A stretch of DNA of 64,000 nt from Sediminibacter sp. Hel_I_10. Lineage in GTDB: Bacteria; Bacteroidota; Bacteroidia; Flavobacteriales; Flavobacteriaceae. Every line of letters starts with the position of its first letter. The first letter of the stretch is position 1. The DNA lies in contig NZ_JHZX01000001.1 of NCBI RefSeq assembly GCF_000688335.1, positions 2,232,001 to 2,296,000 on the forward strand. The letters run 5' to 3'. The notes under the pieces are model-generated. The model was not told the DNA's origin, searched no databases, and saw nothing but the letters and a program-made list of their open reading frames with translations. The position numbers were made by a program, and so were the translations under genes. Shown here in pieces: positions 1 through 64,000 of this stretch.

Positions 1-1253
1 TAGGCTTTCCACTTTCCAAAATTTTCAGCAGCGGTTTGGAGCTGAATGGTTTGTTTTGCAATTCTTCGTCCCACGCGCTTAATATCATTCTCGTTATTGC
101 TATTGAGCGGATTATCCTGAAGAAATTGAAGGATATTGTCTTCGTAAATTTTAATGATCCTTACATCTACGGCGCTGAGATTGACGGCTTCAAAATTGAA
201 TTTCAACTGTTCAGAATTTGGTAAGATCGTCCCATTGCTAATAAGCCGTACCATAGGTTTTACATCTTCAAAAGAGATGACTTCGGAAAATGGTTTTTTA
301 AGTTTATAGCCGTCTGTATTAGAAATTCCAGTAAACACGTCTACCTGGATGTTTCCTACCAATTTAACGTCTGGGTAAACCTTTAAGATATTGCCATCTA
401 CAACAAATTTTGGCGTTTTGACGCCCTGTATGGTCACCAATCCATCAAAGTTTTGCTGTGGCTTTAAAGGGTCTGAAAAATTAATGGAAAGGGACTGCTC
501 AGGATTTTTAATGGTCTCCAGATTAACGATGGTGAAGTTGTTGATGCCAGGAATAGTCACTTTATTTTGGCCGATGTTGTCAGAGTCGATTGCGCTACCG
601 TCCCATGAAATCAAAACGTCAGTATTTTCTATTGTTCTATGGATGCTGTCAATTTTAAATTCAAAATATTTAGAATGTCCATTGATTTCATTCCATTGTA
701 ATTTTAGTTTTTTACCATCTTGTGAAGCGCTCACCAATGTTTTGGCATCCTCTAACGCCATCACATCGGCCGATTTCATCACCGCTCCTAAATATTGCCA
801 TTGTTTAGAATACGATTGCAAATCTGTTGTGCTAATACTGAAATTTGGCGAAATGGTTTTAAATTGAAAAGTATAGCTGCTATAAGCGCTGGGAATGGCT
901 TTGTAAATGTCACTCAGCTTAACAGAAACAGAATATTCGGTAGCAGGATCGAGATACTCATCTGGTGTAAAAACCAAGGTATGTGCATTAGCGGCCTTAA
1001 GTTCGCCCTCCACGTGTGGCTTAATGCTCAACAGTGCTTCAGAAATGATTTGCCCCGCTTCCCAGCCTTTTACATCAGTGGATAAATTGACGATAATAGG
1101 ATCTGCAATAGATTGTAAACCAGTGGAGGTGTAGCTGATATAATCCCGAAATTTGAAGAGATTATCGGCATCTTCTAGTTTAGAATCTTGGTTTCCGCAA
1201 GAAAACATAAGAGAGATACAAATAAGAAGACTGAAGAGGTGATGGCGTTTCAT
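1..1253 (-). CDS. alpha-2-macroglobulin-family lipoprotein, N-terminal part (runs off left edge)
   Basis: This reading frame is open from an ATG at 1253 to the window edge, giving about 417 residues of a longer protein. It begins with a lipoprotein signal (hydrophobic stretch, then the lipobox LMFSC with Cys19), so the product should be lipid-anchored and exposed to the periplasm. The segment FKFRDYISY after the signal and the following beta-rich Ig-like modules resemble the large Bacteroidetes alpha-2-macroglobulin-like proteins (MG1/MG2 domains), which usually approach 1,800 residues and are thought to trap proteases entering the periplasm. The thioester region would lie outside the window, so it cannot be checked. 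A good flavobacterial promoter lies just upstream (1292-1320). The family assignment is by resemblance to remembered family members; an unrelated large Ig-repeat lipoprotein is the alternative. Confidence 0.7.
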   Translation of the reverse strand, partial: MKRHHLFSLLICISLMFSCGNQDSKLEDADNLFKFRDYISYTSTGLQSIADPIIVNLSTDVKGWEAGQIISEALLSIKPHVEGELKAANAHTLVFTPDEYLDPATEYSVSVKLSDIYKAIPSAYSSYTFQFKTISPNFSISTTDLQSYSKQWQYLGAVMKSADVMALEDAKTLVSASQDGKKLKLQWNEINGHSKYFEFKIDSIHRTIENTDVLISWDGSAIDSDNIGQNKVTIPGINNFTIVNLETIKNPEQSLSINFSDPLKPQQNFDGLVTIQGVKTPKFVVDGNILKVYPDVKLVGNIQVDVFTGISNTDGYKLKKPFSEVISFEDVKPMVRLISNGTILPNSEQLKFNFEAVNLSAVDVRIIKIYEDNILQFLQDNPLNSNNENDIKRVGRRIAKQTIQLQTAAENFGKWKA

Positions 1254-1291
1254 GGTGTGGACTGGTTTTAAAATTGGCGGTTTTACCTATT

Positions 1292-1320
1292 CAAATTTAG
1301 GTAATCCTTTCCTGTTACAA
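1292..1320 (-). promoter_or_regulatory. Bacteroidetes-type promoter for the macroglobulin-like gene
   Basis: Read on the minus strand, TTG (1320-1318) is followed after 18 bases by TAAATTTG (1299-1292), matching the flavobacterial -33 TTG / -7 TAnnTTTG pattern. Transcription would start near 1285, about 30 bases before the ATG at 1253, which supports that start. Confidence 0.6.
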
Positions 1321-1547
1321 TGCTGTAATTATGATTTGTAACTATTAAAATAGAATGTGTGGCCAATGCTGTAGAATTCGTTTTTTGATTTGCATATTTA
1401 AAAGGGACAAAGACTTTAATAAAATCCTAAAAGATTAGGGTTTTGCTCGCGTGACGTTCCATTTTTAGAGGGCTTGCTTCAAGGAAAAACAGTAAATTAT
1501 TAGTAACTTCGCGTTAAAATTTAATAATTCATAAAAAACAAGTAAAT

Positions 1548-3101
1548 ATGGAAGCAGTAGCTACCGATTTCGGAATAAAAGAAGCCCTAGAGCAGTTGGG
1601 TGTTAAAGATATAAATGAAGGTACCTCTACAGGTGCCAATAACTTTGCAAATGGAGAAGTTATTTCTTCTCATTCTCCAGTAGATGGGGCATTAATTGCT
1701 AAAGTAAAATCAACGTCTAAAGAAGATTACGAAAAAGTAATGAGTGCTGCTACTTCTGCATTTAAGACATGGAGAACCATGCCGGCGCCTCAAAGGGGTG
1801 AGATTGTTCGTCAATTTGGTGATAAACTAAGAGAGAAAAAAGAGCCTTTAGGGAAATTGGTTTCTTACGAGATGGGGAAATCTTATCAAGAAGGTTTAGG
1901 TGAGGTTCAGGAAATGATTGATATCTGTGATTTTGCAGTAGGACTTTCTCGTCAGCTACACGGTTTAACCATGCACTCAGAACGACCAGGACATAGAATG
2001 TATGAACAATACCATCCTATGGGTGTTGTAGGCATCATTTCGGCATTCAATTTTCCAGTAGCGGTTTGGGCTTGGAATACAGCTTTAGCTTGGGTATGTG
2101 GTGATGTTTGTGTTTGGAAACCGAGTGAAAAAACACCTTTATGTGGTATTGCTTGTCAAAATATTGCTGCAGAAGTATTCGCTAAAAATGATCTTCCAGA
2201 AGGTATTTCTTGTTTGATCAATGGTGATCATAAGGTTGGAGAGTTTATGACTAAAGATAAGCGCGTACCTTTAGTGTCTGCAACCGGTTCTACCAGAATG
2301 GGTAAAATTGTAGCTCAAGAAGTGGCAGGACGTTTAGGAAAATCTTTATTAGAACTTGGTGGGAATAATGCCATTATAGTTACTCCAGATGCCGATGTAA
2401 AAATGACCGTTATTGGTGCCGTTTTTGGCGCGGTAGGAACTTGTGGACAACGTTGTACATCCACTCGTAGATTGATTATACATGAAAGTATTTATGACCA
2501 AGTGAAGAACGCCGTTGTAGATGCTTATAAGCAATTACGTATTGGAAATCCTTTAGATGAAAACAATCACGTAGGGCCGCTAATTGATAAAGATGCCGTT
2601 AAAAATTACAATCACGCGTTAAGTAAAGTGGTTGAAGAAGGCGGCAACATCGTTGTTGAAGGTGGAGTATTAGAAGGTGAAGGTTATGAAAGTGGCTGCT
2701 ATGTGAAGCCTGCTATTGCCGAAGGAAAACCAGAATTCGAAATCGTACAGCATGAGACTTTTGCTCCTGTGTTATACTTACTCAAATATTCTGGAGATGT
2801 TCACAATGCGTTAGATATTCAAAATAACGTAGCTCAAGGATTGTCTTCTGCAATCATGACAAACAACCTGCGTGAGGCAGAAGCCTTTTTATCTGTTCAA
2901 GGATCAGATTGTGGTATCGCAAACGTAAATATTGGTACTTCTGGTGCTGAAATTGGCGGTGCTTTTGGTGGAGAGAAAGATACCGGCGGCGGTCGTGAAT
3001 CTGGATCTGATGCTTGGAAAGTTTACATGAGACGCCAAACCAATACCATCAATTATACGACTGAGTTGCCTTTAGCACAAGGAATTAAGTTTGACCTATA
3101 A
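1548..3101 (+). CDS. aldehyde dehydrogenase, ALDH7 (antiquitin / alpha-aminoadipic semialdehyde dehydrogenase) type
   Basis: This 517-residue cytoplasmic enzyme is an NAD(P)-dependent aldehyde dehydrogenase of full family length. The catalytic cysteine is visible in GQRCTSTRR (Cys303) and the general-base glutamate in LLELGGNNA (Glu269); the N-terminal cofactor-binding portion includes SAFNFPVAVWAWN. The GQRCTSTRR context and overall sequence point to the ALDH7 branch, whose members oxidise alpha-aminoadipic semialdehyde / piperideine-6-carboxylate in lysine breakdown. The substrate is inferred from family only. The gene stands alone, with its own terminator immediately after (3123-3150). No neighbouring lysine-catabolism gene is present to confirm the pathway. 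The ATG at 1548 gives the expected N-terminus. Confidence 0.88.
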   Translation: MEAVATDFGIKEALEQLGVKDINEGTSTGANNFANGEVISSHSPVDGALIAKVKSTSKEDYEKVMSAATSAFKTWRTMPAPQRGEIVRQFGDKLREKKEPLGKLVSYEMGKSYQEGLGEVQEMIDICDFAVGLSRQLHGLTMHSERPGHRMYEQYHPMGVVGIISAFNFPVAVWAWNTALAWVCGDVCVWKPSEKTPLCGIACQNIAAEVFAKNDLPEGISCLINGDHKVGEFMTKDKRVPLVSATGSTRMGKIVAQEVAGRLGKSLLELGGNNAIIVTPDADVKMTVIGAVFGAVGTCGQRCTSTRRLIIHESIYDQVKNAVVDAYKQLRIGNPLDENNHVGPLIDKDAVKNYNHALSKVVEEGGNIVVEGGVLEGEGYESGCYVKPAIAEGKPEFEIVQHETFAPVLYLLKYSGDVHNALDIQNNVAQGLSSAIMTNNLREAEAFLSVQGSDCGIANVNIGTSGAEIGGAFGGEKDTGGGRESGSDAWKVYMRRQTNTINYTTELPLAQGIKFDL

Positions 3102-3122
3102 ACGGTATTTTGAACATAAAGG

Positions 3123-3154
3123 AAAAGCCACATCAATTGATGTGGCTTTTTTAT
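3123..3154 (+). terminator. Rho-independent terminator after the aldehyde dehydrogenase
   Basis: A perfect 28-base palindrome (3123-3150, halves 3123-3136 and 3137-3150) with GCCACAT in the stem ends in a T run. It lies 22 bases after the dehydrogenase stop codon. Confidence 0.85.
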
Positions 3155-3211
3155 TACAATACAACGCAACCTTTTGATCTCTTTTGTATCTTTTAATAGA
3201 ATTAAAATATC

Positions 3212-3913
3212 ATGAGAATAAAATACATTCTATTATTTAAGTTATGCTCTATAATTACCTTGATGTTATTAGTGTCTTGTGAAGTGCCCTATGATAATAA
3301 TGCAAGATTACTCATAAAGGGACAATTATTAGATGAAAATGATTTGCCTATTTCTGATGGTGAGGTTGAGGTTTATGTTAGAGGCGAGGGAGGAATAGGT
3401 GGTAATGCTGTGAATTTGGGAACAGCTTTAAGCGATGAATCAGGTTCTTTTGAAATTATTACGCTTTTAGGACGTGATGATAATTTTGTAATTGAAGTAA
3501 ACGTAAATGAAGATTATACAACATATCAATATAGAACAAATTTAGAAGAATTTACGCCAACAGATTATCTGATAGACCTTGGGGTAGTGCCTATTAAAAG
3601 TAGGGCGACATTAAATTATAACATAGAAAGAACAAGTCCTGAAGGAACCGAATTTGAATACAGATTTGAATTTGAATCAACAGAATGTAAGCAAGTTTAT
3701 ATAGAAGAAGAATTAGTTGTAGAGGAATCAAGATGCTTTTTGAGCGACATTAGAAGTGATATTTTAAATGATGAAAATCCAACAAGCACAAGCACTATCC
3801 AAACGACTTTAGGATCAGATGTATTTTTTACCTATTCCATAAACGGGCAGCCCGAAATAACCCAGCAAATCACTTTAGACCAACTTGAAAATGCATTCAA
3901 TTTTGAGTATTAG
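3212..3913 (+). CDS. hypothetical lipoprotein with carboxypeptidase-regulatory-like fold
   Basis: This 233-residue protein is not one I recognise. It starts with a lipoprotein signal ending in the lipobox LLVSC (Cys23), so it is probably anchored in the outer membrane. The segment after the anchor (about residues 33-110: GQLLDENDLPISDGEVEVYV ... SDESGSFEI) has the pattern of a carboxypeptidase regulatory-like (CarboxypepD_reg) beta-sandwich, common in Bacteroidetes surface proteins. The rest is acidic and beta-rich. Its last codons overlap the start of the next gene, which suggests the two are translated together and may function as a pair at the outer membrane. Confidence 0.7.
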   Translation: MRIKYILLFKLCSIITLMLLVSCEVPYDNNARLLIKGQLLDENDLPISDGEVEVYVRGEGGIGGNAVNLGTALSDESGSFEIITLLGRDDNFVIEVNVNEDYTTYQYRTNLEEFTPTDYLIDLGVVPIKSRATLNYNIERTSPEGTEFEYRFEFESTECKQVYIEEELVVEESRCFLSDIRSDILNDENPTSTSTIQTTLGSDVFFTYSINGQPEITQQITLDQLENAFNFEY

Positions 3914-4571
3914 AATAGCTCTTGTGATAGGAATCGTCCTGATTTCTACATTCGAAAATTTAGTGGCTCAAAATAGAGTTAATGCTTTTGATCAAACATC
4001 AGACACATTGGCGGTTGAGACAAATCAGAAATCGGCTGTGTTTACTATTGGTGGTTTTCGTCCCTCCACAATGGAAAACAGTAATTTTGGAAGAGCTACT
4101 GAAGAGAAATTGAGTTTCAAATTAGGCGTTCAGATTTTTGCTTATAAAGGATTATTCTTGGGTGTTTTTCATAGCTCATCTTATTTCGACGTCACAAATC
4201 AAGATGTATTGGGGAGATATTATAAAACTACTGTTTCAGCGTTTTATTTACAAGTTGGATACGAGCTAAGGGTCGTCGATAATTTTTCAATTGGAGCTAG
4301 TATTGCGCCTGTTAGTAATGTTATTTATAAGAACATCATTGATAGTGATAGAATAAAACAACAGAAAGATGATGCGCATTTCATACAATATGAATTATAC
4401 TTAGCTTATAATATTACTCAAACCTTAGCAGTGTACATCGACTATTCCTATAGAAATGACAATACAGGAATACAGACGGCTCCAGAAATTTCAGAGGACT
4501 TCAATAATATCAAGTTTCACAATTTTGGTTTAGGACTAAAAATTTACGTTGGAAAAGAGTCCCTTTTCTGA
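3891..4571 (+). CDS. predicted outer-membrane beta-barrel protein, unknown function
   Basis: The ATG at 3891 gives a 226-residue product with an N-terminal hydrophobic signal (IALVIGIVLISTF) and a cleavage-like site near FENLVAQ. A TTG six bases upstream is also in frame but is less likely. The body alternates hydrophobic and polar residues with aromatic-ended strands (for example FSIGASIAPVSNVIY, YELYLAYNIT, FHNFGLGLKIYVG) and finishes with a strand close to the C-terminus, as expected for a small outer-membrane barrel. The start overlaps the end of the upstream lipoprotein gene by 23 bases, so the two form a translationally coupled pair. No specific family is recognised. Confidence 0.65.
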   Translation: MHSILSIRIALVIGIVLISTFENLVAQNRVNAFDQTSDTLAVETNQKSAVFTIGGFRPSTMENSNFGRATEEKLSFKLGVQIFAYKGLFLGVFHSSSYFDVTNQDVLGRYYKTTVSAFYLQVGYELRVVDNFSIGASIAPVSNVIYKNIIDSDRIKQQKDDAHFIQYELYLAYNITQTLAVYIDYSYRNDNTGIQTAPEISEDFNNIKFHNFGLGLKIYVGKESLF

Positions 4572-4886
4572 AATTAACTCTAGAAATGACATTTATATCT
4601 AAAGCATTATAAGTGAGAACTTCAAATCAAAAAAACATCGATTTCTAAGGTATAATTTTTTTGATAAGATCAGATGTTTCTATCTGGGCAATTTTGAGTT
4701 TATAAAATTTCCGATGTAAAAAATAAAAGTCTTATTCCTCGATCGACGTTACGACTTTGAAATAAGACCTTCAAAAACTGATTAATAGCATTTCAAAATT
4801 GCACATTTAATAATGAAATGCAATTGATTTTACGATTAATGACAAAAAAATTAGCATAAACTACATTTTAAAGATGTTTTTGCCGA
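4572..4886. other. intergenic stretch between two convergent genes
   Basis: These 315 bases hold no convincing gene. The only structure noted is an 8-bp inverted repeat (GTCTTATT at 4729-4736 and AATAAGAC at 4761-4768) with a 24-base spacer. It may act as a weak terminator for either flanking gene, but it lacks a clear adjoining T run. Confidence 0.5.
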
Positions 4887-6020
4887 TTAACTGTATTTTA
4901 CTTTTCTTAAAATACGAACAGCATCCTGATAGGAGTTGTAACTGTCAATATCATAATCTCTTAGGTAAGGCTTGGCCTCGTGAAGTTTGTTGATGGCCTC
5001 ATGAAACAAATTTAAATAGCAAATGAGATACGTTGCCGGAAGGTTTTTTAAGTCCCTTGCTTCATTACTGTTGAGCGATAGCCCTTTTTTAAGTTTTTCT
5101 AATAGGGCATTATTTGCATTATAGATATGATGCAACACTTTCTTGTCGTATTGTGGTGGTTGAAACAAGAGTTTGGTCTCGATATGATATTGTGCATTAT
5201 CTTGAAATTTGATGATGGTTTCTTCAAGCTCGTAGTATTTGAAAGCGTTTTGAAGTCCTAAACTCACATACTCTACGATTTTGAAATGACCCTCATTATA
5301 AGATATAGCGACCTCGTCAAATGTTGAAAAGAACAGTCGCACTTGTTCATTAATGAGCTCAATGTCTACTCTTGAAAAATACACCGCATTTTTGACCACC
5401 TTTTGCTGTCCAGACCAACACACCACGAAATACTCTTTAAAGACTTTATATTGAGGGTTGTAATCTTTTCGTTTGTTCAAAAAATCAAAAACGCCGTCTA
5501 AGGTGTATTCAATATTGTTCTGGGCATGCGCTTCTATCGCCCCTACGATTTTAGAATTGACGTCTTTAATTACAAGGTCAAAGACTTTGGGCATACTAAT
5601 GCTCCCATCTCTAAAAAAGACCGAACCACCATAATATTTCCAGATATTTTTACGCAAGGCGGTAAGCTCATCCATTGGTCTAATGGTCACCAGACCTACG
5701 ACTTTATTATCTGGTAAATGCGGAAATGGTATATTTTCATACTGCACAATCGGCGGATTGGTCAAATACGCGTTGATGAGGTTTTGAATTTTACTATCGT
5801 CAAAAAAGTGAACACCTAAAATCTTATTATCGGCGTCCTCTACGCCAATAACAATATAAGAGTTGTTCTTGGGGTTGCTATTGGACAAGGCACAAACGTG
5901 CTTTAAAAACTTCGCCTTACCCTCCTTTAAGCTAATGTCAATTTTTCGCTTTTTATCATAAAAACTGTTCTCATCATTATGAGCCAGTAAGTTTTTGATA
6001 AGTAGACGTTTATTGATCAT
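4887..6020 (-). CDS. AlbA_2 (Schlafen-type) domain protein
   Basis: This 377-residue protein carries an N-terminal AlbA_2 domain at about residues 18-130. It is recognised from the pattern DISLKEGKAKFLKHVCALSNS followed by YIVIGVEDADNKILGV. AlbA_2 domains bind nucleic acid or nucleotides and occur in putative transcription regulators and in some defence proteins. The C-terminal two thirds have no recognisable domain and contain no helix-turn-helix or HATPase motif that I can see. The gene stands alone between convergent and unrelated genes, with no nuclease, methylase or toxin partner nearby, so a defence role is not supported here. The function remains open. Confidence 0.7.
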   Translation of the reverse strand: MINKRLLIKNLLAHNDENSFYDKKRKIDISLKEGKAKFLKHVCALSNSNPKNNSYIVIGVEDADNKILGVHFFDDSKIQNLINAYLTNPPIVQYENIPFPHLPDNKVVGLVTIRPMDELTALRKNIWKYYGGSVFFRDGSISMPKVFDLVIKDVNSKIVGAIEAHAQNNIEYTLDGVFDFLNKRKDYNPQYKVFKEYFVVCWSGQQKVVKNAVYFSRVDIELINEQVRLFFSTFDEVAISYNEGHFKIVEYVSLGLQNAFKYYELEETIIKFQDNAQYHIETKLLFQPPQYDKKVLHHIYNANNALLEKLKKGLSLNSNEARDLKNLPATYLICYLNLFHEAINKLHEAKPYLRDYDIDSYNSYQDAVRILRKVKYS

Positions 6021-6118
6021 CTTAAGATTCTAAAAAAGCAGAACTATTGTTTAATTCATGTAAAAGCAATTAGATTTAAAAACTGGTCAAGTGTTATGCC
6101 TTAAGTTGAATGAAAGCC

Positions 6119-6901
6119 TTACGATTTATTTAATATTGTAGAGCTAGCTTGTGCTTTACAGAATAGAAGGACATCTGCAATATTAACATGAGAAGGCCTT
6201 GAGATAACGAAATAAATAACCTCTGCTAAATCTTCAGGTTGTAGCGCTTTATAGCCCTTGTAAACATCATCTGCCTTTTTATCGCCTTTAAAACGTACTT
6301 CGGAAAACTCAGTTTCAACAAGCCCTGGATTTACAGCGCCAACCTTAATCCCATAAGGGTTTAAGTCCTTACGCATCCCTTCGGTAATGGCTAAAACCGC
6401 ATGCTTGCTAGCGCAATAAACGTTTCCTTTTGGATAAACTTCCTTTCCGGCCGATGAGCCAATATTGATGATGTGTCCAGATTTACGTTCGGACATTTGT
6501 GGAATAATAGCTTTACTCACATACAGTAATCCTTTTACATTAATGTCCATCATGGCATCCCAATCTTCCATGCTTCCGGTTTCAATGGGGTCAAGTCCGT
6601 GTGCATTTCCGGCGTTGTTGATTAAAATATCAATAGTTTTAAAGGCTTCTGGTATTGAGTCTATCGCTCCGAAAACGGCTGTTTTATCGCGCACATCAAA
6701 ATTTAAGGTGTGCACTTTTGTTTGAGCGCTGAGTTCTTTTTGAATCTGGTCTAACCGTTCTTGGCGTCTTCCGCATAAAATTAAATGAAGTCCTTGCTTT
6801 GCCAACTCGTAAGCGGTGGCTCTTCCTATTCCGCTAGTAGCGCCTGTAATAAGTGCTGTTTTTATGTTTTTTTCTTCAGAATGAGAAGTGTCTTTAGTCA
6901 T
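6119..6901 (-). CDS. short-chain dehydrogenase/reductase (YdfG-like)
   Basis: This 260-residue classical SDR has the cofactor motif TGATSGIG (residues 19-26), the structural motif NNAG, and the catalytic pair YCASK (Tyr162, Lys166). The length and motif spacing fit cytoplasmic NADP-dependent 3-hydroxy acid dehydrogenases such as YdfG, which oxidise serine or similar beta-hydroxy acids. The real substrate cannot be read from sequence. It lies 49 bases downstream of an aldo/keto reductase gene on the same strand, and the two are probably co-transcribed as a small oxidoreductase pair. Confidence 0.87.
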   Translation of the reverse strand: MTKDTSHSEEKNIKTALITGATSGIGRATAYELAKQGLHLILCGRRQERLDQIQKELSAQTKVHTLNFDVRDKTAVFGAIDSIPEAFKTIDILINNAGNAHGLDPIETGSMEDWDAMMDINVKGLLYVSKAIIPQMSERKSGHIINIGSSAGKEVYPKGNVYCASKHAVLAITEGMRKDLNPYGIKVGAVNPGLVETEFSEVRFKGDKKADDVYKGYKALQPEDLAEVIYFVISRPSHVNIADVLLFCKAQASSTILNKS

Positions 6902-6950
6902 AGTATGTATTATAAAATGGTCTCGGTAAAGAGAATTTAATTCTAGTTAT

Positions 6951-7823
6951 TTAGGCAACTTCGTGTCCCAGGCTTGCTTCTAGTAGTTTGAACCAATCTT
7001 GTAAGTCAAGGTCTATAGTCAAGGCTTTTGAAGCATCGGTTATACGTTGAGCTGTTGTTGTGCCAATTACGGGACGAATGTTTGCAGGATGTTTAAGCAG
7101 CCACGCCAACACTAATTGATCTTTACTTGCATCATAGGTCTCGCAAAGTTCATCGAGAAGCTGGTGCAAACGTTTTGTTTGATTGGTGTCGTCTTTAAAA
7201 ATAGAGCTTAAAGGTGACCAAGCCATGGCATCAATGTTGTTGGCCATCATGTGATCTAGGCTTCCATCTACCATCGCTGATGGTGCGGTTAGTGAACATT
7301 CGATTTGATTGGCGCTTATGGGAATCTTATTTGATAACATTTGGGTTTGGGAAGCTGTAAAATTAGAGACTCCAAACGATTTGATTTTACCCTGTTGAAG
7401 CAGTTGGTCAATGGCTTCTGAAATAGCGTCAGGTTGCATCAAAGGGCTGGGTCTATGTAAGAGCAGTACATCTAAATAGTCTGTTTTTAAATTTCTTAAA
7501 GACGCTTCCGCAGATGTAATAATATAGTCTTTATGGTAGTTGTAATGTTTCACCGTGGTTTTTCTATGGGCGTCAATCAATTGAATCCCACATTTACTTA
7601 TCAATTGAATATCGGTTCTTTTTATGCCGCTTTCAGCAAATGCAATTCCGAAGTCCTTTTCAGTAGTGTAGCCACCATAAATATCGGCATGGTCAAAGGT
7701 GGTAATATCATTTGAAATACAGTGGTGCATTAGAGCAACCATGTCGGTTGTTTTTAATTGCTTACCCCATGATCCCCAGGTCATAGTGCCTGCAATTAAT
7801 CGAGAATATCTGCATCTTTCCAC
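6951..7823 (-). CDS. aldo/keto reductase (YdhF-like)
   Basis: This 290-residue cytoplasmic enzyme is an aldo/keto reductase with the TIM-barrel landmarks of the family. The catalytic tetrad is present: Asp and Tyr in FDHADIYGGY, Lys in LISKCG, and His in LLLHRPSP. The NADPH-binding C-terminal segment PVIGTTTAQRI is intact. It most resembles the YdhF group, with uncharacterised carbonyl substrates. It is the first gene of a two-gene minus-strand unit with the SDR gene that follows. Confidence 0.87.
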   Translation of the reverse strand: MERCRYSRLIAGTMTWGSWGKQLKTTDMVALMHHCISNDITTFDHADIYGGYTTEKDFGIAFAESGIKRTDIQLISKCGIQLIDAHRKTTVKHYNYHKDYIITSAEASLRNLKTDYLDVLLLHRPSPLMQPDAISEAIDQLLQQGKIKSFGVSNFTASQTQMLSNKIPISANQIECSLTAPSAMVDGSLDHMMANNIDAMAWSPLSSIFKDDTNQTKRLHQLLDELCETYDASKDQLVLAWLLKHPANIRPVIGTTTAQRITDASKALTIDLDLQDWFKLLEASLGHEVA

Positions 7824-7883
7824 GGTTTATACTGATTTATTTGCGTTTGACGTATAAAAATAGTCAAAAGCAAAAGACTGCAA

Positions 7884-7891
7884 TAACTTTG
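7884..7891 (+). promoter_or_regulatory. candidate -7 promoter element
   Basis: TAACTTTG matches TAnnTTTG and lies 28 bases before the GTG start at 7920. No clear TTG at the usual upstream spacing is visible, so only the -7 half is supported. Confidence 0.35.
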
Positions 7892-7919
7892 TATAAGATA
7901 ATCTTTAAAACCCCAAGTT

Positions 7920-8480
7920 GTGAAAAATCTATCTACCTACAAATCTATACTATTTTCTTTATTTATTTTGGTTATGCTTTCAAGCTGTTCTAATGACAGT
8001 GAAGGTCTTAACGATTCGCAGTCAGTCGTAAGCGTAAAACTTAAGAGCGCTTCAGAAGATACTAATCGTCTTATGTTAGATATAGAATCTGTTAAACTAA
8101 TGATTGGCGATAACGAATTTGACGCCAACAGTTGGTTACCACTAGCGACAATAAATAGAGGTGTGCAGAATTTATCACAATATAATGAAGGTGCTGAGTT
8201 GGTATTAGTGGAGAACGCTTTGGTGCCTGCAGGTAAAATCAAAAAAATCAAACTAATTTTAGGAGACAACAATGTTATTGTTATTGATAATGTTACAAAA
8301 AAATTAGTGGCTCAAGATGGTGAAATAGCTCCTTCTAACATTGTATCAACAACCTTGGCCGCAAATAAGAGCTATGAATTTATTTTAGAATTTGAGGCTG
8401 ATAATTCTGTTGTTATAGCTAATGACGACATCAACTTTAGACCAGAAATGAATACTTTAATGAGACATTTGAATAATTAA
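7920..8480 (+). CDS. DUF4382-type lipoprotein
   Basis: This 186-residue protein begins at a GTG codon and has a lipoprotein signal ending in VMLSSC (Cys23). The mature part fits the DUF4382 pattern: a strand with LMLDIESVKLMIGD, then VENALVPAGKIKKIKLILGDNN, then a beta-rich C-terminus (KSYEFILEFEADNSVVI). Such domains are common in Bacteroidetes cell-envelope lipoproteins of unknown role. The gene stands alone and is closed by a strong terminator at 8522-8565. No upstream in-frame ATG would give a better signal peptide, which supports the GTG start. Confidence 0.75.
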   Translation: MKNLSTYKSILFSLFILVMLSSCSNDSEGLNDSQSVVSVKLKSASEDTNRLMLDIESVKLMIGDNEFDANSWLPLATINRGVQNLSQYNEGAELVLVENALVPAGKIKKIKLILGDNNVIVIDNVTKKLVAQDGEIAPSNIVSTTLAANKSYEFILEFEADNSVVIANDDINFRPEMNTLMRHLNN

Positions 8481-8521
8481 GTGACATTATGTTAGAATTG
8501 ACTAATGTCAACATACAATAT

Positions 8522-8565
8522 AAAGCAAAGCGCAATACCCTTAAGGTGTTGCGCTTTGCTTTTTA
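8522..8565 (+). terminator. strong Rho-independent terminator
   Basis: An 18-bp stem (8522-8539 with 8545-8562, one G-U pair) containing GCAAAGCGCAA closes a 5-base loop and runs into TTTTT. It follows the DUF4382-type lipoprotein gene. Confidence 0.88.
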
Positions 8566-8732
8566 ACCAATTATTAACAGCAATAAATGAAAAAAATTAA
8601 CAATTTGCACGTCTATTAGAGGGGCATTCAATTCTGCTTTTATTTAATTACGAATGAAATTCTGCTTTTGCTGTGAAAACGTGAATAGAGCACAATTGAC
8701 CTCCAAAACATGCTGAACTAAATATAATTTCA

Positions 8733-9734
8733 ATGGAAGAAACAGGTACAATAGACATCAAGTCTATTAATGAGAAGATAGAAAGAGAAAGTGCCTTTGT
8801 CGATTTGTTGATGATGGAAATGAATAAAGTCATCGTTGGTCAAAAGCACATGGTAGAGCGTTTGCTCATAGGGCTTTTAGGACGAGGCCATATTTTGCTT
8901 GAAGGTGTCCCTGGACTAGCTAAGACTTTAGCAATTAACACCTTGTCACAAGCTGTAGATGCTAGTTTTAGTAGAATACAGTTTACTCCAGATTTATTGC
9001 CTGCCGATGTGGTTGGTACCCTCATTTATAATATGAAGATCAATGATTTCTCTATTAAAAAGGGTCCCATCTTCGCAAATTTTGTACTTGCCGATGAGAT
9101 TAACAGAGCGCCAGCCAAAGTGCAATCTGCCCTTTTAGAGGCCATGCAAGAGAAACAGGTGACTATTGGTGATGAAACTTTTATTTTAGATAAGCCATTT
9201 TTAGTTATGGCCACCCAAAACCCAGTAGAGCAAGAAGGAACCTATCCATTGCCAGAAGCACAAGTTGACCGTTTTATGCTAAAAACCGTCATCGATTATC
9301 CAAAACAAGCCGACGAGCAACTCATAATGAGAGCAAATCTTAAAGGCGCTTGGGAAAAAGTAAATCCGGTAGTTTCTATTGAGCAGATTCTTAGAGCTCA
9401 AGATGTGGTTCGCGAAGTCTATATGGACGAGAAAATAGAAAAATACATTCTAGATATCATTTTTGCAACACGTTATCCAGACCAATATAAATTAGGAGAT
9501 TTAAAACCATTGATCTCTTTTGGGGCATCACCTCGTGGTAGTATTAACTTGGCAACTGCTGCCAAATGTTATGCATTTATTAAGCGTCGTGGCTATGTAA
9601 TTCCAGAAGATGTTCGTGCTGTAGTTTATGATGTACTGCGTCATAGAATTGGCATCACTTACGAAGCCGAAGCAGAAAATGTAACTTCCGAAGATATCAT
9701 CAGTAAAATAGTTAACGAGATTGAGGTGCCTTAA
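8733..9734 (+). CDS. MoxR-family AAA ATPase, first gene of the Bat operon
   Basis: This 333-residue cytoplasmic ATPase belongs to the MoxR group of AAA+ proteins. The Walker A motif is GVPGLAKT (residues 58-65), the Walker B region is LADEINRAP, and the sensor segment is MATQNPVEQEGTYPLPEAQVDRF, which is highly diagnostic. MoxR proteins act as chaperone-like ATPases with von Willebrand factor A (VWA) partner proteins. Here the DUF58 protein and BatA/BatB follow on the same strand, giving the standard Bacteroidetes Bat order. The 110 bases to the next gene hold no terminator, so the operon is likely continuous. Confidence 0.93.
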   Translation: MEETGTIDIKSINEKIERESAFVDLLMMEMNKVIVGQKHMVERLLIGLLGRGHILLEGVPGLAKTLAINTLSQAVDASFSRIQFTPDLLPADVVGTLIYNMKINDFSIKKGPIFANFVLADEINRAPAKVQSALLEAMQEKQVTIGDETFILDKPFLVMATQNPVEQEGTYPLPEAQVDRFMLKTVIDYPKQADEQLIMRANLKGAWEKVNPVVSIEQILRAQDVVREVYMDEKIEKYILDIIFATRYPDQYKLGDLKPLISFGASPRGSINLATAAKCYAFIKRRGYVIPEDVRAVVYDVLRHRIGITYEAEAENVTSEDIISKIVNEIEVP

Positions 9735-9844
9735 AAAGCTAGCGGTATTTAGTATGCACTCGTAGTTATATAGCTCTATCGAGGCTTGGCTGAATACTAT
9801 GTAGAACCACTAAGCGCATACTCAAGATTGTATACTGAAACGAC

Positions 9845-10711
9845 ATGGATACTAAAGAACTTCTAAAAAAAGTACGAAAAATAGAGATCAAGACCCGTCG
9901 GTTGTCTGATCATATTTTTGGAGGCGAATACCATTCGACCTTTAAGGGGCGAGGTATGACCTTTTCTGAAGTGAGAGCGTATCAATTTGGAGATGACGTG
10001 CGTAGTATTGATTGGAACGTTACCGCCAGATACAATGAGCCCTTTGTTAAAGTGTTTGAAGAAGAGCGAGAGCTCACCATGATGTTAGTGGTGGATATTT
10101 CTGGGTCAAAATTGTTTGGAACCCAAGATCAGTTTAAGGACGAAATCATCACAGAGATAGCCGCAACATTAGCCTTTTCTGCAACCCAAAACAATGATAA
10201 AATTGGTTTGATTCTCTTTTCAGATGAAATTGAACTATACATTCCTCCAAAAAAGGGACGCTCACATGTATTAAGGCTTATTCGAGAGCTCATTGAATTT
10301 GAGCCGAAAAGTAAAAAAACAGATGTTGCAATGGCGCTTAAATTTCTCTCAAACGTGATGAAGAAGAAGGCCATTGTTTTTGTGCTTTCAGATTTTATAG
10401 CAGAAGACTATAAGCAAACCCTTAAAATAGCAGCAAAACGCCATGATATTACGGGTATTCGGGTTTACGACAGACATGAGGAGCACATTCCTAACCTAGG
10501 AATGGTGCAAATGGAAGACGAAGAAACAGGAGAGCTGGTGCTCATTAATACCGCTTCTAAAAAAGTAAGAGAAGATTATAGTAATTACTATAAAGAAAAT
10601 GTCAACTATTATAAAGAATCCTTTACCAAATCTGGTGCAGGCGTTATAGACTGTCGTGTTGACGAAAGTTATGTCAAAAAACTGTTAGGCTATTTTAAGC
10701 GTAGAAATTAA
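9845..10711 (+). CDS. DUF58 (VWA-like) protein of the Bat operon
   Basis: This 288-residue protein shows the DUF58 signature DVRSIDWNVTARYNEPFVKVF. A VWA-like fold follows with the metal-site-like strand MLVVDISGSKLF. DUF58 proteins sit with MoxR ATPases and are presumed clients or adaptors of them. No signal peptide or membrane helix is visible, so it is probably cytosolic or peripheral. It lies between the MoxR gene and a BatD-like membrane protein gene, as in other flavobacterial Bat operons. Confidence 0.9.
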   Translation: MDTKELLKKVRKIEIKTRRLSDHIFGGEYHSTFKGRGMTFSEVRAYQFGDDVRSIDWNVTARYNEPFVKVFEEERELTMMLVVDISGSKLFGTQDQFKDEIITEIAATLAFSATQNNDKIGLILFSDEIELYIPPKKGRSHVLRLIRELIEFEPKSKKTDVAMALKFLSNVMKKKAIVFVLSDFIAEDYKQTLKIAAKRHDITGIRVYDRHEEHIPNLGMVQMEDEETGELVLINTASKKVREDYSNYYKENVNYYKESFTKSGAGVIDCRVDESYVKKLLGYFKRRN

Positions 10712-10776
10712 GACGTGAGATATACGGTGTTGAACAGATTGTGAAGTTAGATCTTCAAAAGAGTGAACTACAATAT

Positions 10777-12444
10777 ATGAACAGAGATTTTAGATTTTTG
10801 AATGTGATATCGGTCAATTTTGGTTCTAAAGCCTTGATCTTGGCCTGTGGTGCCTTGTTCTTTTTTCTATCAAATTCAGTGCAAGCTCAGGTGACCTCGT
10901 CTATTGATTCTACAAAAATCAAAATTGGAGAGCAAATTACGTATCAAATTCAAGTAGAGGCAGACACCACAGAATTGGTTCTTTTTCCTGAAGGACAAAC
11001 CTTCATGCCTCTAGAAATGATTGAGTCTTATGAAACAGATACCACAAAAAACAACGCGACATATAAACTGATCAAGCGTTATGGTTTAACGCAATTTGAT
11101 TCTGGTGCCTACACCATTCCGCAGCAAAAAATACTTATTGGAGACAACGCATTTTTTACAGACTCGCTAAGGGTAGAGGTCAATACTGTTACTGTAGATA
11201 CTACTAAGCAGCAGTTGTATGACATCAAACCCATGATTGAGGTAGAGAAATACCCAAGTCAATGGTGGAAATACCTTCTTATTGCCCTCTTGGCCATTAC
11301 CCTTATTGGTGTTGTGCTGTGGTGGTTTATCTGGCGTAAAAAACCACTTTCCGAAGAAGAACAAATGGCCTTGTTGCCACCCTATGATCGCGCCAAACTG
11401 GCATTGCAAAAATTAGATGAAAGCGATTATTTGCAACGGTCAGAATTAAAAGGATATTATTCTGAACTGACCTTTATCATCAGAAAATATTTGGATGAAA
11501 AAGTCTACGATCGCGCATTAGAAAGTACAACCGATGAGTTGGTAGCCCGATTAAGATTACTTAAAGATGCCAATAAAATTGAGTTGAGTTACGACGATAT
11601 TAAAAACATAGAGGGCATTTTGAAACGTGCCGATTTGGTGAAATTTGCAAAATCTGCTCCAGATGTTGAGCTTGCCAAATTAGATAGAAATACCATTGAT
11701 GTAGAAATTGATCAAGTAAAACAGGCTTTACCAGAACCTACTGAAGAGGAAAAATTATTAGATCAAAAATATAAGGAAGAATACGAGCGCAAAGCAAAAC
11801 GTCGTAAGATCATCTTCACCGTTGCCGCAAGTATTGCCATTATATTGGCAACCTTTGCTGGATTTGGTATGAAATACGGTTTCAAATACGTGATAGATAC
11901 CATAACAGGAGATGAAACCAAGGCCTTATTAGAAGGCACGTGGGTAGATAGTGCCTATGGTGTGCCGCCCGTTATGATTTCTACACCAGAGGTTCTTGAG
12001 CGTATTGAAGTGAAAGCGATTGACAGTACAGGAAATACTAAAGTCACTGCCTTTAATTATGGCGATTTAGATAGCGCTTTTAATATTGCCATAGGAACCA
12101 CCAGATATAATTTACAGAAGGATCAAGAGATTGATGTTAGTGCAGAATTAGAGCAAACCATAAAGACATTTGAGAATAACGGCGCTAAAAATCTAATCGT
12201 AAAACGCGATAAGTTTGAAACCCCTAATGCTGCAGAAGGGATAAAGGTCTCAGGTACTGGTGAGTTTCCGGGAGAAAAAGAAGGGGAGTTTAGAACAGGA
12301 GAATATGTCATCCTCATTTTTGTTGCCGATGATAAATCGGTATTGCAAAAAATTATATTGGTTTGGGATAATGAGAATGACTATGCCAATGAAATTATGG
12401 AGCGCGTGTTAAATTCCGTAGAACTTAAAAAAGTAGAAAATTAA
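10777..12444 (+). CDS. Bat-operon membrane protein, BatD-like N-terminus
   Basis: Starting at the ATG at 10777, the product has about 555 residues; a GTG at 10741 is an in-frame alternative. A signal peptide (LILACGALFFFLSNSVQAQ) is followed by a beta-rich periplasmic part (IGEQITYQIQVEADTTEL) like the Ig-type modules of BatD. A membrane helix follows at about residues 163-186 (LLIALLAITLIGVVLWWFIW), then a charged cytoplasmic region and a second helix near 345-370. The C-terminal ~180 residues, after the second helix, have no family I recognise. The stop codon overlaps the BatA start (TAATG), implying coupled translation. Confidence 0.75.
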   Translation: MNRDFRFLNVISVNFGSKALILACGALFFFLSNSVQAQVTSSIDSTKIKIGEQITYQIQVEADTTELVLFPEGQTFMPLEMIESYETDTTKNNATYKLIKRYGLTQFDSGAYTIPQQKILIGDNAFFTDSLRVEVNTVTVDTTKQQLYDIKPMIEVEKYPSQWWKYLLIALLAITLIGVVLWWFIWRKKPLSEEEQMALLPPYDRAKLALQKLDESDYLQRSELKGYYSELTFIIRKYLDEKVYDRALESTTDELVARLRLLKDANKIELSYDDIKNIEGILKRADLVKFAKSAPDVELAKLDRNTIDVEIDQVKQALPEPTEEEKLLDQKYKEEYERKAKRRKIIFTVAASIAIILATFAGFGMKYGFKYVIDTITGDETKALLEGTWVDSAYGVPPVMISTPEVLERIEVKAIDSTGNTKVTAFNYGDLDSAFNIAIGTTRYNLQKDQEIDVSAELEQTIKTFENNGAKNLIVKRDKFETPNAAEGIKVSGTGEFPGEKEGEFRTGEYVILIFVADDKSVLQKIILVWDNENDYANEIMERVLNSVELKKVEN

Positions 12445-13448
12445 TGTTTGAAGGCATCGAATTTTTTAATAAAGAGTTTTTCTGGTTGTTTTTACTGCTA
12501 CCAATAGCAATCGCATGGTATGTTGTCAAAAGAAACCAACAAACGGCTGCTTTAAAAATGTCTAGTCTCAAGGGGTTTAAGCCAAAGCAATCGATTTTAC
12601 CTAAGTTAAAACCATTGCTTTTTGTGCTACGTTTATTGGCTTTAGCATTTTTAATAACAGCATTGGCAAGGCCAAGAACCTCAGATGAGACTACAAAAAC
12701 CAAAACCACAAAGGGGATAGATATTGTTATGGCTATTGATGTTTCGGCAAGTATGTTGGCAAAAGACCTTCAGCCCAATCGTCTAGAAGCCTTGAAAAAT
12801 GTGGCAGCAGAATTTATTAAAGGTCGCCCTAACGACCGTATTGGTCTTGTAGAATACGCTGGAGAAAGCTACACCAAAACCCCCATTACAAGTGATAAAG
12901 CCATCGTGCTACGCTCATTGAGAGACATCAAATACAATACTATAATTGAGGGAGGGACTGCTATTGGTATGGGTTTGGCTACTTCTGTTAACCGATTAAA
13001 AGATAGCAAGGCTAAAAGTAAAGTAATCATTCTGTTAACAGATGGGGTAAACAACTCAGGATTTATAGACCCTAAAATTGCAAGTGAATTAGCTGTAGAA
13101 TATGGCATAAAAGTCTATACCATTGGCTTGGGAACAAATGGGATGGCATTATCGCCTTCGGCGCTTTTACCTAACGGAAATTTTCAATACCAACGTGTCA
13201 AAGTAGAAATTGATGAAGACTTGCTTCAAGAGATTGCAGATGTCACTAACGGAAAATACTTTAGAGCGACCGATAATAGAAAACTTAAAGAAATTTATTC
13301 TGAAATCAATAAGCTCGAAAAAACAGAGATCGAAGAATTAAAGTTCACTACCTATGATGAGAAGTTTAGGCCATTAGTACTCATTGCATTGGGTTTAATT
13401 TTGCTGGAAGTGTTGCTGAAATTTACAGTATTCAAGAGTTTTGTTTAA
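12444..13448 (+). CDS. batA: BatA, VWA-domain membrane protein
   Basis: This 334-residue protein has a membrane-embedded N-terminus (two helices in about residues 10-75), a VWA domain (residues ~95-290), and a C-terminal membrane helix (LVLIALGLILLEVLL). The metal-ion-dependent adhesion site is clear as DVSASM, and the second motif is the conserved GGTAIGMG. BatA belongs to the Bacteroides aerotolerance set, thought to form a membrane complex exposing VWA domains that MoxR remodels. Its start overlaps the previous stop by one base, and BatB follows. Confidence 0.9.
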   Translation: MFEGIEFFNKEFFWLFLLLPIAIAWYVVKRNQQTAALKMSSLKGFKPKQSILPKLKPLLFVLRLLALAFLITALARPRTSDETTKTKTTKGIDIVMAIDVSASMLAKDLQPNRLEALKNVAAEFIKGRPNDRIGLVEYAGESYTKTPITSDKAIVLRSLRDIKYNTIIEGGTAIGMGLATSVNRLKDSKAKSKVIILLTDGVNNSGFIDPKIASELAVEYGIKVYTIGLGTNGMALSPSALLPNGNFQYQRVKVEIDEDLLQEIADVTNGKYFRATDNRKLKEIYSEINKLEKTEIEELKFTTYDEKFRPLVLIALGLILLEVLLKFTVFKSFV

Positions 13449-13534
13449 ATAGGTCTTTCGTCATCCTGACTGATCAAAAGGAATTAGAAAAAATAGTTCA
13501 GTAGTGCCTACTGAACACTAGATAGTTAATAAAC

Positions 13535-14578
13535 ATGTTTCAATATCAATTAGAAGAAAAAATATGGTTTTGGGTCTTAGTATTGATCCCAATACTCATT
13601 TTGCTTTTTGCCCTTCTACAATTTTGGAAATATCGCGCGCAAAAACGTTTCGCTAATAGCGCCATGCTAAAACGATTGAGCCCAAACCAATCCCGTTTTA
13701 AAGGTATTTTAAAGATTTTTGTATTGAGTTTAGCCATTGCCTGTTTTGCAATTGCATTGGTAAACCCAAAAATTGGTACAAGATTAGAAACCGTGAAACG
13801 CGAAGGTGTAGATATTGTATTTGCGGTAGATGTTTCTAAAAGTATGCTGGCCGAGGATATTGCTCCTAACCGTTTAGAGAAATCAAAACAACTGGTCACC
13901 CAAATCATCAATAATTTAGGGAGTGACCGCGTGGGGATCATTGCCTATGCTGGCAAAGCGTTTCCGCAATTACCAATTACTACAGATTATTCTTCGGCCA
14001 AAATGTTTCTTCAAAACATGAATACCGATATGATGTCTTCACAAGGAACAGCCATTAACGAAGCCATTGAATTGGCAAAAACCTATTTTGATGATGATCA
14101 AGATACCAATAGGGTATTGATTATTATTTCAGATGGTGAAGATCATAACCAGCAAGCTAACACAGTTGCAGAAGAGGCGAGTAAAGAGGGGATTCGAATT
14201 TTTACTATTGGCGTTGGAGATGTGAAGGGCGGGAGAATTCCCATTAAAAGAAATGGTGTGCTGCTCAATTATAAAAAGAATAACGAGGGAGAGACCGTCA
14301 TCACAAAATTAGACGAAAACACGTTAAAGCAAATTGCAGAGGAAGCCAATGGCGCTTATTTGAACGGAAGCAATACGGCTGAGGTGGTTGATGGCATTAA
14401 GGACATACTTAACCGTATGGATAAGACCGAATTTGAGGCCAAGGAATTTGCTGACTTTAAAGATCAGTTTCAATGGTTTTTAGGTTTCGGGATATGTTTT
14501 CTTTTCCTGGATATTTTCTTTTTAGAACGAAAAACCGCTTGGCTAAAACGCCTCAACCTTTTTAACGAAGATTTTTAG
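13535..14578 (+). CDS. batB: BatB, VWA-domain membrane protein
   Basis: This 347-residue paralogue of the upstream BatA has the same plan: two N-terminal membrane helices, a VWA domain with DVSKSM (metal site) and SSQGTAINEA, and a C-terminal helix (FQWFLGFGICFLFLDIFFLER). The pairing of two VWA membrane proteins is the standard BatA/BatB arrangement. The 86-base gap from batA has no terminator. Function is inferred from operon order; the family contributes to oxygen tolerance in Bacteroides, with an uncertain mechanism. Confidence 0.9.
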   Translation: MFQYQLEEKIWFWVLVLIPILILLFALLQFWKYRAQKRFANSAMLKRLSPNQSRFKGILKIFVLSLAIACFAIALVNPKIGTRLETVKREGVDIVFAVDVSKSMLAEDIAPNRLEKSKQLVTQIINNLGSDRVGIIAYAGKAFPQLPITTDYSSAKMFLQNMNTDMMSSQGTAINEAIELAKTYFDDDQDTNRVLIIISDGEDHNQQANTVAEEASKEGIRIFTIGVGDVKGGRIPIKRNGVLLNYKKNNEGETVITKLDENTLKQIAEEANGAYLNGSNTAEVVDGIKDILNRMDKTEFEAKEFADFKDQFQWFLGFGICFLFLDIFFLERKTAWLKRLNLFNEDF

Positions 14579-14775
14579 GACATTAATTAAACATAGAACT
14601 GATTATTTGCAAGAGTAAACAGGGTAAGAAATGATGTCGTGAGCAGTTTTTAAGGTCTTTAAACACCCAAAATTGAGACCCATCATTTTTTATAAAATCT
14701 TTAACTCAATCACGCACAGTTGTTTTATATCTTGGTATCCGTTTTGCAAGTAGCGTATTAGATCAATAAAAACCT

Positions 14776-15609
14776 ATGAAAAGTACAATTAGCTTACTCT
14801 TATTATTCCTTTCTGTTTTTGTTTTTGGTCAAGATAAAGAGGCCGAGAAACGAGAACAATTATCGCTTAAAAAAGCCAATAGTTACGTTTATGATGCCAA
14901 TGAGCTCATAGATGCAGACAATTATATTTCCGCAGAAAAAGAGTATCGTAAAGCCATTTCAGAGCAGCCTACAAATGTTGCAGGCACCTATAATTTGGCC
15001 AATGCCTATTATGAAAAAGGCAACTATGATGAGGCATTGTATAGATTAGAGCAAGCATCAAAAAATGCAACAGATAAGAGTGAAAGACATAAAGCCTTTC
15101 ATAATATGGGCAATATCCTCATGAAAAATAAGATGTGTAAAGAAGCTGTAGAAGCTTTTAAAAATGCACTTCGAAATGATCCTTCTGATGATGAAACCCG
15201 TTATAATTTAGCGGTTGCTAAAGAGTGTGCCCAAGAGCAACAGGGCAAAGACGATCAAGAAGAGAAAAACGACGAAAACAAGGACGACGAAAACAAAGAC
15301 AAGGATAAGAAAGAAGACGACGAAAAGAAAGACGATAAAAAAGATCAAGGCGACCAAGATAAGAAAGAAGGGGACGATAAAAAAGATGAGGATCAAAAGC
15401 CCCAAGATGAAAAAGACAATGAGAAAAAGGGCAATCCAGATGATAAAAAAGAAGATCAGGCAAAACCTAAGCCACAACCTGGTCAATTATCTCCTCAGCA
15501 AATAAAAAGCTTGTTAGAAGCGATGAACAATAATGAGCAAAAAGTGCAGGAGAAAATGAATGCAGAGAAACAAAAAGGTGTTAAAGTCCAGACTGAGAAA
15601 GATTGGTAA
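14776..15609 (+). CDS. batC: BatC, secreted TPR protein with highly charged tail
   Basis: This 277-residue protein has a signal peptide (ISLLLLFLSVFVFGQ) and two to three TPR motifs at about residues 30-150 (AEKEYRKAISEQPTNVAGTYNLANAYYEKG, shortened from the visible repeats). A very charged low-complexity tail of Lys, Asp and Glu follows at about 155-235. TPR plus acidic/basic tail is typical of BatC. The tail makes the coding strand almost pure purine over 15,240-15,470. The 197-base gap after batB holds no recognisable terminator or promoter. BatC probably mediates protein contacts with BatB and BatE in the periplasm. Confidence 0.85.
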   Translation: MKSTISLLLLFLSVFVFGQDKEAEKREQLSLKKANSYVYDANELIDADNYISAEKEYRKAISEQPTNVAGTYNLANAYYEKGNYDEALYRLEQASKNATDKSERHKAFHNMGNILMKNKMCKEAVEAFKNALRNDPSDDETRYNLAVAKECAQEQQGKDDQEEKNDENKDDENKDKDKKEDDEKKDDKKDQGDQDKKEGDDKKDEDQKPQDEKDNEKKGNPDDKKEDQAKPKPQPGQLSPQQIKSLLEAMNNNEQKVQEKMNAEKQKGVKVQTEKDW

Positions 15610-15666
15610 TATGCTGATGTTTTAAAGATGGATTGAGATCAACACGAAAGAAGGAGCTATATATAA

Positions 15667-17442
15667 ATGAAAGTTATAAATCACATCACATTAATCTTAA
15701 CGCTGTTTGTTACGAGCGTCGCGTTTGCCCAAACCACATTTGAGGCCAAGGTAAGCAAGACAAAGTTGGGTCAAAACGAACGTCTACGTATTGATTTTAA
15801 GATGAATAAGGATGGTGACAATTTTAATCCGCCAGACTTTGCCAATTTTGATGTTATTGGCGGCCCAAATACATCGGTAAGCAATTCTTGGCTCAATGGG
15901 GTACGATCTTACGCAAAGACTTACAGTTACTTTTTGTCTCCCAAACGGCAGGGCACTTTAAAAATAGACGAGGCAAGTATTGAGATTGATGGTGAGATTT
16001 TTAAGACCGATCCTGTTAGTGTCTTAATTACCGCGCCAGTTCAAAGACCTAATGATCCTTATAACGTAGAGGAAACGGCCACCGAAGATATTCATCTGGT
16101 GGCAGAGATCTCAAAATCAGACCCCTATTTGAATGAAGCGATTACTGTGGTTTATAAATTGTATGTTGCAAGAAAAACAGGTGTTCAAAGTTGGAGAGAA
16201 GTTGAAAATCCAAAGTATAATGATTTTTGGAGTCAAAACATTGAAATCAAATCCTTACCTGTAAAAAATGTCATCTATAAAGGAGAGGAATATCGGTATG
16301 TGGTTCTTAAGAAAACAGTATTGTATCCTCAAAAAATTGGAAAACTAGAGATAGAAGCGCTAAGTTTAGATGTGGTTGTAGAAGTACCAACCAATCGTCG
16401 TGATATTTTTGGTGGTAGACATATGGCCCAAATTAACCGAACAATTTCAGCTGGAAGCCGCACCATTGATGTTAAACCTTTACCTGAAGAAGGAAAACCA
16501 GATGACTTTTCTGGGGCAGTAGGCGATTTTAAATTTAATGTGATCACTTCTAAATCTGAGCTGAATGCTTCAGAATCTTTAGACGCTAGGGTTGAGGTAA
16601 CCGGTTCTGGTAATTTGAAATTGTTTCAACTTCCGAAGTTAAACTTACCGAGTTCTCTAGAAGTTTATGAACCTGAGCATACTGAAAATGTTCGTACAGA
16701 TCTTGGTGGAATGCGCGGTTCCATATCAGATAATTACACCGTAGTGCCTCAATACAAAGGTAAATATCCTATACCAAGTATTTCGTTTTCTTATTTTGAT
16801 TTGGAGACCGAAACCTACAAACGCATCTCCTCGGGTGAAATTATTCTCGACGTCATCGAAGGTCCCGTCAACACAAAATCCAGTGACAATAGTATTGCAT
16901 CGGCCGATGGTACCAAGCAAAAAGTAGAGATGAATAGTGATCAATTTGCATACCTAAAAACAAGCCCAAATTTGGTACCGGTTAATCAAGAGCCTTTTTT
17001 TAAATCTAAGGGCTTTTGGAGCACGATGTTATTGCCTTTATTAGCCATTCCATTAGCGATGTTTTATAGAAGAAAACGTGATGAACGAAATGCAGATGTC
17101 TTTGGAAATAAAATTAGAAAGGCAGATCGACTTGCCAAACGATATTTGAGTGAAGCTAAAAAGGCATTGGGTAAAAAAGAAGCATTTTATATTGCTCTAG
17201 AAAAAGCATTACACAATTATTTAAAGGCAAAATTGCATATCGAAACCAGTGATTTTACTAAAGATAAAATTGAAGAAACGCTGTTGCAACGTGATGTAAA
17301 TGAAGGCACTGTTAATGAGTTTCTCAGTATTTTAGAGCATTGTGAATTGGCAAGATATACGCCTATCACTAATGTAGAGATGCAGCAGGATTATGAGAAA
17401 GCCGCAAGAACCATTTCGGTAATTGATAAAGAGATGAAATAG
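15667..17442 (+). CDS. batD: BatD, large periplasmic membrane-anchored protein
   Basis: This 591-residue protein has a signal peptide ending in VAFAQ. Tandem Ig-like beta domains follow with the BatD start pattern TFEAKVSKTKLGQNERLRIDF, then a membrane helix around residues 447-465 (MLLPLLAIPLAMFY) and a cytoplasmic helical tail. Length and architecture fit BatD. It lies between BatC and BatE, two bases before the latter, so the end of the operon is tightly packed. It shares its N-terminal plan with the gene at 10777, which suggests an old duplication. Confidence 0.88.
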   Translation: MKVINHITLILTLFVTSVAFAQTTFEAKVSKTKLGQNERLRIDFKMNKDGDNFNPPDFANFDVIGGPNTSVSNSWLNGVRSYAKTYSYFLSPKRQGTLKIDEASIEIDGEIFKTDPVSVLITAPVQRPNDPYNVEETATEDIHLVAEISKSDPYLNEAITVVYKLYVARKTGVQSWREVENPKYNDFWSQNIEIKSLPVKNVIYKGEEYRYVVLKKTVLYPQKIGKLEIEALSLDVVVEVPTNRRDIFGGRHMAQINRTISAGSRTIDVKPLPEEGKPDDFSGAVGDFKFNVITSKSELNASESLDARVEVTGSGNLKLFQLPKLNLPSSLEVYEPEHTENVRTDLGGMRGSISDNYTVVPQYKGKYPIPSISFSYFDLETETYKRISSGEIILDVIEGPVNTKSSDNSIASADGTKQKVEMNSDQFAYLKTSPNLVPVNQEPFFKSKGFWSTMLLPLLAIPLAMFYRRKRDERNADVFGNKIRKADRLAKRYLSEAKKALGKKEAFYIALEKALHNYLKAKLHIETSDFTKDKIEETLLQRDVNEGTVNEFLSILEHCELARYTPITNVEMQQDYEKAARTISVIDKEMK

Positions 17443-17444
17443 TT

Positions 17445-18203
17445 ATGAAAAAGTTACTTCTTATTCTCACAATTTTATGCACCTCATTAGGCTTTGCTCA
17501 AAATAAAGCTTTATTCGAAGAGGCAAATGCCTTATATAATGATGCTAAGTATTATGAAGCGCTAGATACATACAAAAGCATTCTAGACAGTGGAGAGCAT
17601 TCTGCAGCACTTTATTTCAACATGGGAAATGCCCATTATAAACTCAACAATATAGCGCCAAGTATTTATTATTATGAGAAAGCGCTCTTATTGAAACCTA
17701 ATGACACAGAAATTAAGAATAATTTGGCTTTCGCCAAAAACATGACTTTAGACGCTATTGACACTGTGCCAGAAGTCGGGTTTTCAGGATTGTTCAACAG
17801 ATGGGCGAGTTATTTTCACTACGAAGTTTGGGCAAAAATCAGTCTGGGGCTCGCTGTGCTTTTCGTGATATTGTTTTTAGTGTATTATTTTTCGAGTGCA
17901 ACATTAAAAAAACGCTTAGCATTTATTACAAGTGTCTCCTGCCTGTTATTGGTATTTGTGTCTTTGGCCTTGGCGTTTCATGGAGAACGTTTAGTTGAGA
18001 GCAATCAACCAGCTATTGTTTTTGCAAAGGAGTCGCAAATTAAAAGTGAGCCAAATTTAAGAAGTACTGAGGCTTTTAAACTTCACGAGGGCACTAAGGT
18101 ACAAGTGCTAGACACCGTTAATAATTGGAAAAAAATAAAAATTGCAGATGGCAAGACGGGTTGGGTCATGAGTGATGACATTAAATTGGTAAAGACTTTA
18201 TAG
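17445..18203 (+). CDS. batE: BatE, TPR protein with SH3-like C-terminus
   Basis: This 252-residue protein has a signal peptide (LLLILTILCTSLGFAQ) and TPR motifs at about residues 20-95. Two membrane helices lie in roughly 125-190 (ISLGLAVLFVILFLVYYF and ITSVSCLLLVFVSLALAF), and a C-terminal bacterial SH3-type domain follows (IKSEPNLRSTEAFKLHEGTKVQVLD ... GKTGWVMSDDI, abbreviated). This is the usual BatE plan. It follows batD by two bases and ends the recognised Bat genes. Confidence 0.86.
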   Translation: MKKLLLILTILCTSLGFAQNKALFEEANALYNDAKYYEALDTYKSILDSGEHSAALYFNMGNAHYKLNNIAPSIYYYEKALLLKPNDTEIKNNLAFAKNMTLDAIDTVPEVGFSGLFNRWASYFHYEVWAKISLGLAVLFVILFLVYYFSSATLKKRLAFITSVSCLLLVFVSLALAFHGERLVESNQPAIVFAKESQIKSEPNLRSTEAFKLHEGTKVQVLDTVNNWKKIKIADGKTGWVMSDDIKLVKTL

Positions 18204-18279
18204 AGGTTTTTTTATAAATTTAATATCTAAAGTAATCTTTATGTATATTGCATTAGAGTGATAAAGCTTTAGTCGTCCC

Positions 18280-18582
18280 ATGAAAGATTCCATCGTCGCA
18301 TATGTATTCCTATTACTTTTTGCGGTAATCATCATTGCTCCTGTGGCAATCATGATTTTGGATGATGATGCGGACGTATCTTGCTTTTATTCCATTTCAG
18401 AAGAAGAGGAAAATAATGGTAACGAAAAAAACAAGGCGTTAGATCTTTTGATCTTCAAGCCTATTTTAGGCCCATTTTCTAATTTTGACGTAGAACGTCC
18501 TTTAACAATGGCTTATGCAACAAGAAAATATTCAAAGCCTCAACTCAACATTGTTTCTCCACCTCCAAAATTCATTTCGTAG
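18280..18582 (+). CDS. small hypothetical membrane protein after the Bat operon
   Basis: This 100-residue reading frame starts with one strong hydrophobic segment (YVFLLLFAVIIIAPVAIMIL) that could be a signal anchor. An acidic stretch (SEEEENNGNEKN) and a C-terminal region with basic and aromatic residues follow. No family is recognised. It lies 76 bases after batE on the same strand without a terminator between, so it may be part of the same transcript. Codon use looks normal for the region, which favours a real gene, but the call rests mainly on position and hydrophobicity. Confidence 0.5.
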   Translation: MKDSIVAYVFLLLFAVIIIAPVAIMILDDDADVSCFYSISEEEENNGNEKNKALDLLIFKPILGPFSNFDVERPLTMAYATRKYSKPQLNIVSPPPKFIS

Positions 18583-18665
18583 TTTTGATTAGCGGACCCC
18601 TTTTGGTCCTAATACATTAATAATTAGCCTTTACATTCCAATATGGGCTCAAATGAATTTTTTAC

Positions 18666-20228
18666 ATGATTAAAACGATCAAAAGTGACTTACCAGCGAG
18701 TATAGTCGTATTTTTTGTGGCATTGCCTTTATGCTTAGGTATTGCTTTAGCGAGTGGTGCACCTTTGTTTTCTGGACTTATAGCTGGTATCATTGGAGGT
18801 ATTGTAGTTGGTGCTTTAAGTGGTTCAAAAATCGGCGTGAGCGGCCCGGCCGCAGGTTTAGCCGCTATTGTGTTAACAGCAATAGGAACGCTAGGAGGCT
18901 ATCAAAATTTTCTGGTTGCCGTAGTGATTGGAGGGGCGCTTCAAATTATTTTTGGTCTTCTTAAAGCAGGGATTATTGGGTATTACTTTCCATCCTCTGT
19001 TATTAAAGGGATGCTTACGGGTATAGGTATTATTATTGTGTTAAAACAAATCCCCCATTTCTTTGGCTATGATGCTGAACCAGAAGGAGCAGACAGTTTT
19101 TTTGAAATGTCTGGGGAAAACACATTTTCTGCCATAGGGCATATTGCAGATAATATCACTTTAGGTTCAATGATTGTGGGTATTGTGGCATTGTCCATCC
19201 TGCTGTTATGGGATATTGTGCTTTCAAAAAAAGGAAAGGTTTTTCAAATCATTCAGGGGCCTTTGGTCGCCGTTGTTGTAGGGATTCTTTTCTACGTGCT
19301 TACAAAATCAAATGAGACCTTAGGAATAGATCCGTCGCACTTAGTTAGTGTTCCAGTACCAGATGATATCAATTCATTTTTAGGCCAATTTAGTTTCCCT
19401 AATTTTTCAGTAATTACAAATCCGCAAGTTTGGATCACAGGGTTTACCATTGCACTTGTTGCTAGTTTAGAAACACTGTTATGTGTTGAAGCTACCGATA
19501 AGCTTGATCCAGATAAAAATGTCACGCCTACCAATAGAGAGCTACTGGCTCAAGGAACTGGTAATATTATTTCCGGGCTTATAGGCGGATTGCCAATTAC
19601 TCAGGTCATTGTTCGAAGTTCTGCAAACATTCAATCGGGCGGAAAAACAAAAGCTTCTGCTATTCTTCACGGCTTTTTATTGTTGATTTCTGTAATTTTA
19701 ATCCCGACCTTACTTAACAAAATCCCCTTGTCTGTGTTGGCAGCAGTATTATTTATAGTGGGCTATAAACTTGCTAAACCGGCACTTTTCAAAAAAATGT
19801 ATGGCTTGGGCTGGAAACAGTTTGTGCCTTTTATAGTGACTATAGTGGGTATTGTCTTTACCGATTTGCTTATAGGAATAAGCTTAGGTTTGGCTGTAGG
19901 TATTGTTGTCATCTTGATAAAAAGCTACCAAAACTCACACTTCTTACACATCGAAGATAAGAGCGATGGAAAAAACAAGGTTAAAATGACACTTGCTGAA
20001 GAAGTTACCTTTTTCAACAAGGGCGCGATTCTCAAAGAACTGGATAGTTTGCCGAAGGATACTTACTTAGAGTTTGATGTTAGAAAAACCCGATATCTTG
20101 ATTATGATATTATAGAAATTTTAGATGACTTTGCCGTCAAGGCTGAAGAACGTAATATTGATATCAAAATTATTTCAGAAAAAGGTTCTGCTGAAAACCC
20201 TAAAAGCTTTGTTGAATTTTTCAACTAG
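18666..20228 (+). CDS. SulP-family inorganic anion transporter
   Basis: This 520-residue inner-membrane protein has the SulP/SLC26 pattern: a glycine-rich N-terminal core (PLCLGIALASGAPLFSGL, then GSKIGVSGPAAGLAAIV), many membrane helices, and the conserved segment ELLAQGTGNIISGLIGGLPITQVIVRSS. The last ~90 residues (VTFFNKGAILKELDSLPKD onward, abbreviated) look like a short STAS domain. SulP members carry sulfate or bicarbonate. The carbonic anhydrase gene 90 bases downstream favours bicarbonate uptake here, but this is inference from context. Confidence 0.9.
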   Translation: MIKTIKSDLPASIVVFFVALPLCLGIALASGAPLFSGLIAGIIGGIVVGALSGSKIGVSGPAAGLAAIVLTAIGTLGGYQNFLVAVVIGGALQIIFGLLKAGIIGYYFPSSVIKGMLTGIGIIIVLKQIPHFFGYDAEPEGADSFFEMSGENTFSAIGHIADNITLGSMIVGIVALSILLLWDIVLSKKGKVFQIIQGPLVAVVVGILFYVLTKSNETLGIDPSHLVSVPVPDDINSFLGQFSFPNFSVITNPQVWITGFTIALVASLETLLCVEATDKLDPDKNVTPTNRELLAQGTGNIISGLIGGLPITQVIVRSSANIQSGGKTKASAILHGFLLLISVILIPTLLNKIPLSVLAAVLFIVGYKLAKPALFKKMYGLGWKQFVPFIVTIVGIVFTDLLIGISLGLAVGIVVILIKSYQNSHFLHIEDKSDGKNKVKMTLAEEVTFFNKGAILKELDSLPKDTYLEFDVRKTRYLDYDIIEILDDFAVKAEERNIDIKIISEKGSAENPKSFVEFFN

Positions 20229-20317
20229 CTGTCATATTGTAAATCTCAACTGAGATCAATTGAAGTATCTGCTGAAAGATAGGATACTCTCAGAAAATTA
20301 ATTTAAAAAACACAATT

Positions 20318-20944
20318 ATGAATTTAAATAAAGTTTTTGAAAATAATGAAATTTGGATTAAAGAAAAACTGGCTAAGGATACTAATTATTTTGAAGAATT
20401 AGGGCAAGGTCAAAATCCTGAGTTACTGTTTGTAGGCTGTTCAGACAGTCGAGTAACTGCAGAAGAACTCATGGGGCTAGGACCAGGCGAAGCTTTTGTA
20501 CATAGAAATATTGCTAATATGGTAATTAGCATAGACCTAAATGCGATGTCTGTAGTGAATTATGCCGTAGAACACCTAAAAGTGAAACATGTAGTGGTTT
20601 GTGGTCATTACGCCTGTGGAGGGGTTAAGGCTGCAATGCAATCTGCAGATTTGGGTATTCTCAACCCTTGGTTGCGTAATATTAGGGATGTGTACCGTAT
20701 GCATCGTGATGAGCTAAATGCTATTGAAGATCAAGAAAATCGATATGATCGACTTGTAGAACTAAATGTCCAAGAGCAGTGCGTTAACCTCATTAAAACT
20801 GCGGTAGTTCAAAAGGCAGCTAGACAAAGAGGTTTGGTTGTGCATGGTTGGGTGTTCGATGTTCACACTGGTAAGTTAATTGATCTCAAAATTGATTTTG
20901 AGAAATATCTTAAAGATATCATGGAAATTTATCACTTAGATTAA
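20318..20944 (+). CDS. beta-class carbonic anhydrase
   Basis: This 208-residue cytoplasmic zinc enzyme interconverts CO2 and bicarbonate. The zinc ligands and catalytic dyad of the beta class are visible: Cys41, Asp43 and Arg45 in GCSDSR, and His97 with Cys100 in CGHYACGG. The length matches the family. It directly follows the SulP transporter gene on the same strand, a pairing expected for bicarbonate supply to carboxylating enzymes or for pH control. A hairpin beyond its stop separates it from the convergent cvpA gene. Confidence 0.94.
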   Translation: MNLNKVFENNEIWIKEKLAKDTNYFEELGQGQNPELLFVGCSDSRVTAEELMGLGPGEAFVHRNIANMVISIDLNAMSVVNYAVEHLKVKHVVVCGHYACGGVKAAMQSADLGILNPWLRNIRDVYRMHRDELNAIEDQENRYDRLVELNVQEQCVNLIKTAVVQKAARQRGLVVHGWVFDVHTGKLIDLKIDFEKYLKDIMEIYHLD

Positions 20945-20956
20945 TCCCACACAATA

Positions 20957-20988
20957 CTAAAGACTGCTAGAAATGGCAGTCATTTTAG
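20957..20988. terminator. probable bidirectional terminator between carbonic anhydrase and cvpA
   Basis: GACTGC (20962-20967) and GCAGTC (20976-20981) form a stem, flanked by CTAAA (20957-20961) and TTTAG (20984-20988), which also pair. It lies between two convergent genes and reaches into the cvpA stop codon. Confidence 0.5.
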
Positions 20989-21521
20989 TTCTCTTCAGTT
21001 TCGGTGTCGTCTAACAAATTTAGAGTGTCATCATCTTTCCCCTTATTGATTATGCTAGGAAAGATCATTGGTGCCAATTGTTTTACAGGCTTGTAAAGCA
21101 CAGCATCCTCCAGATCCTCTTTGTCGGTAAATGGTATGGTATCATTCATGTTTTCAAACACAATAAGAATGATACTTAGAATCAACCCAATTTTCAACAC
21201 CCCAAAAACACCGCCAAGTAACTTGTTGAGAATGCCCAGTGCGGCAAAATTAGCAAGTTTCGTTAGAGCTTTCCCTGCCAGTGCAATGATTAAAACAATA
21301 ATGACAAAGGTGACGGCAAAGGCCACAATATCAATATATTTCTCATCCCAATCTACCTTGCTCGCTAAAAACCCCGCCGCATAGTCGCTAAAGTGGATGG
21401 CGCCGTAGACTCCGGCAATCAATGCCACTAAAGACGCCACTTCAACAAAAAGGCCTTTCATAAAGCCTCTTATAAGACCAAAAAGCAAAAGTGATGCGAG
21501 AACAATATCAATGATAGCCAT
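20985..21521 (-). CDS. CvpA-family membrane protein
   Basis: This 178-residue protein has four hydrophobic segments (IIDIVLASLLLFGLIRGFMKG at the start, VASLVALIAGVYGAI, IVAFAVTFVIIVLIIALAG, VFGVLKIGLILSIILIVF). The first carries the CvpA hallmark of an acidic residue followed by GLIRGFMKG. CvpA proteins are inner-membrane proteins linked to colicin V production and stress tolerance in other bacteria. The molecular role is unclear. The C-terminus is short and acidic. A -7 element (TAGGTTTG on the minus strand, 21550-21543) sits just upstream. Confidence 0.82.
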   Translation of the reverse strand: MAIIDIVLASLLLFGLIRGFMKGLFVEVASLVALIAGVYGAIHFSDYAAGFLASKVDWDEKYIDIVAFAVTFVIIVLIIALAGKALTKLANFAALGILNKLLGGVFGVLKIGLILSIILIVFENMNDTIPFTDKEDLEDAVLYKPVKQLAPMIFPSIINKGKDDDTLNLLDDTETEEN

Positions 21522-21603
21522 GGGTTAAAGCATTGGTGTAAGCAAACCTACATTATTTTTATGATTTAAAATAGCTAACGACAAAATAGCGGAAATAGTT
21601 TAA

Positions 21604-21611
21604 TAACTTTG
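21604..21611 (+). promoter_or_regulatory. candidate -7 element upstream of the 118-residue gene
   Basis: TAACTTTG matches TAnnTTTG, 75 bases before the ATG at 21687. No TTG is seen at the expected upstream position, so the call is partial. Confidence 0.35.
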
Positions 21612-21686
21612 AAATCAAATTAAGAACGAATCCCGAAACGGCTTCAATATAATAGAAAAAAAACACCGCTTTTGCGGTAAAAAGAT

Positions 21687-22043
21687 ATGTCTAGAGACGA
21701 ACAATTAAAACAAAGATGGACTTTGATAGTAAAGAAACTTTCAGCTCAATTTGCCGATGGAGATCCATTAGATTTAGATGGCATTATTTACCTCATTGGA
21801 GTGCAGGAGTTGGGCCAGCTTGATCGTAAATTTAAAAAAGATCAAAAGCTAGACCTCATGCACATTGCTATTTGTAAGCTACTCATGCCTTATGGATATT
21901 ATGAATTTGATTATGTAGATGAAGAAGGTTGGCCGCATTATATTATGAAAGAACAGCTGCCACCACTAAAAGCGGGTGAGCAAAGTGTCTTGATGAAAGA
22001 TGCCATCGTTAATTATTTTTTAGAGACCCGTTATATCGAGTAG
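21687..22043 (+). CDS. conserved small soluble protein, unknown function
   Basis: This 118-residue protein has no signal peptide or membrane segment and looks cytosolic and mostly helical, with a charged N-terminus (SRDEQLKQRWTLIVKKLSAQF). The pattern LDLDGIIYLIGVQELGQLDRKFKKDQKLDLMH (abbreviated) and the aromatic segment YGYYEFDYVDEEGWPHY resemble a conserved hypothetical family that I recall from flavobacteria, but I cannot name a function. It is separated from pheS by the structured element at 22052-22146. Confidence 0.65.
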   Translation: MSRDEQLKQRWTLIVKKLSAQFADGDPLDLDGIIYLIGVQELGQLDRKFKKDQKLDLMHIAICKLLMPYGYYEFDYVDEEGWPHYIMKEQLPPLKAGEQSVLMKDAIVNYFLETRYIE

Positions 22044-22051
22044 AGGTATCT

Positions 22052-22146
22052 GGGCGTTACCACAAGGGTCGCGCTCTCGGCAGTCGCTTTAAAGTTGCTC
22101 TTTGTGCAACTTTAAGAGCTTCAACAAATGCCTCCATCGCTAACGC
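22052..22146 (+). repeat. structured intergenic element, possible dispersed flavobacterial repeat
   Basis: The ends pair: GCGTTA at 22054-22059 is the exact complement of TAACGC at 22141-22146. Inside, ACC (22059-22061) can pair with GGT (22067-22069), and a 10-bp perfect hairpin TTAAAGTTGC / GCAACTTTAA (22089-22098 and 22106-22115) has a 7-base loop. The start GGGCGTTACC and the following AAGGGTCG look like a palindromic element that I recall being scattered between genes in flavobacterial genomes. Only one copy is in this window. It is not a standard terminator, since no T run follows. Confidence 0.6.
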
Positions 22147-22164
22147 AAATCTAGATAAAATTCA

Positions 22165-22172
22165 TAAATTTG
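22165..22172 (+). promoter_or_regulatory. candidate pheS -7 element
   Basis: TAAATTTG matches TAnnTTTG and lies 40 bases before the pheS ATG, directly after the structured element. The -33 TTG is not evident. Confidence 0.4.
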
Positions 22173-22212
22173 CCCCTCATTATTAGGTACTGGAAAAAAT
22201 TCAGCACAAACC

Positions 22213-23232
22213 ATGATAGATAAGTTAAAGGAGCTCATTTCAGAAGCAGAAGCATTTTCGGCACAATCCAAAGAAGAGGTTGAGGCATTTCGTATAAAAT
22301 ATTTGGGCAAGAAAGGGTTACTCAATGCCTATTTTGCTGAGTTTAAGAATGTGGCCAATGATCAAAAGAAAGAATTTGGGCAAACCATAAACAAGCTCAA
22401 AACTACTGCAGAAGAACGTGTCAATACCCTCAAAGAAGAATTTGAGAGAAAAGAAGAAGTTAAAGGGATTTATGGTGATTTATCCAGACCGGGAGAACCA
22501 CTTGAGATTGGTGCTCGCCATCCTATTTCCATAGTAAAAAATCAAATTGTCGATATATTTTCTCGCATTGGGTTCAATGTTAGTGAAGGTCCAGAGATTG
22601 AAGATGACTGGCATAATTTTACCGCCTTGAACTTGCCAGAATACCATCCGGCGAGAGATATGCAAGACACCTTCTTTATCCAAACCGATCCAGATGTGCT
22701 ATTGAGAACCCACACAAGTTCTGTACAAGTGCGTTATATGGAAAATAATAAACCACCCATTAGAACAATTTCTCCAGGGCGTGTTTATAGAAATGAAGCC
22801 ATTTCGGCCCGTTCACATTGCTTTTTCCATCAAGTAGAAGGGTTGTATATCGATAAGGATGTGAGTTTTGCAGATCTTAAACAAACCCTACAGTATTTTA
22901 CCACAGAAATGTTCGGTAAAAGTAAAATACGTTTGAGACCTTCATATTTTCCGTTTACAGAGCCAAGTGCAGAGGTAGATGTCTATTGGGGCCTAGAGAC
23001 CGAAACAGATTACAAGATGACCAAAGGTACGGGTTGGCTTGAAATTATGGGATGCGGTATGGTAGATCCTAACGTGCTAGAAAACTGTGGTATCGACTCT
23101 AAAGAATATTCTGGTTTTGCTTTTGGTATGGGGATAGATCGTATTGCCTTACTACTGCACCAAATTAGTGACATTAGATTATTAAGTGAAAACGATGTGC
23201 GTTTTCTAGAGCAATTTAAGAGCGTGCTCTAA
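22213..23232 (+). CDS. pheS: phenylalanine-tRNA ligase alpha subunit
   Basis: This 339-residue protein is the catalytic alpha subunit of phenylalanyl-tRNA synthetase, which charges tRNA-Phe in the cytoplasm with the beta subunit (pheT, not in this window). The N-terminal coiled coil (residues ~1-80) is followed by the class II core with HPISIVKNQI, the motif 2 region SPGRVYRNEAISARSHCFFHQVEGL (abbreviated here as the SARSH...FHQ block) and motif 3 GFAFGMGIDRIALLLH. The length is typical. It has its own probable promoter and a strong terminator, so it is a single-gene unit. Confidence 0.96.
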   Translation: MIDKLKELISEAEAFSAQSKEEVEAFRIKYLGKKGLLNAYFAEFKNVANDQKKEFGQTINKLKTTAEERVNTLKEEFERKEEVKGIYGDLSRPGEPLEIGARHPISIVKNQIVDIFSRIGFNVSEGPEIEDDWHNFTALNLPEYHPARDMQDTFFIQTDPDVLLRTHTSSVQVRYMENNKPPIRTISPGRVYRNEAISARSHCFFHQVEGLYIDKDVSFADLKQTLQYFTTEMFGKSKIRLRPSYFPFTEPSAEVDVYWGLETETDYKMTKGTGWLEIMGCGMVDPNVLENCGIDSKEYSGFAFGMGIDRIALLLHQISDIRLLSENDVRFLEQFKSVL

Positions 23233-23255
23233 AATTTGCGACTTTATAAATAGGT

Positions 23256-23284
23256 AAAAACCGATAGCTATCGGTTTTTTTTAT
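23256..23284 (+). terminator. Rho-independent terminator after pheS
   Basis: A 12-bp perfect inverted repeat (AAAAACCGATAG at 23256-23267, CTATCGGTTTTT at 23268-23279) runs into a T tract 23 bases after the pheS stop. Confidence 0.85.
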
Positions 23285-23364
23285 TTAACATTCATTTAAC
23301 TTCGATTGGTTCGGGGAAAACCGAACTAAGTTTAATTTTGCAAAACAGTATTGAAAATGGGATA

Positions 23365-23847
23365 GTGTTGGATAAAGAAAAACAAAGATTAGTAGAAAAA
23401 TTGGGCGTCATGTTGGAGCAGAAAGAGCAATTGGCTCCAGTTGCGGCACGCATTTTATCCTTTATCATCTTAACGGGCAAAATCGGTACAACTTTCGAAG
23501 ATTTAGTCTCTAATCTCTGCGCCAGCAAGAGTACAATTTCAACGCATTTAAATCATTTACAAGATTTAAAAAGGATCAACTATTTTACTAAAGCGGGTGA
23601 TCGTAAAAAGTATTTTACCATTAATAACGACATGATTGTTCAAGGTATTGATGAGATGATGCGGTCTTGGGAGACACAAAAGGAATTGCATTCTGAAATA
23701 AAGATATACAAAGAAAAAGCTAATAAAAGTGTTACTGATCAAGGTTCAAAGTTTGATTTAGAATTTCACGATAATTATATAAAATTTTTGGAAGAGGCCA
23801 CAGAATCGATTTCCAAGTTAAGATCAAAAATCACTAAAACCCACTAA
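23365..23847 (+). CDS. GbsR/MarR-type transcriptional regulator of the efflux operon
   Basis: The protein has about 160 residues from a GTG at 23365; the next codon is TTG, and a TTG at 23338 is a longer option. The longer start overlaps a TAATTTTG -7 element (23333-23340), so the shorter one is preferred. A winged helix-turn-helix lies at about residues 30-95 (TFEDLVSNLCASKSTISTHLNHLQDL, abbreviated), followed by a helical C-terminus likely used for dimer contacts. It fits the GbsR branch of MarR-like regulators. It stands 12 bases before an RND efflux operon and probably represses it in a ligand-responsive way; that role is inferred from position. Confidence 0.8.
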   Translation: MLDKEKQRLVEKLGVMLEQKEQLAPVAARILSFIILTGKIGTTFEDLVSNLCASKSTISTHLNHLQDLKRINYFTKAGDRKKYFTINNDMIVQGIDEMMRSWETQKELHSEIKIYKEKANKSVTDQGSKFDLEFHDNYIKFLEEATESISKLRSKITKTH

Positions 23848-23859
23848 ATTACTCATACA

Positions 23860-24987
23860 ATGAAAAAAAATAACCTCCATATTTTATCTTTATTCGTTTT
23901 GGTTGCCCTAGCGGTGAGCTGCGGAAGTAAGGATGAAAAGCCGTCTCAAGCGCCTCAAGGTCCTAAATCTTTTGAAGTCACTGAGATTCCAACAAAAACT
24001 GTTGTTGGTTACACCATGTTTCCAACCAGTATAGAGGGTATTGTCAATAGTGAGGTACGCGCTAAAATATCAGGATACATTACAGAGGTATTGGTAGACG
24101 AAGGTCAAAAAGTACGAAAGGGGCAAGTGCTATTTAAGTTAGAGACACAATCTCTTAACCAAGATGCCGCAGCCGCAAAAGCTAATGTCAATGCTGCTCA
24201 GGTGGAAGTAGATAAGTTGAAACCTTTGGTAGAGAAAGATATTATCAGTGAGGTTCAACTAGAAACCGCTAAGGCGCAGTTACAGCAAGCGCAAAGTGCC
24301 TATAGCGGCATTGCAGCAAATATAGATTATGGATCGATCAAGAGTCCTGTAGATGGTTATGTGGGAAGTATAAGATTGCGAAAAGGAGCTTTGGTAAGTC
24401 CGTCAAGTCAAGAGCCTTTAACTATAGTTTCAGACATTAGTAAAGTTTATGCCTATTTTTCTATGAATGAGAAAGAGTATCTCGATTTTATTCAAAATGC
24501 AGAGGGCGAGGGACTTGATGAGAAAATAGAGAAAATGCCAAAGGTAAGTTTGATATTAGCTAATGGAATGACTTACGAAAATGAAGGCAAGATTGAGACC
24601 ATTAATTCTCAAATAGATATGAATACCGGTGCGATTACCTTTAGAGCTGTTTTTGAAAATAAGAACAGACTCCTTACAAATGGTAATAGCGGAAAGATAA
24701 AAGTTCCAAAAACCTATGATAACGCTATAATTGTTCCCAAAACCTCAACTTACGAGCAACAAGGAAGTACCTATGTGTATCAAGTAAACCCAGACAGTAC
24801 CGCGGTATCTGCAGGTATTACTATTAAAGATGAAGTAGATGCTGTATATGTGATTTCCGAAGGTATTAAAGAAGGAGACCTCATTGTTGCAACCGGCATC
24901 TCAAAATTGAGAGGCGATACTAAAATTATCCCTAAGAAAGTACCTTTTGATAGTATTGCAAAACCTACTAAAACGGTATTTAGATAA
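23860..24987 (+). CDS. RND efflux periplasmic adaptor (membrane fusion protein), lipoprotein
   Basis: This 375-residue protein has a lipoprotein signal ending in LAVSC (Cys21). The adaptor plan follows: a split lipoyl domain (SGYITEVLVDEGQKVRKGQVLFKL and later IKSPVDGYVGSI, abbreviated), an alpha-helical hairpin between them, then beta-barrel and membrane-proximal domains ending near EGIKEGDLIVATGISKLRGD. It bridges the inner-membrane RND pump and the outer-membrane channel. Both partners follow immediately, which makes a complete AcrAB-TolC-like set under the upstream regulator. Confidence 0.93.
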   Translation: MKKNNLHILSLFVLVALAVSCGSKDEKPSQAPQGPKSFEVTEIPTKTVVGYTMFPTSIEGIVNSEVRAKISGYITEVLVDEGQKVRKGQVLFKLETQSLNQDAAAAKANVNAAQVEVDKLKPLVEKDIISEVQLETAKAQLQQAQSAYSGIAANIDYGSIKSPVDGYVGSIRLRKGALVSPSSQEPLTIVSDISKVYAYFSMNEKEYLDFIQNAEGEGLDEKIEKMPKVSLILANGMTYENEGKIETINSQIDMNTGAITFRAVFENKNRLLTNGNSGKIKVPKTYDNAIIVPKTSTYEQQGSTYVYQVNPDSTAVSAGITIKDEVDAVYVISEGIKEGDLIVATGISKLRGDTKIIPKKVPFDSIAKPTKTVFR

Positions 24988-25008
24988 CCAACTGAAGTTT
25001 ACGAAACC

Positions 25009-28000
25009 ATGCTGAAATTATTTATAGAACGCCCAGTACTGTCTACAGTAATCTCCATAATCATTGTGATTTTAGGAGTGTTGGGACTTACGGCTTTACC
25101 AATAACTCAATATCCAGATATTGCGCCACCAACGGTTACCGTGAGTGCTACTTATCCTGGAGCTAACGCCGAAACCATTCTAGAAAGTGTGGTTATTCCT
25201 CTTGAAGAGCAAATTAATGGTGTAGAGGGAATGACCTATTTAACCTCTAGTGCATCAAATACAGGTGTTGCTTCAATTACGGTATTTTTTGATCAAGAAG
25301 TAGACCCAGATATTGCAGCGGTAAATGTTCAAAATCGAGTGGCGCGAGCAAACTCATTATTACCGCAAGCTGTTTTACAAACGGGTGTGACTACTCAAAA
25401 ACAGCAGAACAGTGCGTTAATGTATATGTCATTTTACAGTTCCAATCCCGATTACGACGATACTTTTATTCAAAATTATTTAAAAATTAATGTCATTCCA
25501 GAACTCCAAAGAGTAAATGGTGTAGGAAATGTTAATGTATTTGGGTCTAAGGATTATGCAATGCGAATCTGGATCAAACCAGAAAAATTGGCGGCTTATG
25601 GTCTCATTCCATCAGATGTTACGGCGGCTCTAAATGAGCAAAGTTTGGAAGCAGCTGCAGGGTCTTTGGGGGAAAATGATGGCAAAGCCTTCAGTTATGT
25701 TATCAAATATAGTGGCCGATTTAAAACCGAATCACAATACAGTGATATTGTTATTAAGGCTTTAGGTGGTGGAAAATTTCTTCGACTAAAAGATGTTGCA
25801 GAAATTGAACTTGGTGCACAGTCTTATACTGGTGGTGGTGCAACCAAAGGAAATCCTGCGGTTAACTTAGGGATTTTTCAAACCAAAGGCTCAAACGCAA
25901 GAGATATTATTTTAGAGATTGAACAGCGTTTAGAGGAAATCAAAGCAGAATTACCTGCTGGAGTTGAAATATTTGTGCCTTACAATACCAATAATTTTCT
26001 TAACGCGTCTATCGAAAAAGTGGTTAGCACGCTGGCCGAAGCATTTTTACTAGTGTTTTTAGTGGTATTTATATTCTTACAGGATTTTAGATCGACATTA
26101 ATACCTGCCATCGCTGTGCCGGTATCTATCATCGGGACGTTTTTCTTCCTCAATTTATTTGGCTACTCTATCAATCTACTCACCTTGTTTGCATTAGTGC
26201 TCGCCATTGGTATTGTTGTAGATGATGCCATTGTAGTGGTAGAGGCGGTGCACGCCAAAATTGATGAGGGTGAAAGTGATGTTAAGAAAGCAACCTTAGA
26301 TGCGATGCACGAAATTTCTGGGGCAATTATCTCGATTACCTTGGTCATGGCAGCTGTATTTATTCCGGTGACCTTTGTACAAGGTCCAACAGGAGTTTTC
26401 TATGAACAGTTTGGTATAACGCTTATTGTGGCTATTGTAATTTCTGCAGTGAATGCACTAACCTTGAGCCCAGCATTATGTGCTTTATTTTTAAAGGGAC
26501 ATGATGAGAAACATGAAAAATCAAAGTCATCTTATATTCAAAGATTCTTTAAGGCATTTAATAGAGGCTTTGATGCGACCACAAAAAAATATGGGCGATC
26601 AGTTCATTTCTTATATCGCAATAAATGGATCACGGTGGTCATTCTGTTATTGGCTGTAGCCGGAATTTGGTGGTCCTCTTCTGTAGTTAAAACTGGTTTT
26701 GTACCAGATGAAGATAGAGGTATTATCTTTTTGAACGTAGAGCTCCCTCCAGGGTCATCTGTAGATAGAACACATCAAGTTAATGAGGAGCTATATAATA
26801 AATTGGTTCAAATACCCGGAGTAAAGGCGGGTTCTATTATTGAAGGACGAAGCTTTTTAGGAGGTGAAGGGAGTAATAATGGACTTGGATTTATTAGATT
26901 GGATGATTGGGAAGATCGTGGAGCAGACTCACTTTCCGTAGAAAGTATCACTGCAAAAATGTTTGGAGTTGCAGCGCAAATTCCTGAGGCAAATATTGTA
27001 TTTTTTGCACCTCCAAGTATACCAGGATTTGGTAGTTCGGCAGGAGTAGAGGTGAATTTATTGGATCGCTCCGGGGGTAGCTTTTTGGAATTAGATAAAG
27101 TAAACCAAGAATTTATTGGTAAACTGTCGCAACGTCCAGAAATACAGTATGCACAATCTTCTTTTAACACAAAATATCCACAATATGAACTTGAGATTAA
27201 TGTGCCATTGGCCAAAGAACTTGGAGTTCCCATTAGCAGTATTTTTTCAACTTTACAAGGATATATAGGAAGTGTATTTGCTGCCGATTTTTCAAGGTTT
27301 GGAAAGCAGTATCGTGTGTATGTACAAGCGTTACCAGAAGATCGTGCAGAAAAAAGCGATCTCAATCAATTGTACGTACGTACAGGAAATGGAGAGATGA
27401 CACCTATCACGTCATTTGTATCCCTTAAACGGGTGTATGGCCCCCAATCTGTCACCCGATTTAATCTGTTTAACTCTACAAAAATTACAGCTGCAACCAA
27501 TCCTGGCTTTAGTTCAGGTGATGCTATTGCAGCAGTAGAGGAAGTTGCGCAAAGCTTGCCGAGTAATTATACCACAGCTTATTCAGGACTAACTAGAGAA
27601 GAGGTGAGCGCAGGTAATCAAACTACCACGATTTTCTTATTATCATTGGTATTTGTTTACTTTTTATTAGCAGCTCAGTACGAGAGTTACCTTATCCCAT
27701 TGTCGGTAATTTTATCCTTACCTCTTGGTGTTTTTGGTGCCTACGTTGTTACGCAATTCGCAGGATTACAAAACAACATCTACTTTCAAATTGCCTTGAT
27801 CATGTTATTAGGGCTTCTAGCTAAAAATGCGATTTTGATTGTAGAGTTTGCTCTGCAGCGGCGCCGTCAAGGAGAATCTATTTTAGACGCTGCTGTTCAT
27901 GGGGCCGAAGCACGTTTGCGTCCTATTTTAATGACATCATTTGCCTTTATTCTTGGGTTAATGCCTTTGGTTTTAGCTAGTGGTGTTGGTGCTGCTGGTA

Positions 28001-28155
28001 ACAGATCTATCGGTACAGGAGCCGTGGGTGGCCTTTTGGTAGGAACAATAACAGGGGTATTTGTAATTCCTATTCTGTTTATATTCTTTCAATGGCTACA
28101 AGAAAAAATAGGTGGAAACAAAAAGAATGCTATAACTGATGATGCAAAGTCCTAA
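25009..28155 (+). CDS. RND multidrug efflux transporter, AcrB/HAE1 type
   Basis: This 1,048-residue inner-membrane pump has the full HAE1-RND length and twelve membrane helices with two large periplasmic loops. The proton-relay residues are present: Asp405-Asp406 in GIVVDDAIVVVEAV and Lys939 in LLAKNAILIVEFA. The N-terminal FIERPVLSTVISIIIV and FLVVFIFLQDFRSTLIPA motifs are typical. It exports hydrophobic or amphiphilic compounds using the proton gradient. The actual substrates are unknown. It lies 21 bases after the adaptor gene and its end overlaps or abuts the outer-membrane factor gene. Confidence 0.95.
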   Translation: MLKLFIERPVLSTVISIIIVILGVLGLTALPITQYPDIAPPTVTVSATYPGANAETILESVVIPLEEQINGVEGMTYLTSSASNTGVASITVFFDQEVDPDIAAVNVQNRVARANSLLPQAVLQTGVTTQKQQNSALMYMSFYSSNPDYDDTFIQNYLKINVIPELQRVNGVGNVNVFGSKDYAMRIWIKPEKLAAYGLIPSDVTAALNEQSLEAAAGSLGENDGKAFSYVIKYSGRFKTESQYSDIVIKALGGGKFLRLKDVAEIELGAQSYTGGGATKGNPAVNLGIFQTKGSNARDIILEIEQRLEEIKAELPAGVEIFVPYNTNNFLNASIEKVVSTLAEAFLLVFLVVFIFLQDFRSTLIPAIAVPVSIIGTFFFLNLFGYSINLLTLFALVLAIGIVVDDAIVVVEAVHAKIDEGESDVKKATLDAMHEISGAIISITLVMAAVFIPVTFVQGPTGVFYEQFGITLIVAIVISAVNALTLSPALCALFLKGHDEKHEKSKSSYIQRFFKAFNRGFDATTKKYGRSVHFLYRNKWITVVILLLAVAGIWWSSSVVKTGFVPDEDRGIIFLNVELPPGSSVDRTHQVNEELYNKLVQIPGVKAGSIIEGRSFLGGEGSNNGLGFIRLDDWEDRGADSLSVESITAKMFGVAAQIPEANIVFFAPPSIPGFGSSAGVEVNLLDRSGGSFLELDKVNQEFIGKLSQRPEIQYAQSSFNTKYPQYELEINVPLAKELGVPISSIFSTLQGYIGSVFAADFSRFGKQYRVYVQALPEDRAEKSDLNQLYVRTGNGEMTPITSFVSLKRVYGPQSVTRFNLFNSTKITAATNPGFSSGDAIAAVEEVAQSLPSNYTTAYSGLTREEVSAGNQTTTIFLLSLVFVYFLLAAQYESYLIPLSVILSLPLGVFGAYVVTQFAGLQNNIYFQIALIMLLGLLAKNAILIVEFALQRRRQGESILDAAVHGAEARLRPILMTSFAFILGLMPLVLASGVGAAGNRSIGTGAVGGLLVGTITGVFVIPILFIFFQWLQEKIGGNKKNAITDDAKS

Positions 28156-28165
28156 AACAATCAAG

Positions 28166-29572
28166 ATGAAAAACAATAACCTATACCAATTTATAGGCTT
28201 TGGCTTAATGGCCATCATGCTACAAGGATGTTTTGCAGCAAAAGAGTATGAGCGTCCTACTGTTGAAGAAATTGATACAAATCTATTTAGAACAGATCAG
28301 TTGCCCCAAGATAGTTTATCTATGGCAGATGTGTCTTGGAAAGATATGTTCAATGACCCTTACTTAAGGCAGTATATAGAAGAAGGTCTTGAGAACAACA
28401 TAGACATTCGTATTGCTATCCAACAAATGTTAGCAACAGAAGCTTATTTAAAACAAGGCAAGGCTTCGTTCTTTCCTACTTTAGATGCCGGAGCAACCTA
28501 TACTCATCAAGAGCTGTCTAGAAATAGTCAGTTTGGATCTTTTTTTAGCGGCGCTATTGATCAGTACGAGCTCTCGGGCAGCCTGTCATGGGAAGCCGAT
28601 GTTTGGGGTAAAATAAGAAGCAATAAAAGAGCATTTCAAGCTACCTATTTACAAAGTATTGCCGCGCATCAAGCGGTAAAAACACGTTTGATTTCTGATA
28701 TTGCATCAACGTATTACCAGTTACTATCTTTAGATGCCCAGATCACGATAACTAAGAGAAGTGTTGCGGTTAGGGATAGTAGTGTGTCTACCATCAAAGC
28801 ATTAAAAGATGCCGGACAAGTAAATCAAGTTGCCGTAGATCAAAATATTGCCCAATATAATAATGCAAGAGCGTTATTGGTAGATTTAGAAGTGGCCATA
28901 AATCGGGCAGAAAACGCCATGAGTCTTCTATTGGGTAAAGCACCGCAAACCTATGAGCGAAGCACACTAGACGTGCAAACCATAGATACCGAGCTCAAGT
29001 TGGGTGTGCCTTCGAGTTTATTACGAAATCGTCCAGACGTGATTGCTGCAGAATATAATTTGGTAAATCGTTTTGAGCTTACAAATGTTGCAAGAAGTAA
29101 TTTCTATCCGTCTTTAACCTTGACTGCCAATGGCGGACTTCAAAGTCTAGAACTCGATAAACTATTTAATGCGAACTCTCTCTTTGCAACTCTTATTGGT
29201 AATCTAGCGCAGCCTATTTTTAATCAACGTCGTATTAGAACTCAAAAAGAAGTGGCCGATGCAGACCAAGAACAGGCCTTGTTAGAGTTTAAACGTTCTT
29301 TATTAGTGGCAGGTCAAGAAATATCGAATGCACTCTATAATTACAATGCCGAAACTCGTAAATATGAATTCCGTCAACTGGAAGTAGAGGCCTTACGTAA
29401 TGCTGAAAGTAACTCTAACGAGCTCCTAAAAAACGGTTTTGCAAACTATTTAGACCTCTTGACCGCAAGACAAAGTGCTCTTAATGCAGAACTTAATGTT
29501 ATAGATAGTCGTTTGCAGCAATTATTGAGCATCGTTAACCTTTATGAAGCACTTGGCGGTGGTTGGAAATAA
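28166..29572 (+). CDS. outer-membrane efflux lipoprotein, NodT/OprM type
   Basis: From the ATG at 28166 the product has 468 residues and a lipoprotein signal ending in LQGC (Cys22). ATGs at 28139 and 28142 are in frame but would overlap the pump gene and push the signal inward. The sequence shows two outer-membrane-efflux repeats, with TYYQLLSLDAQITITKRSV and the RPDVIAAEYNLV segment characteristic of the NodT group. It forms the trimeric channel of the tripartite pump encoded just upstream. No clear terminator follows, although a T9 tract occurs at 29,630. Confidence 0.93.
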   Translation: MKNNNLYQFIGFGLMAIMLQGCFAAKEYERPTVEEIDTNLFRTDQLPQDSLSMADVSWKDMFNDPYLRQYIEEGLENNIDIRIAIQQMLATEAYLKQGKASFFPTLDAGATYTHQELSRNSQFGSFFSGAIDQYELSGSLSWEADVWGKIRSNKRAFQATYLQSIAAHQAVKTRLISDIASTYYQLLSLDAQITITKRSVAVRDSSVSTIKALKDAGQVNQVAVDQNIAQYNNARALLVDLEVAINRAENAMSLLLGKAPQTYERSTLDVQTIDTELKLGVPSSLLRNRPDVIAAEYNLVNRFELTNVARSNFYPSLTLTANGGLQSLELDKLFNANSLFATLIGNLAQPIFNQRRIRTQKEVADADQEQALLEFKRSLLVAGQEISNALYNYNAETRKYEFRQLEVEALRNAESNSNELLKNGFANYLDLLTARQSALNAELNVIDSRLQQLLSIVNLYEALGGGWK

Positions 29573-29701
29573 CTAGTAATACGGCTAAGGATTTTTCTAG
29601 CTGTACACCCAAGCAGAGTTGTTTCGTCACTTTTTTTTTAAAGGAATTACAGTACCTGGCTATAGCAATAGCTATTTACAATAGTTTACTATTTTTGAAA
29701 T

Positions 29702-30097
29702 ATGAAAAAAGACATTCACATTCCTAAAGTAGAAGACGTATTTGTTGCAGTCGTTCAAGAGCAGCACCCCGAATATAAGACTGATGACTGGAACGCTTAC
29801 ATTATCAACAATAAAGATGTTAATTTAGATACCGTGCTTATTGCTTCCAAAGGCTATTCCGAAGAAAAGATAACGCCCGTAATGCGTCATACTATAAAAC
29901 TCTTACCTGCTAGAAGTTACGCTAAAATTGAATTTATGCAAGAAGAGGTTCTAAAATTGAACAATGAGTTTAAAGTCACCTTTTTTCTAGACAATCAACT
30001 GTTTGATAAGACCTACAAATTCAGAAAAAACACCATTAATGATAAGGCCTTAAGAACATTGCCCTTAATGCAATTAAAAGGAGTTATGGCGGAATAG
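29702..30097 (+). CDS. conserved small protein, unknown function
   Basis: This 131-residue protein has no signal peptide and looks cytosolic. Its N-terminus (KKDIHIPKVEDVFVAVVQEQ) and the DDWNAYIINNKDVNLDTVLIASKGY segment (abbreviated) are, from memory, conserved in flavobacterial hypothetical proteins. No catalytic motif is visible. It is convergent with gpsA, 20 bases away. A TATTTTTG motif at 29690-29697 almost touches the start codon, so either the transcript is nearly leaderless or the match is by chance in T-rich DNA. Confidence 0.65.
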   Translation: MKKDIHIPKVEDVFVAVVQEQHPEYKTDDWNAYIINNKDVNLDTVLIASKGYSEEKITPVMRHTIKLLPARSYAKIEFMQEEVLKLNNEFKVTFFLDNQLFDKTYKFRKNTINDKALRTLPLMQLKGVMAE

Positions 30098-30117
30098 AGC
30101 TTAAAAGATGTGCGCTT

Positions 30118-31119
30118 CTAATCTAGTTTTTCAGTTAATTTCTGAAATACTTTTTTAGGATTTTTGTTTTCGTACAAAATATCATAAACCGCATTTACAA
30201 TAGGTAATTGGGTTTTTTTCTTGTTTTTCTTATTCAATTCGTGCGCACTTTTGGTTGCATAATATCCTTCTGCTACCATGCTCATTTCCATTTGAGCAGA
30301 CTTTACAGTGTAGCCTTTTCCAATCATGTTCCCGAACATGCGATTTCTTGAGAATGTAGAATAGCCGGTTACCAATAAATCTCCCAAATAAGCGGAGTCA
30401 TTAATGTTACGTTTCATTTTATGCATTTTTTTGATAAAACGTTTCATTTCTCTAATGGCATTGCTCATAAGCACACTTTGGAAATTATCACCATAACCCA
30501 ATCCATGTGCTATTCCGGCAGCAATAGCATAAATGTTTTTAAGCATCACGGCATATTCGGTACCAATAACATCATCACTTATTTTTGTGTTGATATAATC
30601 ACTAGACAGTGCATCAGCAATATGTTGAGCTTTTTCAGCATCTGCGCAAGAAATGGTGAGGTATGAGAGACGCTCTAGAGCTACTTCCTCAGCATGGCAA
30701 GGACCAGCAATTACCGCAATGTTTTCAAAAGGAATGTGATAATCATCATGAAAATGCTCTCCCACTAATTTTCCGGTTTCGGGCATAATGCCTTTTACGG
30801 CAGATACGATGATTTTTTTCGAGATATCTGTGGTGAGTTTTTCTAATTCAGCGTGTATAAAAGCAGAGGGAATGACAAAAATCATCACGTCGGCATAATT
30901 TGCCATCTCGTTGATGTCATTACTTAATTTTAATTGGTCGACTTTAAATTCAACAGAACTTAAATAACTAGGGTTGTGTTGTTCCTTGATTAAGTGTTCT
31001 TTAGTATAAACACTGCGCATATACCAGCCAACTTCATCTAGATTTTCGCAAAGCATTTTAACGATAGCTGTTGCCCAGCTACCAGCACCAAAAACGACAT
31101 ATTTTAATGAGGAATCCAT
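30118..31119 (-). CDS. gpsA: glycerol-3-phosphate dehydrogenase [NAD(P)+]
   Basis: Using the ATG at 31119, the 333-residue enzyme begins MDSSLKYVVFGAGSWATA, so the nucleotide-binding GxGxxxA motif is at the expected distance; a longer frame to 31146 adds residues unlike the family. It reduces dihydroxyacetone phosphate to sn-glycerol-3-phosphate for phospholipid synthesis in the cytosol. Further support comes from AVKGI, IAGPCHAEEV and the catalytic-lysine region VMLKNIYAIAAGIAHGLGYGDN (abbreviated). A minus-strand -7 element (31151-31144, TATTTTTG) sits 25 bases before the start. Confidence 0.94.
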   Translation of the reverse strand: MDSSLKYVVFGAGSWATAIVKMLCENLDEVGWYMRSVYTKEHLIKEQHNPSYLSSVEFKVDQLKLSNDINEMANYADVMIFVIPSAFIHAELEKLTTDISKKIIVSAVKGIMPETGKLVGEHFHDDYHIPFENIAVIAGPCHAEEVALERLSYLTISCADAEKAQHIADALSSDYINTKISDDVIGTEYAVMLKNIYAIAAGIAHGLGYGDNFQSVLMSNAIREMKRFIKKMHKMKRNINDSAYLGDLLVTGYSTFSRNRMFGNMIGKGYTVKSAQMEMSMVAEGYYATKSAHELNKKNKKKTQLPIVNAVYDILYENKNPKKVFQKLTEKLD

Positions 31120-31143
31120 AATTATTTTATTAATTATTGAGAT

Positions 31144-31151
31144 CAAAAATA
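31144..31151 (-). promoter_or_regulatory. candidate gpsA -7 element
   Basis: The minus strand reads TATTTTTG here. It would start transcription near 31137, upstream of the ATG at 31119 but inside the longer possible frame, which supports the shorter start. Confidence 0.4.
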
Positions 31152-31265
31152 CACAAATTCTTAAGAAGCGATTAGTGTTTTAAGATTAGAAACGTGCTGT
31201 AATTTCCAAAAATTCTGTTTTGAAAAAAATGGTATCTTTCGCCAAAATTAAGTTGCGCTCATTTC

Positions 31266-33380
31266 ATGAAGAATCTGCTCTTACTGTTTTCATTACTATC
31301 TTTTAATATAGGTCTAGCTCAAGAGACTACAAACTTTGAAAAAGCACCTGTGTTTCCCGAGTGCGAATCTCAACCTGTTGATGACCTAAAGGCCTGCTTC
31401 AACAATAAAATCAATCAATTTATTTACGGTAATTTTAAAGTTCCTGAAAAGGTGACCAAAGATGGTTATACAGGTGAGATTAAGATACTGTTTGAGGTTG
31501 ATGATGAAGGTGAAATCAACGTGATTTATACCGACGCTGTTTATGAAGAACTGAAATTGGAAACCCAGCGCGTTTTTGATAGTCTTCCAAAAGTGCAGCC
31601 GGGCACTTATAACGGGAAACCTACTTATTTTCAATATGCTTTGGGCGTCAAGATTCCGCTAGTAGATCCTGCAGAAGTGACTTCAGGTCAAATGGATCAA
31701 CTTAAAACAAACACGACCGATATTACAAATGCTAATCTCAATGAAGATGTAAGTGCCGAGTTTGATAGTGTAAACATTAAAACGGTACCTTATCAAAAAC
31801 TAGAATACAGTAGTCAACTAAACATTCCGTTTACCCATAATTATTATGCCCGTTTTGACCAAGAGTTGAATGGTTTGGGTACTAATAGTCACACCGCAGC
31901 AAAACCATTTATATACCAAGAGGTCGCTCAATATTATGATTTTAAGGCCGAAAAGAAAGATTTGGTAAAAGGTTCTGATGCCTGGTGGAACAGGAAACTT
32001 TGGGACGAACATTTAGTTGCTGTTCAAGGAAAAGACTATTGGTTTACCGTAGACCCTATACTGGATTTGCAAGTTGGTAAAGACAGTGAAAACGGAACAA
32101 GTACCTTTAATAACACCCGTGGTATTTGGGTGCAAGCGGGGTTAGGGAAAAAGTTTAATTTCTCTACCTCAATTTATGAAAGTCAAGGTCGGTTTGCAGA
32201 TTACTATAACAATTACATAGAAAGTATTAGAGCGTCGGTAGGAGAACCTATTGTACCTGGACGCGGCGTTTCAAAACGTTTTAAAGAAGATGCTTATGAT
32301 TACCCAGTGGCAGAGGGCTATTTGACTTACTCGCCGGTTGATTTCTTAAATATTCAGTTTGGTCACGGTAAAAACTTTATTGGTGATGGCTACCGTTCTT
32401 TGTTGCAAAGTGATGTGAGCAGTCCCTATCCCTTTGTTAAGCTAAATACCAAATTCTGGAAAATAAAATACACCAATACATGGATGTCTCTTAGAGATGT
32501 AAGAGCAGAAGTTTTAGAAGACGGTGCGTTTTTGACTAAATATATGGCCAATCATTATTTGAGTTGGAACGTGTCTAAGCGTCTTAATATTGGGTTGTTT
32601 GAATCGGTACTATGGACCGATGCCAATAATCGTGGATTTGATCTCAACTATTTAAATCCTGTGATATTTTACCGAGCTATCGAGTTTGAGACGGGGCAAA
32701 ATGCCGGAAATGCTATTTTAGGAGCATCTGGTAAATACAAATGGAACAATAAAGTCAATATTTACGGACAATTTATTTTAGATGAATTTTCTCTAACAGA
32801 TATTACTGGCGGCAATAAAAGTTGGAAAAACAAATTTGGCTATCAGCTTGGAGTGAAATATTTTGATGCGTTTAAGGTCGATAATCTTTTATTGCAGTTT
32901 GAATACAATCGCGTGCGCCCTTACACCTATTCGCACAACACCATCGTGTTGAATTATGCTCATAATAATCAGCCCATGGCGCATTTGTGGGGTGCTAATT
33001 TTAGTGAGGCCATACTTATTGGCCGCTACAACTACAGACGTTGGTATGCTGATGCTAAACTTATTTTTGGCAAAAGAGGTTTTGATTTTGATACCGAAGA
33101 GGATAGTTTTTTCTACGGAGGAGATATTTATGGTGATGAGCGCGATAGAAATGCAAATACAGGTATTACTGTTGGGCAGGGTAACCAAGTCAATGTGTTC
33201 CAATTTGACTTACAAGCGGGATACGTTGTCAATACCGCTACAAATTTGAGGTTGTTTACCAACTTAACTTTTAGAAATTTTAATCCAGAGGCCATAACCG
33301 AAAGTACTGTAGAAAGTAATACTGTTTGGTTTAATATAGGTTTAAGAACATCACTGTTCAACTGGTATAACGATTTTTAA
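31266..33380 (+). CDS. remB: RemB-like gliding motility protein (TonB_C-like domain plus Wzi-like barrel)
   Basis: This 704-residue protein has a signal peptide (LLLLFSLLSFNIGLAQ). A TonB C-terminal-like domain lies at about residues 25-130, seen from EKAPVFPECES, the CFNNKINQFIYGNFKVPEKV segment (abbreviated) and GEIKILFEVDDEGEI. The remaining ~550 residues are rich in aromatic beta strands, like the Wzi-type outer-membrane barrels, and end in an aromatic strand. This matches my recollection of RemB, a Flavobacterium johnsoniae protein tied to gliding motility. The gene is monocistronic, between gpsA and ctaB. The symbol is given with moderate certainty. Confidence 0.7.
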   Translation: MKNLLLLFSLLSFNIGLAQETTNFEKAPVFPECESQPVDDLKACFNNKINQFIYGNFKVPEKVTKDGYTGEIKILFEVDDEGEINVIYTDAVYEELKLETQRVFDSLPKVQPGTYNGKPTYFQYALGVKIPLVDPAEVTSGQMDQLKTNTTDITNANLNEDVSAEFDSVNIKTVPYQKLEYSSQLNIPFTHNYYARFDQELNGLGTNSHTAAKPFIYQEVAQYYDFKAEKKDLVKGSDAWWNRKLWDEHLVAVQGKDYWFTVDPILDLQVGKDSENGTSTFNNTRGIWVQAGLGKKFNFSTSIYESQGRFADYYNNYIESIRASVGEPIVPGRGVSKRFKEDAYDYPVAEGYLTYSPVDFLNIQFGHGKNFIGDGYRSLLQSDVSSPYPFVKLNTKFWKIKYTNTWMSLRDVRAEVLEDGAFLTKYMANHYLSWNVSKRLNIGLFESVLWTDANNRGFDLNYLNPVIFYRAIEFETGQNAGNAILGASGKYKWNNKVNIYGQFILDEFSLTDITGGNKSWKNKFGYQLGVKYFDAFKVDNLLLQFEYNRVRPYTYSHNTIVLNYAHNNQPMAHLWGANFSEAILIGRYNYRRWYADAKLIFGKRGFDFDTEEDSFFYGGDIYGDERDRNANTGITVGQGNQVNVFQFDLQAGYVVNTATNLRLFTNLTFRNFNPEAITESTVESNTVWFNIGLRTSLFNWYNDF

Positions 33381-33503
33381 AACGATGTCTTCGGAAATTT
33401 GAAGCAATTAAGACCTTTAGGTGTCATGGCTTTTTTGATATTATCTATTTAAATGTTCTTCGCATTTCCGAAGTTAAAAGGAGATTATTTATTTGATTTT
33501 GAA

Positions 33504-33534
33504 TTGCCCATAACCAATTTTCAGAGTATCTTTG
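33504..33534 (+). promoter_or_regulatory. Bacteroidetes-type promoter for the oxidase cluster
   Basis: TTG (33504-33506), 20 bases, then TATCTTTG (33527-33534) fits the flavobacterial consensus. Transcription would begin near 33541, which excludes the ATG at 33453 as the ctaB start and favours GTG 33555 or TTG 33558. Confidence 0.6.
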
Positions 33535-33554
33535 CAAACGCATTAAAAAGACTG

Positions 33555-34451
33555 GTGTTGAGTACCGCAAATTCTTCTCTTTCCCTACCTATATTGATTT
33601 CCGACTTTAAGGAAATCACAAAAATGAGATTGTCTTTAAGTGTCGTGTTTTCTGCGGTTGCAGGATATCTTTTAGGAGCCATCGTTGTAGATGGATTTAC
33701 ACTGGTCATGTTATCTTTAGGAGGTTACTTTATGGTAGGCGCCTCTAATGCATTCAATCAAATTATTGAGAAGGATCTAGACATCCTAATGGATCGCACC
33801 AAAAACCGACCCATTCCTGCAGGACGAATGTCTGTTCCTGCAGCTTTTATTATAGCTACCGTATTCACGATCTTAGGCTTGGTAACGCTTTACATTATCA
33901 ATGAGCGTACGGCCATGTACGGTGCCATTTCCATATTTTTATACACCTGTGTTTATACGCCTTTAAAAACAAGAACACCGTTATCTGTGTTTGTTGGGGC
34001 CATCCCTGGAGCTATCCCTTTTATGTTAGGTTGGGTTGCCGCCAGAGACGAATTTGGTATTGAGCCAGGTACGTTGTTTGCTTTACAGTTTTTTTGGCAA
34101 TTTCCTCATTTTTGGGCCATAGGCTGGTTTTTATTTGATGATTACAAAAAAGGAGGGTTTTTTATGTTACCCACAGGAAAACGAGATAAAGGCACGGCGG
34201 TACAAACCATTATGTATACTGTGTGGACGATTTTAGTGTCTGTAGTTCCTGTTTTTGGGATCACGGGAGATTTAAAATTATCTATCGTTGCCGGTATTTT
34301 AGTCTTTGCATTGGGCTTAGTGATGTTGCTTTACGCTTTTGAATTATTTAAAAAACGAACCGCAAAGGCTGCCAAACAGTTGATGTTGGCTAGTGTTAGT
34401 TATATTACCTTGGTACAGATTATATATGTTGCTGATAAATTTATAAGATAG
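33555..34451 (+). CDS. ctaB: protoheme IX farnesyltransferase (heme O synthase)
   Basis: This inner-membrane UbiA-family prenyltransferase converts heme B to heme O for the terminal oxidase. The diagnostic motif NAFNQIIEKDLDILMDRTKNRPIPAG (abbreviated) contains the N-x3-D / D-x3-D metal-diphosphate site, and YTPLKTRTPLS plus nine hydrophobic helices agree. From GTG 33555 the protein has 298 residues; a TTG at 33558 is equivalent. A frame open back to 33453 is unlikely because a promoter lies inside it. The oxidase subunit III gene begins two bases after the stop, so it leads an oxidase assembly operon. Confidence 0.93.
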   Translation: MLSTANSSLSLPILISDFKEITKMRLSLSVVFSAVAGYLLGAIVVDGFTLVMLSLGGYFMVGASNAFNQIIEKDLDILMDRTKNRPIPAGRMSVPAAFIIATVFTILGLVTLYIINERTAMYGAISIFLYTCVYTPLKTRTPLSVFVGAIPGAIPFMLGWVAARDEFGIEPGTLFALQFFWQFPHFWAIGWFLFDDYKKGGFFMLPTGKRDKGTAVQTIMYTVWTILVSVVPVFGITGDLKLSIVAGILVFALGLVMLLYAFELFKKRTAKAAKQLMLASVSYITLVQIIYVADKFIR

Positions 34452-34452
34452 A

Positions 34453-35034
34453 ATGGACTTAACTCAAGGAACTTTAGAAGAAAAAAACGAACGCGCAAAA
34501 CGGATGATGCTTTGGTTTGGTATCATTTCATTGGTCATGTCTTTTGCTGGCTTGACCAGTGCTGTTTTAGTAAGTAGAAAACGAGAGGATTGGCTTGAAG
34601 ATTTTATAATGCCCAATGCCTTTTTGATAAGTTGTGTGCTCATTGTGATAAGTAGTATTACATTTATAATCGCAAAACGCGCCTTAAAATCAAATAATAG
34701 AAGCCTAACAACAGCCATGTTATTAGTAACATTTGGCCTTGGTATTGCTTTTATATTTAGTCAGATTCAAGGGTTTGAAGAAATTATTGCAGGTGGGTAC
34801 AATTTTACTGGACCTACAAGTAATGTCACCATGAGTTTTATCTATGTGATCGCTGCGGTGCATATTTTACATGTGTTTGCTGGCTTGATTTCGATTTTGG
34901 TAGTAATTTATAATCATTTTAAACAGAAATATAATGCAGAGTCCATGTTAGGGTTACGACTTTCGGCCACTTTTTGGCATTTCATTGATATACTGTGGTT
35001 GTTCTTGTTTTTATTCTTGTCTTATGTGGTTTAA
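34453..35034 (+). CDS. cytochrome c oxidase subunit III family protein (short form)
   Basis: This 193-residue integral membrane protein has five hydrophobic segments and the heme-copper oxidase subunit III ending, with HILHVFAGLISILVVIY and the final segment LRLSATFWHFIDILWLFLFLFLSYVV (abbreviated). Subunit III stabilises the oxidase core and may guide oxygen. It starts two bases after ctaB and is followed 128 bases on by a second, longer subunit III gene. The pair probably serves one aa3-type oxidase whose subunits I and II are encoded elsewhere. Confidence 0.88.
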   Translation: MDLTQGTLEEKNERAKRMMLWFGIISLVMSFAGLTSAVLVSRKREDWLEDFIMPNAFLISCVLIVISSITFIIAKRALKSNNRSLTTAMLLVTFGLGIAFIFSQIQGFEEIIAGGYNFTGPTSNVTMSFIYVIAAVHILHVFAGLISILVVIYNHFKQKYNAESMLGLRLSATFWHFIDILWLFLFLFLSYVV

Positions 35035-35135
35035 TTGATGTCTGTTGGTCAAGCATTAAGCACGCGATGGTCAAGAAACACCAAGAAAGACTGTAAAATT
35101 TGAAAAAGGGTTTTTATATAGATAAATAAAATGAT

Positions 35136-35143
35136 TATTTTTG
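35136..35143 (+). promoter_or_regulatory. candidate internal -7 element before the long subunit III gene
   Basis: TATTTTTG matches TAnnTTTG, 19 bases before the ATG at 35163. The -33 box is not clear. An internal promoter in the oxidase cluster is possible. Confidence 0.35.
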
Positions 35144-35162
35144 TGCAACTTTTAACATTTAA

Positions 35163-36170
35163 ATGGGTTCTATGGATACTACAGTAGCAAATACTGGAAC
35201 AGAGGGAAAAACCTGGGGAGGCGGTAATAAGCCTTTAAAGGCAAGTTATGGTAAATTGATGATGTGGTTTTTTATCGTATCTGATGCCTTAACCTTTTCT
35301 GGCTTTTTGGCAGCTTATGGTTTTTCACGATTCAAGTTCATAGGCTCTTGGCCCATCGCTGATGAGGTGTTTACACACGTTCCGTTTTTTCATGGCAATT
35401 ATCCTATGATTTACGTGGCTTTTATGACTTTTGTCTTGATCATGTCATCTGTAACAATGGTTTTGGCTGTTGATGCCGGACATCATATGAATAAGACCAA
35501 AGTCACTTGGTACATGTTCTTAACCATTATTGGTGGTTTGATCTTCGTTGGAAGTCAAGCTTGGGAATGGGGTACCTTTATTAAAGGAGATTATGGCGCA
35601 GTACAGACCAAAGGAGGGAATATTCTCCAGTTTGGGGAGTACGTCCAAAAAGATGGTGAGACCGTCTTTAAAAGGGTAGCCGTTCGTGATTTTGCAGCAA
35701 ACATTCCAGGAGAACGTGTTCAGCAAGAAAGCAAAACAGGAGTTTGGTTTATGAGTGAAGGCACTTTACCTCCATTTACCGTTGATGAGGTTTACAGCGG
35801 ATTAGAAGCCAACAGCAATCTTTTAGTGAGAACACAAACCATAAACGAAGAAGGAGAGAAGACCATCTTGTCAAGAGAAGAATCTTTAAAGCAACTTAAG
35901 GCCAATGGTACTTTAGTAGTTGAAGGGGCGAATCTCCAAGTCAATGAATATGGAACTTCATTATTTGCAGATTTCTTTTTCTTTATCACAGGATTTCACG
36001 GGTTCCACGTATTCTCAGGGGTGATGATTAACATCATTATTTTCTTTAATGTTATTTTAGGAACTTATGAAAAACGAGGAAGTTATGAAATGGTTGAGAA
36101 AGTTGGATTGTACTGGCACTTTGTAGATTTGGTATGGGTATTTGTATTTACCTTCTTTTACCTTGTTTAA
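35163..36170 (+). CDS. cytochrome c oxidase subunit III, long form with hydrophilic insertion
   Basis: This 335-residue membrane protein has the subunit III pattern: LMMWFFIVSDALTFSGFLAAYG near the start, GSQAWEW in the middle, and GFHGFHVFSG and KVGLYWHFVDLVWVFVFTFFYLV at the end (abbreviated). Between the middle and late helices there is a hydrophilic insertion of roughly 110-120 residues (about 140-260, GDYGAVQTKGGNILQFGEY onward, abbreviated) that ordinary ~200-residue subunits lack. ATG codons at 35163 and 35172 are both possible starts. The subunit IV gene follows 22 bases later. Confidence 0.88.
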   Translation: MGSMDTTVANTGTEGKTWGGGNKPLKASYGKLMMWFFIVSDALTFSGFLAAYGFSRFKFIGSWPIADEVFTHVPFFHGNYPMIYVAFMTFVLIMSSVTMVLAVDAGHHMNKTKVTWYMFLTIIGGLIFVGSQAWEWGTFIKGDYGAVQTKGGNILQFGEYVQKDGETVFKRVAVRDFAANIPGERVQQESKTGVWFMSEGTLPPFTVDEVYSGLEANSNLLVRTQTINEEGEKTILSREESLKQLKANGTLVVEGANLQVNEYGTSLFADFFFFITGFHGFHVFSGVMINIIIFFNVILGTYEKRGSYEMVEKVGLYWHFVDLVWVFVFTFFYLV

Positions 36171-36192
36171 CCAAGAAAAATAATTATTTGAA

Positions 36193-36573
36193 ATGGCACA
36201 CGCACACAAGCTTGAAATATTTAGAGGTCGCTTAAAATTTAAGTCAAACCAACAGAAAATCTGGGGTGTTCTTATCCTTCTGTCTATCATTACAGCAATA
36301 GAGGTAATTTTAGGTATTTACAAGCCAGAAGTATTTATGGGAGACATCTTAGGGATGAAAACCTTAAATTGGATTTTTATCCTATTGACTATAGTTAAAG
36401 CCTATTATATTACTTGGGATTTCATGCACATGAGAGATGAAACACCAGCGTTAAGGAGAATGGTCGTTTGGACTGCTGTATTTCTTATTTGCTACCTCGT
36501 CTTTATCTTATTGCAAGAAGGTGGATATATTGAAAGTGTTTATGAAAATGGACACATAAAACGAGATTTCTAA
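36193..36573 (+). CDS. cytochrome c oxidase subunit IV family protein (CyoD-like)
   Basis: This 126-residue protein has three membrane helices (IWGVLILLSIITAIEVILGIY, LNWIFILLTIVKAYYITWDF, MVVWTAVFLICYLVFILL; each shortened) and the conserved DFMHMRDE between helices two and three. This is the prokaryotic cytochrome oxidase subunit IV pattern. It closes the subunit III-III-IV block and is followed by a strong terminator. Confidence 0.88.
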   Translation: MAHAHKLEIFRGRLKFKSNQQKIWGVLILLSIITAIEVILGIYKPEVFMGDILGMKTLNWIFILLTIVKAYYITWDFMHMRDETPALRRMVVWTAVFLICYLVFILLQEGGYIESVYENGHIKRDF

Positions 36574-36609
36574 AAATAACGTAATGTTATTATTAATATA
36601 AACTATAAC

Positions 36610-36641
36610 AAAAGACGGTTTTTCTAAACCGTCTTTTCTAT
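36610..36641 (+). terminator. Rho-independent terminator after oxidase subunit IV
   Basis: A 12-bp perfect stem (AAAAGACGGTTT at 36610-36621, AAACCGTCTTTT at 36626-36637) with a TTCT loop and trailing T residues. It divides the oxidase subunit genes from the SCO genes. Confidence 0.88.
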
Positions 36642-36646
36642 TTTTG
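36639..36646 (+). promoter_or_regulatory. candidate -7 element for the SCO-like genes
   Basis: TATTTTTG sits at the foot of the terminator, 26 bases before the ATG at 36672. The -33 position would fall inside the hairpin and shows no TTG. Confidence 0.4.
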
Positions 36647-36671
36647 CATAACAAATACTTGATGCAGAAAC

Positions 36672-37388
36672 ATGGGAAAAATGCCAAAAAAAACAGTTGC
36701 AGTTTTAGTCATATTGTTCTTTCTGCCCGTCGTCTTTTTGCTGTTTCTGTATCCTTCAACCCATAACTACAATCCGCTCCAGGTAGTTGATCAAAACGTT
36801 TCTGAGCTTCAGTTTTTTAGCACTACAGATGATACAGAGGTCAAGCTTGAAGACCACATCACTATTTTAGGATTTCTGGGAGACAATCCCATTAAGCATA
36901 ATATTGCGGCTTCAAATTTAAAGGAGTTGGTGTATGATAAGTTTAAGGGCTTTAAGAAGTTTCAAATGGTTATCGTGTTGCCAAAAGGCACCGAGGAACA
37001 GGCTGAAGCGCTTCAAAAGGAAATCAACAATTATGATGATATGCGCTTTTGGCATTACGTCTTTGGTGAGCCTGGAGATATCAAAACACTTTTTAATAGT
37101 TTAAAGACAGAAGAACCTCTTGCGGATGACCTTTCAACAGATCATATTTTTATTGTTGATAAAGACATGAAACAACGCGGTCGAATCGATGATCGTAATA
37201 AAACCGAAGTAGAGAAAAATTCTGAAGTATATCCCTTATATTCTTATGACTGCATTGAAGTTGCAGAGATTAAGAATAAAATGAGTGATGATCTTCGTAT
37301 TTTATTTACCGAATATCGCCAAAAGCGAAAAGGAAATTTTGACTCGTCATCCAGACGTGCAGAAGATTTAAAAGCAGAACAAAATTAA
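36672..37388 (+). CDS. SCO-like membrane-anchored protein without the copper-binding cysteines
   Basis: This 238-residue protein has an N-terminal membrane anchor (VAVLVILFFLPVVFLLFLY) and a thioredoxin-like periplasmic domain. Its layout parallels the next gene: a strand ending ITILGFLGDNP where SCO proteins have the CxxxC loop, and DHIFIVDKDMKQRGRID where SCO has the histidine-containing HSGNFALIDKNG. The CxxxC pair is absent, and the only cysteine is near residue 196. It therefore looks like a redox- or copper-inactive SCO paralogue, perhaps a scaffold in oxidase assembly. It is eight bases before the true SCO gene. The relation is by pattern, not by measured similarity. Confidence 0.65.
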   Translation: MGKMPKKTVAVLVILFFLPVVFLLFLYPSTHNYNPLQVVDQNVSELQFFSTTDDTEVKLEDHITILGFLGDNPIKHNIAASNLKELVYDKFKGFKKFQMVIVLPKGTEEQAEALQKEINNYDDMRFWHYVFGEPGDIKTLFNSLKTEEPLADDLSTDHIFIVDKDMKQRGRIDDRNKTEVEKNSEVYPLYSYDCIEVAEIKNKMSDDLRILFTEYRQKRKGNFDSSSRRAEDLKAEQN

Positions 37389-37396
37389 GCATACCT

Positions 37397-38149
37397 ATGG
37401 CCTCTAAAAAAACAAACTATTCTTACGTTGGTATTGCATTTATTCTCTTAGTGTTCGGGATAATTTTTATCCCAAGAATCATAGATAGAATTAAAGGCGG
37501 AGACATTACGAGAGATGAGAGTAGAAGTAAGAACGTCACCAAAGGCAGTACAGACAATTTATCAGATTTGCTTTTTTTGGAAATCAATGGAGAGGCTAAA
37601 AAAGTACCGCCTTTTGAGTTTGTAAACCAAGAGGGCGATACCATAACCAATAAAGACTACGAAAATAAAGTGTATGTGGTTGAGTTCTTTTTTACGACCT
37701 GTCCAACCATATGCCCAAGAATGAATCGAAACCTAGTGCAAATACAAAACACCTTTAGTGATTTTGAAGATTTTGGTGTGGCTTCCTTTACCATTAACCC
37801 AGAACACGATTCTCCCGAGGTTTTAAAAGCTTATGCTGAAAAGTACGGCATCACAAACCCAAATTGGAATTTAATGACGGGAGATCAAGAGGAAATTTAT
37901 GCCTTGGCCAACGTTGGTTTTAATATTTATGCAGGTCAAAACCCTGAAGTAGATGGTGGCTTTGAGCATTCGGGTAATTTCGCACTTATTGATAAAAATG
38001 GTTTTATGCGTTCACGTAAAGACAATTTTGGGAACCCAAAAATTTTCTACAAGGGCATCGTAAGTGAAGAAGAGCAACAGGATGAAGATGGAGAAACTGA
38101 AGAAATAAGTATGTTGAAGGAAGATATCGCAAAATTATTGAAAGAGTAA
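37397..38149 (+). CDS. SCO family copper chaperone for cytochrome oxidase
   Basis: This 250-residue protein has an N-terminal membrane anchor (VGIAFILLVFGIIFIPRII) and a periplasmic thioredoxin-like SCO domain. The copper ligands are present: Cys102 and Cys106 in FTTCPTICP, and His191 in GFEHSGNF. SCO proteins deliver copper to, or reduce, the CuA site of oxidase subunit II. It lies in an assembly cluster, eight bases after the cysteine-poor paralogue, and its stop codon overlaps the next start (TAATG). Confidence 0.93.
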   Translation: MASKKTNYSYVGIAFILLVFGIIFIPRIIDRIKGGDITRDESRSKNVTKGSTDNLSDLLFLEINGEAKKVPPFEFVNQEGDTITNKDYENKVYVVEFFFTTCPTICPRMNRNLVQIQNTFSDFEDFGVASFTINPEHDSPEVLKAYAEKYGITNPNWNLMTGDQEEIYALANVGFNIYAGQNPEVDGGFEHSGNFALIDKNGFMRSRKDNFGNPKIFYKGIVSEEEQQDEDGETEEISMLKEDIAKLLKE

Positions 38150-38688
38150 TGAAGACAAGAGAAAATCCTTCCGAAGAAAAAAAATATAACAAGTGGATTG
38201 TATTATTGTCCGTAGTCATCCCTATTGTAGTCGCTGTATTATTTAGCGTAAAAATTCCCAATGTTGAGCCATTAACTTTTTTGCCAATGGTTTACGCAAG
38301 TGTTAATGCTGTTACCGCTATAGTCTTAATGTCGGCCTTGTTAGCCATAAAAAACAATAAACGCCGGTTGCACGAGAATCTCATGAAAACGGCAATAGGC
38401 TTATCTGTTGCATTTTTGGTCATGTATATTGCCTATCATATGACTAGTGATTCTACAAAATTTGGCGGTGAGGGACTGATTAAATACATCTATTATTTTA
38501 TTCTGATTACTCATATTCTATTATCTATTATAGTCATCCCTTTCGTGTTGATTACTTATGTAAGGGCGATTACTAATAATTTTGAGCGTCATAAAAAGAT
38601 TGCGCGTATTACCTTTCCTATTTGGTTGTATGTGGCGATTTCGGGAGTTGTGGTTTATGTTATGATTTCGCCTTATTATCCCTACTGA
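38149..38688 (+). CDS. DUF420 membrane protein (CtaM-like oxidase assembly factor)
   Basis: This 179-residue protein has about five membrane helices and conserved histidines in the helix region (RRLHENLMKTAIGLSVAFLVMYIAYH, ILITHILLSIIVIPF; abbreviated). That is the DUF420 pattern, which includes CtaM, needed for heme-copper oxidase assembly in some Gram-positive bacteria. The start codon overlaps the SCO stop by one base, so the two are translationally coupled, which supports a shared role. Confidence 0.85.
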   Translation: MKTRENPSEEKKYNKWIVLLSVVIPIVVAVLFSVKIPNVEPLTFLPMVYASVNAVTAIVLMSALLAIKNNKRRLHENLMKTAIGLSVAFLVMYIAYHMTSDSTKFGGEGLIKYIYYFILITHILLSIIVIPFVLITYVRAITNNFERHKKIARITFPIWLYVAISGVVVYVMISPYYPY

Positions 38689-38800
38689 AATAGGATGTAG
38701 ATGCTACTCTTCAGGTTATTTCGAAACCTTATTAGAGATAAGTATTTTACAAACATCTTAAGATGATTTAGAATTTAGCAAGATGCTAAGCACATATCAT

Positions 38801-39043
38801 ATGAAAAACAGAATATTTTTGATTCTTATTATATTACTCATATCGCTTGAGTCGACCGCTCAATGCGCCATGTGCCGTGCGGTTCTAGAAAGTGAAGAAG
38901 GCCAATCTACCGCCGAAGGGGTAAACGATGGGATCATGTATTTAATGACTATCCCCTATATTTTGGTTGCAGGCATTGGCTTTGCGATATATTGGCAGTT
39001 TTTTAGAGAAAAAAAATCTAAAAAAAATAAGGTATCGCTGTAA
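38801..39043 (+). CDS. small membrane protein with CxxC motif
   Basis: Starting at the ATG at 38801, this 80-residue protein has a signal-like helix (IFLILIILLISLESTAQ), then QCAMCRAVLESEEGQ with a CxxC pair. A membrane helix follows (YLMTIPYILVAGIGFAIYW) and a basic tail. A longer in-frame ATG at 38783 adds six residues before the signal and is less likely. Proteins of this form are, from memory, common in Bacteroidetes near oxidase genes. A redox or metal role is possible through the CxxC but is unproven. It ends the oxidase-associated gene run. Confidence 0.7.
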   Translation: MKNRIFLILIILLISLESTAQCAMCRAVLESEEGQSTAEGVNDGIMYLMTIPYILVAGIGFAIYWQFFREKKSKKNKVSL

Positions 39044-39158
39044 CATATACGTTCCTTAAGCGTCTATTAGATGTCAATCAAAACAGAATTCTTAACAAAT
39101 AGTTAGCATAATGCACCTTGTGTTTTATGTAATATTGTAAGAACTAACTACCTATCTT

Positions 39159-39860
39159 ATGATCAGCATTAAAGACCTCCACAAATCCTATCACATGGGA
39201 AACAATTCTCTTCATGTACTAAAAGGAATTAATTTTGAAGTAAAAGAAGGAGAATTAGTGTCTATCATGGGGTCTTCAGGATCAGGTAAATCTACACTTC
39301 TCAATATTTTGGGCATGCTCGATGAGGCTGATGAAGGGAGTTATACATTAGACAATGTACCTATCAAAAATCTTAATGAAAAAATTGCCGCCAAATACAG
39401 AAATGAGTTTCTAGGCTTTATTTTTCAATCCTTTAATTTAATCAATTATAAAAGTGCTTTAGATAACGTTTCTATGCCACTGTACTATAAAGGTGTAAAG
39501 CGAAAAGAGCGCACAGACCGTGCGATGCATTATCTTGAAAAAGTGGGCTTAGCCCAATGGTCGCATCATTTACCTAGTGAGCTTTCTGGTGGGCAGAAGC
39601 AACGTGTTGCTATCGCAAGAGCTTTAGCTAGTGATCCTAAAGTGCTATTGGCAGATGAGCCAACAGGAGCATTGGATACCAAAACCTCTTATGAGGTTAT
39701 GGATTTGATACAAGGCATAAATGATGAGGGTAAGACCATTTTAGTGGTAACCCATGAGCATGACATCGCACAAATGACAAAGCGAATTGTCAATTTAAAG
39801 GACGGTGTTATTATAGACGATAGTGTTGTAGAACAGATAAGAGCTTCAGCAAATGTTTGA
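39159..39860 (+). CDS. ABC transporter ATPase, MacB/LolD type
   Basis: This 233-residue ATPase has Walker A GSSGSGKST (residues 38-46), the signature LSGGQKQRVAIARAL and Walker B VLLADEPTGALD, and the length of MacB/LolD-class ATPases. It drives the two FtsX-like permeases encoded directly downstream; its end overlaps the first permease start by eight bases. The family exports peptides, macrolides or lipoprotein-like substrates across the envelope with a membrane-fusion protein and TolC. Confidence 0.93.
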   Translation: MISIKDLHKSYHMGNNSLHVLKGINFEVKEGELVSIMGSSGSGKSTLLNILGMLDEADEGSYTLDNVPIKNLNEKIAAKYRNEFLGFIFQSFNLINYKSALDNVSMPLYYKGVKRKERTDRAMHYLEKVGLAQWSHHLPSELSGGQKQRVAIARALASDPKVLLADEPTGALDTKTSYEVMDLIQGINDEGKTILVVTHEHDIAQMTKRIVNLKDGVIIDDSVVEQIRASANV

Positions 39861-41097
39861 TTTAGAACGTTGGCAAGAAATTTTTGAAACCCTAAGTAAA
39901 AACAAATTACGTACGTTTTTAACTGGGCTTTCTGTAGCTTCTGGTATCTTTATTTTAGTGGTGTTGCTAGGTTTTAGCAAGGGCATAGAGAATGGCGTAA
40001 AATCACAATTTGAACAAGATGCCACTAATGAAGTTTCTGTTTGGACCGGTGTAACTACCAAAGGCTATAAAGGCTTAAATCCGGGACGCTATATTCAGCT
40101 TAAAAACTCAAGCTTTGATGCTGTAGAACGAGAGTTTGATGATTATTTAGAATATCGTTCTAAAAACTACATGATTTGGGGAGGCACGGTTACTTATAAT
40201 AATGAAACAGGTGATTATCGCATTCGTGGGACGATGCCAGATAACCAGTTCATCGAAAATGCAGACATTGGTTCTGGCAGATTTATAAGTCAAAATGATC
40301 TTAATGGGAGAAGAAAAGTTGCTGTAATAGGCAATAAAATGAAACAAGATCTTTTTAAAGATGAAGATCCCATTGATAAAAATATTCAAATCTTTGGTGT
40401 CACCTTTAAAGTGGTTGGTGTTTATTTTGATCCAGGAGGTGAGCGCGAAGAAAGTCAAGTATACCTTCCATTAACTACGGCTCAAATGGTTTTTAATGCA
40501 GGTGAAGATATTAGAAACATGTCTTTTACGGTTAAAATGGCTGATGATTTTGACGAAGCAGTGGCGCGATCAAATGCCATTTCTTTAGGGATTGAGCAAC
40601 AGCTTAAAGAAATTCATACCGTCGCTCCAGATGATATGAGTGCAGTTCGTGTGAACAACACCTTAGAAGAAGCCCAAAAAATTTATTCCCTAATTGCCAC
40701 TATTCAAGCTGTATTTTGGTTTGTTGGCATTGGTACTATTATAGCAGGTATTGTAGGCGTCGGTAACATCATGCTTATTATTGTAAAAGAACGCACTAAA
40801 GAAATTGGTATTAGAAAGGCACTTGGTGCCATGCCAATGTCTATCGTTAGCATGGTCTTACAAGAAGCGGTTTTTGTAACTATGTTTTCGGGATTATTTG
40901 GTCTTATCTTTGGGCTGGGACTACTCGAACTTGTAGGCCCAATGATTGACAGCGATTTTATAAAGTATCCACAAGTAGATTTTAATATTGCTTTGACCAC
41001 AGTAATATTATTGGTCATAGCTGGTGCTGGGGCAGGATTTATACCGGCATACAGAGCTGCAAAGATCAAACCTATAATTGCCTTAAGAGACGAATAA
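39853..41097 (+). CDS. MacB-type ABC transporter permease (first copy)
   Basis: This 414-residue permease has one membrane helix near the N-terminus (FLTGLSVASGIFILVVLLGF), a large periplasmic domain, and three C-terminal helices with the FtsX-family segment IMLIIVKERTKEIGIRKALGA. It ends with ...RAAKIKPIIALRDE, typical of MacB. The start overlaps the ATPase gene, and the second permease begins two bases after its stop. The two may form a heterodimer with the shared ATPase. Confidence 0.92.
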   Translation: MFDLERWQEIFETLSKNKLRTFLTGLSVASGIFILVVLLGFSKGIENGVKSQFEQDATNEVSVWTGVTTKGYKGLNPGRYIQLKNSSFDAVEREFDDYLEYRSKNYMIWGGTVTYNNETGDYRIRGTMPDNQFIENADIGSGRFISQNDLNGRRKVAVIGNKMKQDLFKDEDPIDKNIQIFGVTFKVVGVYFDPGGEREESQVYLPLTTAQMVFNAGEDIRNMSFTVKMADDFDEAVARSNAISLGIEQQLKEIHTVAPDDMSAVRVNNTLEEAQKIYSLIATIQAVFWFVGIGTIIAGIVGVGNIMLIIVKERTKEIGIRKALGAMPMSIVSMVLQEAVFVTMFSGLFGLIFGLGLLELVGPMIDSDFIKYPQVDFNIALTTVILLVIAGAGAGFIPAYRAAKIKPIIALRDE

Positions 41098-41098
41098 T

Positions 41099-42358
41099 AT
41101 GTTTAGTAAAGACCGTTGGGACGAGATATTAGAAGCGCTTAATGCCAATAAGTTTAGAACACTACTAACGGCATTTGGTGTGTTCTGGGGCATTACCATT
41201 TTGGTGCTATTATTAGCGCTTACCAATGGATTGAAAAACGGCGTGACTGCAGATTTTTCAGGGTTTGCCACAAACTCTATGTTCATGTGGACCCAAGGGA
41301 CTTCTATGCCTTACAAGGGCTTGCCTAAAGGCAGGTATTTTAATTACAAAATTGACGATGTTGCGGCTATCAAAGCAGAAGTTCCTAATATTAGATATGT
41401 GTCTCCCAGAAACTCTTTAGGAGGTTATAATGGCGCTAATAATGTGACAAGAGGCACCAAAACCGGAGCTTTTGAAATCATGGGTGATTATCCAGAGTAT
41501 ATTAACCAACAGCCCATGGATATCTTACAGGGACGTTTTTTAAGTTATTCAGATATTCAAACCAAACGAAAAATTTGTGTTATAGGTACGGGTGTTGTTC
41601 GTGGGTTGTACGATAAAGATGAAGATGTACTTGGATCATATATAAAGGTTAATGGCGTTAATTTTTTAGTGGTAGGTACTTTTAAAATGAGTAATAGTCA
41701 AGGTGACGGCGAACAAGATGCCAGTACTATTTATATTCCATTTACAACCTTTGGACAAGCATTTAACAGAGGCGATCAAGTCGGTTGGATGGCGATTACC
41801 GCAGAAGATGGAACATCCATCACTTCTTTGAAGCAGCAAATCTTCGATTTAATGAAATCAAGGCATACGGTACACCCTGATGATGATCGAGCCATTGGTA
41901 ATTTTGATTTATCTGAACAATTTGCTAGAGTTAACGGTTTGTTTTCAATACTCTCATTTGTTGGATATTTTGTTGGGTTTTTAGTTCTAGCATCTGGAAT
42001 TATAGGAATTAACAACATCATGCTTATCGTTGTTCAGGAGCGCACAAAAGAAATAGGTGTTCGTAGAGCCTTAGGAGCAACACCATGGATGATCAAGGGA
42101 CAAATTTTACAAGAAAGCCTCATACTAACAATACTTTCAGGTATGGTAGGTGTGTCTTTCTCAGCAATGATTATTTGGGTGATGAACAGCATTTTGGATA
42201 GCGCTGGTCCTGTAGATAATTTTGCAAACCCAAGCGTTAGTTTGCAGGTTGTATTTTCAGCAATAATCATGTTAACGGTTTCAGGACTTTTAGCAGGTCT
42301 AATTCCAGCGAGTAGAGCCACTAAAATGAAACCTGTTGACGCTTTAAGAATAGAATAA
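41099..42358 (+). CDS. MacB-type ABC transporter permease (second copy)
   Basis: This 419-residue paralogue of the preceding permease has the same plan: one N-terminal helix (LLTAFGVFWGITILVLLLAL), a periplasmic domain, and three C-terminal helices with IMLIVVQERTKEIGVRRALGA and the ending SRATKMKPVDALRIE. Sequence similarity to the first copy in these segments suggests tandem duplication followed by specialisation. A membrane-fusion protein gene follows after 23 bases. Confidence 0.92.
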   Translation: MFSKDRWDEILEALNANKFRTLLTAFGVFWGITILVLLLALTNGLKNGVTADFSGFATNSMFMWTQGTSMPYKGLPKGRYFNYKIDDVAAIKAEVPNIRYVSPRNSLGGYNGANNVTRGTKTGAFEIMGDYPEYINQQPMDILQGRFLSYSDIQTKRKICVIGTGVVRGLYDKDEDVLGSYIKVNGVNFLVVGTFKMSNSQGDGEQDASTIYIPFTTFGQAFNRGDQVGWMAITAEDGTSITSLKQQIFDLMKSRHTVHPDDDRAIGNFDLSEQFARVNGLFSILSFVGYFVGFLVLASGIIGINNIMLIVVQERTKEIGVRRALGATPWMIKGQILQESLILTILSGMVGVSFSAMIIWVMNSILDSAGPVDNFANPSVSLQVVFSAIIMLTVSGLLAGLIPASRATKMKPVDALRIE

Positions 42359-42381
42359 ATAAAAATCATCAATCTTATAAA

Positions 42382-43542
42382 ATGAAAAGAACAAAAACCG
42401 CTGTCATACTGATATTTATCGTTGTAGTATTTGGAGGAGCATTATACTACTTATGGCAAAAGAACTCCGAAGATCCTGTAACGTACACGTCGCAAACACC
42501 TACTATGGAGACGATAGTCGTCAAGACCGTAGCCACAGGAAGTATTGTGCCTAAAGAAGAAATCTTGATCAAACCCAATATTTCTGGAGTAGTGGAAGAG
42601 GTCTTTATCGAAGCAGGAGAATATGTGAAATCAGGAGATTTGATAGCGCAAATTCGTGTTATCCCTAATGTGTCTTCACTAACTAGTGCGAAGAATGGTA
42701 TTTCTTCAAGTCAGACTGCATTACAAACAGCCGAGATCAATCTGCAAACCCAACAGTCTAATTATGATAGACAAAAGGCACTTTTTGAAAAAGGGGTGAT
42801 TTCTGCTAATGATTTTGAAGGTGTCAAGAACACCTACCTTCAAACAAAACAAGCGGTGGCTCAGGCAAGAATTAACTTAAATTCGGCTTCTCAAAATTAC
42901 GATATTATCAAAACAGGAACCACTAGCGGACTTGGGAATATTGCCCAAACGCAAGTGCGTGCAACGGTATCGGGTATGGTGCTAGATGTTCCTGTAAAGG
43001 CGGGTAATCAAGTGATTGAGGCCAATAACTTTAATGAAGGCACCTCTATTGCATCCTTAGCAGATGTTCAAAAAATGATTTTTGAAGGTAAGGTTGATGA
43101 AAGTGAAGTAGGAAAAATTAAAGAAGGCTTGCCTTTGGAAATAACGGTTGGTGCCATAGAGGATGAAAAATTTGATGCTGTTTTAGATTATATCGCCCCA
43201 AAAGGTGTGGCAGAAAATGGCGCCGTACAGTTTGCAATCAAAGGTTCTCTAAAGTCTATTGATTCTACATTTATTAGAGCAGGTCTAAGCGCAAATGCTT
43301 CTATTATTTTAGAAAAGGCCGAAAATGTACTCGCTATTAAAGAAGCTTTGGTGCAATACGATAAGGATACCAAAAAGCCTTATGTAGAACTGGTTATAGG
43401 AGATCAGGAGTTTGAAAGAAGAGATGTTGAATTAGGCATAAGCGATGGCATTAATGTAGAAGTAAAAAGTGGCCTAACCAAAGACGATAAAATCAAGGTT
43501 TGGAACCAAGTACAAGGGGTTCCTAATTACGCCCAACAGTAA
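42382..43542 (+). CDS. HlyD/MacA-type periplasmic adaptor (first copy)
   Basis: This 386-residue membrane-fusion protein is anchored by an N-terminal helix (AVILIFIVVVFGGALYYLW). It shows a lipoyl half domain (ISGVVEEVFIEAGEYVKSGDLIAQI, abbreviated), a helical hairpin, the second lipoyl half (TVSGMVLDVPVKAGNQVIEA) and a beta-barrel. It would link the upstream permeases to the TolC channel encoded next. A second adaptor gene follows TolC. Confidence 0.9.
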   Translation: MKRTKTAVILIFIVVVFGGALYYLWQKNSEDPVTYTSQTPTMETIVVKTVATGSIVPKEEILIKPNISGVVEEVFIEAGEYVKSGDLIAQIRVIPNVSSLTSAKNGISSSQTALQTAEINLQTQQSNYDRQKALFEKGVISANDFEGVKNTYLQTKQAVAQARINLNSASQNYDIIKTGTTSGLGNIAQTQVRATVSGMVLDVPVKAGNQVIEANNFNEGTSIASLADVQKMIFEGKVDESEVGKIKEGLPLEITVGAIEDEKFDAVLDYIAPKGVAENGAVQFAIKGSLKSIDSTFIRAGLSANASIILEKAENVLAIKEALVQYDKDTKKPYVELVIGDQEFERRDVELGISDGINVEVKSGLTKDDKIKVWNQVQGVPNYAQQ

Positions 43543-43597
43543 CTTTTATAAATATAGTTGTAACACTTAAGCAATTATAAAGACATATATATTGATT

Positions 43598-45040
43598 ATG
43601 AGAAAAACAATAACGTTCATAGTAGCTTTAATCACTTTAGGCCTCCATGCTCAAGATAAAAAATGGACCTTAATTGAATGCGTTGAATATGCTCTTGAAA
43701 ATAACATTTCAGTAAAGCAAAGTGAATTAGATGTGCAATCTACCGATATAGACCGCATGGTAGCGGTTGGTAATTTTTTGCCAAGTTTAAATCTTAGTGG
43801 TAGCGTTTCTGAAAATACAGGTCTTAGTTTTAACCCGGTAACAAATAACGCCCAAACCACAACATTTCTTTCTGCTACAGGTCGTATCAATGTTGGGTAC
43901 ACGCTTTTTGACGGTCTTCGAAATTTAAGACAGGTACAGCGCGCCAAAATTTCTAAATTGGCTAGTGAGTATCGCTTAGATAAAATGAAGGATGATATTT
44001 CTCTATTTGTAGCTAACGCCTATTTACAAGTAATATTGAACAAGGCAAACTTAGAGGTTTTGACATCTCAAAATTTGGTAACGAAAGATCAAATTGAAAG
44101 AACCCAACAGTTAGTAGATGCAGGTTCGTTGCCTAGAGGAGATCTTTTAGAAATTCAAGCAACAGATGCTACAGAACAACAAGGTATTGTAAATGCTGAA
44201 AATCAAATCCAAATTTCTTTGATCAGCTTGGCACAATTGTTACTGATTAAGGATTATGAGAATTTTGATGTTGAGGATGAGGGTTATGATATTGTTGATG
44301 ATGGTATTTCAGAAAAGAACATTTCAGAAATCATATCTTCCGCAAGAAATAACAGATCTGAGATAAAAATTGCAGAGCAGGATGTGGAATTGGCAGAAAA
44401 AGATCTGCAAATAGCACGAGGGTCTTATTTACCAACGCTTTCTGCATTTTTTGGTTATGATACACGTTATACCGATGCCACATCTTTTACTCAGGTTCAA
44501 GATCCTGACAATCCAGTAAGCATTGAGCAAATTGGCGTTGTTCAAGAAACAGGTCAAGCTGTAGTTGGTGAGTTTCCTAATACTGTACCTCAAATTACGG
44601 GTGCAGATCCATTTATTGATCAGCTTTATCAAAATGACGGTATTGGATACGGTTTGCAATTAAACATTCCTATTTTTAATGGATTTGCAACCAGAGCCAA
44701 TGTCAATAGAGGTAAAATCAATTTAGAGCGTTCTAAATTTCAATTAGAGCAAGCTGAGCTTGATTTAGAATCGAATGTTTATCAGGCTTATGTAGATGCA
44801 AAAGGAGCGCTTAAATCTTACGAGGCAGCTAAATCGGCGCTAGCGTCTCAAGAACTGGCTTATGATTATGCAAAAGAACGTTATGATGTAGGGTTAACCA
44901 ACGCCTTTGATTTTAGTCAATCAAAGTTACGTTATGACAACACTAAAATCGATTTGAACAATGCCAAGTATGATTATATCTTTAAATTAAAAGTGTTAGA
45001 ACTGTACTTCGGAATACCAGCAACAGATTTAAAATTTTAA
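43598..45040 (+). CDS. TolC-family outer-membrane channel protein
   Basis: From the ATG at 43598 the protein has 480 residues and a signal peptide (TITFIVALITLGLHAQ); a TTG six bases earlier is less likely. Two outer-membrane-efflux repeats are visible with long heptad-like helices (YQAYVDAKGALKSYEAAKSALASQ, abbreviated) and the YGLQLNIPIFNGFATRANVN strand segment. It supplies the outer-membrane exit duct. It lies between two adaptor genes, three bases before the second. Confidence 0.92.
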   Translation: MRKTITFIVALITLGLHAQDKKWTLIECVEYALENNISVKQSELDVQSTDIDRMVAVGNFLPSLNLSGSVSENTGLSFNPVTNNAQTTTFLSATGRINVGYTLFDGLRNLRQVQRAKISKLASEYRLDKMKDDISLFVANAYLQVILNKANLEVLTSQNLVTKDQIERTQQLVDAGSLPRGDLLEIQATDATEQQGIVNAENQIQISLISLAQLLLIKDYENFDVEDEGYDIVDDGISEKNISEIISSARNNRSEIKIAEQDVELAEKDLQIARGSYLPTLSAFFGYDTRYTDATSFTQVQDPDNPVSIEQIGVVQETGQAVVGEFPNTVPQITGADPFIDQLYQNDGIGYGLQLNIPIFNGFATRANVNRGKINLERSKFQLEQAELDLESNVYQAYVDAKGALKSYEAAKSALASQELAYDYAKERYDVGLTNAFDFSQSKLRYDNTKIDLNNAKYDYIFKLKVLELYFGIPATDLKF

Positions 45041-45043
45041 GAC

Positions 45044-46327
45044 ATGAGTAAAAAGGCCATTATTATTACGAGTATTATTGCAGTACTCATTTTGTTGGTC
45101 GCGGGAGCAAAATTTGGTCTGTTCGGTAAAAAAGGGGATTTCAAGGAAGTCGAAGTCAAAAAAGTGGACTTGATAGACATTACGGAAACCGTATCAGCTA
45201 CAGGAAAAATTCAGCCAGAAGTTGAAGTCAAAATTTCCAGTGAAGTCTCAGGAGAAATTATTGAGTTGCCTTTTAAAGAAGGGCAACAGGTTAAGAAAGA
45301 TGACTTACTTGTAAAAATCAATCCAGATTTAATTCAATCTGCAGTAAACAGGTCACAAGCCTCTTTCCAAAACGTAAAAGCTGGTCTAGCTCAGGCAGAA
45401 GCCACATTAAAGCAAGCCAAAGCCAATTACGATAGAAGTAAAACGCTTTTTGAAAAAGGCGTGATTTCTAAATCAGATTGGGATCAGGCCATTGCTAATT
45501 TTGAAACTGCAGAAGCGGCAAAAAATTCAGCATATTATAGCGTTCAAAGTGCAGCAGCATCGGTAAATGAGGCTCAAGATAATTTAGGGAGAACCACCAT
45601 TTATGCACCAATAAGTGGAACAATCTCATCTTTAAAGGTAGAATTGGGGGAACGTGTTGTGGGGACACAGCAAATGGCAGGTACCGAAATCTTGAGGGTT
45701 GCGAATTTGAAAAACATGGAAGTTGAGGTAGACGTCAATGAAACCGATATTGTAAAGGTTCAGATTGGCGATTCTACGATTGTTGAAGTAGATGCTTATC
45801 TTAAAAAGGAATTTAAGGGAATTGTAACTGAAATTGCCAACTCAGCCGGAACCGAATTGACGGCAGATCAAGTAACCAACTTTAAGGTAAAAGTGAGAAT
45901 TTTAGAATCTTCATATACCGATTTAACTGATGGTAAGCCTGAAAATTACTCACCTTTTCGACCAGGAATGACGGCTACAGTAGATATCATCACCGCGCAA
46001 CAAAATAAAACTATTGGTGTGCCTATTAGTGCCATCGTGATTAAAACCGATACGTCTTCTGCTAAAAAGCCTATCACGAAAGTAGCGTCTCAGGATCAAA
46101 ATCCTGATACTGAAGAACGCTTTGAATGTGTATTTGTAAACAATAAGGGTATTGCTAAACTTAGAGTAGTGAAAACCGGTATTCAAGACGATTCAAATAT
46201 CCAGATCATTTCGGGCTTAAAAGAAGGTGATCAAATAATTATAGGTCCTTACAATGTGGTGTCTAAAGAGTTAGATGCAGGTGATCAAGTGGAAATTAAG
46301 AACCAAAATAGTGAAAATAAAAGATGA
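45044..46327 (+). CDS. HlyD/MacA-type periplasmic adaptor (second copy)
   Basis: This 427-residue membrane-fusion protein has an N-terminal anchor (AIIITSIIAVLILLVAGAKF) and lipoyl halves around GEIIELPFKEGQQVKKDDLLVKI and IYAPISGTISSLKVELGERV (abbreviated). A hairpin of about 100 residues lies between them, and a MacA-like C-terminal barrel follows. It is longer than the first copy at 42382 and differs clearly in sequence. Its stop overlaps the next start by four bases. Which adaptor works with the permeases here is unclear; the second may serve another pump or act as a partner. Confidence 0.9.
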   Translation: MSKKAIIITSIIAVLILLVAGAKFGLFGKKGDFKEVEVKKVDLIDITETVSATGKIQPEVEVKISSEVSGEIIELPFKEGQQVKKDDLLVKINPDLIQSAVNRSQASFQNVKAGLAQAEATLKQAKANYDRSKTLFEKGVISKSDWDQAIANFETAEAAKNSAYYSVQSAAASVNEAQDNLGRTTIYAPISGTISSLKVELGERVVGTQQMAGTEILRVANLKNMEVEVDVNETDIVKVQIGDSTIVEVDAYLKKEFKGIVTEIANSAGTELTADQVTNFKVKVRILESSYTDLTDGKPENYSPFRPGMTATVDIITAQQNKTIGVPISAIVIKTDTSSAKKPITKVASQDQNPDTEERFECVFVNNKGIAKLRVVKTGIQDDSNIQIISGLKEGDQIIIGPYNVVSKELDAGDQVEIKNQNSENKR

Positions 46328-46839
46328 TAACTAAAGCGGTTTTTTTCATAATAACAGCTTTCATCTTAATGTTTTCCTCGGAAGGGATTGCACAAGACAA
46401 GCAACTTTGGGCCAAATCATTTCTTAATAAGAAAGCTCCAGAACTTCACATCAAAAAATGGCTTTCCGAAGAACCAGAACTTAAAGGAAAATTTGTATTA
46501 ATAGACTTTTGGGCAACTTGGTGCGGTCCCTGTAAAAGAGCGATACCCACTATGAATAGATTTTCCGAAGAATTTCAAGATAACTTAGTGGTTATTGGTA
46601 TAAGCGATGAGACAGAGGCTAAAGTGAAAAGCATGACGCAACCTATAATGAAATACTTTAGCGCTTTAGATACAGATAAGCGTTTAAATAGCATCTACGA
46701 CATCAAAGGGATTCCTCATGTGGTATTGATAGATCCTGATGGTTATGTGCGATGGGAAGGTTTTCCTACTTTGGCGGGTCATGAATTAACATCGGCCGTT
46801 ATCAAAGATGCGATGGAGACCTATAAAAATAAATCATAG
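46324..46839 (+). CDS. TlpA-like periplasmic thioredoxin
   Basis: This 171-residue protein has a signal peptide (VFFIITAFILMFSSEGIAQ) and a thioredoxin fold with the redox motif WCGPC (Cys67, Cys70) and the cis-proline segment GIPHVVLID. It is likely a periplasmic disulfide reductase of the TlpA/ResA group. Its start overlaps the upstream adaptor stop (ATGA), and tsaB begins two bases after its own stop, so it is co-transcribed with the efflux genes; whether it serves them is unknown. Confidence 0.88.
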   Translation: MITKAVFFIITAFILMFSSEGIAQDKQLWAKSFLNKKAPELHIKKWLSEEPELKGKFVLIDFWATWCGPCKRAIPTMNRFSEEFQDNLVVIGISDETEAKVKSMTQPIMKYFSALDTDKRLNSIYDIKGIPHVVLIDPDGYVRWEGFPTLAGHELTSAVIKDAMETYKNKS

Positions 46840-46841
46840 TA

Positions 46842-47504
46842 ATGGCCTATATTCTTAATTTAGAAACAGCAACTACAAACTGTTCGGTCTCTTTGTCTTA
46901 TAAAGGCGAGACTTTGATTTTAAAAGAAGATAATAGTGCTAACTATAGCCATGCGGAATCGCTTCATGTATTTATTACAGATGTTCTAAAGGAAGCGGGC
47001 ATAGACAAATCAAAATTAGATGCCATTAGCATAAGTAAGGGTCCTGGCTCTTATACAGGGTTAAGAATTGGGGTGTCTGCAGCTAAAGGCTTATGCTTTG
47101 CTTTGGATATTCCGTTGATTTCTGTGTCTACGTTAAAATCGCTGGCATCTCAACTAAATATTGAGAAAGGATGTATCATTCCTATGTTAGATGCGAGACG
47201 AATGGAAGTCTATTCAGCAATTTTTGATGCAGATCTTAAGGTACTTCGGAATATAGAAGCTCAGATTCTTGACGCCTCTTCGTTTCAAGAGGTTTTGAGC
47301 AAAGGCCCAGTTTATTTTATAGGAAATGGTGTAGAAAAAACAAAAACGCTGATTAGTCATGACAATGCTTTTTTTATTGATGACAAGTTGCCTTCAGCAC
47401 AGCAAATGAGCATTATTGGATACGAAAAATTCAAAATAAACGACTTTGAAGATGTCGCTTATTTTGAACCTTTTTATTTGAAAGACTTCTTAATGAAGAC
47501 CTAG
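46842..47504 (+). CDS. tsaB: tRNA t6A modification protein TsaB
   Basis: This 220-residue cytosolic protein has the TsaB N-terminal pattern (ILNLETATTNCSVSL) and the strongly conserved block SISKGPGSYTGLRIGVSAAKGLCFAL (abbreviated). TsaB is a partner of TsaD and TsaE in making N6-threonylcarbamoyl adenosine at position 37 of tRNAs that read ANN codons. It lacks the full metal-binding set of TsaD, as expected. It ends an efflux-gene run and is convergent with the MscS gene, with one base between stops. Confidence 0.94.
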   Translation: MAYILNLETATTNCSVSLSYKGETLILKEDNSANYSHAESLHVFITDVLKEAGIDKSKLDAISISKGPGSYTGLRIGVSAAKGLCFALDIPLISVSTLKSLASQLNIEKGCIIPMLDARRMEVYSAIFDADLKVLRNIEAQILDASSFQEVLSKGPVYFIGNGVEKTKTLISHDNAFFIDDKLPSAQQMSIIGYEKFKINDFEDVAYFEPFYLKDFLMKT

Positions 47505-47505
47505 T

Positions 47506-48333
47506 TTATTCAGCAGACTCATTGAACAAGTGCACATCTCTTTGAGGAAAAGGAATCACAATTCCCGCAGCCTCTAATCTTATTTTGCCTTCCTCTAAAA
47601 TCAACCAACGTAAAGCCCAAAAATCTTCGTTTTTAGCCCAATAACGTAAGGATAAGTTAACCGAGCTGTCTGCTAATTCAGTCACCACAATCATGGGAGC
47701 TTTACCTTCTTCTTGAATAACAGTGTCTTGTTCGTTAACAAGGGCTAATAAAATATCTTTAGTGAGTTTAATGTCACTGTCATAGCTTATTCCCCAGGTC
47801 AAGGCTTCTTTTCTTATCGGCTCAGCACTATAGTTTATAATGTTATCATTAGATAATTGCCCATTTGGGATAACCGCAAGTTGATTTCCAAAGGTATTCA
47901 ATGTTGTATTAAATATGGAAATTTCCTTCACTGTCCCATCTACGCCTTGAGCACTAATAAAGTCTCCAACTTTAAATGGTTTGATGATTAAGATTAAAAC
48001 GCCTCCAGCAAAATTCGCTAAAGAGCCCTGTAGAGCCAGTCCAATGGCCAAACCTGCTGCAGCAATTACTGCGGCAAACGACGTGGTTTCGATGCCCACA
48101 GTACCTAAAACTACAATTGCTAAAACGATTTTAAAGATCCAACTTATGAGATTTAATAGAAATTTTCGAAGACTGAGATCTAAGTCTCTTTTCTCCATAG
48201 TGATTCTAATCCCTTTCATTACAGATTTGATAATCCAGGAGCCAACAATCCAAATGGCAATTGCAGCCAGTATTTTAGGGCCAAAATCAACTATGATTTC
48301 GTAAGCTTTATCTATCCATTTTTGTAATTCCAT
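47506..48333 (-). CDS. small-conductance mechanosensitive channel, MscS family
   Basis: From the ATG at 48333 the protein has 275 residues (MELQKWIDKAYE start); a longer frame to 48360 begins upstream of a likely -7 element at 48365-48358 and is less plausible. Three membrane helices precede the MscS pore-lining and beta domain, seen as ALQGSLANFAGGVLILIIKPFKVGDFI (abbreviated) and LNTFGNQLAVIPNGQLSNDNIINYS (abbreviated). The channel releases solutes during osmotic downshock. The length matches simple MscS proteins. Confidence 0.92.
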   Translation of the reverse strand: MELQKWIDKAYEIIVDFGPKILAAIAIWIVGSWIIKSVMKGIRITMEKRDLDLSLRKFLLNLISWIFKIVLAIVVLGTVGIETTSFAAVIAAAGLAIGLALQGSLANFAGGVLILIIKPFKVGDFISAQGVDGTVKEISIFNTTLNTFGNQLAVIPNGQLSNDNIINYSAEPIRKEALTWGISYDSDIKLTKDILLALVNEQDTVIQEEGKAPMIVVTELADSSVNLSLRYWAKNEDFWALRWLILEEGKIRLEAAGIVIPFPQRDVHLFNESAE

Positions 48334-48641
48334 GCTTAGTATTTTCAGATTTAACGTCAAAAATAAAATAAAAAATTTCCTTTATTAAAACTTCTTATCG
48401 GGTATTTTTATTTGTGTTGAGAGCTTCGCTCTTAATTCACTAGTTTCTGAGCGCGTTCTTATATATTAATTTTTCCCTAGTATTTGTTAAACCGCATTTA
48501 GAAAACAGCTTAGTGTTTTGGTCTGATTAAAATACAGTTATGTGGATTATGTGAATTGAGATTTTATATTGAGATTTTATCTTTTGAGCAAATGAATTAA
48601 CTCTAAAAATAGAGCATAATTTCAAACCTCAAATTCGAAAA
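48334..48641. other. intergenic stretch between nfu-like gene and mscS
   Basis: These 308 bases hold no convincing gene. A TATTTTTG element on the minus strand (48365-48358) may serve mscS. A small hairpin AGAGC-TTC-GCTCT lies at 48420-48432. A near-perfect direct repeat TTGAGATTTTAT occurs at 48556-48567 and 48569-48580. Confidence 0.5.
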
Positions 48642-49553
48642 TCAACCATTAATAGCCTCAACCGTTTCCACGCGTCCTTTCATCATTTCGCGTAACATGT
48701 TTTCAATACCACTTTTTAACGTAAAAGTAGAGGAGGGGCATCCACTGCAAGCGCCCTGCAATAATACACTTACGGTTTTGGTTTCGGCATCGTAAGATTG
48801 AAACTCAATATTGCCACCATCACTAGCTACAGCCGGTTTGACATATTCTTCTAAAATATTAACGATTTCTTTAGAGGTGTCATCCAACGCTTCATAGGTT
48901 TTATCTAACGCAGACGTTGTTTTTAGTTTAGCCTGTTCAGCATTTTCATTGATAATGGTTTTAGAATCTTCGATGTAAGCTCTTATAAACTCGCGTAATT
49001 CTAATGTGATGTCGCTCCATTCTGCCATATCATATTTGGTAATAGACACATAGTTTTCATCTAGAAAAACGCCTTTCACAAATGGGAAATGAAACAAGGC
49101 TTTAGCCATTGGCGAGTAACTGGTGTCATCAATAGACGTAAACTCATGAGAAGAAGTGACCAGTTTTTTATTGGCTACAAACTTCAAAACAGAGGGGTTC
49201 GGGGTGCTTTCTGCATACACGGTTATAGGAACTTTTTTAGAAGTATTTTCAGCAGAAGTAGTTTCAACAACTGCACTGCCGGTGTTGAGATACGTCTCTA
49301 TTTGCTCAGCCACCTCTTGTTGCACATCTGACCATTCAACAATATCATAGCGCTCAACAGCAATAAAGTTGCCCGAGATATAAATTTTCTTTACAAAGGG
49401 AAGATAAAAGAGCTGCTGTGCCAAAGGAGACGGCTTCGCTTCATCAATGTTATTGAATTCAAAGCTCTCATTTCGTGTTAAAAAATGGGAAGATTCAAAT
49501 TTCAAAATCGCGTTATTATTAGTTGGTTTGGGAGTGATGACATGTTTGACCAT
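48642..49553 (-). CDS. NifU-like Fe-S scaffold/carrier protein with two Nfu_N domains
   Basis: From the ATG at 49553 the protein has 303 residues. Two similar N-terminal Nfu_N-type domains occur at about residues 5-95 and 110-200, sharing the patterns LKFES/LKFVA, SPLAQQLFYLPFVKKIYI / SPMAKALFHFPFVKGVFL and YDIVEWSD / YDMAEWSD. The C-terminal NifU domain has the cluster-binding CxxC in GACSGCPSS (Cys269, Cys272). It probably carries Fe-S clusters to client enzymes in the cytosol. A frame open to 49598 is ruled less likely by a promoter at 49571-49598. Confidence 0.9.
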   Translation of the reverse strand: MVKHVITPKPTNNNAILKFESSHFLTRNESFEFNNIDEAKPSPLAQQLFYLPFVKKIYISGNFIAVERYDIVEWSDVQQEVAEQIETYLNTGSAVVETTSAENTSKKVPITVYAESTPNPSVLKFVANKKLVTSSHEFTSIDDTSYSPMAKALFHFPFVKGVFLDENYVSITKYDMAEWSDITLELREFIRAYIEDSKTIINENAEQAKLKTTSALDKTYEALDDTSKEIVNILEEYVKPAVASDGGNIEFQSYDAETKTVSVLLQGACSGCPSSTFTLKSGIENMLREMMKGRVETVEAING

Positions 49554-49875
49554 AGGATGGTAGTTTTTTGCAAAAGTAACAAACAGATAGCAGAGCAACT
49601 TCGCTTTTTAAAGAAGCTAACATACTATTAACAGTTTTCATGAGTTGTATTAGAACTAATATATTGGGTTTATATAGAGTTTAATAGGTGCTTTAAGTGT
49701 TAAAGCGCTATTTTTACTAATGATAAAACGCATTCGTTGCTGAATTTTTATTAATTTTCACGTTTTGATAAAAAAAACGAAATACGTTTCAATCTTTAAC
49801 GCATAACCCTCCCCGAATCTATGCTAATTAAGGTGTATTTCGGAATGGTTTAATATCTAAAATGCTTTTAGGCCT
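49554..49875. other. divergent intergenic region upstream of the giant surface protein
   Basis: These 322 AT-rich bases lie between the minus-strand nfu-like gene and the plus-strand giant gene. They hold the nfu-like promoter and a weak plus-strand -7-like match (TACGTTTC, 49783-49790). No gene or repeat is seen. Confidence 0.5.
49571..49598 (-). promoter_or_regulatory. Bacteroidetes-type promoter for the nfu-like gene
   Basis: On the minus strand TTG (49598-49596) is followed after 17 bases by TACTTTTG (49578-49571). Transcription would start near 49564, so translation must begin at the ATG at 49553. Confidence 0.5.
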
Positions 49876-52800
49876 ATGAAATATTTCTACTATTTAGTAT
49901 TCATTTTGGTTGCATACCAATCGCAAGCCCAAGATGTCATTATGGAAAACGGCACATTTACAAGATGTGCCCCAGATAGATTCTACGATTCTGGAGGCCC
50001 TAATGGTCCTTATAGCAGCAATGAAAATATTGTAACCACAATTTGTGCTCCAAATGCAGAGGAGTTTATTATTCTTCAATTTACGGCCTTTAGTACGCAA
50101 CTTAATGTAGACGAGATGACCATTTATGATGGGGATGACACGTCTGCGCCAGTGATTGGGGTTTACAATGGAGCCAATACACCGGGAACGGTTATCGCAT
50201 CAGATACAAATACAAGTGGTTGTATAACCATTCAATTCATTACAAATGACTCAGGAACCACGACAGGTTTTGCGGCAGATATCATTTGTGCTGTACCTTG
50301 TCAAGAACTAATACCTTTTGTTGAGAGTACTGTGCCAGAGGCTAATGCTTCTGGAATTGTACAAATCACCTCTGGAGAGGAAGTGCAGTTTGTTGGAAAT
50401 GCCAACTTTGAAAATGATGGTACAGATGCCATATATGAATGGTCTTTTGGTGATGGTGATGATGCTACAGGAAATGAGGTGTCTCATGTGTTTAATGGAG
50501 AAGGGGAATACACAGTAACCCTTACCGTAACTGATAATAATCCATTGGGTTGTGAAGCGTCTACTACCATCTCAGTTTTTGTAGTAGGAGCAAATATTGT
50601 CGTTGACACTAATGCATTTACCATTGAGCAATTGGTGACTGATGTCTTGATCAATAGTGCCTGTGCTGAAATTAGTAATATCACATCTACAACTGGTAGT
50701 ACCGTGAATGGTATCGGATATTTTGCAAATGATGGCAGTCAGTTTCCATTTCTTGATGGTATAATTTTGAGCACAGGGAGTGCTTTAAATGCAGGAGGAC
50801 CAAATGATGGGAATTCCAGTGACGGTGGTGATGGTTGGCCAGGTGATCCATATTTAGATGTGATTGCTGATGCTAATACCAATAACGCATCTTCAATTCA
50901 ATTTGATTTTGTGCCCTTAGCAGATAATATTAGTTTTGAGTTTTTAATGGCCTCTGAAGAGTACGATCAGGGAACTTTCGAATGTGAATATTCTGATGCA
51001 TTTGCCTTTTTGTTAACGGATTCTATGGGTAATACCACTAACTTAGCAGTCTTACCAGGAACAACAACTCCTATTTTAGTAACTAACATTCATCCAGATA
51101 ATGGGGCCGAATGTGGTGGAATTAATGAAGAATATTTTGGAGATTATGTAGGTGCTAATCAACCGCCTATGATATATGACGGGCGAACAGCCGTTTTTAC
51201 GGCGCAATCATCTGTTGTTCCAGGAGAAACCTATAATATAAAGTTGGTTATTGCAGACGCAAGAGATACTGCTTTTGATTCGGGAGTTTTCTTAAAGGCA
51301 GGAAGTTTTAATCTCGGTGGCGATATTGGTGAAGATATTACAATTGCGGCAGGAACAGCAACATGTGGTGGTACGCAACAAATATTGGATACTCAAGTCT
51401 CTGCAGCGGTACACACGTGGTACCTTGATGGTGAAGTTATTGAAGGAGAGACAAGTTCTACATTAGTAGCTGAGGAATCTGGTCTATACTCCGTGGATGT
51501 ATTTTTATCTGTAGATTGTCAGTTTAGTGATGAAGTGCTGGTAGAATTTAAACCTAGTCCAGAAGCTAATACGCCGCAAGACCTTTCAGTTTGTATTAAT
51601 GCAACTGCAGGCGAGTTTGATCTTACTGAAAATGATGCAGTCATACTTGGGGATCAAAACCCAGAGGATTTTATCATTTCATATCACCTCACAGAACAAG
51701 ATGCTATCGATAATGTGGCCCCATTAACCAGTCCATATACAAACATAGAAAACCCTCAAATTATTTATGCCAGAATTGCAGATATTACGCAAGAGTGCTA
51801 TACAACAACAACTTTTGAAATTGGGTTTAATGGTCTATCCATCAACTCAAATTTAACACCTTTAGAAGTGTGTGATGATAATCAAGATGGCATTGCGGTA
51901 TTCAATCTAAATGAGGCAGATGCTGAGGTGGTAGACGGTCTAGATGCTGAAACAGTTTCGTTGTCTTATCATGTATCTCAAGACGATGCAGATGATAATG
52001 TTTCTGAGATCACGGCGCCATATACTAATGTAGATCCAGATCTTCAAACTATTTTTGTGAGAGTTACAACTATTGGTGATGAGGCATGTTACAATACGAC
52101 TGAATTAGATTTAGTGGTTAATCCTAAGCCAATTGCAGTTGCGCCCACTTCGATTGAAGTTTGTGATGATGATGATAATGGAATCGCAACGTTTGACCTA
52201 TCCTTAAGAACTGCGGAAATTTTAGGTGCTCAGACCAATATGACCGTTACATACCACATATCGCAAGCAGATGCTAATGAGGGTTTAAATCCGTTACCGA
52301 CATCATACAATAATGTTGATGAAGACCTGCAGATTGTTTATGCGAGAGTAGAAGATGACATTACGGAGTGTTATGATACAGTTGAATTGACATTAATCGT
52401 TAATCCACGACCTGCTTTTGGTGCATTTGCCGATATTGTATTATGTGATGAAAATGGAGCTGCTAATGAGGAGCCCTTCAATTTAAGTGCCACTAGTAAT
52501 GAAGATGTTGATGGTCAGCCTACGTTAATTGTATCTTATCATGATTCTATGGAAGATGCAGAGTTTGGAGATGACCAGCTTACTAGCCCTTATACTAATA
52601 CGAGTAATCCACAAACGATTTATGTAAAAGTCACTAATATTAATACGGGTTGCAGTAGTGTTGGAACGTTCAATATTATTGTTAATACATTACCCGATCT
52701 GACTGTCCCTACCCCCTTGGAGGTCTGTGACGACGGCACCCCTGACGGGATCACTCTGATCGACCTATCACTTAAGAACACGGAGATCACCGGTGGCAAT

Positions 52801-55800
52801 CCCGGCTATACGGTGAGCTACCATTTCACTGCCGCCGATGCGCAGAACGGCGTTGACGCTTTGGATATCCCTTACGAGAACGAGTCCAACGGCCAGACGG
52901 TCTACGTTCGGGTTGAGGATTCCGTTACGGGCTGTTTTGACACGACTGAGCTTGTGCTCACCGTGGAGCAGGCCCCTGTGGCCAATGCCCCATCACCACT
53001 TGAGTTCTGTGACCCGGACAGCGATGGCTTCGGGACCTTTGACCTTACGATGAGCGATGGCGAGATCACGGGCGGCGACGCCGGTCTTGAGGTGACCTAC
53101 CACGAGACCTCTGTCGATGCGCAGAACGGTGTGAACGCGGTGACGAGCCCCTACAGCAACATCGTGATCAACACCCAGACCCTATATGTACGGGTTGAGA
53201 GCGGTACGATCGCCACGGACTGTGCGAGCTTTACGCAGCTGCAGTTGGTGGTGAGCCCAACGCCACAGCTCGGCGCCACGCCACCGACCCCACTGGGTGT
53301 CTGTGACGATGCCTCCGGTGACGGGATCGCGCAGTTCGACCTTACGGTGAAAGAGGAGGAGATCCTACAGAACCTTGACGACCAGACGCTCTACACGGTG
53401 AGCTATTATTTGAGCGCCACCGATGCGAACGTTCCCCAGAACGCCATACTGAACCCCTTTAACTATACCAATATAGAGCCCTTTTCCCAGACCTTGGTGG
53501 TCCGGGTAGAGGACAACGCCACGGGCTGTTACAAGCTCACGACCCTAGAGCTTGTGGTCAACGGCCTTCCCGAGCTTACCCAGCCCGCTCCGTTGGAGCT
53601 CTGCGACTACGTTTCTTCCGGGGACGAGGTCGAGGGCTTCACCCTTGAGGACGCGACGGACACGATACTTGGTGGCCAGACCGGGATCAGCCTTAGCTTC
53701 CATGCGACGCAGGCGGGCGCCGATACCGGCACCGATGTGATCACCAGTCCCTACCAGAACACAGAGAACCCCCAGACGGTCTATGTACTGGCAACGGACG
53801 ATGTTACGGGCTGTACCAGCACGGTGACGCTCCTGCTCAGGGTGAACCCGATCCCATCGCCGGTAGCGCCGATGGACATCGAGGTGTGCGACGGGGACAA
53901 CGACGGCTTTGCGAGCTTCGACCTTGAACAGCGCACGGACGCGATCATCGGCGGAGAGGCCGATGTGGAGGTGACCTACCACGAGACCCAGGGCGACGCC
54001 GATAGCGGCGAGAACCCACTGACCAGCCCCTACGAGAACATCGTGATGGACGAGCAGGTGGTCTACGTCAGGGCAGAGAACACGGTGACGGGCTGTTACA
54101 GCGCCTCACGTACGCTCACCCTTCGCGTGCTCGGCTCGCCCGAGGTACCGTTGGAGATAGAGGACTACGTGATCTGTGATACCGATGCCAATGGCTTTGC
54201 ACAGTTCGACCTTACGACCAAGAACGCCGAGATCCTTGGCGGACAGTCCGCCGCGGACTATATACTGACCTACCACGTGAGCGCTGCGGCGGCCCAGACG
54301 GGCAGTGCCCCTATAGCGAACGTGCTGGCCTATACCAATACCTCGAACCCCCAGACGATCTACGTAAGGCTTGTTGGCAGTGCCAATGGCTGCGCCGATA
54401 CGGGGCAGTTCGAGATCCGTGTGGAGCTCCCACCGGTCGCGGTACTGCCCGCACCGCTACAGCTCTGCGACGACGATATTGCCGATGAGATCACGGTGTT
54501 CGACCTTACGGTGCGCGACACGCAGATCACCGGCGGTGAGGGCAGCTGGAGCGTGTCCTACTATGAGACCCTTGCCCAGGCAAATGGCCAGACAGGTGCG
54601 ATAGCGGACCCTACGGCCTATACGAACACGACCGTTGGCGGCGCCGCGGCCAATCCGCAGACGCTCTACGCAGTGGTTACGGACACCGATACGGGCTGTA
54701 CGGACATTACCACGCTGACCATCCGCGTGCTGCCGAACCCGACGCCGACCACGGACCTTCCCGAGCTTGTGCTCTGTGACGATACCGCGCCCGGTGACCT
54801 CCAGGAACCGTTCGATTTGACGCTCAACGAGTCGCTGCTGATCAACGGTGAGGACAACGTGACGGCGAGCTACCACACCACGGCCTTTGATGCCGACCAG
54901 GGCACGAATGCCATAGTGGACCCGACGGCCTATGAGAACACGGCCACGCCACAGGTGATCTACGCCAGGGTGACCAATGACCTTACGGGCTGCTACACGG
55001 TAGTGGAGCAGACCATCTCTGTGGACCCGCTCCCGGCACTGCCAGCAGGCGGAGTTGATGACCTGATCGCCTGTGAGCTTGCGACGGACGGCTTTGCGCC
55101 GTTCTTCCTTAGCGATAGGGACCTTGACGTGCTCGACGGGCAGGACCCTGCGCTGTTCACGGTGAGCTACCATATTGACCAGGCGGACGCCGATAACCTT
55201 GAGGACGGCCTTGTGAGCCCCTATGTGAACGTGACCAACCCACAGCAGATCTTTGTTGCGGTGACCAATAACGATACGGGCTGCTCGATCAGCACGCTGA
55301 GCTTCAACATCGAGGTACAGGAGGGCGCCGCGGCGAACGCCGACATGGCGGATATCCTCTATGAGACCTGTGATGATGAAATGGAGTTTGACGGGGACCC
55401 AGGTAACGACAGCGCACAGTTCGACCTGACGCCGGTCACTGACGTGGCGGACCTTGTCCCGGGCAGTGTGCAGGCAGAGGTGCTCGACGGGCAGGACCCG
55501 GCGAGCTATACGGTGAGCTACTATGCGAGCGAGGCGGATGCCGCGCTCGGTCAGGATCCCCTGCCGTTCCTCTATGAGAACCTTGTGAACCCACAGGTGA
55601 TCTGGGCACGTGTCGACAACGATACAGAGGCGGCCGATGGCACGGACAGCTCGATCTGTTATGCGGTCGCCCCGGTGACCCTGCAGGTGAACCCGATGCC
55701 ATCGTTCGACCTGGAGGACAGCTATGTGCTCTGCGTGGGCACGGACGGCACGGAGGTGATCGGTGCGCCGGTACTGGATACCGGGCTTACGGCACCTGAC

Positions 55801-56451
55801 TACGAATTTGAGTGGACCTTCAACGGCACGGTGATAGCCGGTGCCGATGGGGGCAGCTATATGCCTGGAGCGGAGGGCATCTATGGGGTGAGCGTCACGG
55901 ACGTATCGACCTCATTGGTGACCAGCTGTGTGGGCTATGACCAGGCGGAGGTGATCGAGAGCGGTCCCCCGGCCGTGAGCGCCGAGGTGCTCACCGATGG
56001 CTTTGCCGATCTCCACGTTGTGGAGGTCACGGTGGCCGGTGACGGCAGCTACGAGTACAGCCTTGACGGCGGCCCATGGCAGGACAGTCCCGTGTTCAGT
56101 GACGTGTCCCTTGGGGACCACGAGCTGACGGCCAGGGACAGGAACGGCTGTGGCCTTGCAAGCACCACGGTGACGGTACTGGACTACCCGGCGTTCTTCA
56201 CGCCCAACGGTGACGGTTACAACGACACGTGGAACATTGCGGGGATAAGTGCGCAGGGCAGCGCAAAAATCTTTATATTTGACCGCTTTGGGAAACTGCT
56301 CAAGCAGCTGGACCCTACAGGTGCAGGTTGGGACGGTAGCTACAACGGTAGCGCCATGCCAAACAGCGACTACTGGTTCGTTGTCGAGTACCAGGAACCG
56401 AACACTGGCACAAGCAAAGAATTTAAAGCACATTTTACCTTGAAAAGATAA
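49876..56451 (+). CDS. giant repeat-containing surface/adhesin-like protein with T9SS type B sorting domain
   Basis: This 2,191-residue secreted protein has a signal peptide (YYLVFILVAYQSQAQ). A CUB-like domain follows (about 20-140), then a PKD domain (about 150-240, YEWSFGDGDD), a choice-of-anchor-L-like domain (about 250-490, FEFLMASEEYDQG) and an Ig-like module. Fourteen ~90-residue repeats occupy about 565-1,950, with the core CDD..DG...FDLT...EI.GG.....VSYH.....A..G...L.SPY.N..NPQT.YVRV....TGCY. The end (FFTPNGDGYNDTWNI ... FKAHFTLKR) is the gliding-motility-associated CHU_C / T9SS type B sorting domain. The PorP/SprF gene follows nine bases later. It resembles SprB-type partner substrates, although the repeat sequence is not one I can name. 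Repeats 5-14 and the C-terminus use GC-rich codons. Confidence 0.88.
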   Translation: MKYFYYLVFILVAYQSQAQDVIMENGTFTRCAPDRFYDSGGPNGPYSSNENIVTTICAPNAEEFIILQFTAFSTQLNVDEMTIYDGDDTSAPVIGVYNGANTPGTVIASDTNTSGCITIQFITNDSGTTTGFAADIICAVPCQELIPFVESTVPEANASGIVQITSGEEVQFVGNANFENDGTDAIYEWSFGDGDDATGNEVSHVFNGEGEYTVTLTVTDNNPLGCEASTTISVFVVGANIVVDTNAFTIEQLVTDVLINSACAEISNITSTTGSTVNGIGYFANDGSQFPFLDGIILSTGSALNAGGPNDGNSSDGGDGWPGDPYLDVIADANTNNASSIQFDFVPLADNISFEFLMASEEYDQGTFECEYSDAFAFLLTDSMGNTTNLAVLPGTTTPILVTNIHPDNGAECGGINEEYFGDYVGANQPPMIYDGRTAVFTAQSSVVPGETYNIKLVIADARDTAFDSGVFLKAGSFNLGGDIGEDITIAAGTATCGGTQQILDTQVSAAVHTWYLDGEVIEGETSSTLVAEESGLYSVDVFLSVDCQFSDEVLVEFKPSPEANTPQDLSVCINATAGEFDLTENDAVILGDQNPEDFIISYHLTEQDAIDNVAPLTSPYTNIENPQIIYARIADITQECYTTTTFEIGFNGLSINSNLTPLEVCDDNQDGIAVFNLNEADAEVVDGLDAETVSLSYHVSQDDADDNVSEITAPYTNVDPDLQTIFVRVTTIGDEACYNTTELDLVVNPKPIAVAPTSIEVCDDDDNGIATFDLSLRTAEILGAQTNMTVTYHISQADANEGLNPLPTSYNNVDEDLQIVYARVEDDITECYDTVELTLIVNPRPAFGAFADIVLCDENGAANEEPFNLSATSNEDVDGQPTLIVSYHDSMEDAEFGDDQLTSPYTNTSNPQTIYVKVTNINTGCSSVGTFNIIVNTLPDLTVPTPLEVCDDGTPDGITLIDLSLKNTEITGGNPGYTVSYHFTAADAQNGVDALDIPYENESNGQTVYVRVEDSVTGCFDTTELVLTVEQAPVANAPSPLEFCDPDSDGFGTFDLTMSDGEITGGDAGLEVTYHETSVDAQNGVNAVTSPYSNIVINTQTLYVRVESGTIATDCASFTQLQLVVSPTPQLGATPPTPLGVCDDASGDGIAQFDLTVKEEEILQNLDDQTLYTVSYYLSATDANVPQNAILNPFNYTNIEPFSQTLVVRVEDNATGCYKLTTLELVVNGLPELTQPAPLELCDYVSSGDEVEGFTLEDATDTILGGQTGISLSFHATQAGADTGTDVITSPYQNTENPQTVYVLATDDVTGCTSTVTLLLRVNPIPSPVAPMDIEVCDGDNDGFASFDLEQRTDAIIGGEADVEVTYHETQGDADSGENPLTSPYENIVMDEQVVYVRAENTVTGCYSASRTLTLRVLGSPEVPLEIEDYVICDTDANGFAQFDLTTKNAEILGGQSAADYILTYHVSAAAAQTGSAPIANVLAYTNTSNPQTIYVRLVGSANGCADTGQFEIRVELPPVAVLPAPLQLCDDDIADEITVFDLTVRDTQITGGEGSWSVSYYETLAQANGQTGAIADPTAYTNTTVGGAAANPQTLYAVVTDTDTGCTDITTLTIRVLPNPTPTTDLPELVLCDDTAPGDLQEPFDLTLNESLLINGEDNVTASYHTTAFDADQGTNAIVDPTAYENTATPQVIYARVTNDLTGCYTVVEQTISVDPLPALPAGGVDDLIACELATDGFAPFFLSDRDLDVLDGQDPALFTVSYHIDQADADNLEDGLVSPYVNVTNPQQIFVAVTNNDTGCSISTLSFNIEVQEGAAANADMADILYETCDDEMEFDGDPGNDSAQFDLTPVTDVADLVPGSVQAEVLDGQDPASYTVSYYASEADAALGQDPLPFLYENLVNPQVIWARVDNDTEAADGTDSSICYAVAPVTLQVNPMPSFDLEDSYVLCVGTDGTEVIGAPVLDTGLTAPDYEFEWTFNGTVIAGADGGSYMPGAEGIYGVSVTDVSTSLVTSCVGYDQAEVIESGPPAVSAEVLTDGFADLHVVEVTVAGDGSYEYSLDGGPWQDSPVFSDVSLGDHELTARDRNGCGLASTTVTVLDYPAFFTPNGDGYNDTWNIAGISAQGSAKIFIFDRFGKLLKQLDPTGAGWDGSYNGSAMPNSDYWFVVEYQEPNTGTSKEFKAHFTLKR
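51585..55707 (+). repeat. fourteen tandem protein-coding repeats of about 265-340 bases
   Basis: Unit starts, judged by the recurring V/L-C-D motif, lie near 51585, 51865, 52155, 52435, 52717, 52999, 53290, 53590, 53880, 54165, 54455, 54770, 55060 and 55360. Units are diverged in protein sequence but keep YH/YY, SPY.N, NPQ and TGC positions. In the GC-rich units the string ACGGGCTGT or ACGGGCTGC recurs at the TGC position, and TTCGACCTTACG recurs at the FDLT position. Confidence 0.85.
52690..56400 (+). other. GC-rich segment inside an AT-rich gene
   Basis: Counted by hand, 60-base blocks give 30% G+C at 52621-52680 and 45% at 51901-51960, against 63% at 53041-53100 and 60% at 54841-54900. 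Codons change from GAT, GGT, TTA and ACA to GAC, GGC, CTT/CTG and ACG without a break in the repeat motif. The upstream switch coincides with the linker between repeats 4 and 5. AT-rich codons return in the last ~10 codons. Confidence 0.9.
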
Positions 56452-56460
56452 CAAAGAGAC

Positions 56461-57468
56461 ATGAAATTAAAAACGTATTGGTTAATAGCAAGCCTAGCAT
56501 TATTCACACAAATTGGAGTTGCCCAAGAGGGATTACCAATTTATTCTGATTATTTAACAGACAACTATTATTTATTACATCCCTCAATGGCAGGTGTGGC
56601 GAATTGTGCCAAGGTTCGGTTAACAGCAAGAGCCCAATGGTTTGGTCAAGATGAAGCACCAAACTTGCAAACGTTGAGTGTGAATAGTAGAATTGGAGAC
56701 TCGCCTTCAGCAGTTGGAGCGATTGTTTACAATGATAAAAATGGGTACCATTCTCAAACAGGAGCTTATTTGACTTATGCGCATCATTTAATGTTTTCTA
56801 GAAATGAAATTGATTTAAATATGTTATCCTTCGGTTTAAGTGCTGGATTTATTCAATACAAATTGGACGAAACAGAATTTTTAGCAGATGGGTTTGATCC
56901 TATAATTGATGGGATTGAGCAGAGTGCTACAAACTTCAATGTAGACGTTGGGTTTTCTTATCATTTGATCAATTTCTATGCACATGCTACGGTTAAGAAT
57001 CTATTGAACAATGATGGTGTTAATTTTAATGAGCAAGGATTAAGCTATCAAAACTTAAGAACTTATATCTTTTCTGCAGGAAATACCTTTAGTAAATATA
57101 ACAGTGATTATAGCTTTGAGCCTTCTGTGATGTTTATGTATAGAGATGCCACTGAGGAAGCGTCATTTGATGTTAATATGAAAGTTTATAGAGAAATGGA
57201 CTTCGGTAAAATTTGGGGTGGTTTATCTTATAGAAGAAGTTTAGATGGCGCAGAGTTTCAAGATGGCTCTGGTGTGAGCAGCCAAAAATTACAATACTTC
57301 ACACCATTTGTTGGTGTGGATTACAATAACTTCGTATTTGCTTATACGTATTCTTATCAGGCAAATTCAGTAGTATTCAATAATGGTGGGTTCCATCAAA
57401 TTACTTTAGGTTATAACTTTAACTGTAGAAAAGAGAAATTTGAATGTAACTGTCCAGCGATTAACTAA
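56461..57468 (+). CDS. PorP/SprF-family type IX secretion membrane protein
   Basis: This 335-residue protein has a signal peptide (LIASLALFTQIGVAQ) followed by the PorP/SprF start pattern GLPIYSDYLTDNYYLLHPSMAGVANC (abbreviated) and an outer-membrane barrel of about fourteen strands, ending in aromatic-rich strand FHQITLGYNFNC and a short cysteine-containing tail. PorP/SprF proteins are encoded next to large type B T9SS substrates and are needed for their secretion or attachment. The gene begins nine bases after the giant gene, so they form one transcription unit closed by the terminator at 57488-57519. Confidence 0.93.
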   Translation: MKLKTYWLIASLALFTQIGVAQEGLPIYSDYLTDNYYLLHPSMAGVANCAKVRLTARAQWFGQDEAPNLQTLSVNSRIGDSPSAVGAIVYNDKNGYHSQTGAYLTYAHHLMFSRNEIDLNMLSFGLSAGFIQYKLDETEFLADGFDPIIDGIEQSATNFNVDVGFSYHLINFYAHATVKNLLNNDGVNFNEQGLSYQNLRTYIFSAGNTFSKYNSDYSFEPSVMFMYRDATEEASFDVNMKVYREMDFGKIWGGLSYRRSLDGAEFQDGSGVSSQKLQYFTPFVGVDYNNFVFAYTYSYQANSVVFNNGGFHQITLGYNFNCRKEKFECNCPAIN

Positions 57469-57487
57469 AAACTAATGCTCTAATTTA

Positions 57488-57521
57488 AAAAAAGTCTCGA
57501 TTCACGTCGAGACTTTTTTCT
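57488..57521 (+). terminator. Rho-independent terminator after the PorP/SprF gene
   Basis: A 13-bp perfect stem (AAAAAAGTCTCGA at 57488-57500, TCGAGACTTTTTT at 57507-57519) with a 6-base loop. The A and T runs on both sides would let it also stop transcription from the convergent gene. Confidence 0.88.
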
Positions 57522-57590
57522 TTGTAACCTCACTATTGTTCTTGAATTCTCATTTCCGAAGAAAATAAAAGACACTTACAAGAAGGTTTA

Positions 57591-58610
57591 TTAGTGGTCT
57601 GTTTCTAATTGTTTGATATCTAAGGTTCCGTTTGGAGACACCACATAATATTTATGTTTGATCTCAGTTTTGGTAATTGACTCAGGTTTTGACTCTTTTG
57701 GTTTTGGTGTATACTGTAAACGGATGTTCATCCCTATTTGAACCACGGGCTCAAGAATACTTGGATTGATCACCAGATCATAATTTTCATAGGAGAGCGG
57801 TTGGTAGTAGTAGGAGGTTTGTTTTTTGGCAGAGGTAACACCCTTCTTTTTATTGATGGCTTCAAATGAAATGCTATTAAATGCTTGATAGCTTTGGTAA
57901 AAGTCTTTTGGAAAATAGCAGTATTGGTCATCTGCAACGGCTACATTGTAAAGCTCCAAATCAAACCCCAATAGCTTATAATAGGCCTTTTTATCTTCGA
58001 TAACATTGAGGAGTTTGGTCTGAAGATTCTTATAGACTTCAGCAATGTTATCAATAAAGTAGTCCACTTTTACCAAGTTATAGATTTCACTTTGGGCACA
58101 TGCTGTTAAAATCATTTCAAATTGATTGGTCTTCGTAAATTGAATATGCAGATTCTGTTGAAGCTCAAAGCCATTAGGAACTTCAGTATAGGTTTTACTA
58201 AAAAGCTTTTTTTGAACTTCTATTTCATAGTTGGGAACAAAAGAAATAACGTCTATAGCGATATCCTCTGCCATGATACCAATGGTCTTTAATCTCGCTT
58301 TGACTTTGTCTATACGTTGACTCACTAAGAGGTTGGTGCTATCTGCGGTATGGCCTATTTGTGAAATATTAAAGATGGCGGTATAAGTAGTAGCTTCAAC
58401 ATTTTGAAGCGCCTTTACATCAATAAATACGGTATTGCTGGGGTTTAGGGTTTGATTGATTTGCTGCTGTACGGTAGGATTGTACAAATTGGCGTTTCCA
58501 GAATGTAGTACATTTTGTCTCGAAATATGTTCATAATTGCCTTTGTGCTGCGCAAAAGTACCGTAAGACGAAGTGATTGCGAAAATGATAGTCATTAATA
58601 CTGTTCTCAT
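57591..58610 (-). CDS. secreted SIMPL (DUF541)-like protein
   Basis: This 339-residue protein has a signal peptide (VLMTIIFAITSSYGTFAQ). The region at about residues 60-240 follows the SIMPL/DUF541 pattern: a strand YTAIFNISQIG, a helix RIDKVKARLKTIGI, VISFVPNYEIEV, then helix QTKLLNVIEDKKAYYKLLGFDL. SIMPL proteins are periplasmic or secreted and linked to stress or signalling complexes in a few bacteria. The C-terminal 100 residues are unassigned. It is divergent from the histidine kinase gene across 209 bases without an obvious promoter match. Confidence 0.55.
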   Translation of the reverse strand: MRTVLMTIIFAITSSYGTFAQHKGNYEHISRQNVLHSGNANLYNPTVQQQINQTLNPSNTVFIDVKALQNVEATTYTAIFNISQIGHTADSTNLLVSQRIDKVKARLKTIGIMAEDIAIDVISFVPNYEIEVQKKLFSKTYTEVPNGFELQQNLHIQFTKTNQFEMILTACAQSEIYNLVKVDYFIDNIAEVYKNLQTKLLNVIEDKKAYYKLLGFDLELYNVAVADDQYCYFPKDFYQSYQAFNSISFEAINKKKGVTSAKKQTSYYYQPLSYENYDLVINPSILEPVVQIGMNIRLQYTPKPKESKPESITKTEIKHKYYVVSPNGTLDIKQLETDH

Positions 58611-58819
58611 TGAAGTTTGGATTTATGGGTGAATGGTAAAGCTAGTCTGTACTTTTTTAAGAATAAAGCCAGAATGAGCGACTACCATTTGCAATTGAGT
58701 AAGGACGACTTCTTGTTGAGTAAACGCCTCTTTTGAGATCTAAAAAGCTCGTATTTCATAATTTGACATTTTATTTATAAGATTAAAGTGTGTAAGTTTA
58801 GTCCGTTTAAAATCCATGA

Positions 58820-60979
58820 ATGAGGCACTTATTTAAATACTGCACGGTTATCATCTGTTGTTTCATCTTCGGAAATTTGAGCGCTCAGCAACAAAATGAC
58901 CGGGAGGAGAATCCGTTATTGACCATTCGCGGCTCTATTAGGGAAAGCGACAGCTATGATCCCATTTCAAAAGTGAATATTGAGGTTAATGGTGGCGCTT
59001 ATGCTAGAACCAATATGGATGGAACCTTTATCATACAAGCCAGAAAAGGGGATCAATTGATCATTAGGCATAAGGATTTTGAAACGGTTTATTATACCAT
59101 TACATCTGATGAGCGGATCACGGTTGAAGTTGAACCTGCAGAAGAAGATCCATTAGACAATCAACCAAAGTATAAAAGAGAGGTCCAGTCTTTTAATGCG
59201 CTTATGGATTCTGTAGCGGCTTATAAAAAGAAAGACGTAGAGAAAAGTATTGCTTTTGTTGGTAAAGCTCTTTCAGAAAGTAATTCCCAGAATCAAAATG
59301 CAGAAGCCTACACCATTTTAGCGGAAGTCTATATGTTCTGGAAGCAATACGATTTGGCCGTCACCAATTATAGATTGAGTCTTCAAAATAGAGCGACCAA
59401 TGAGGCCAAACTAGGTTTAGGTAAAGCATATCAGCTTAATAAAAATTATCAAGAGAGTTTAGAAACGTATAATGCCATTTCAAAAGCGCAGTTGAGCAAC
59501 TATCAAATGGTCATGTTGTATGAAGGTTTGGGAGATACGCATTTTGCGATTAAAGCTTTTGAGGCAGCCATTACAGCCTATAAAAAAGGGCTAGAAGTGG
59601 CTCAAGATCATTTGATCTCGCCAAAGGAGGTTGATTTAAATTCAAAAATTGCCCAGGTTTATAACGCTAGTGGTAGCGTGAATAATGCCGAAAAATTCTT
59701 CGGAAATGCTATGAGTCTGGCCACTAAACAGACCAAGAAAAGAGCGCTGGAGGAAAAAGTAACGGTGGCCGATTTTCAAAATACAAACCGAAATTATTCT
59801 GAGGAAATTAGACTAAGAAATGAAATTGTTGAAGGTGTGAAAGATGCCGAAAAGGATTCCATTATCGAAAATGAAAGTGCGCTGACCTTGCAAAAGCAAA
59901 ATTATAAGATTGGGTATGCGTATTTTCTTCAGAAGAATTATGATAAGGCCATACCCTATTTAGAGAAAAGTATTGAAGAGGCTGAGGCGAGAGAGGATTT
60001 GGTAGTTAAAAAAGATGCGTCTAGAAAATTGTCTGACGTATATGCCGATGCTGGAGATTTTGAAAAGGCAAAATTGGCCTTTGAAGATTATAAGGTCGCT
60101 GTAGATGAGCTCTATTTTAAAAGAGAGCAAGAATTATCCCAAGCAGATCGGTTTAGACGAAATCTACAAGAACAGCAAAACCGCATAACCAGTCTTGAAA
60201 GTGATCGTGCGCTTACTAGAAGCTTGGCTAGCGAACGCAGTAAAAACCAACAATTGATTATTTACTCTTTGATTATTGCAACGGTATTGCTCTGTTTCAC
60301 TGCTTTTTTTATGTACAAATACATCAAGCAACAACGTCTGGCCAATAATTTGTTGTCTTTAAAATCGTTGCGAAGCCAAATGAATCCGCATTTTATTTTT
60401 AATGCGCTCAACTCGGTCAATAGCTTTATTGCGATGAATGATGAACGGACGGCAAATAAATATTTATCAGATTTTTCACAATTGATGCGATCGGTTTTAG
60501 AAAATAGTGAGGAGGATTTTATTCCGCTTGAGAAGGAGATTGAGTTGTTAGAACTCTATACCAAGTTAGAACATTTCCGTTTTAAAGATAAATTTGATTA
60601 TGACATTGTAATTGATGATCGTGTGTCTATTGGAGCGTATCAAATTCCGCCTATGCTTTTGCAGCCCTACATTGAAAATGCGGTATGGCATGGTTTACGC
60701 TACAAAAAAGAGAAAGGCTTTTTACGTATCGCCATAGAAAAGAAAAATGATTCAGAAATCATGATTAGCGTTACAGATAACGGGATAGGTAGAGAACGCT
60801 CAAAAGCCCTAAAAACAGCAAACCAACAGAAACAGAATTCAAAAGGGATGGGCAACATCAAGAAGCGGGTGGCTATTTTAAACGCTATGTATAAAGATAA
60901 AGTAGAGGTGTCTATATCCAATTTTCAAGACGATGAAGACTGTGGGACTAATGTTACAGTAACTTTAAGGAAGGATTGA
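58820..60979 (+). CDS. TPR-containing LytS-type sensor histidine kinase
   Basis: This 719-residue membrane kinase has a signal peptide, a carboxypeptidase-regulatory-like beta domain (about 30-105, GSIRESDSYDPISKVNIEV), and TPR repeats (about 130-420). A coiled coil and a membrane helix follow (about 477-500, IYSLIIATVLLCFTAFFMYKYI, shortened). The His_kinase domain carries the phosphorylated His524 in MNPHFIFNALNS, and an HATPase domain has QPYIENAVWHGL and TDNGIGRERS. LytS kinases normally signal to a LytTR response regulator, but none is adjacent; the next gene is convergent two bases away. The regulator must be encoded elsewhere. Confidence 0.9.
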   Translation: MRHLFKYCTVIICCFIFGNLSAQQQNDREENPLLTIRGSIRESDSYDPISKVNIEVNGGAYARTNMDGTFIIQARKGDQLIIRHKDFETVYYTITSDERITVEVEPAEEDPLDNQPKYKREVQSFNALMDSVAAYKKKDVEKSIAFVGKALSESNSQNQNAEAYTILAEVYMFWKQYDLAVTNYRLSLQNRATNEAKLGLGKAYQLNKNYQESLETYNAISKAQLSNYQMVMLYEGLGDTHFAIKAFEAAITAYKKGLEVAQDHLISPKEVDLNSKIAQVYNASGSVNNAEKFFGNAMSLATKQTKKRALEEKVTVADFQNTNRNYSEEIRLRNEIVEGVKDAEKDSIIENESALTLQKQNYKIGYAYFLQKNYDKAIPYLEKSIEEAEAREDLVVKKDASRKLSDVYADAGDFEKAKLAFEDYKVAVDELYFKREQELSQADRFRRNLQEQQNRITSLESDRALTRSLASERSKNQQLIIYSLIIATVLLCFTAFFMYKYIKQQRLANNLLSLKSLRSQMNPHFIFNALNSVNSFIAMNDERTANKYLSDFSQLMRSVLENSEEDFIPLEKEIELLELYTKLEHFRFKDKFDYDIVIDDRVSIGAYQIPPMLLQPYIENAVWHGLRYKKEKGFLRIAIEKKNDSEIMISVTDNGIGRERSKALKTANQQKQNSKGMGNIKKRVAILNAMYKDKVEVSISNFQDDEDCGTNVTVTLRKD

Positions 60980-60981
60980 CC

Positions 60982-62130
60982 TTAAACTATTGTGGAGTTG
61001 ATCTCTCCTAAAATCCACAGATAGTCTTTTCGATTGCTCACAAAATCCCGATTTGAGATGTCTATGATTTTAACGTTGAGTTCAGTTTGATTCTTTAAAA
61101 AATTCAAGTACCCGGCGTTGATGCTTTCTAAATAGGTATCCTCGATATGTTGTTCATAATCGCGACCTCGTTTTTTGATGTTTTCTTGCAAACGCGTGGT
61201 GTTTTGATAGAGATAGATATAAAGGTCAGGTTTGGCAATATCTTTATACATGAGGTAAAACAGCTTTCGATACAGCTTAAATTCATCCTCGGGCAGGGTG
61301 ATTTTTGAGAAAATAAGGGATTTAAAAATATCATAATCACTAACCATAAAGTCCTTAAATAAGTCCAATTGAGATAAATCATCACTTATTTGTTGATATC
61401 TATCGGCTAGAAAAGACATTTCTAGGGTAAAGGCATACCGTTTGGGCTCTTCGTAAAATTTAGGTAAGAAGGCATTATCAGCAAAACGCTCTAAGATGAG
61501 TTTGGCATTAAAGTCATTTGCTATTTTATGAGCCAAACTTGTTTTGCCGGCACCAATATTTCCTTCTATGGCGATGTAATTATAACTTGAAAAGTTATAG
61601 GTTTTATTAGGGTTTTTTAGCCAAATACTTATAGGCTCTATGGCACTTTCATCTTTACAATGTTTAAGCAGGTCTCCTATTGATGATTTGCGTAGAGGAT
61701 GGATTAATTGCGATGCAATATCTGCTAAAGGTTGTAATACAAACTTACGCTCTTGTAATTGAGGATGAGGAATCACAAGCGTGTCAGTGCTTATGACGAC
61801 ATTGTTGTAAAAGAGGATGTCTAAGTCAATGGTTCGAGATTCATAACCGGTTGTCATTTTTGGTTGGCGGTCTAATTTGATCTCAATATCTTGAAGGCTG
61901 CTTAGCACTTCATTTGCAGAGTGAGTGGTCTCAACAGAAATACAAGTGTTTAAAAAGTCGTCTGCATTGGTCTCTGGTGCAAATCCCATAGCTGGGGTGC
62001 TATAGACTCTTGCTATTTGTGCTATACGACCTACATTTTGAAACACTAGGTTTAAGGCATCCTGAAGATATTTCATTCGGTCGCCTTTATTGCTGCCAAG
62101 GGCAATATAAACAAGGTTGGTTTCTTCCAT
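60982..62130 (-). CDS. folK: bifunctional HPPK (FolK)-deoxynucleoside kinase fusion
   Basis: From the ATG at 62130 (MEETNLVYIALGSNKGDR) the protein has 382 residues; a frame to 62181 adds a non-family extension. Residues ~5-160 are 6-hydroxymethyl-7,8-dihydropterin pyrophosphokinase of folate synthesis, with YIALGSNKGDR and the block RTIDLDILFYNN. Residues ~180-380 form a deoxynucleoside kinase with P-loop GNIGAGKT (190-197, Lys196) and FLADRYQQ plus RGRDYEQHIEDTYLE. The two domains are in one unbroken frame. The fusion is, as far as I recall, found in several Bacteroidetes. It couples folate and nucleotide salvage only by fusion; the kinase specificity is not readable. Confidence 0.9.
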   Translation of the reverse strand: MEETNLVYIALGSNKGDRMKYLQDALNLVFQNVGRIAQIARVYSTPAMGFAPETNADDFLNTCISVETTHSANEVLSSLQDIEIKLDRQPKMTTGYESRTIDLDILFYNNVVISTDTLVIPHPQLQERKFVLQPLADIASQLIHPLRKSSIGDLLKHCKDESAIEPISIWLKNPNKTYNFSSYNYIAIEGNIGAGKTSLAHKIANDFNAKLILERFADNAFLPKFYEEPKRYAFTLEMSFLADRYQQISDDLSQLDLFKDFMVSDYDIFKSLIFSKITLPEDEFKLYRKLFYLMYKDIAKPDLYIYLYQNTTRLQENIKKRGRDYEQHIEDTYLESINAGYLNFLKNQTELNVKIIDISNRDFVSNRKDYLWILGEINSTIV

Positions 62131-62199
62131 AATTTGGATCAAAATAACTAAAAGAATACCACTTTCCCTTATCTTTAGCATAACTATTTATTCACATTT

Positions 62200-62904
62200 A
62201 TGACCCTTAAAGACAAACTCGCCGCTCAAAAGATCTATCTTTTTCTGGCTGCGCTGTTTATCACTTCATTAGTGGTGTCTAATTTGATTTTTCAGAAGTT
62301 TTTTTATTGGTATCCATTTGATATTGAAATTTTCGGAACCAAACTGTTTGAGATTTCTGTAGGTGTTTTGCCTTATCCCATTACGTTTCTCATTACAGAT
62401 TTAATTAGTGAGATTTACGGGAAGAAACGAGCCAATCAAGTGGTTATTGCTGGGATATTTGCCTCATTGTTTTCACTGTTGATCATACTTGTGGCCAACC
62501 ATGCCCCGGCAACGTCATGGTCTTATGTTGATGATGCCATGTTTACGACGGTATTTGGCAACTCGGCAATTGCTGTTTTTGCTAGTATGATTACCTATTT
62601 GTTTGCTCAATTTGTAGACATTCAGATTTATCACTTCTGGAAACGTGTGACCAATGGCAAAAAATTGTGGCTCAGAAACAATTTTTCAACGTGGTTTTCA
62701 CAATTTGTAGATACCTTTACCATTCTCTTGTTGTTGTGTTCTTTTGGGATTATTCCCTGGGAAAATTTCAAGGGACTTTTGATAAGCGGTTTTTTGTTTA
62801 AAGTGATTATTGCTCTTTTAGATACGCCGTTTTTGTATTTGGGCGTGTTTATTTTCAAGAAGCGTTTTCATTTAAGAACCAATGAGGAAATAGAGCTTAT
62901 ATAG
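62200..62904 (+). CDS. queuosine-precursor transporter (YhhQ/QPTR family)
   Basis: This 234-residue inner-membrane protein has six hydrophobic helices and the family landmarks VGVLPYPITFLITDLISEIYGKKRAN (abbreviated), SMITYLFAQFVDIQIYHFWKR and LRNNFSTWFSQFVDTF. YhhQ-type proteins import queuine or preQ1-like precursors for tRNA queuosine modification. No queuosine genes adjoin it. It is divergent from the folK fusion gene, with 69 bases between their starts. Confidence 0.9.
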   Translation: MTLKDKLAAQKIYLFLAALFITSLVVSNLIFQKFFYWYPFDIEIFGTKLFEISVGVLPYPITFLITDLISEIYGKKRANQVVIAGIFASLFSLLIILVANHAPATSWSYVDDAMFTTVFGNSAIAVFASMITYLFAQFVDIQIYHFWKRVTNGKKLWLRNNFSTWFSQFVDTFTILLLLCSFGIIPWENFKGLLISGFLFKVIIALLDTPFLYLGVFIFKKRFHLRTNEEIELI

Positions 62905-63070
62905 TCTGAAATGCAACGGCTTGACCATCGGTTAAAGTTTTATTAAACTTTTGTTTTAAATCAGCTAAAAATATATCCTTTACGTAACTATTTAACAAAC
63001 CAGAACATTTCCGAAGAGATACGTGTTATAGCCAAAACAGGAATTTTTAGAAATTGTAAATTAATTTTAG

Positions 63071-64000
63071 ATGAAAAAAGTATTCAAAATATTAGGGATA
63101 ACCATTGTCGTTATCTTTTTACTTTTAGTGATTGTACCATTTGCGTTTCAAGGTCAAATTAAAGACTTGGTTAAAAAAGTCATTAATCAAAACTTGAATG
63201 CCAATGTGGAGTTTAGCGATGTGAATTTGAGTTTTATTCGCAGTTTTCCGCAGGCACATGTTAATGTTGATGATTTGGTGATCACCAATTTTGAGCCTTT
63301 TAAAGGAGAAACTTTTATGAGTGCTAAAAATATCGCTTTCACTATGTCTATTAAAGAACTCTTTAAAAATGCAAATGAGGAGCCAATTATAGTAAACTCC
63401 ATAGAAATTGACGAAGCATTATTGACCTTGATGACCGATTCTTTTGGAAACAGTAACTGGGACATCACCAAAGAAACCACAGCGCAAACGTCTTCAACCT
63501 CTACAGATGCCAGTGGCAGTTTCTCTTTTGATATTGAAAAATATGCTATTAATAATAGCGCGCTCACCTATATAGACGAGGTGTCTCACATGCAAATGTA
63601 CGTTACAGAGCTCAACCATTCTGGGAAAGGAACGTTCTCTGCAGAAACGTCACAATTGGACACGAAATCGAGGGCTAACGTGAGTATGACTATTGATAGC
63701 ACGCAGTATTTAGACAATAATAAGGTAACTTTAGATGCCTTGATTGGTCTTGATTTAGAGAATCAAAAATATACCTTTATGGATAATAGAGGTTATATTA
63801 ATAAGCTGCCCTTACAATTTGAGGGTTATGTACAGATTATAGAAGAAGGTCAAGATATGGATATTACCTTTGAGAATCCAGAATCTTCGTTTAAGGATTT
63901 CTTGGCCGTGATTCCTGAGAGTTATTCAAAAAACATTGAGAATGTTGAAACTTCTGGTGATTTTAAAGTCCATGGGATTATTAAAGGCAAGGTTACCGAG
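63071..64000 (+). CDS. AsmA-family protein, N-terminal part (runs off right edge)
   Basis: The frame is open from the ATG at 63071 to the window edge (310 codons). It begins with a single membrane anchor (ILGITIVVIFLLLVIVPFAF). The AsmA pattern follows: IKDLVKKVINQNLNANVEFSDVNLSFIRSFPQAHVNVDDLVI (abbreviated) and a beta-rich periplasmic body with a Ser/Thr-rich linker near residues 138-160. AsmA-like proteins span the periplasm and are linked to lipid transport or outer-membrane assembly. The remainder lies outside the window. Confidence 0.85.
   Translation, partial: MKKVFKILGITIVVIFLLLVIVPFAFQGQIKDLVKKVINQNLNANVEFSDVNLSFIRSFPQAHVNVDDLVITNFEPFKGETFMSAKNIAFTMSIKELFKNANEEPIIVNSIEIDEALLTLMTDSFGNSNWDITKETTAQTSSTSTDASGSFSFDIEKYAINNSALTYIDEVSHMQMYVTELNHSGKGTFSAETSQLDTKSRANVSMTIDSTQYLDNNKVTLDALIGLDLENQKYTFMDNRGYINKLPLQFEGYVQIIEEGQDMDITFENPESSFKDFLAVIPESYSKNIENVETSGDFKVHGIIKGKVTE

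Follow-up and report, generated by a model that had tools for sequence, protein, structure and literature searches.

In E. coli, the Vsr endonuclease acts together with the Dcm methyltransferase and skews recombination between markers. The Neisseria enzyme V.NgoAXIII is reported to recognize T:G mismatches whatever the sequence context, with MutS lowering and MutL raising its activity (PMC6116569). Linkage to a C5-methyltransferase is not universal among known Vsr genes (PMC12907096, in the available text). Sequence that is held alike by recombination has been described as compositionally distinct in two settings. Primate X-chromosome palindromes, near-identical duplicates homogenized by gene conversion, have a GC content above that of flanking single-copy DNA (PMC8981503, in the portion available), and recombining sequence was found to be GC-richer in the work behind the hypothesis of biased gene conversion in bacteria (Lassalle et al. 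2015, PMC4450053, likewise from part of the text). The main text of the latter makes no mention of paralogs, duplication, or names beginning with Bacteroid- or Flavobacter-.

A giant repeat protein, a type B sorting domain, and an adjoining PorP/SprF gene are the marks of type B T9SS proteins for gliding or adhesion, SprB among them, and the gene described here has all three. It lies in a stretch of 64,000 nucleotides (the window; positions 2232001 to 2296000 of genome G000, which is one contig of 4.106 Mb).

Results

A composition switch inside a giant surface-protein gene

The encoded protein has CUB, PKD, and CHU_C domains in Pfam, choice-of-anchor L and T9SS type B sorting domains in NCBIfam, and tandem repeats (Table 1). 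The original prediction of a GC-rich, codon-shifted segment in this T9SS repeat gene holds: GC3 changes from 0.26 to 0.76 near position 52711 and drops again before the stop codon, falling to 0.20 in the last 10 codons. In 300-nt windows, GC content is 0.37 to 0.43 up to position 52749, 0.49 at 52600-52899, 0.56 to 0.64 to about 56349, and 0.31 to 0.40 in the next gene; within the open reading frame (ORF) it goes from about 0.39 to about 0.62. The best single GC3 change point is codon 945 (0.259 left, 0.759 right), with a statistic of 11.59 versus a maximum of 2.44 in 1,000 codon shuffles. Among the 46 nonoverlapping ORFs of at least 150 amino acids in the window, this one has the highest GC3 (0.543 overall; runner-up, 0.43). 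As had also been proposed, the reading frame and the repeat motif run unbroken across the switch, and the upstream junction falls at a repeat boundary, the segment described below beginning at the start of a repeat unit.

Table 1. Coordinates of the switched gene, its parts and neighbors, and the Vsr gene of the same genome (window positions unless a contig is named)
Feature	Position	Strand	Evidence or remark
Giant T9SS surface-protein gene, copy a, 2191 aa	49876..56451	+	ORF, Pfam, NCBIfam
Unshared AT-rich head, GC3 0.26	49876..52691	+	No near-identical counterpart in copy b; GC3
Shared GC-rich 3' block, GC3 0.76	52692..56451	+	99.2% identity to G000:C1:3378596-3382355
Upstream tract edge	52692..52965	+	19 of 30 copy a/copy b differences (first 274 nt)
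Tract core	52966..56390	+	2 differences in 3425 nt
Downstream tract edge	56391..56451	+	9 differences in last 61 nt
T9SS type B sorting domain (TIGR04131; CHU_C in Pfam)	56182..56448	+	119 bits, cut-off 35
PorP/SprF gene, outside tract, GC3 0.28	56461..57468	+	Pfam; GC3
Nfu-type gene, conserved locus neighbor in many genera	48642..49598	-	Pfam; synteny
Vsr gene of the same genome, 156 aa	G000:C1:1733381-1733851		Outside the window

The GC-rich segment is shared by two distant genes

A second copy of the segment (copy b) lies 1.09 Mb away in the same orientation and aligns with copy a over 3,760 nt without gaps, up to the stop codon. The heads of the two genes differ, that of copy b carrying CUB, PKD, and P-domain, and the C-terminal TIGR04131 domain scores equally in both. 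Twenty-eight of the 30 differences between the copies lie within the two tract edges (Table 1), a clustering at both ends that fits the edges of conversion tracts; the upstream edge is richer in differences in several other genomes too. The observation in the window is not a one-off mosaic, and the segment is the 3' half common to two T9SS adhesin-type genes. An assembly artifact was considered and is disfavored: the 30 differences cluster instead of being scattered, and 17 other genomes carry the pair.

Two further observations concern the surroundings of copy b (sequence L006). At about 10400-11596, upstream of the identity boundary and in repeats absent from copy a, GC3 rises from about 0.3 to 0.63, a ramp that speaks against the mechanism proposed below. 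At L006:601-3300 (G000:C1:3367600-3370299), part of a minus-strand gene of the large secreted type has a GC content of 0.47 to 0.51, versus 0.37 to 0.39 at its 5' end.

The two tails evolve in concert in many genera

The block protein has a match in all 23 genomes of the genus searched and in at least 380 of 397 family genomes, drawn evenly from a larger group, many of them matching only through related repeats. Among the matches listed from these 397 genomes, the closest block outside the genus is 66% identical. Within the search of the genus, blocks of other species reach at most 70% protein identity to the own-genome block. Both copies are readable in 18 genomes (16 on one contig, G303 in 6 contigs, and G122 in about 10), and all 18 have the same arrangement of two genes with different heads and a common 3' block. 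The shared blocks measure 3.1 to 5.4 kb at 94.8 to 100% identity and end no more than 175 nt from the stop codon in 17 genomes and 1,015 nt past it in G275. Nfu and PorP/SprF genes typically flank the first locus, and cysS, folE, an outer-membrane-protein gene, and proS (named by eye) flank the second; neighbors are conserved at both loci in most of the 18, with tandem or otherwise placed copies in a few.

In a tree of the heads, those from the Nfu/PorP side mostly form one group, and those from the cysS/folE side fall mainly together, with some elsewhere. In the block tree, both copies from one genome pair as sisters in every one of the 18, from which it follows almost certainly that the tails evolve in concert by gene conversion. 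Because both proteins carry the same sorting domain, and perhaps use the same PorP/SprF partner, a homogenized tail may be tolerated or useful. A report of concerted evolution of T9SS adhesin tails was not found in the literature covered, a scope that left most subscription papers outside.

In many draft genomes the block forms a lone contig of about 3 to 5 kb, as a collapsed repeat would, so that both genes look truncated there; one such contig has a coverage of 304.

The rise in GC is confined to the shared tracts

Block GC3 exceeds that of the heads of the same genes in 18 of 18 genomes (mean difference, +0.21; P = 7.6 × 10−6) and that of neighboring genes in 17. At fourfold sites (GC4), the block exceeds its neighbors in all 18 (P = 7.6 × 10−6). 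Heads lie below their neighbors in every genome, so that head-based differences are inflated; the baseline used is therefore the neighbors or the other genes of the genome. When relatives were compared for the position of the switch, as the original prediction proposed, no common gradual composition emerged: strongly raised genomes step sharply at or near their own identity boundary, with GC3 going from 0.23 to 0.68 in G000, from 0.15 to 0.60 in G008, and from 0.28 to 0.70 in G275. The step starts 180 to 360 nt inside the tract in G062 and G322 and is faint in weakly raised genomes.

Several features tie the rise to the extent of the tract. In nine genomes the tract reaches 0.3 to 1.4 kb further upstream than in G000, and in every one of them this extension exceeds the unshared part, slightly so in G099 and G322. 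In G275, a 100% identical tract (L135 and L136) takes in a complete second PorP/SprF gene, which has a GC3 of 0.68; 13 PorP/SprF orthologues outside tracts, that of the window included, range from 0.14 to 0.43. Codon positions 1 and 2 track GC3 in blocks (rho = 0.80) and not in heads (rho = 0.16). Two observations weigh on the other side: a lower GC3 marks the opening 300 nt of the tract in 14 of 18 genomes but the final 300 nt in 9 of 18, and the shared noncoding flanks past the stop codon, which are short and come from 6 genomes all lacking a solitary Vsr, show no clear rise.

In many blocks from genomes without Vsr (Vsr−), A and T differ in frequency at fourfold sites. In G089, G314, and G192, for example, fourfold A is 0.53 to 0.68 and T is 0.14 to 0.18, a strand asymmetry that a bias toward GC does not account for.

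The rise depends on duplication

Single-copy or diverged homologues of the block served as controls. Of 23 such rows, 16 (from 14 genomes) were used; G177b and G015 are duplicated and were excluded, as were G051, G157, and G074 (cut at contig ends) and G017a and G017b (a pair 87.5% identical), these last five having a GC3 0.05 to 0.12 above their neighbors. The mean GC4 difference from neighbors is −0.005 in the controls, with 5 of 16 above zero, versus +0.167 in the 18 pairs (P = 5 × 10−5). The diverged pairs of G217 (72 to 82% identical in aligned parts) and G384 (73 to 75%) are on average not raised. Within a single genome, G177, the single-copy homologue has a GC3 of 0.40 (neighbors, 0.43) and the lone contig one of 0.89. 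Two exceptions, G027 and G138, are single-copy yet raised, both without Vsr. Among draft genomes, 18 of the 23 lone or edge block contigs have a baseline for comparison (5 do not), and GC4 exceeds it in 15 of these (P = 0.001), the others being G316, G114, and G019.

A second duplication in the same genome behaves alike. Two adjacent SprB-repeat genes (G000:C1:3103302-3111689 and 3112820-3122488; L147 and L148) have a common 2.4-kb tail at 96.5% identity, with a GC3 of 0.70 versus 0.22 to 0.24 just upstream. Among the CHU_C genes read in G000 (20 of 21 matches), this pair is the only other equally GC-rich stretch. The tail has one match in each of the other 22 genomes of the genus, where the duplication was not seen. 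Single-copy orthologues have a GC3 of 0.13 to 0.26 in 8 of the first 9 read, close to their own upstream part; the ninth, in G022, has 0.52 versus 0.30 upstream, and because its neighbors lie near 0.43 this tail is hardly above baseline. Relative to its own baseline, the duplicated tail is shifted by 1.38 logits and the single-copy tails of seven congeners, three of them with Vsr (Vsr+; G008, G015, and G022), by −0.68 to 0.19. Together, these comparisons show that the rise in GC depends on duplication. That the bias toward GC arises through conversion is very probable.

The CHU_C survey gave two further observations. One gene (L150:694-4626; G000:C1:432693-436625) goes from a GC3 of 0.23 to 0.61 in its last bin and has no near-identical partner among the stretches compared. 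Another (L143:838-2640; G000:C1:2203837-2205639) contains an internal direct repeat of about 84% identity over 1,185 nt, with no GC rise.

The size of the rise is associated with Vsr

Vsr was the first repair family tried, chosen because repair of T:G to C:G in heteroduplex DNA would bias conversion toward GC. A profile search (PF03852) of 35 genomes with the block, for most of which block GC was known beforehand, gave 13 full-length matches and a truncated one in G322. Vsr was absent, as expected, from all seven genomes with a low-GC block, in a search where absence was common (36 of 40).

We expressed the rise as the block shift, that is, logit GC4 of the block minus logit GC4 of the baseline. 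It ranges from −0.88 to 3.20 across 51 genomes of 29 genera, comprising the 18 with both copies read and 33 whose duplication is inferred because the block occupies a lone short contig or a contig end or, in the case of G015, because a second head lies at a contig end. G084 has no baseline and was excluded, the baseline of G114 consists of 611 codons (others have more), and block GC was not measured for G002, G004, G009, G011 to G014, and G021. The median shift is 1.96 in the 16 Vsr+ genomes versus 0.49 in the 35 Vsr− genomes (area under the curve [AUC], 0.995; P = 2 × 10−8). Means per genus give the same picture (10 Vsr+ versus 21 Vsr−; P = 1.5 × 10−5), and restricting the comparison to the 18 read pairs separates the classes completely, with all 5 Vsr+ genomes above the 13 Vsr− genomes (P = 0.0016). 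Independent Vsr+/Vsr− pairs, for which the block tree was used as the genome tree, go in the predicted direction in 9 of 9 cases (P = 0.004). Finally, the shift was forecast for ten unmeasured genomes before their sequences were fetched, and all ten forecasts were correct (Vsr+: G358, 2.18; G383, 1.91; G022, 1.82; Vsr−: G216, of the genus of G383, 0.29; G299, 0.67; G333, 0.60; G097, −0.82; G293, 0.21; G100, 0.10; G010, 0.70). The size of the rise is thus associated with Vsr.

The classes overlap slightly: Vsr− G151 (1.24) and G284 (1.00) exceed Vsr+ G062 (0.98), and G151 also exceeds Vsr+ G178 (1.21). The truncated Vsr match of G322 lies beside a methyltransferase, and this genome was scored Vsr− after inspection; counted as Vsr+, it lowers the AUC to 0.971. 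A regression gives Vsr a coefficient of 1.62 (t = 10) and shows no significant effect of baseline GC4. Presence of a C5-methyltransferase gives an AUC of 0.51 for the block shift. Photolyase is found in 50 of the 51 genomes and is therefore uninformative as a control gene. Vsr− pairs still rise, weakly, in 31 of 35 genomes, and the single-copy block of a Vsr+ genome, G063, is not raised (GC4, 0.341 versus a baseline of 0.436); the strong effect therefore goes with duplication and Vsr together.

Baseline GC4, taken away from the block, is itself higher in Vsr+ genomes (0.36 versus 0.25; P = 0.005). Vsr might act on genome-wide composition, or follow it.

A solitary Vsr

The Vsr protein of G000 belongs to the family by a PF03852 match above the cut-off and aligns with E. 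coli Vsr (1cw0) at E = 1.3 × 10−15. The active-site Asp and His positions are identical, and one zinc-site Cys is replaced by Glu. Twelve of the 16 Vsr proteins were aligned, and the reading frame of the G049 protein is known only from its profile match. In the 13 neighborhoods inspected, which cover all 16 Vsr+ genomes but G022, G358, and G383, no methyltransferase was recognized by eye beside the Vsr gene; the neighbors are ordinary genes, such as ahcY, sdh genes, and an aminotransferase. Seven of the 16 Vsr+ genomes have no C5-methyltransferase (PF00145) match. Vsr+ blocks show no preferred sequence context for the rise: contexts with enough sites all shift by about 1.3 to 2.9 logits, and a shift in every T context tested fits a relaxed enzyme.

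Discussion

We propose the following mechanism, to which we assign a probability of roughly 0.7 as the best explanation of the data. Two adhesin-like genes with different heads and one common 3' tail would undergo homologous recombination that repeatedly copies one tail over the other, and this nonreciprocal gene conversion would produce the concerted evolution. Each event would form heteroduplex DNA, in which a C/T or A/G difference between the copies gives T:G as one of its two possible mismatches. A Vsr-type endonuclease would nick the T strand at T:G, and because repair would then restore C:G, conversion would be biased toward G and C; over many rounds the tract, and the tract alone, would turn GC-rich. 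Without Vsr, a weak bias would persist. The composition at equilibrium reads the same for transitions, which this mechanism predicts, as for transversions. From these sequence comparisons we infer that Vsr acts on the heteroduplexes as a cause rather than a marker, with relaxed sequence specificity, and we consider it probably the main cause of the GC bias.

The most serious competing account accepts the conversion bias and attributes it to general mismatch repair, to mutation linked with recombination, or to some other factor that accompanies Vsr, which would then be a marker. The weaker rise in 31 of 35 Vsr− pairs and the baseline difference between the Vsr classes agree with it, as does the comparison with just two other gene families, one of which, photolyase, is nearly universal and uninformative. 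A loose marker would hardly give an AUC of 0.995 together with agreement in all nine independent pairs and all ten forecasts, however, and C5-methyltransferase presence is uninformative about the shift, so that we regard this account as rather unlikely. Codon selection, or selection acting on the repeat and tail domains for their function, is very improbable as the source of the rise. Many genomes do have similar tail domains, and codon selection can act on highly repeated proteins, but codon positions 1 and 2 of the block rise together with GC3, the PorP/SprF gene is GC-rich only when it lies inside a tract, tails with no near-identical partner are on average not raised, and the SprB-type tail is raised only when duplicated.

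Two origins had been suggested for the segment before this analysis. Recombination with the gene of a GC-richer relative would account for an abrupt change of composition with the frame kept, but no such donor appeared in the family search or the trees: close blocks outside the genus are absent among the matches listed from the 397 genomes, the block takes its place in the tree among congeners, GC-rich and AT-rich alike, and a similar rise is seen in many genera, with both copies alike in each. Horizontal transfer is accordingly a shade less probable even than selection. The other suggestion was GC-biased conversion among tandem repeats. Its first half stands, in that conversion is GC-biased; its second does not, the exchange being between two genes 1.09 Mb apart rather than among tandem units. 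The repeat units, and the short identical strings noted when the sequence was first read, speak for conversion or recent duplication among the units of one gene. In a self-comparison of the block, however, the best unit-to-unit matches reach 67 to 78% over 59 to 169 nt, below the identity of the two collinear, gapless copies (99.2%), and we give this origin next to no weight.

These findings have several implications. An abrupt change of GC content and codon usage inside a gene can arise without horizontal transfer, and such blocks tend to fragment draft assemblies. The 51 genomes of 29 genera amount to a natural experiment, in which the same two loci come with sharply bounded tracts, single-copy homologues as controls, a further, independent duplication, and a candidate gene whose presence predicted the outcome. 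The association with Vsr points to a possible molecular cause of GC-biased conversion in bacterial genomes; no paper joining Vsr with conversion bias was recognized in the literature within our scope, which most subscription papers fell outside. On balance we lean toward the view that a solitary Vsr, a single accessory enzyme, is the molecular cause of strong bacterial GC-biased gene conversion and that its repeated gain and loss switches the composition of recombining sequence (tract GC3 of up to 0.94) and may even shift the genome-wide baseline.

The system resembles, and departs from, those described before. Unlike SprB, the window protein has no SprB-repeat match in Pfam, and a sequence search of the PDB with its shared tail gave no match at E ≤ 1. 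The solitary Vsr is a sequence relative of E. coli Vsr (1cw0), and Vsr repairs T:G to C:G. It differs in that no methyltransferase was recognized beside its gene in 13 neighborhoods, that it occurs in seven genomes with no C5-methyltransferase match, that the G000 protein has Glu in place of a zinc-site Cys, and that it is linked here to gene conversion. Unlike the primate palindromes, as the available text describes them (PMC8981503), the present case is bacterial and ectopic between two genes, with a steeper rise and, as a candidate, a repair enzyme that varies among species. The bacterial hypothesis of Lassalle et al. 2015 (PMC4450053), in the portion at hand, rests on a genome-wide comparison of recombining genes, whereas the loci described here offer defined tracts, single-copy controls, and a candidate enzyme.
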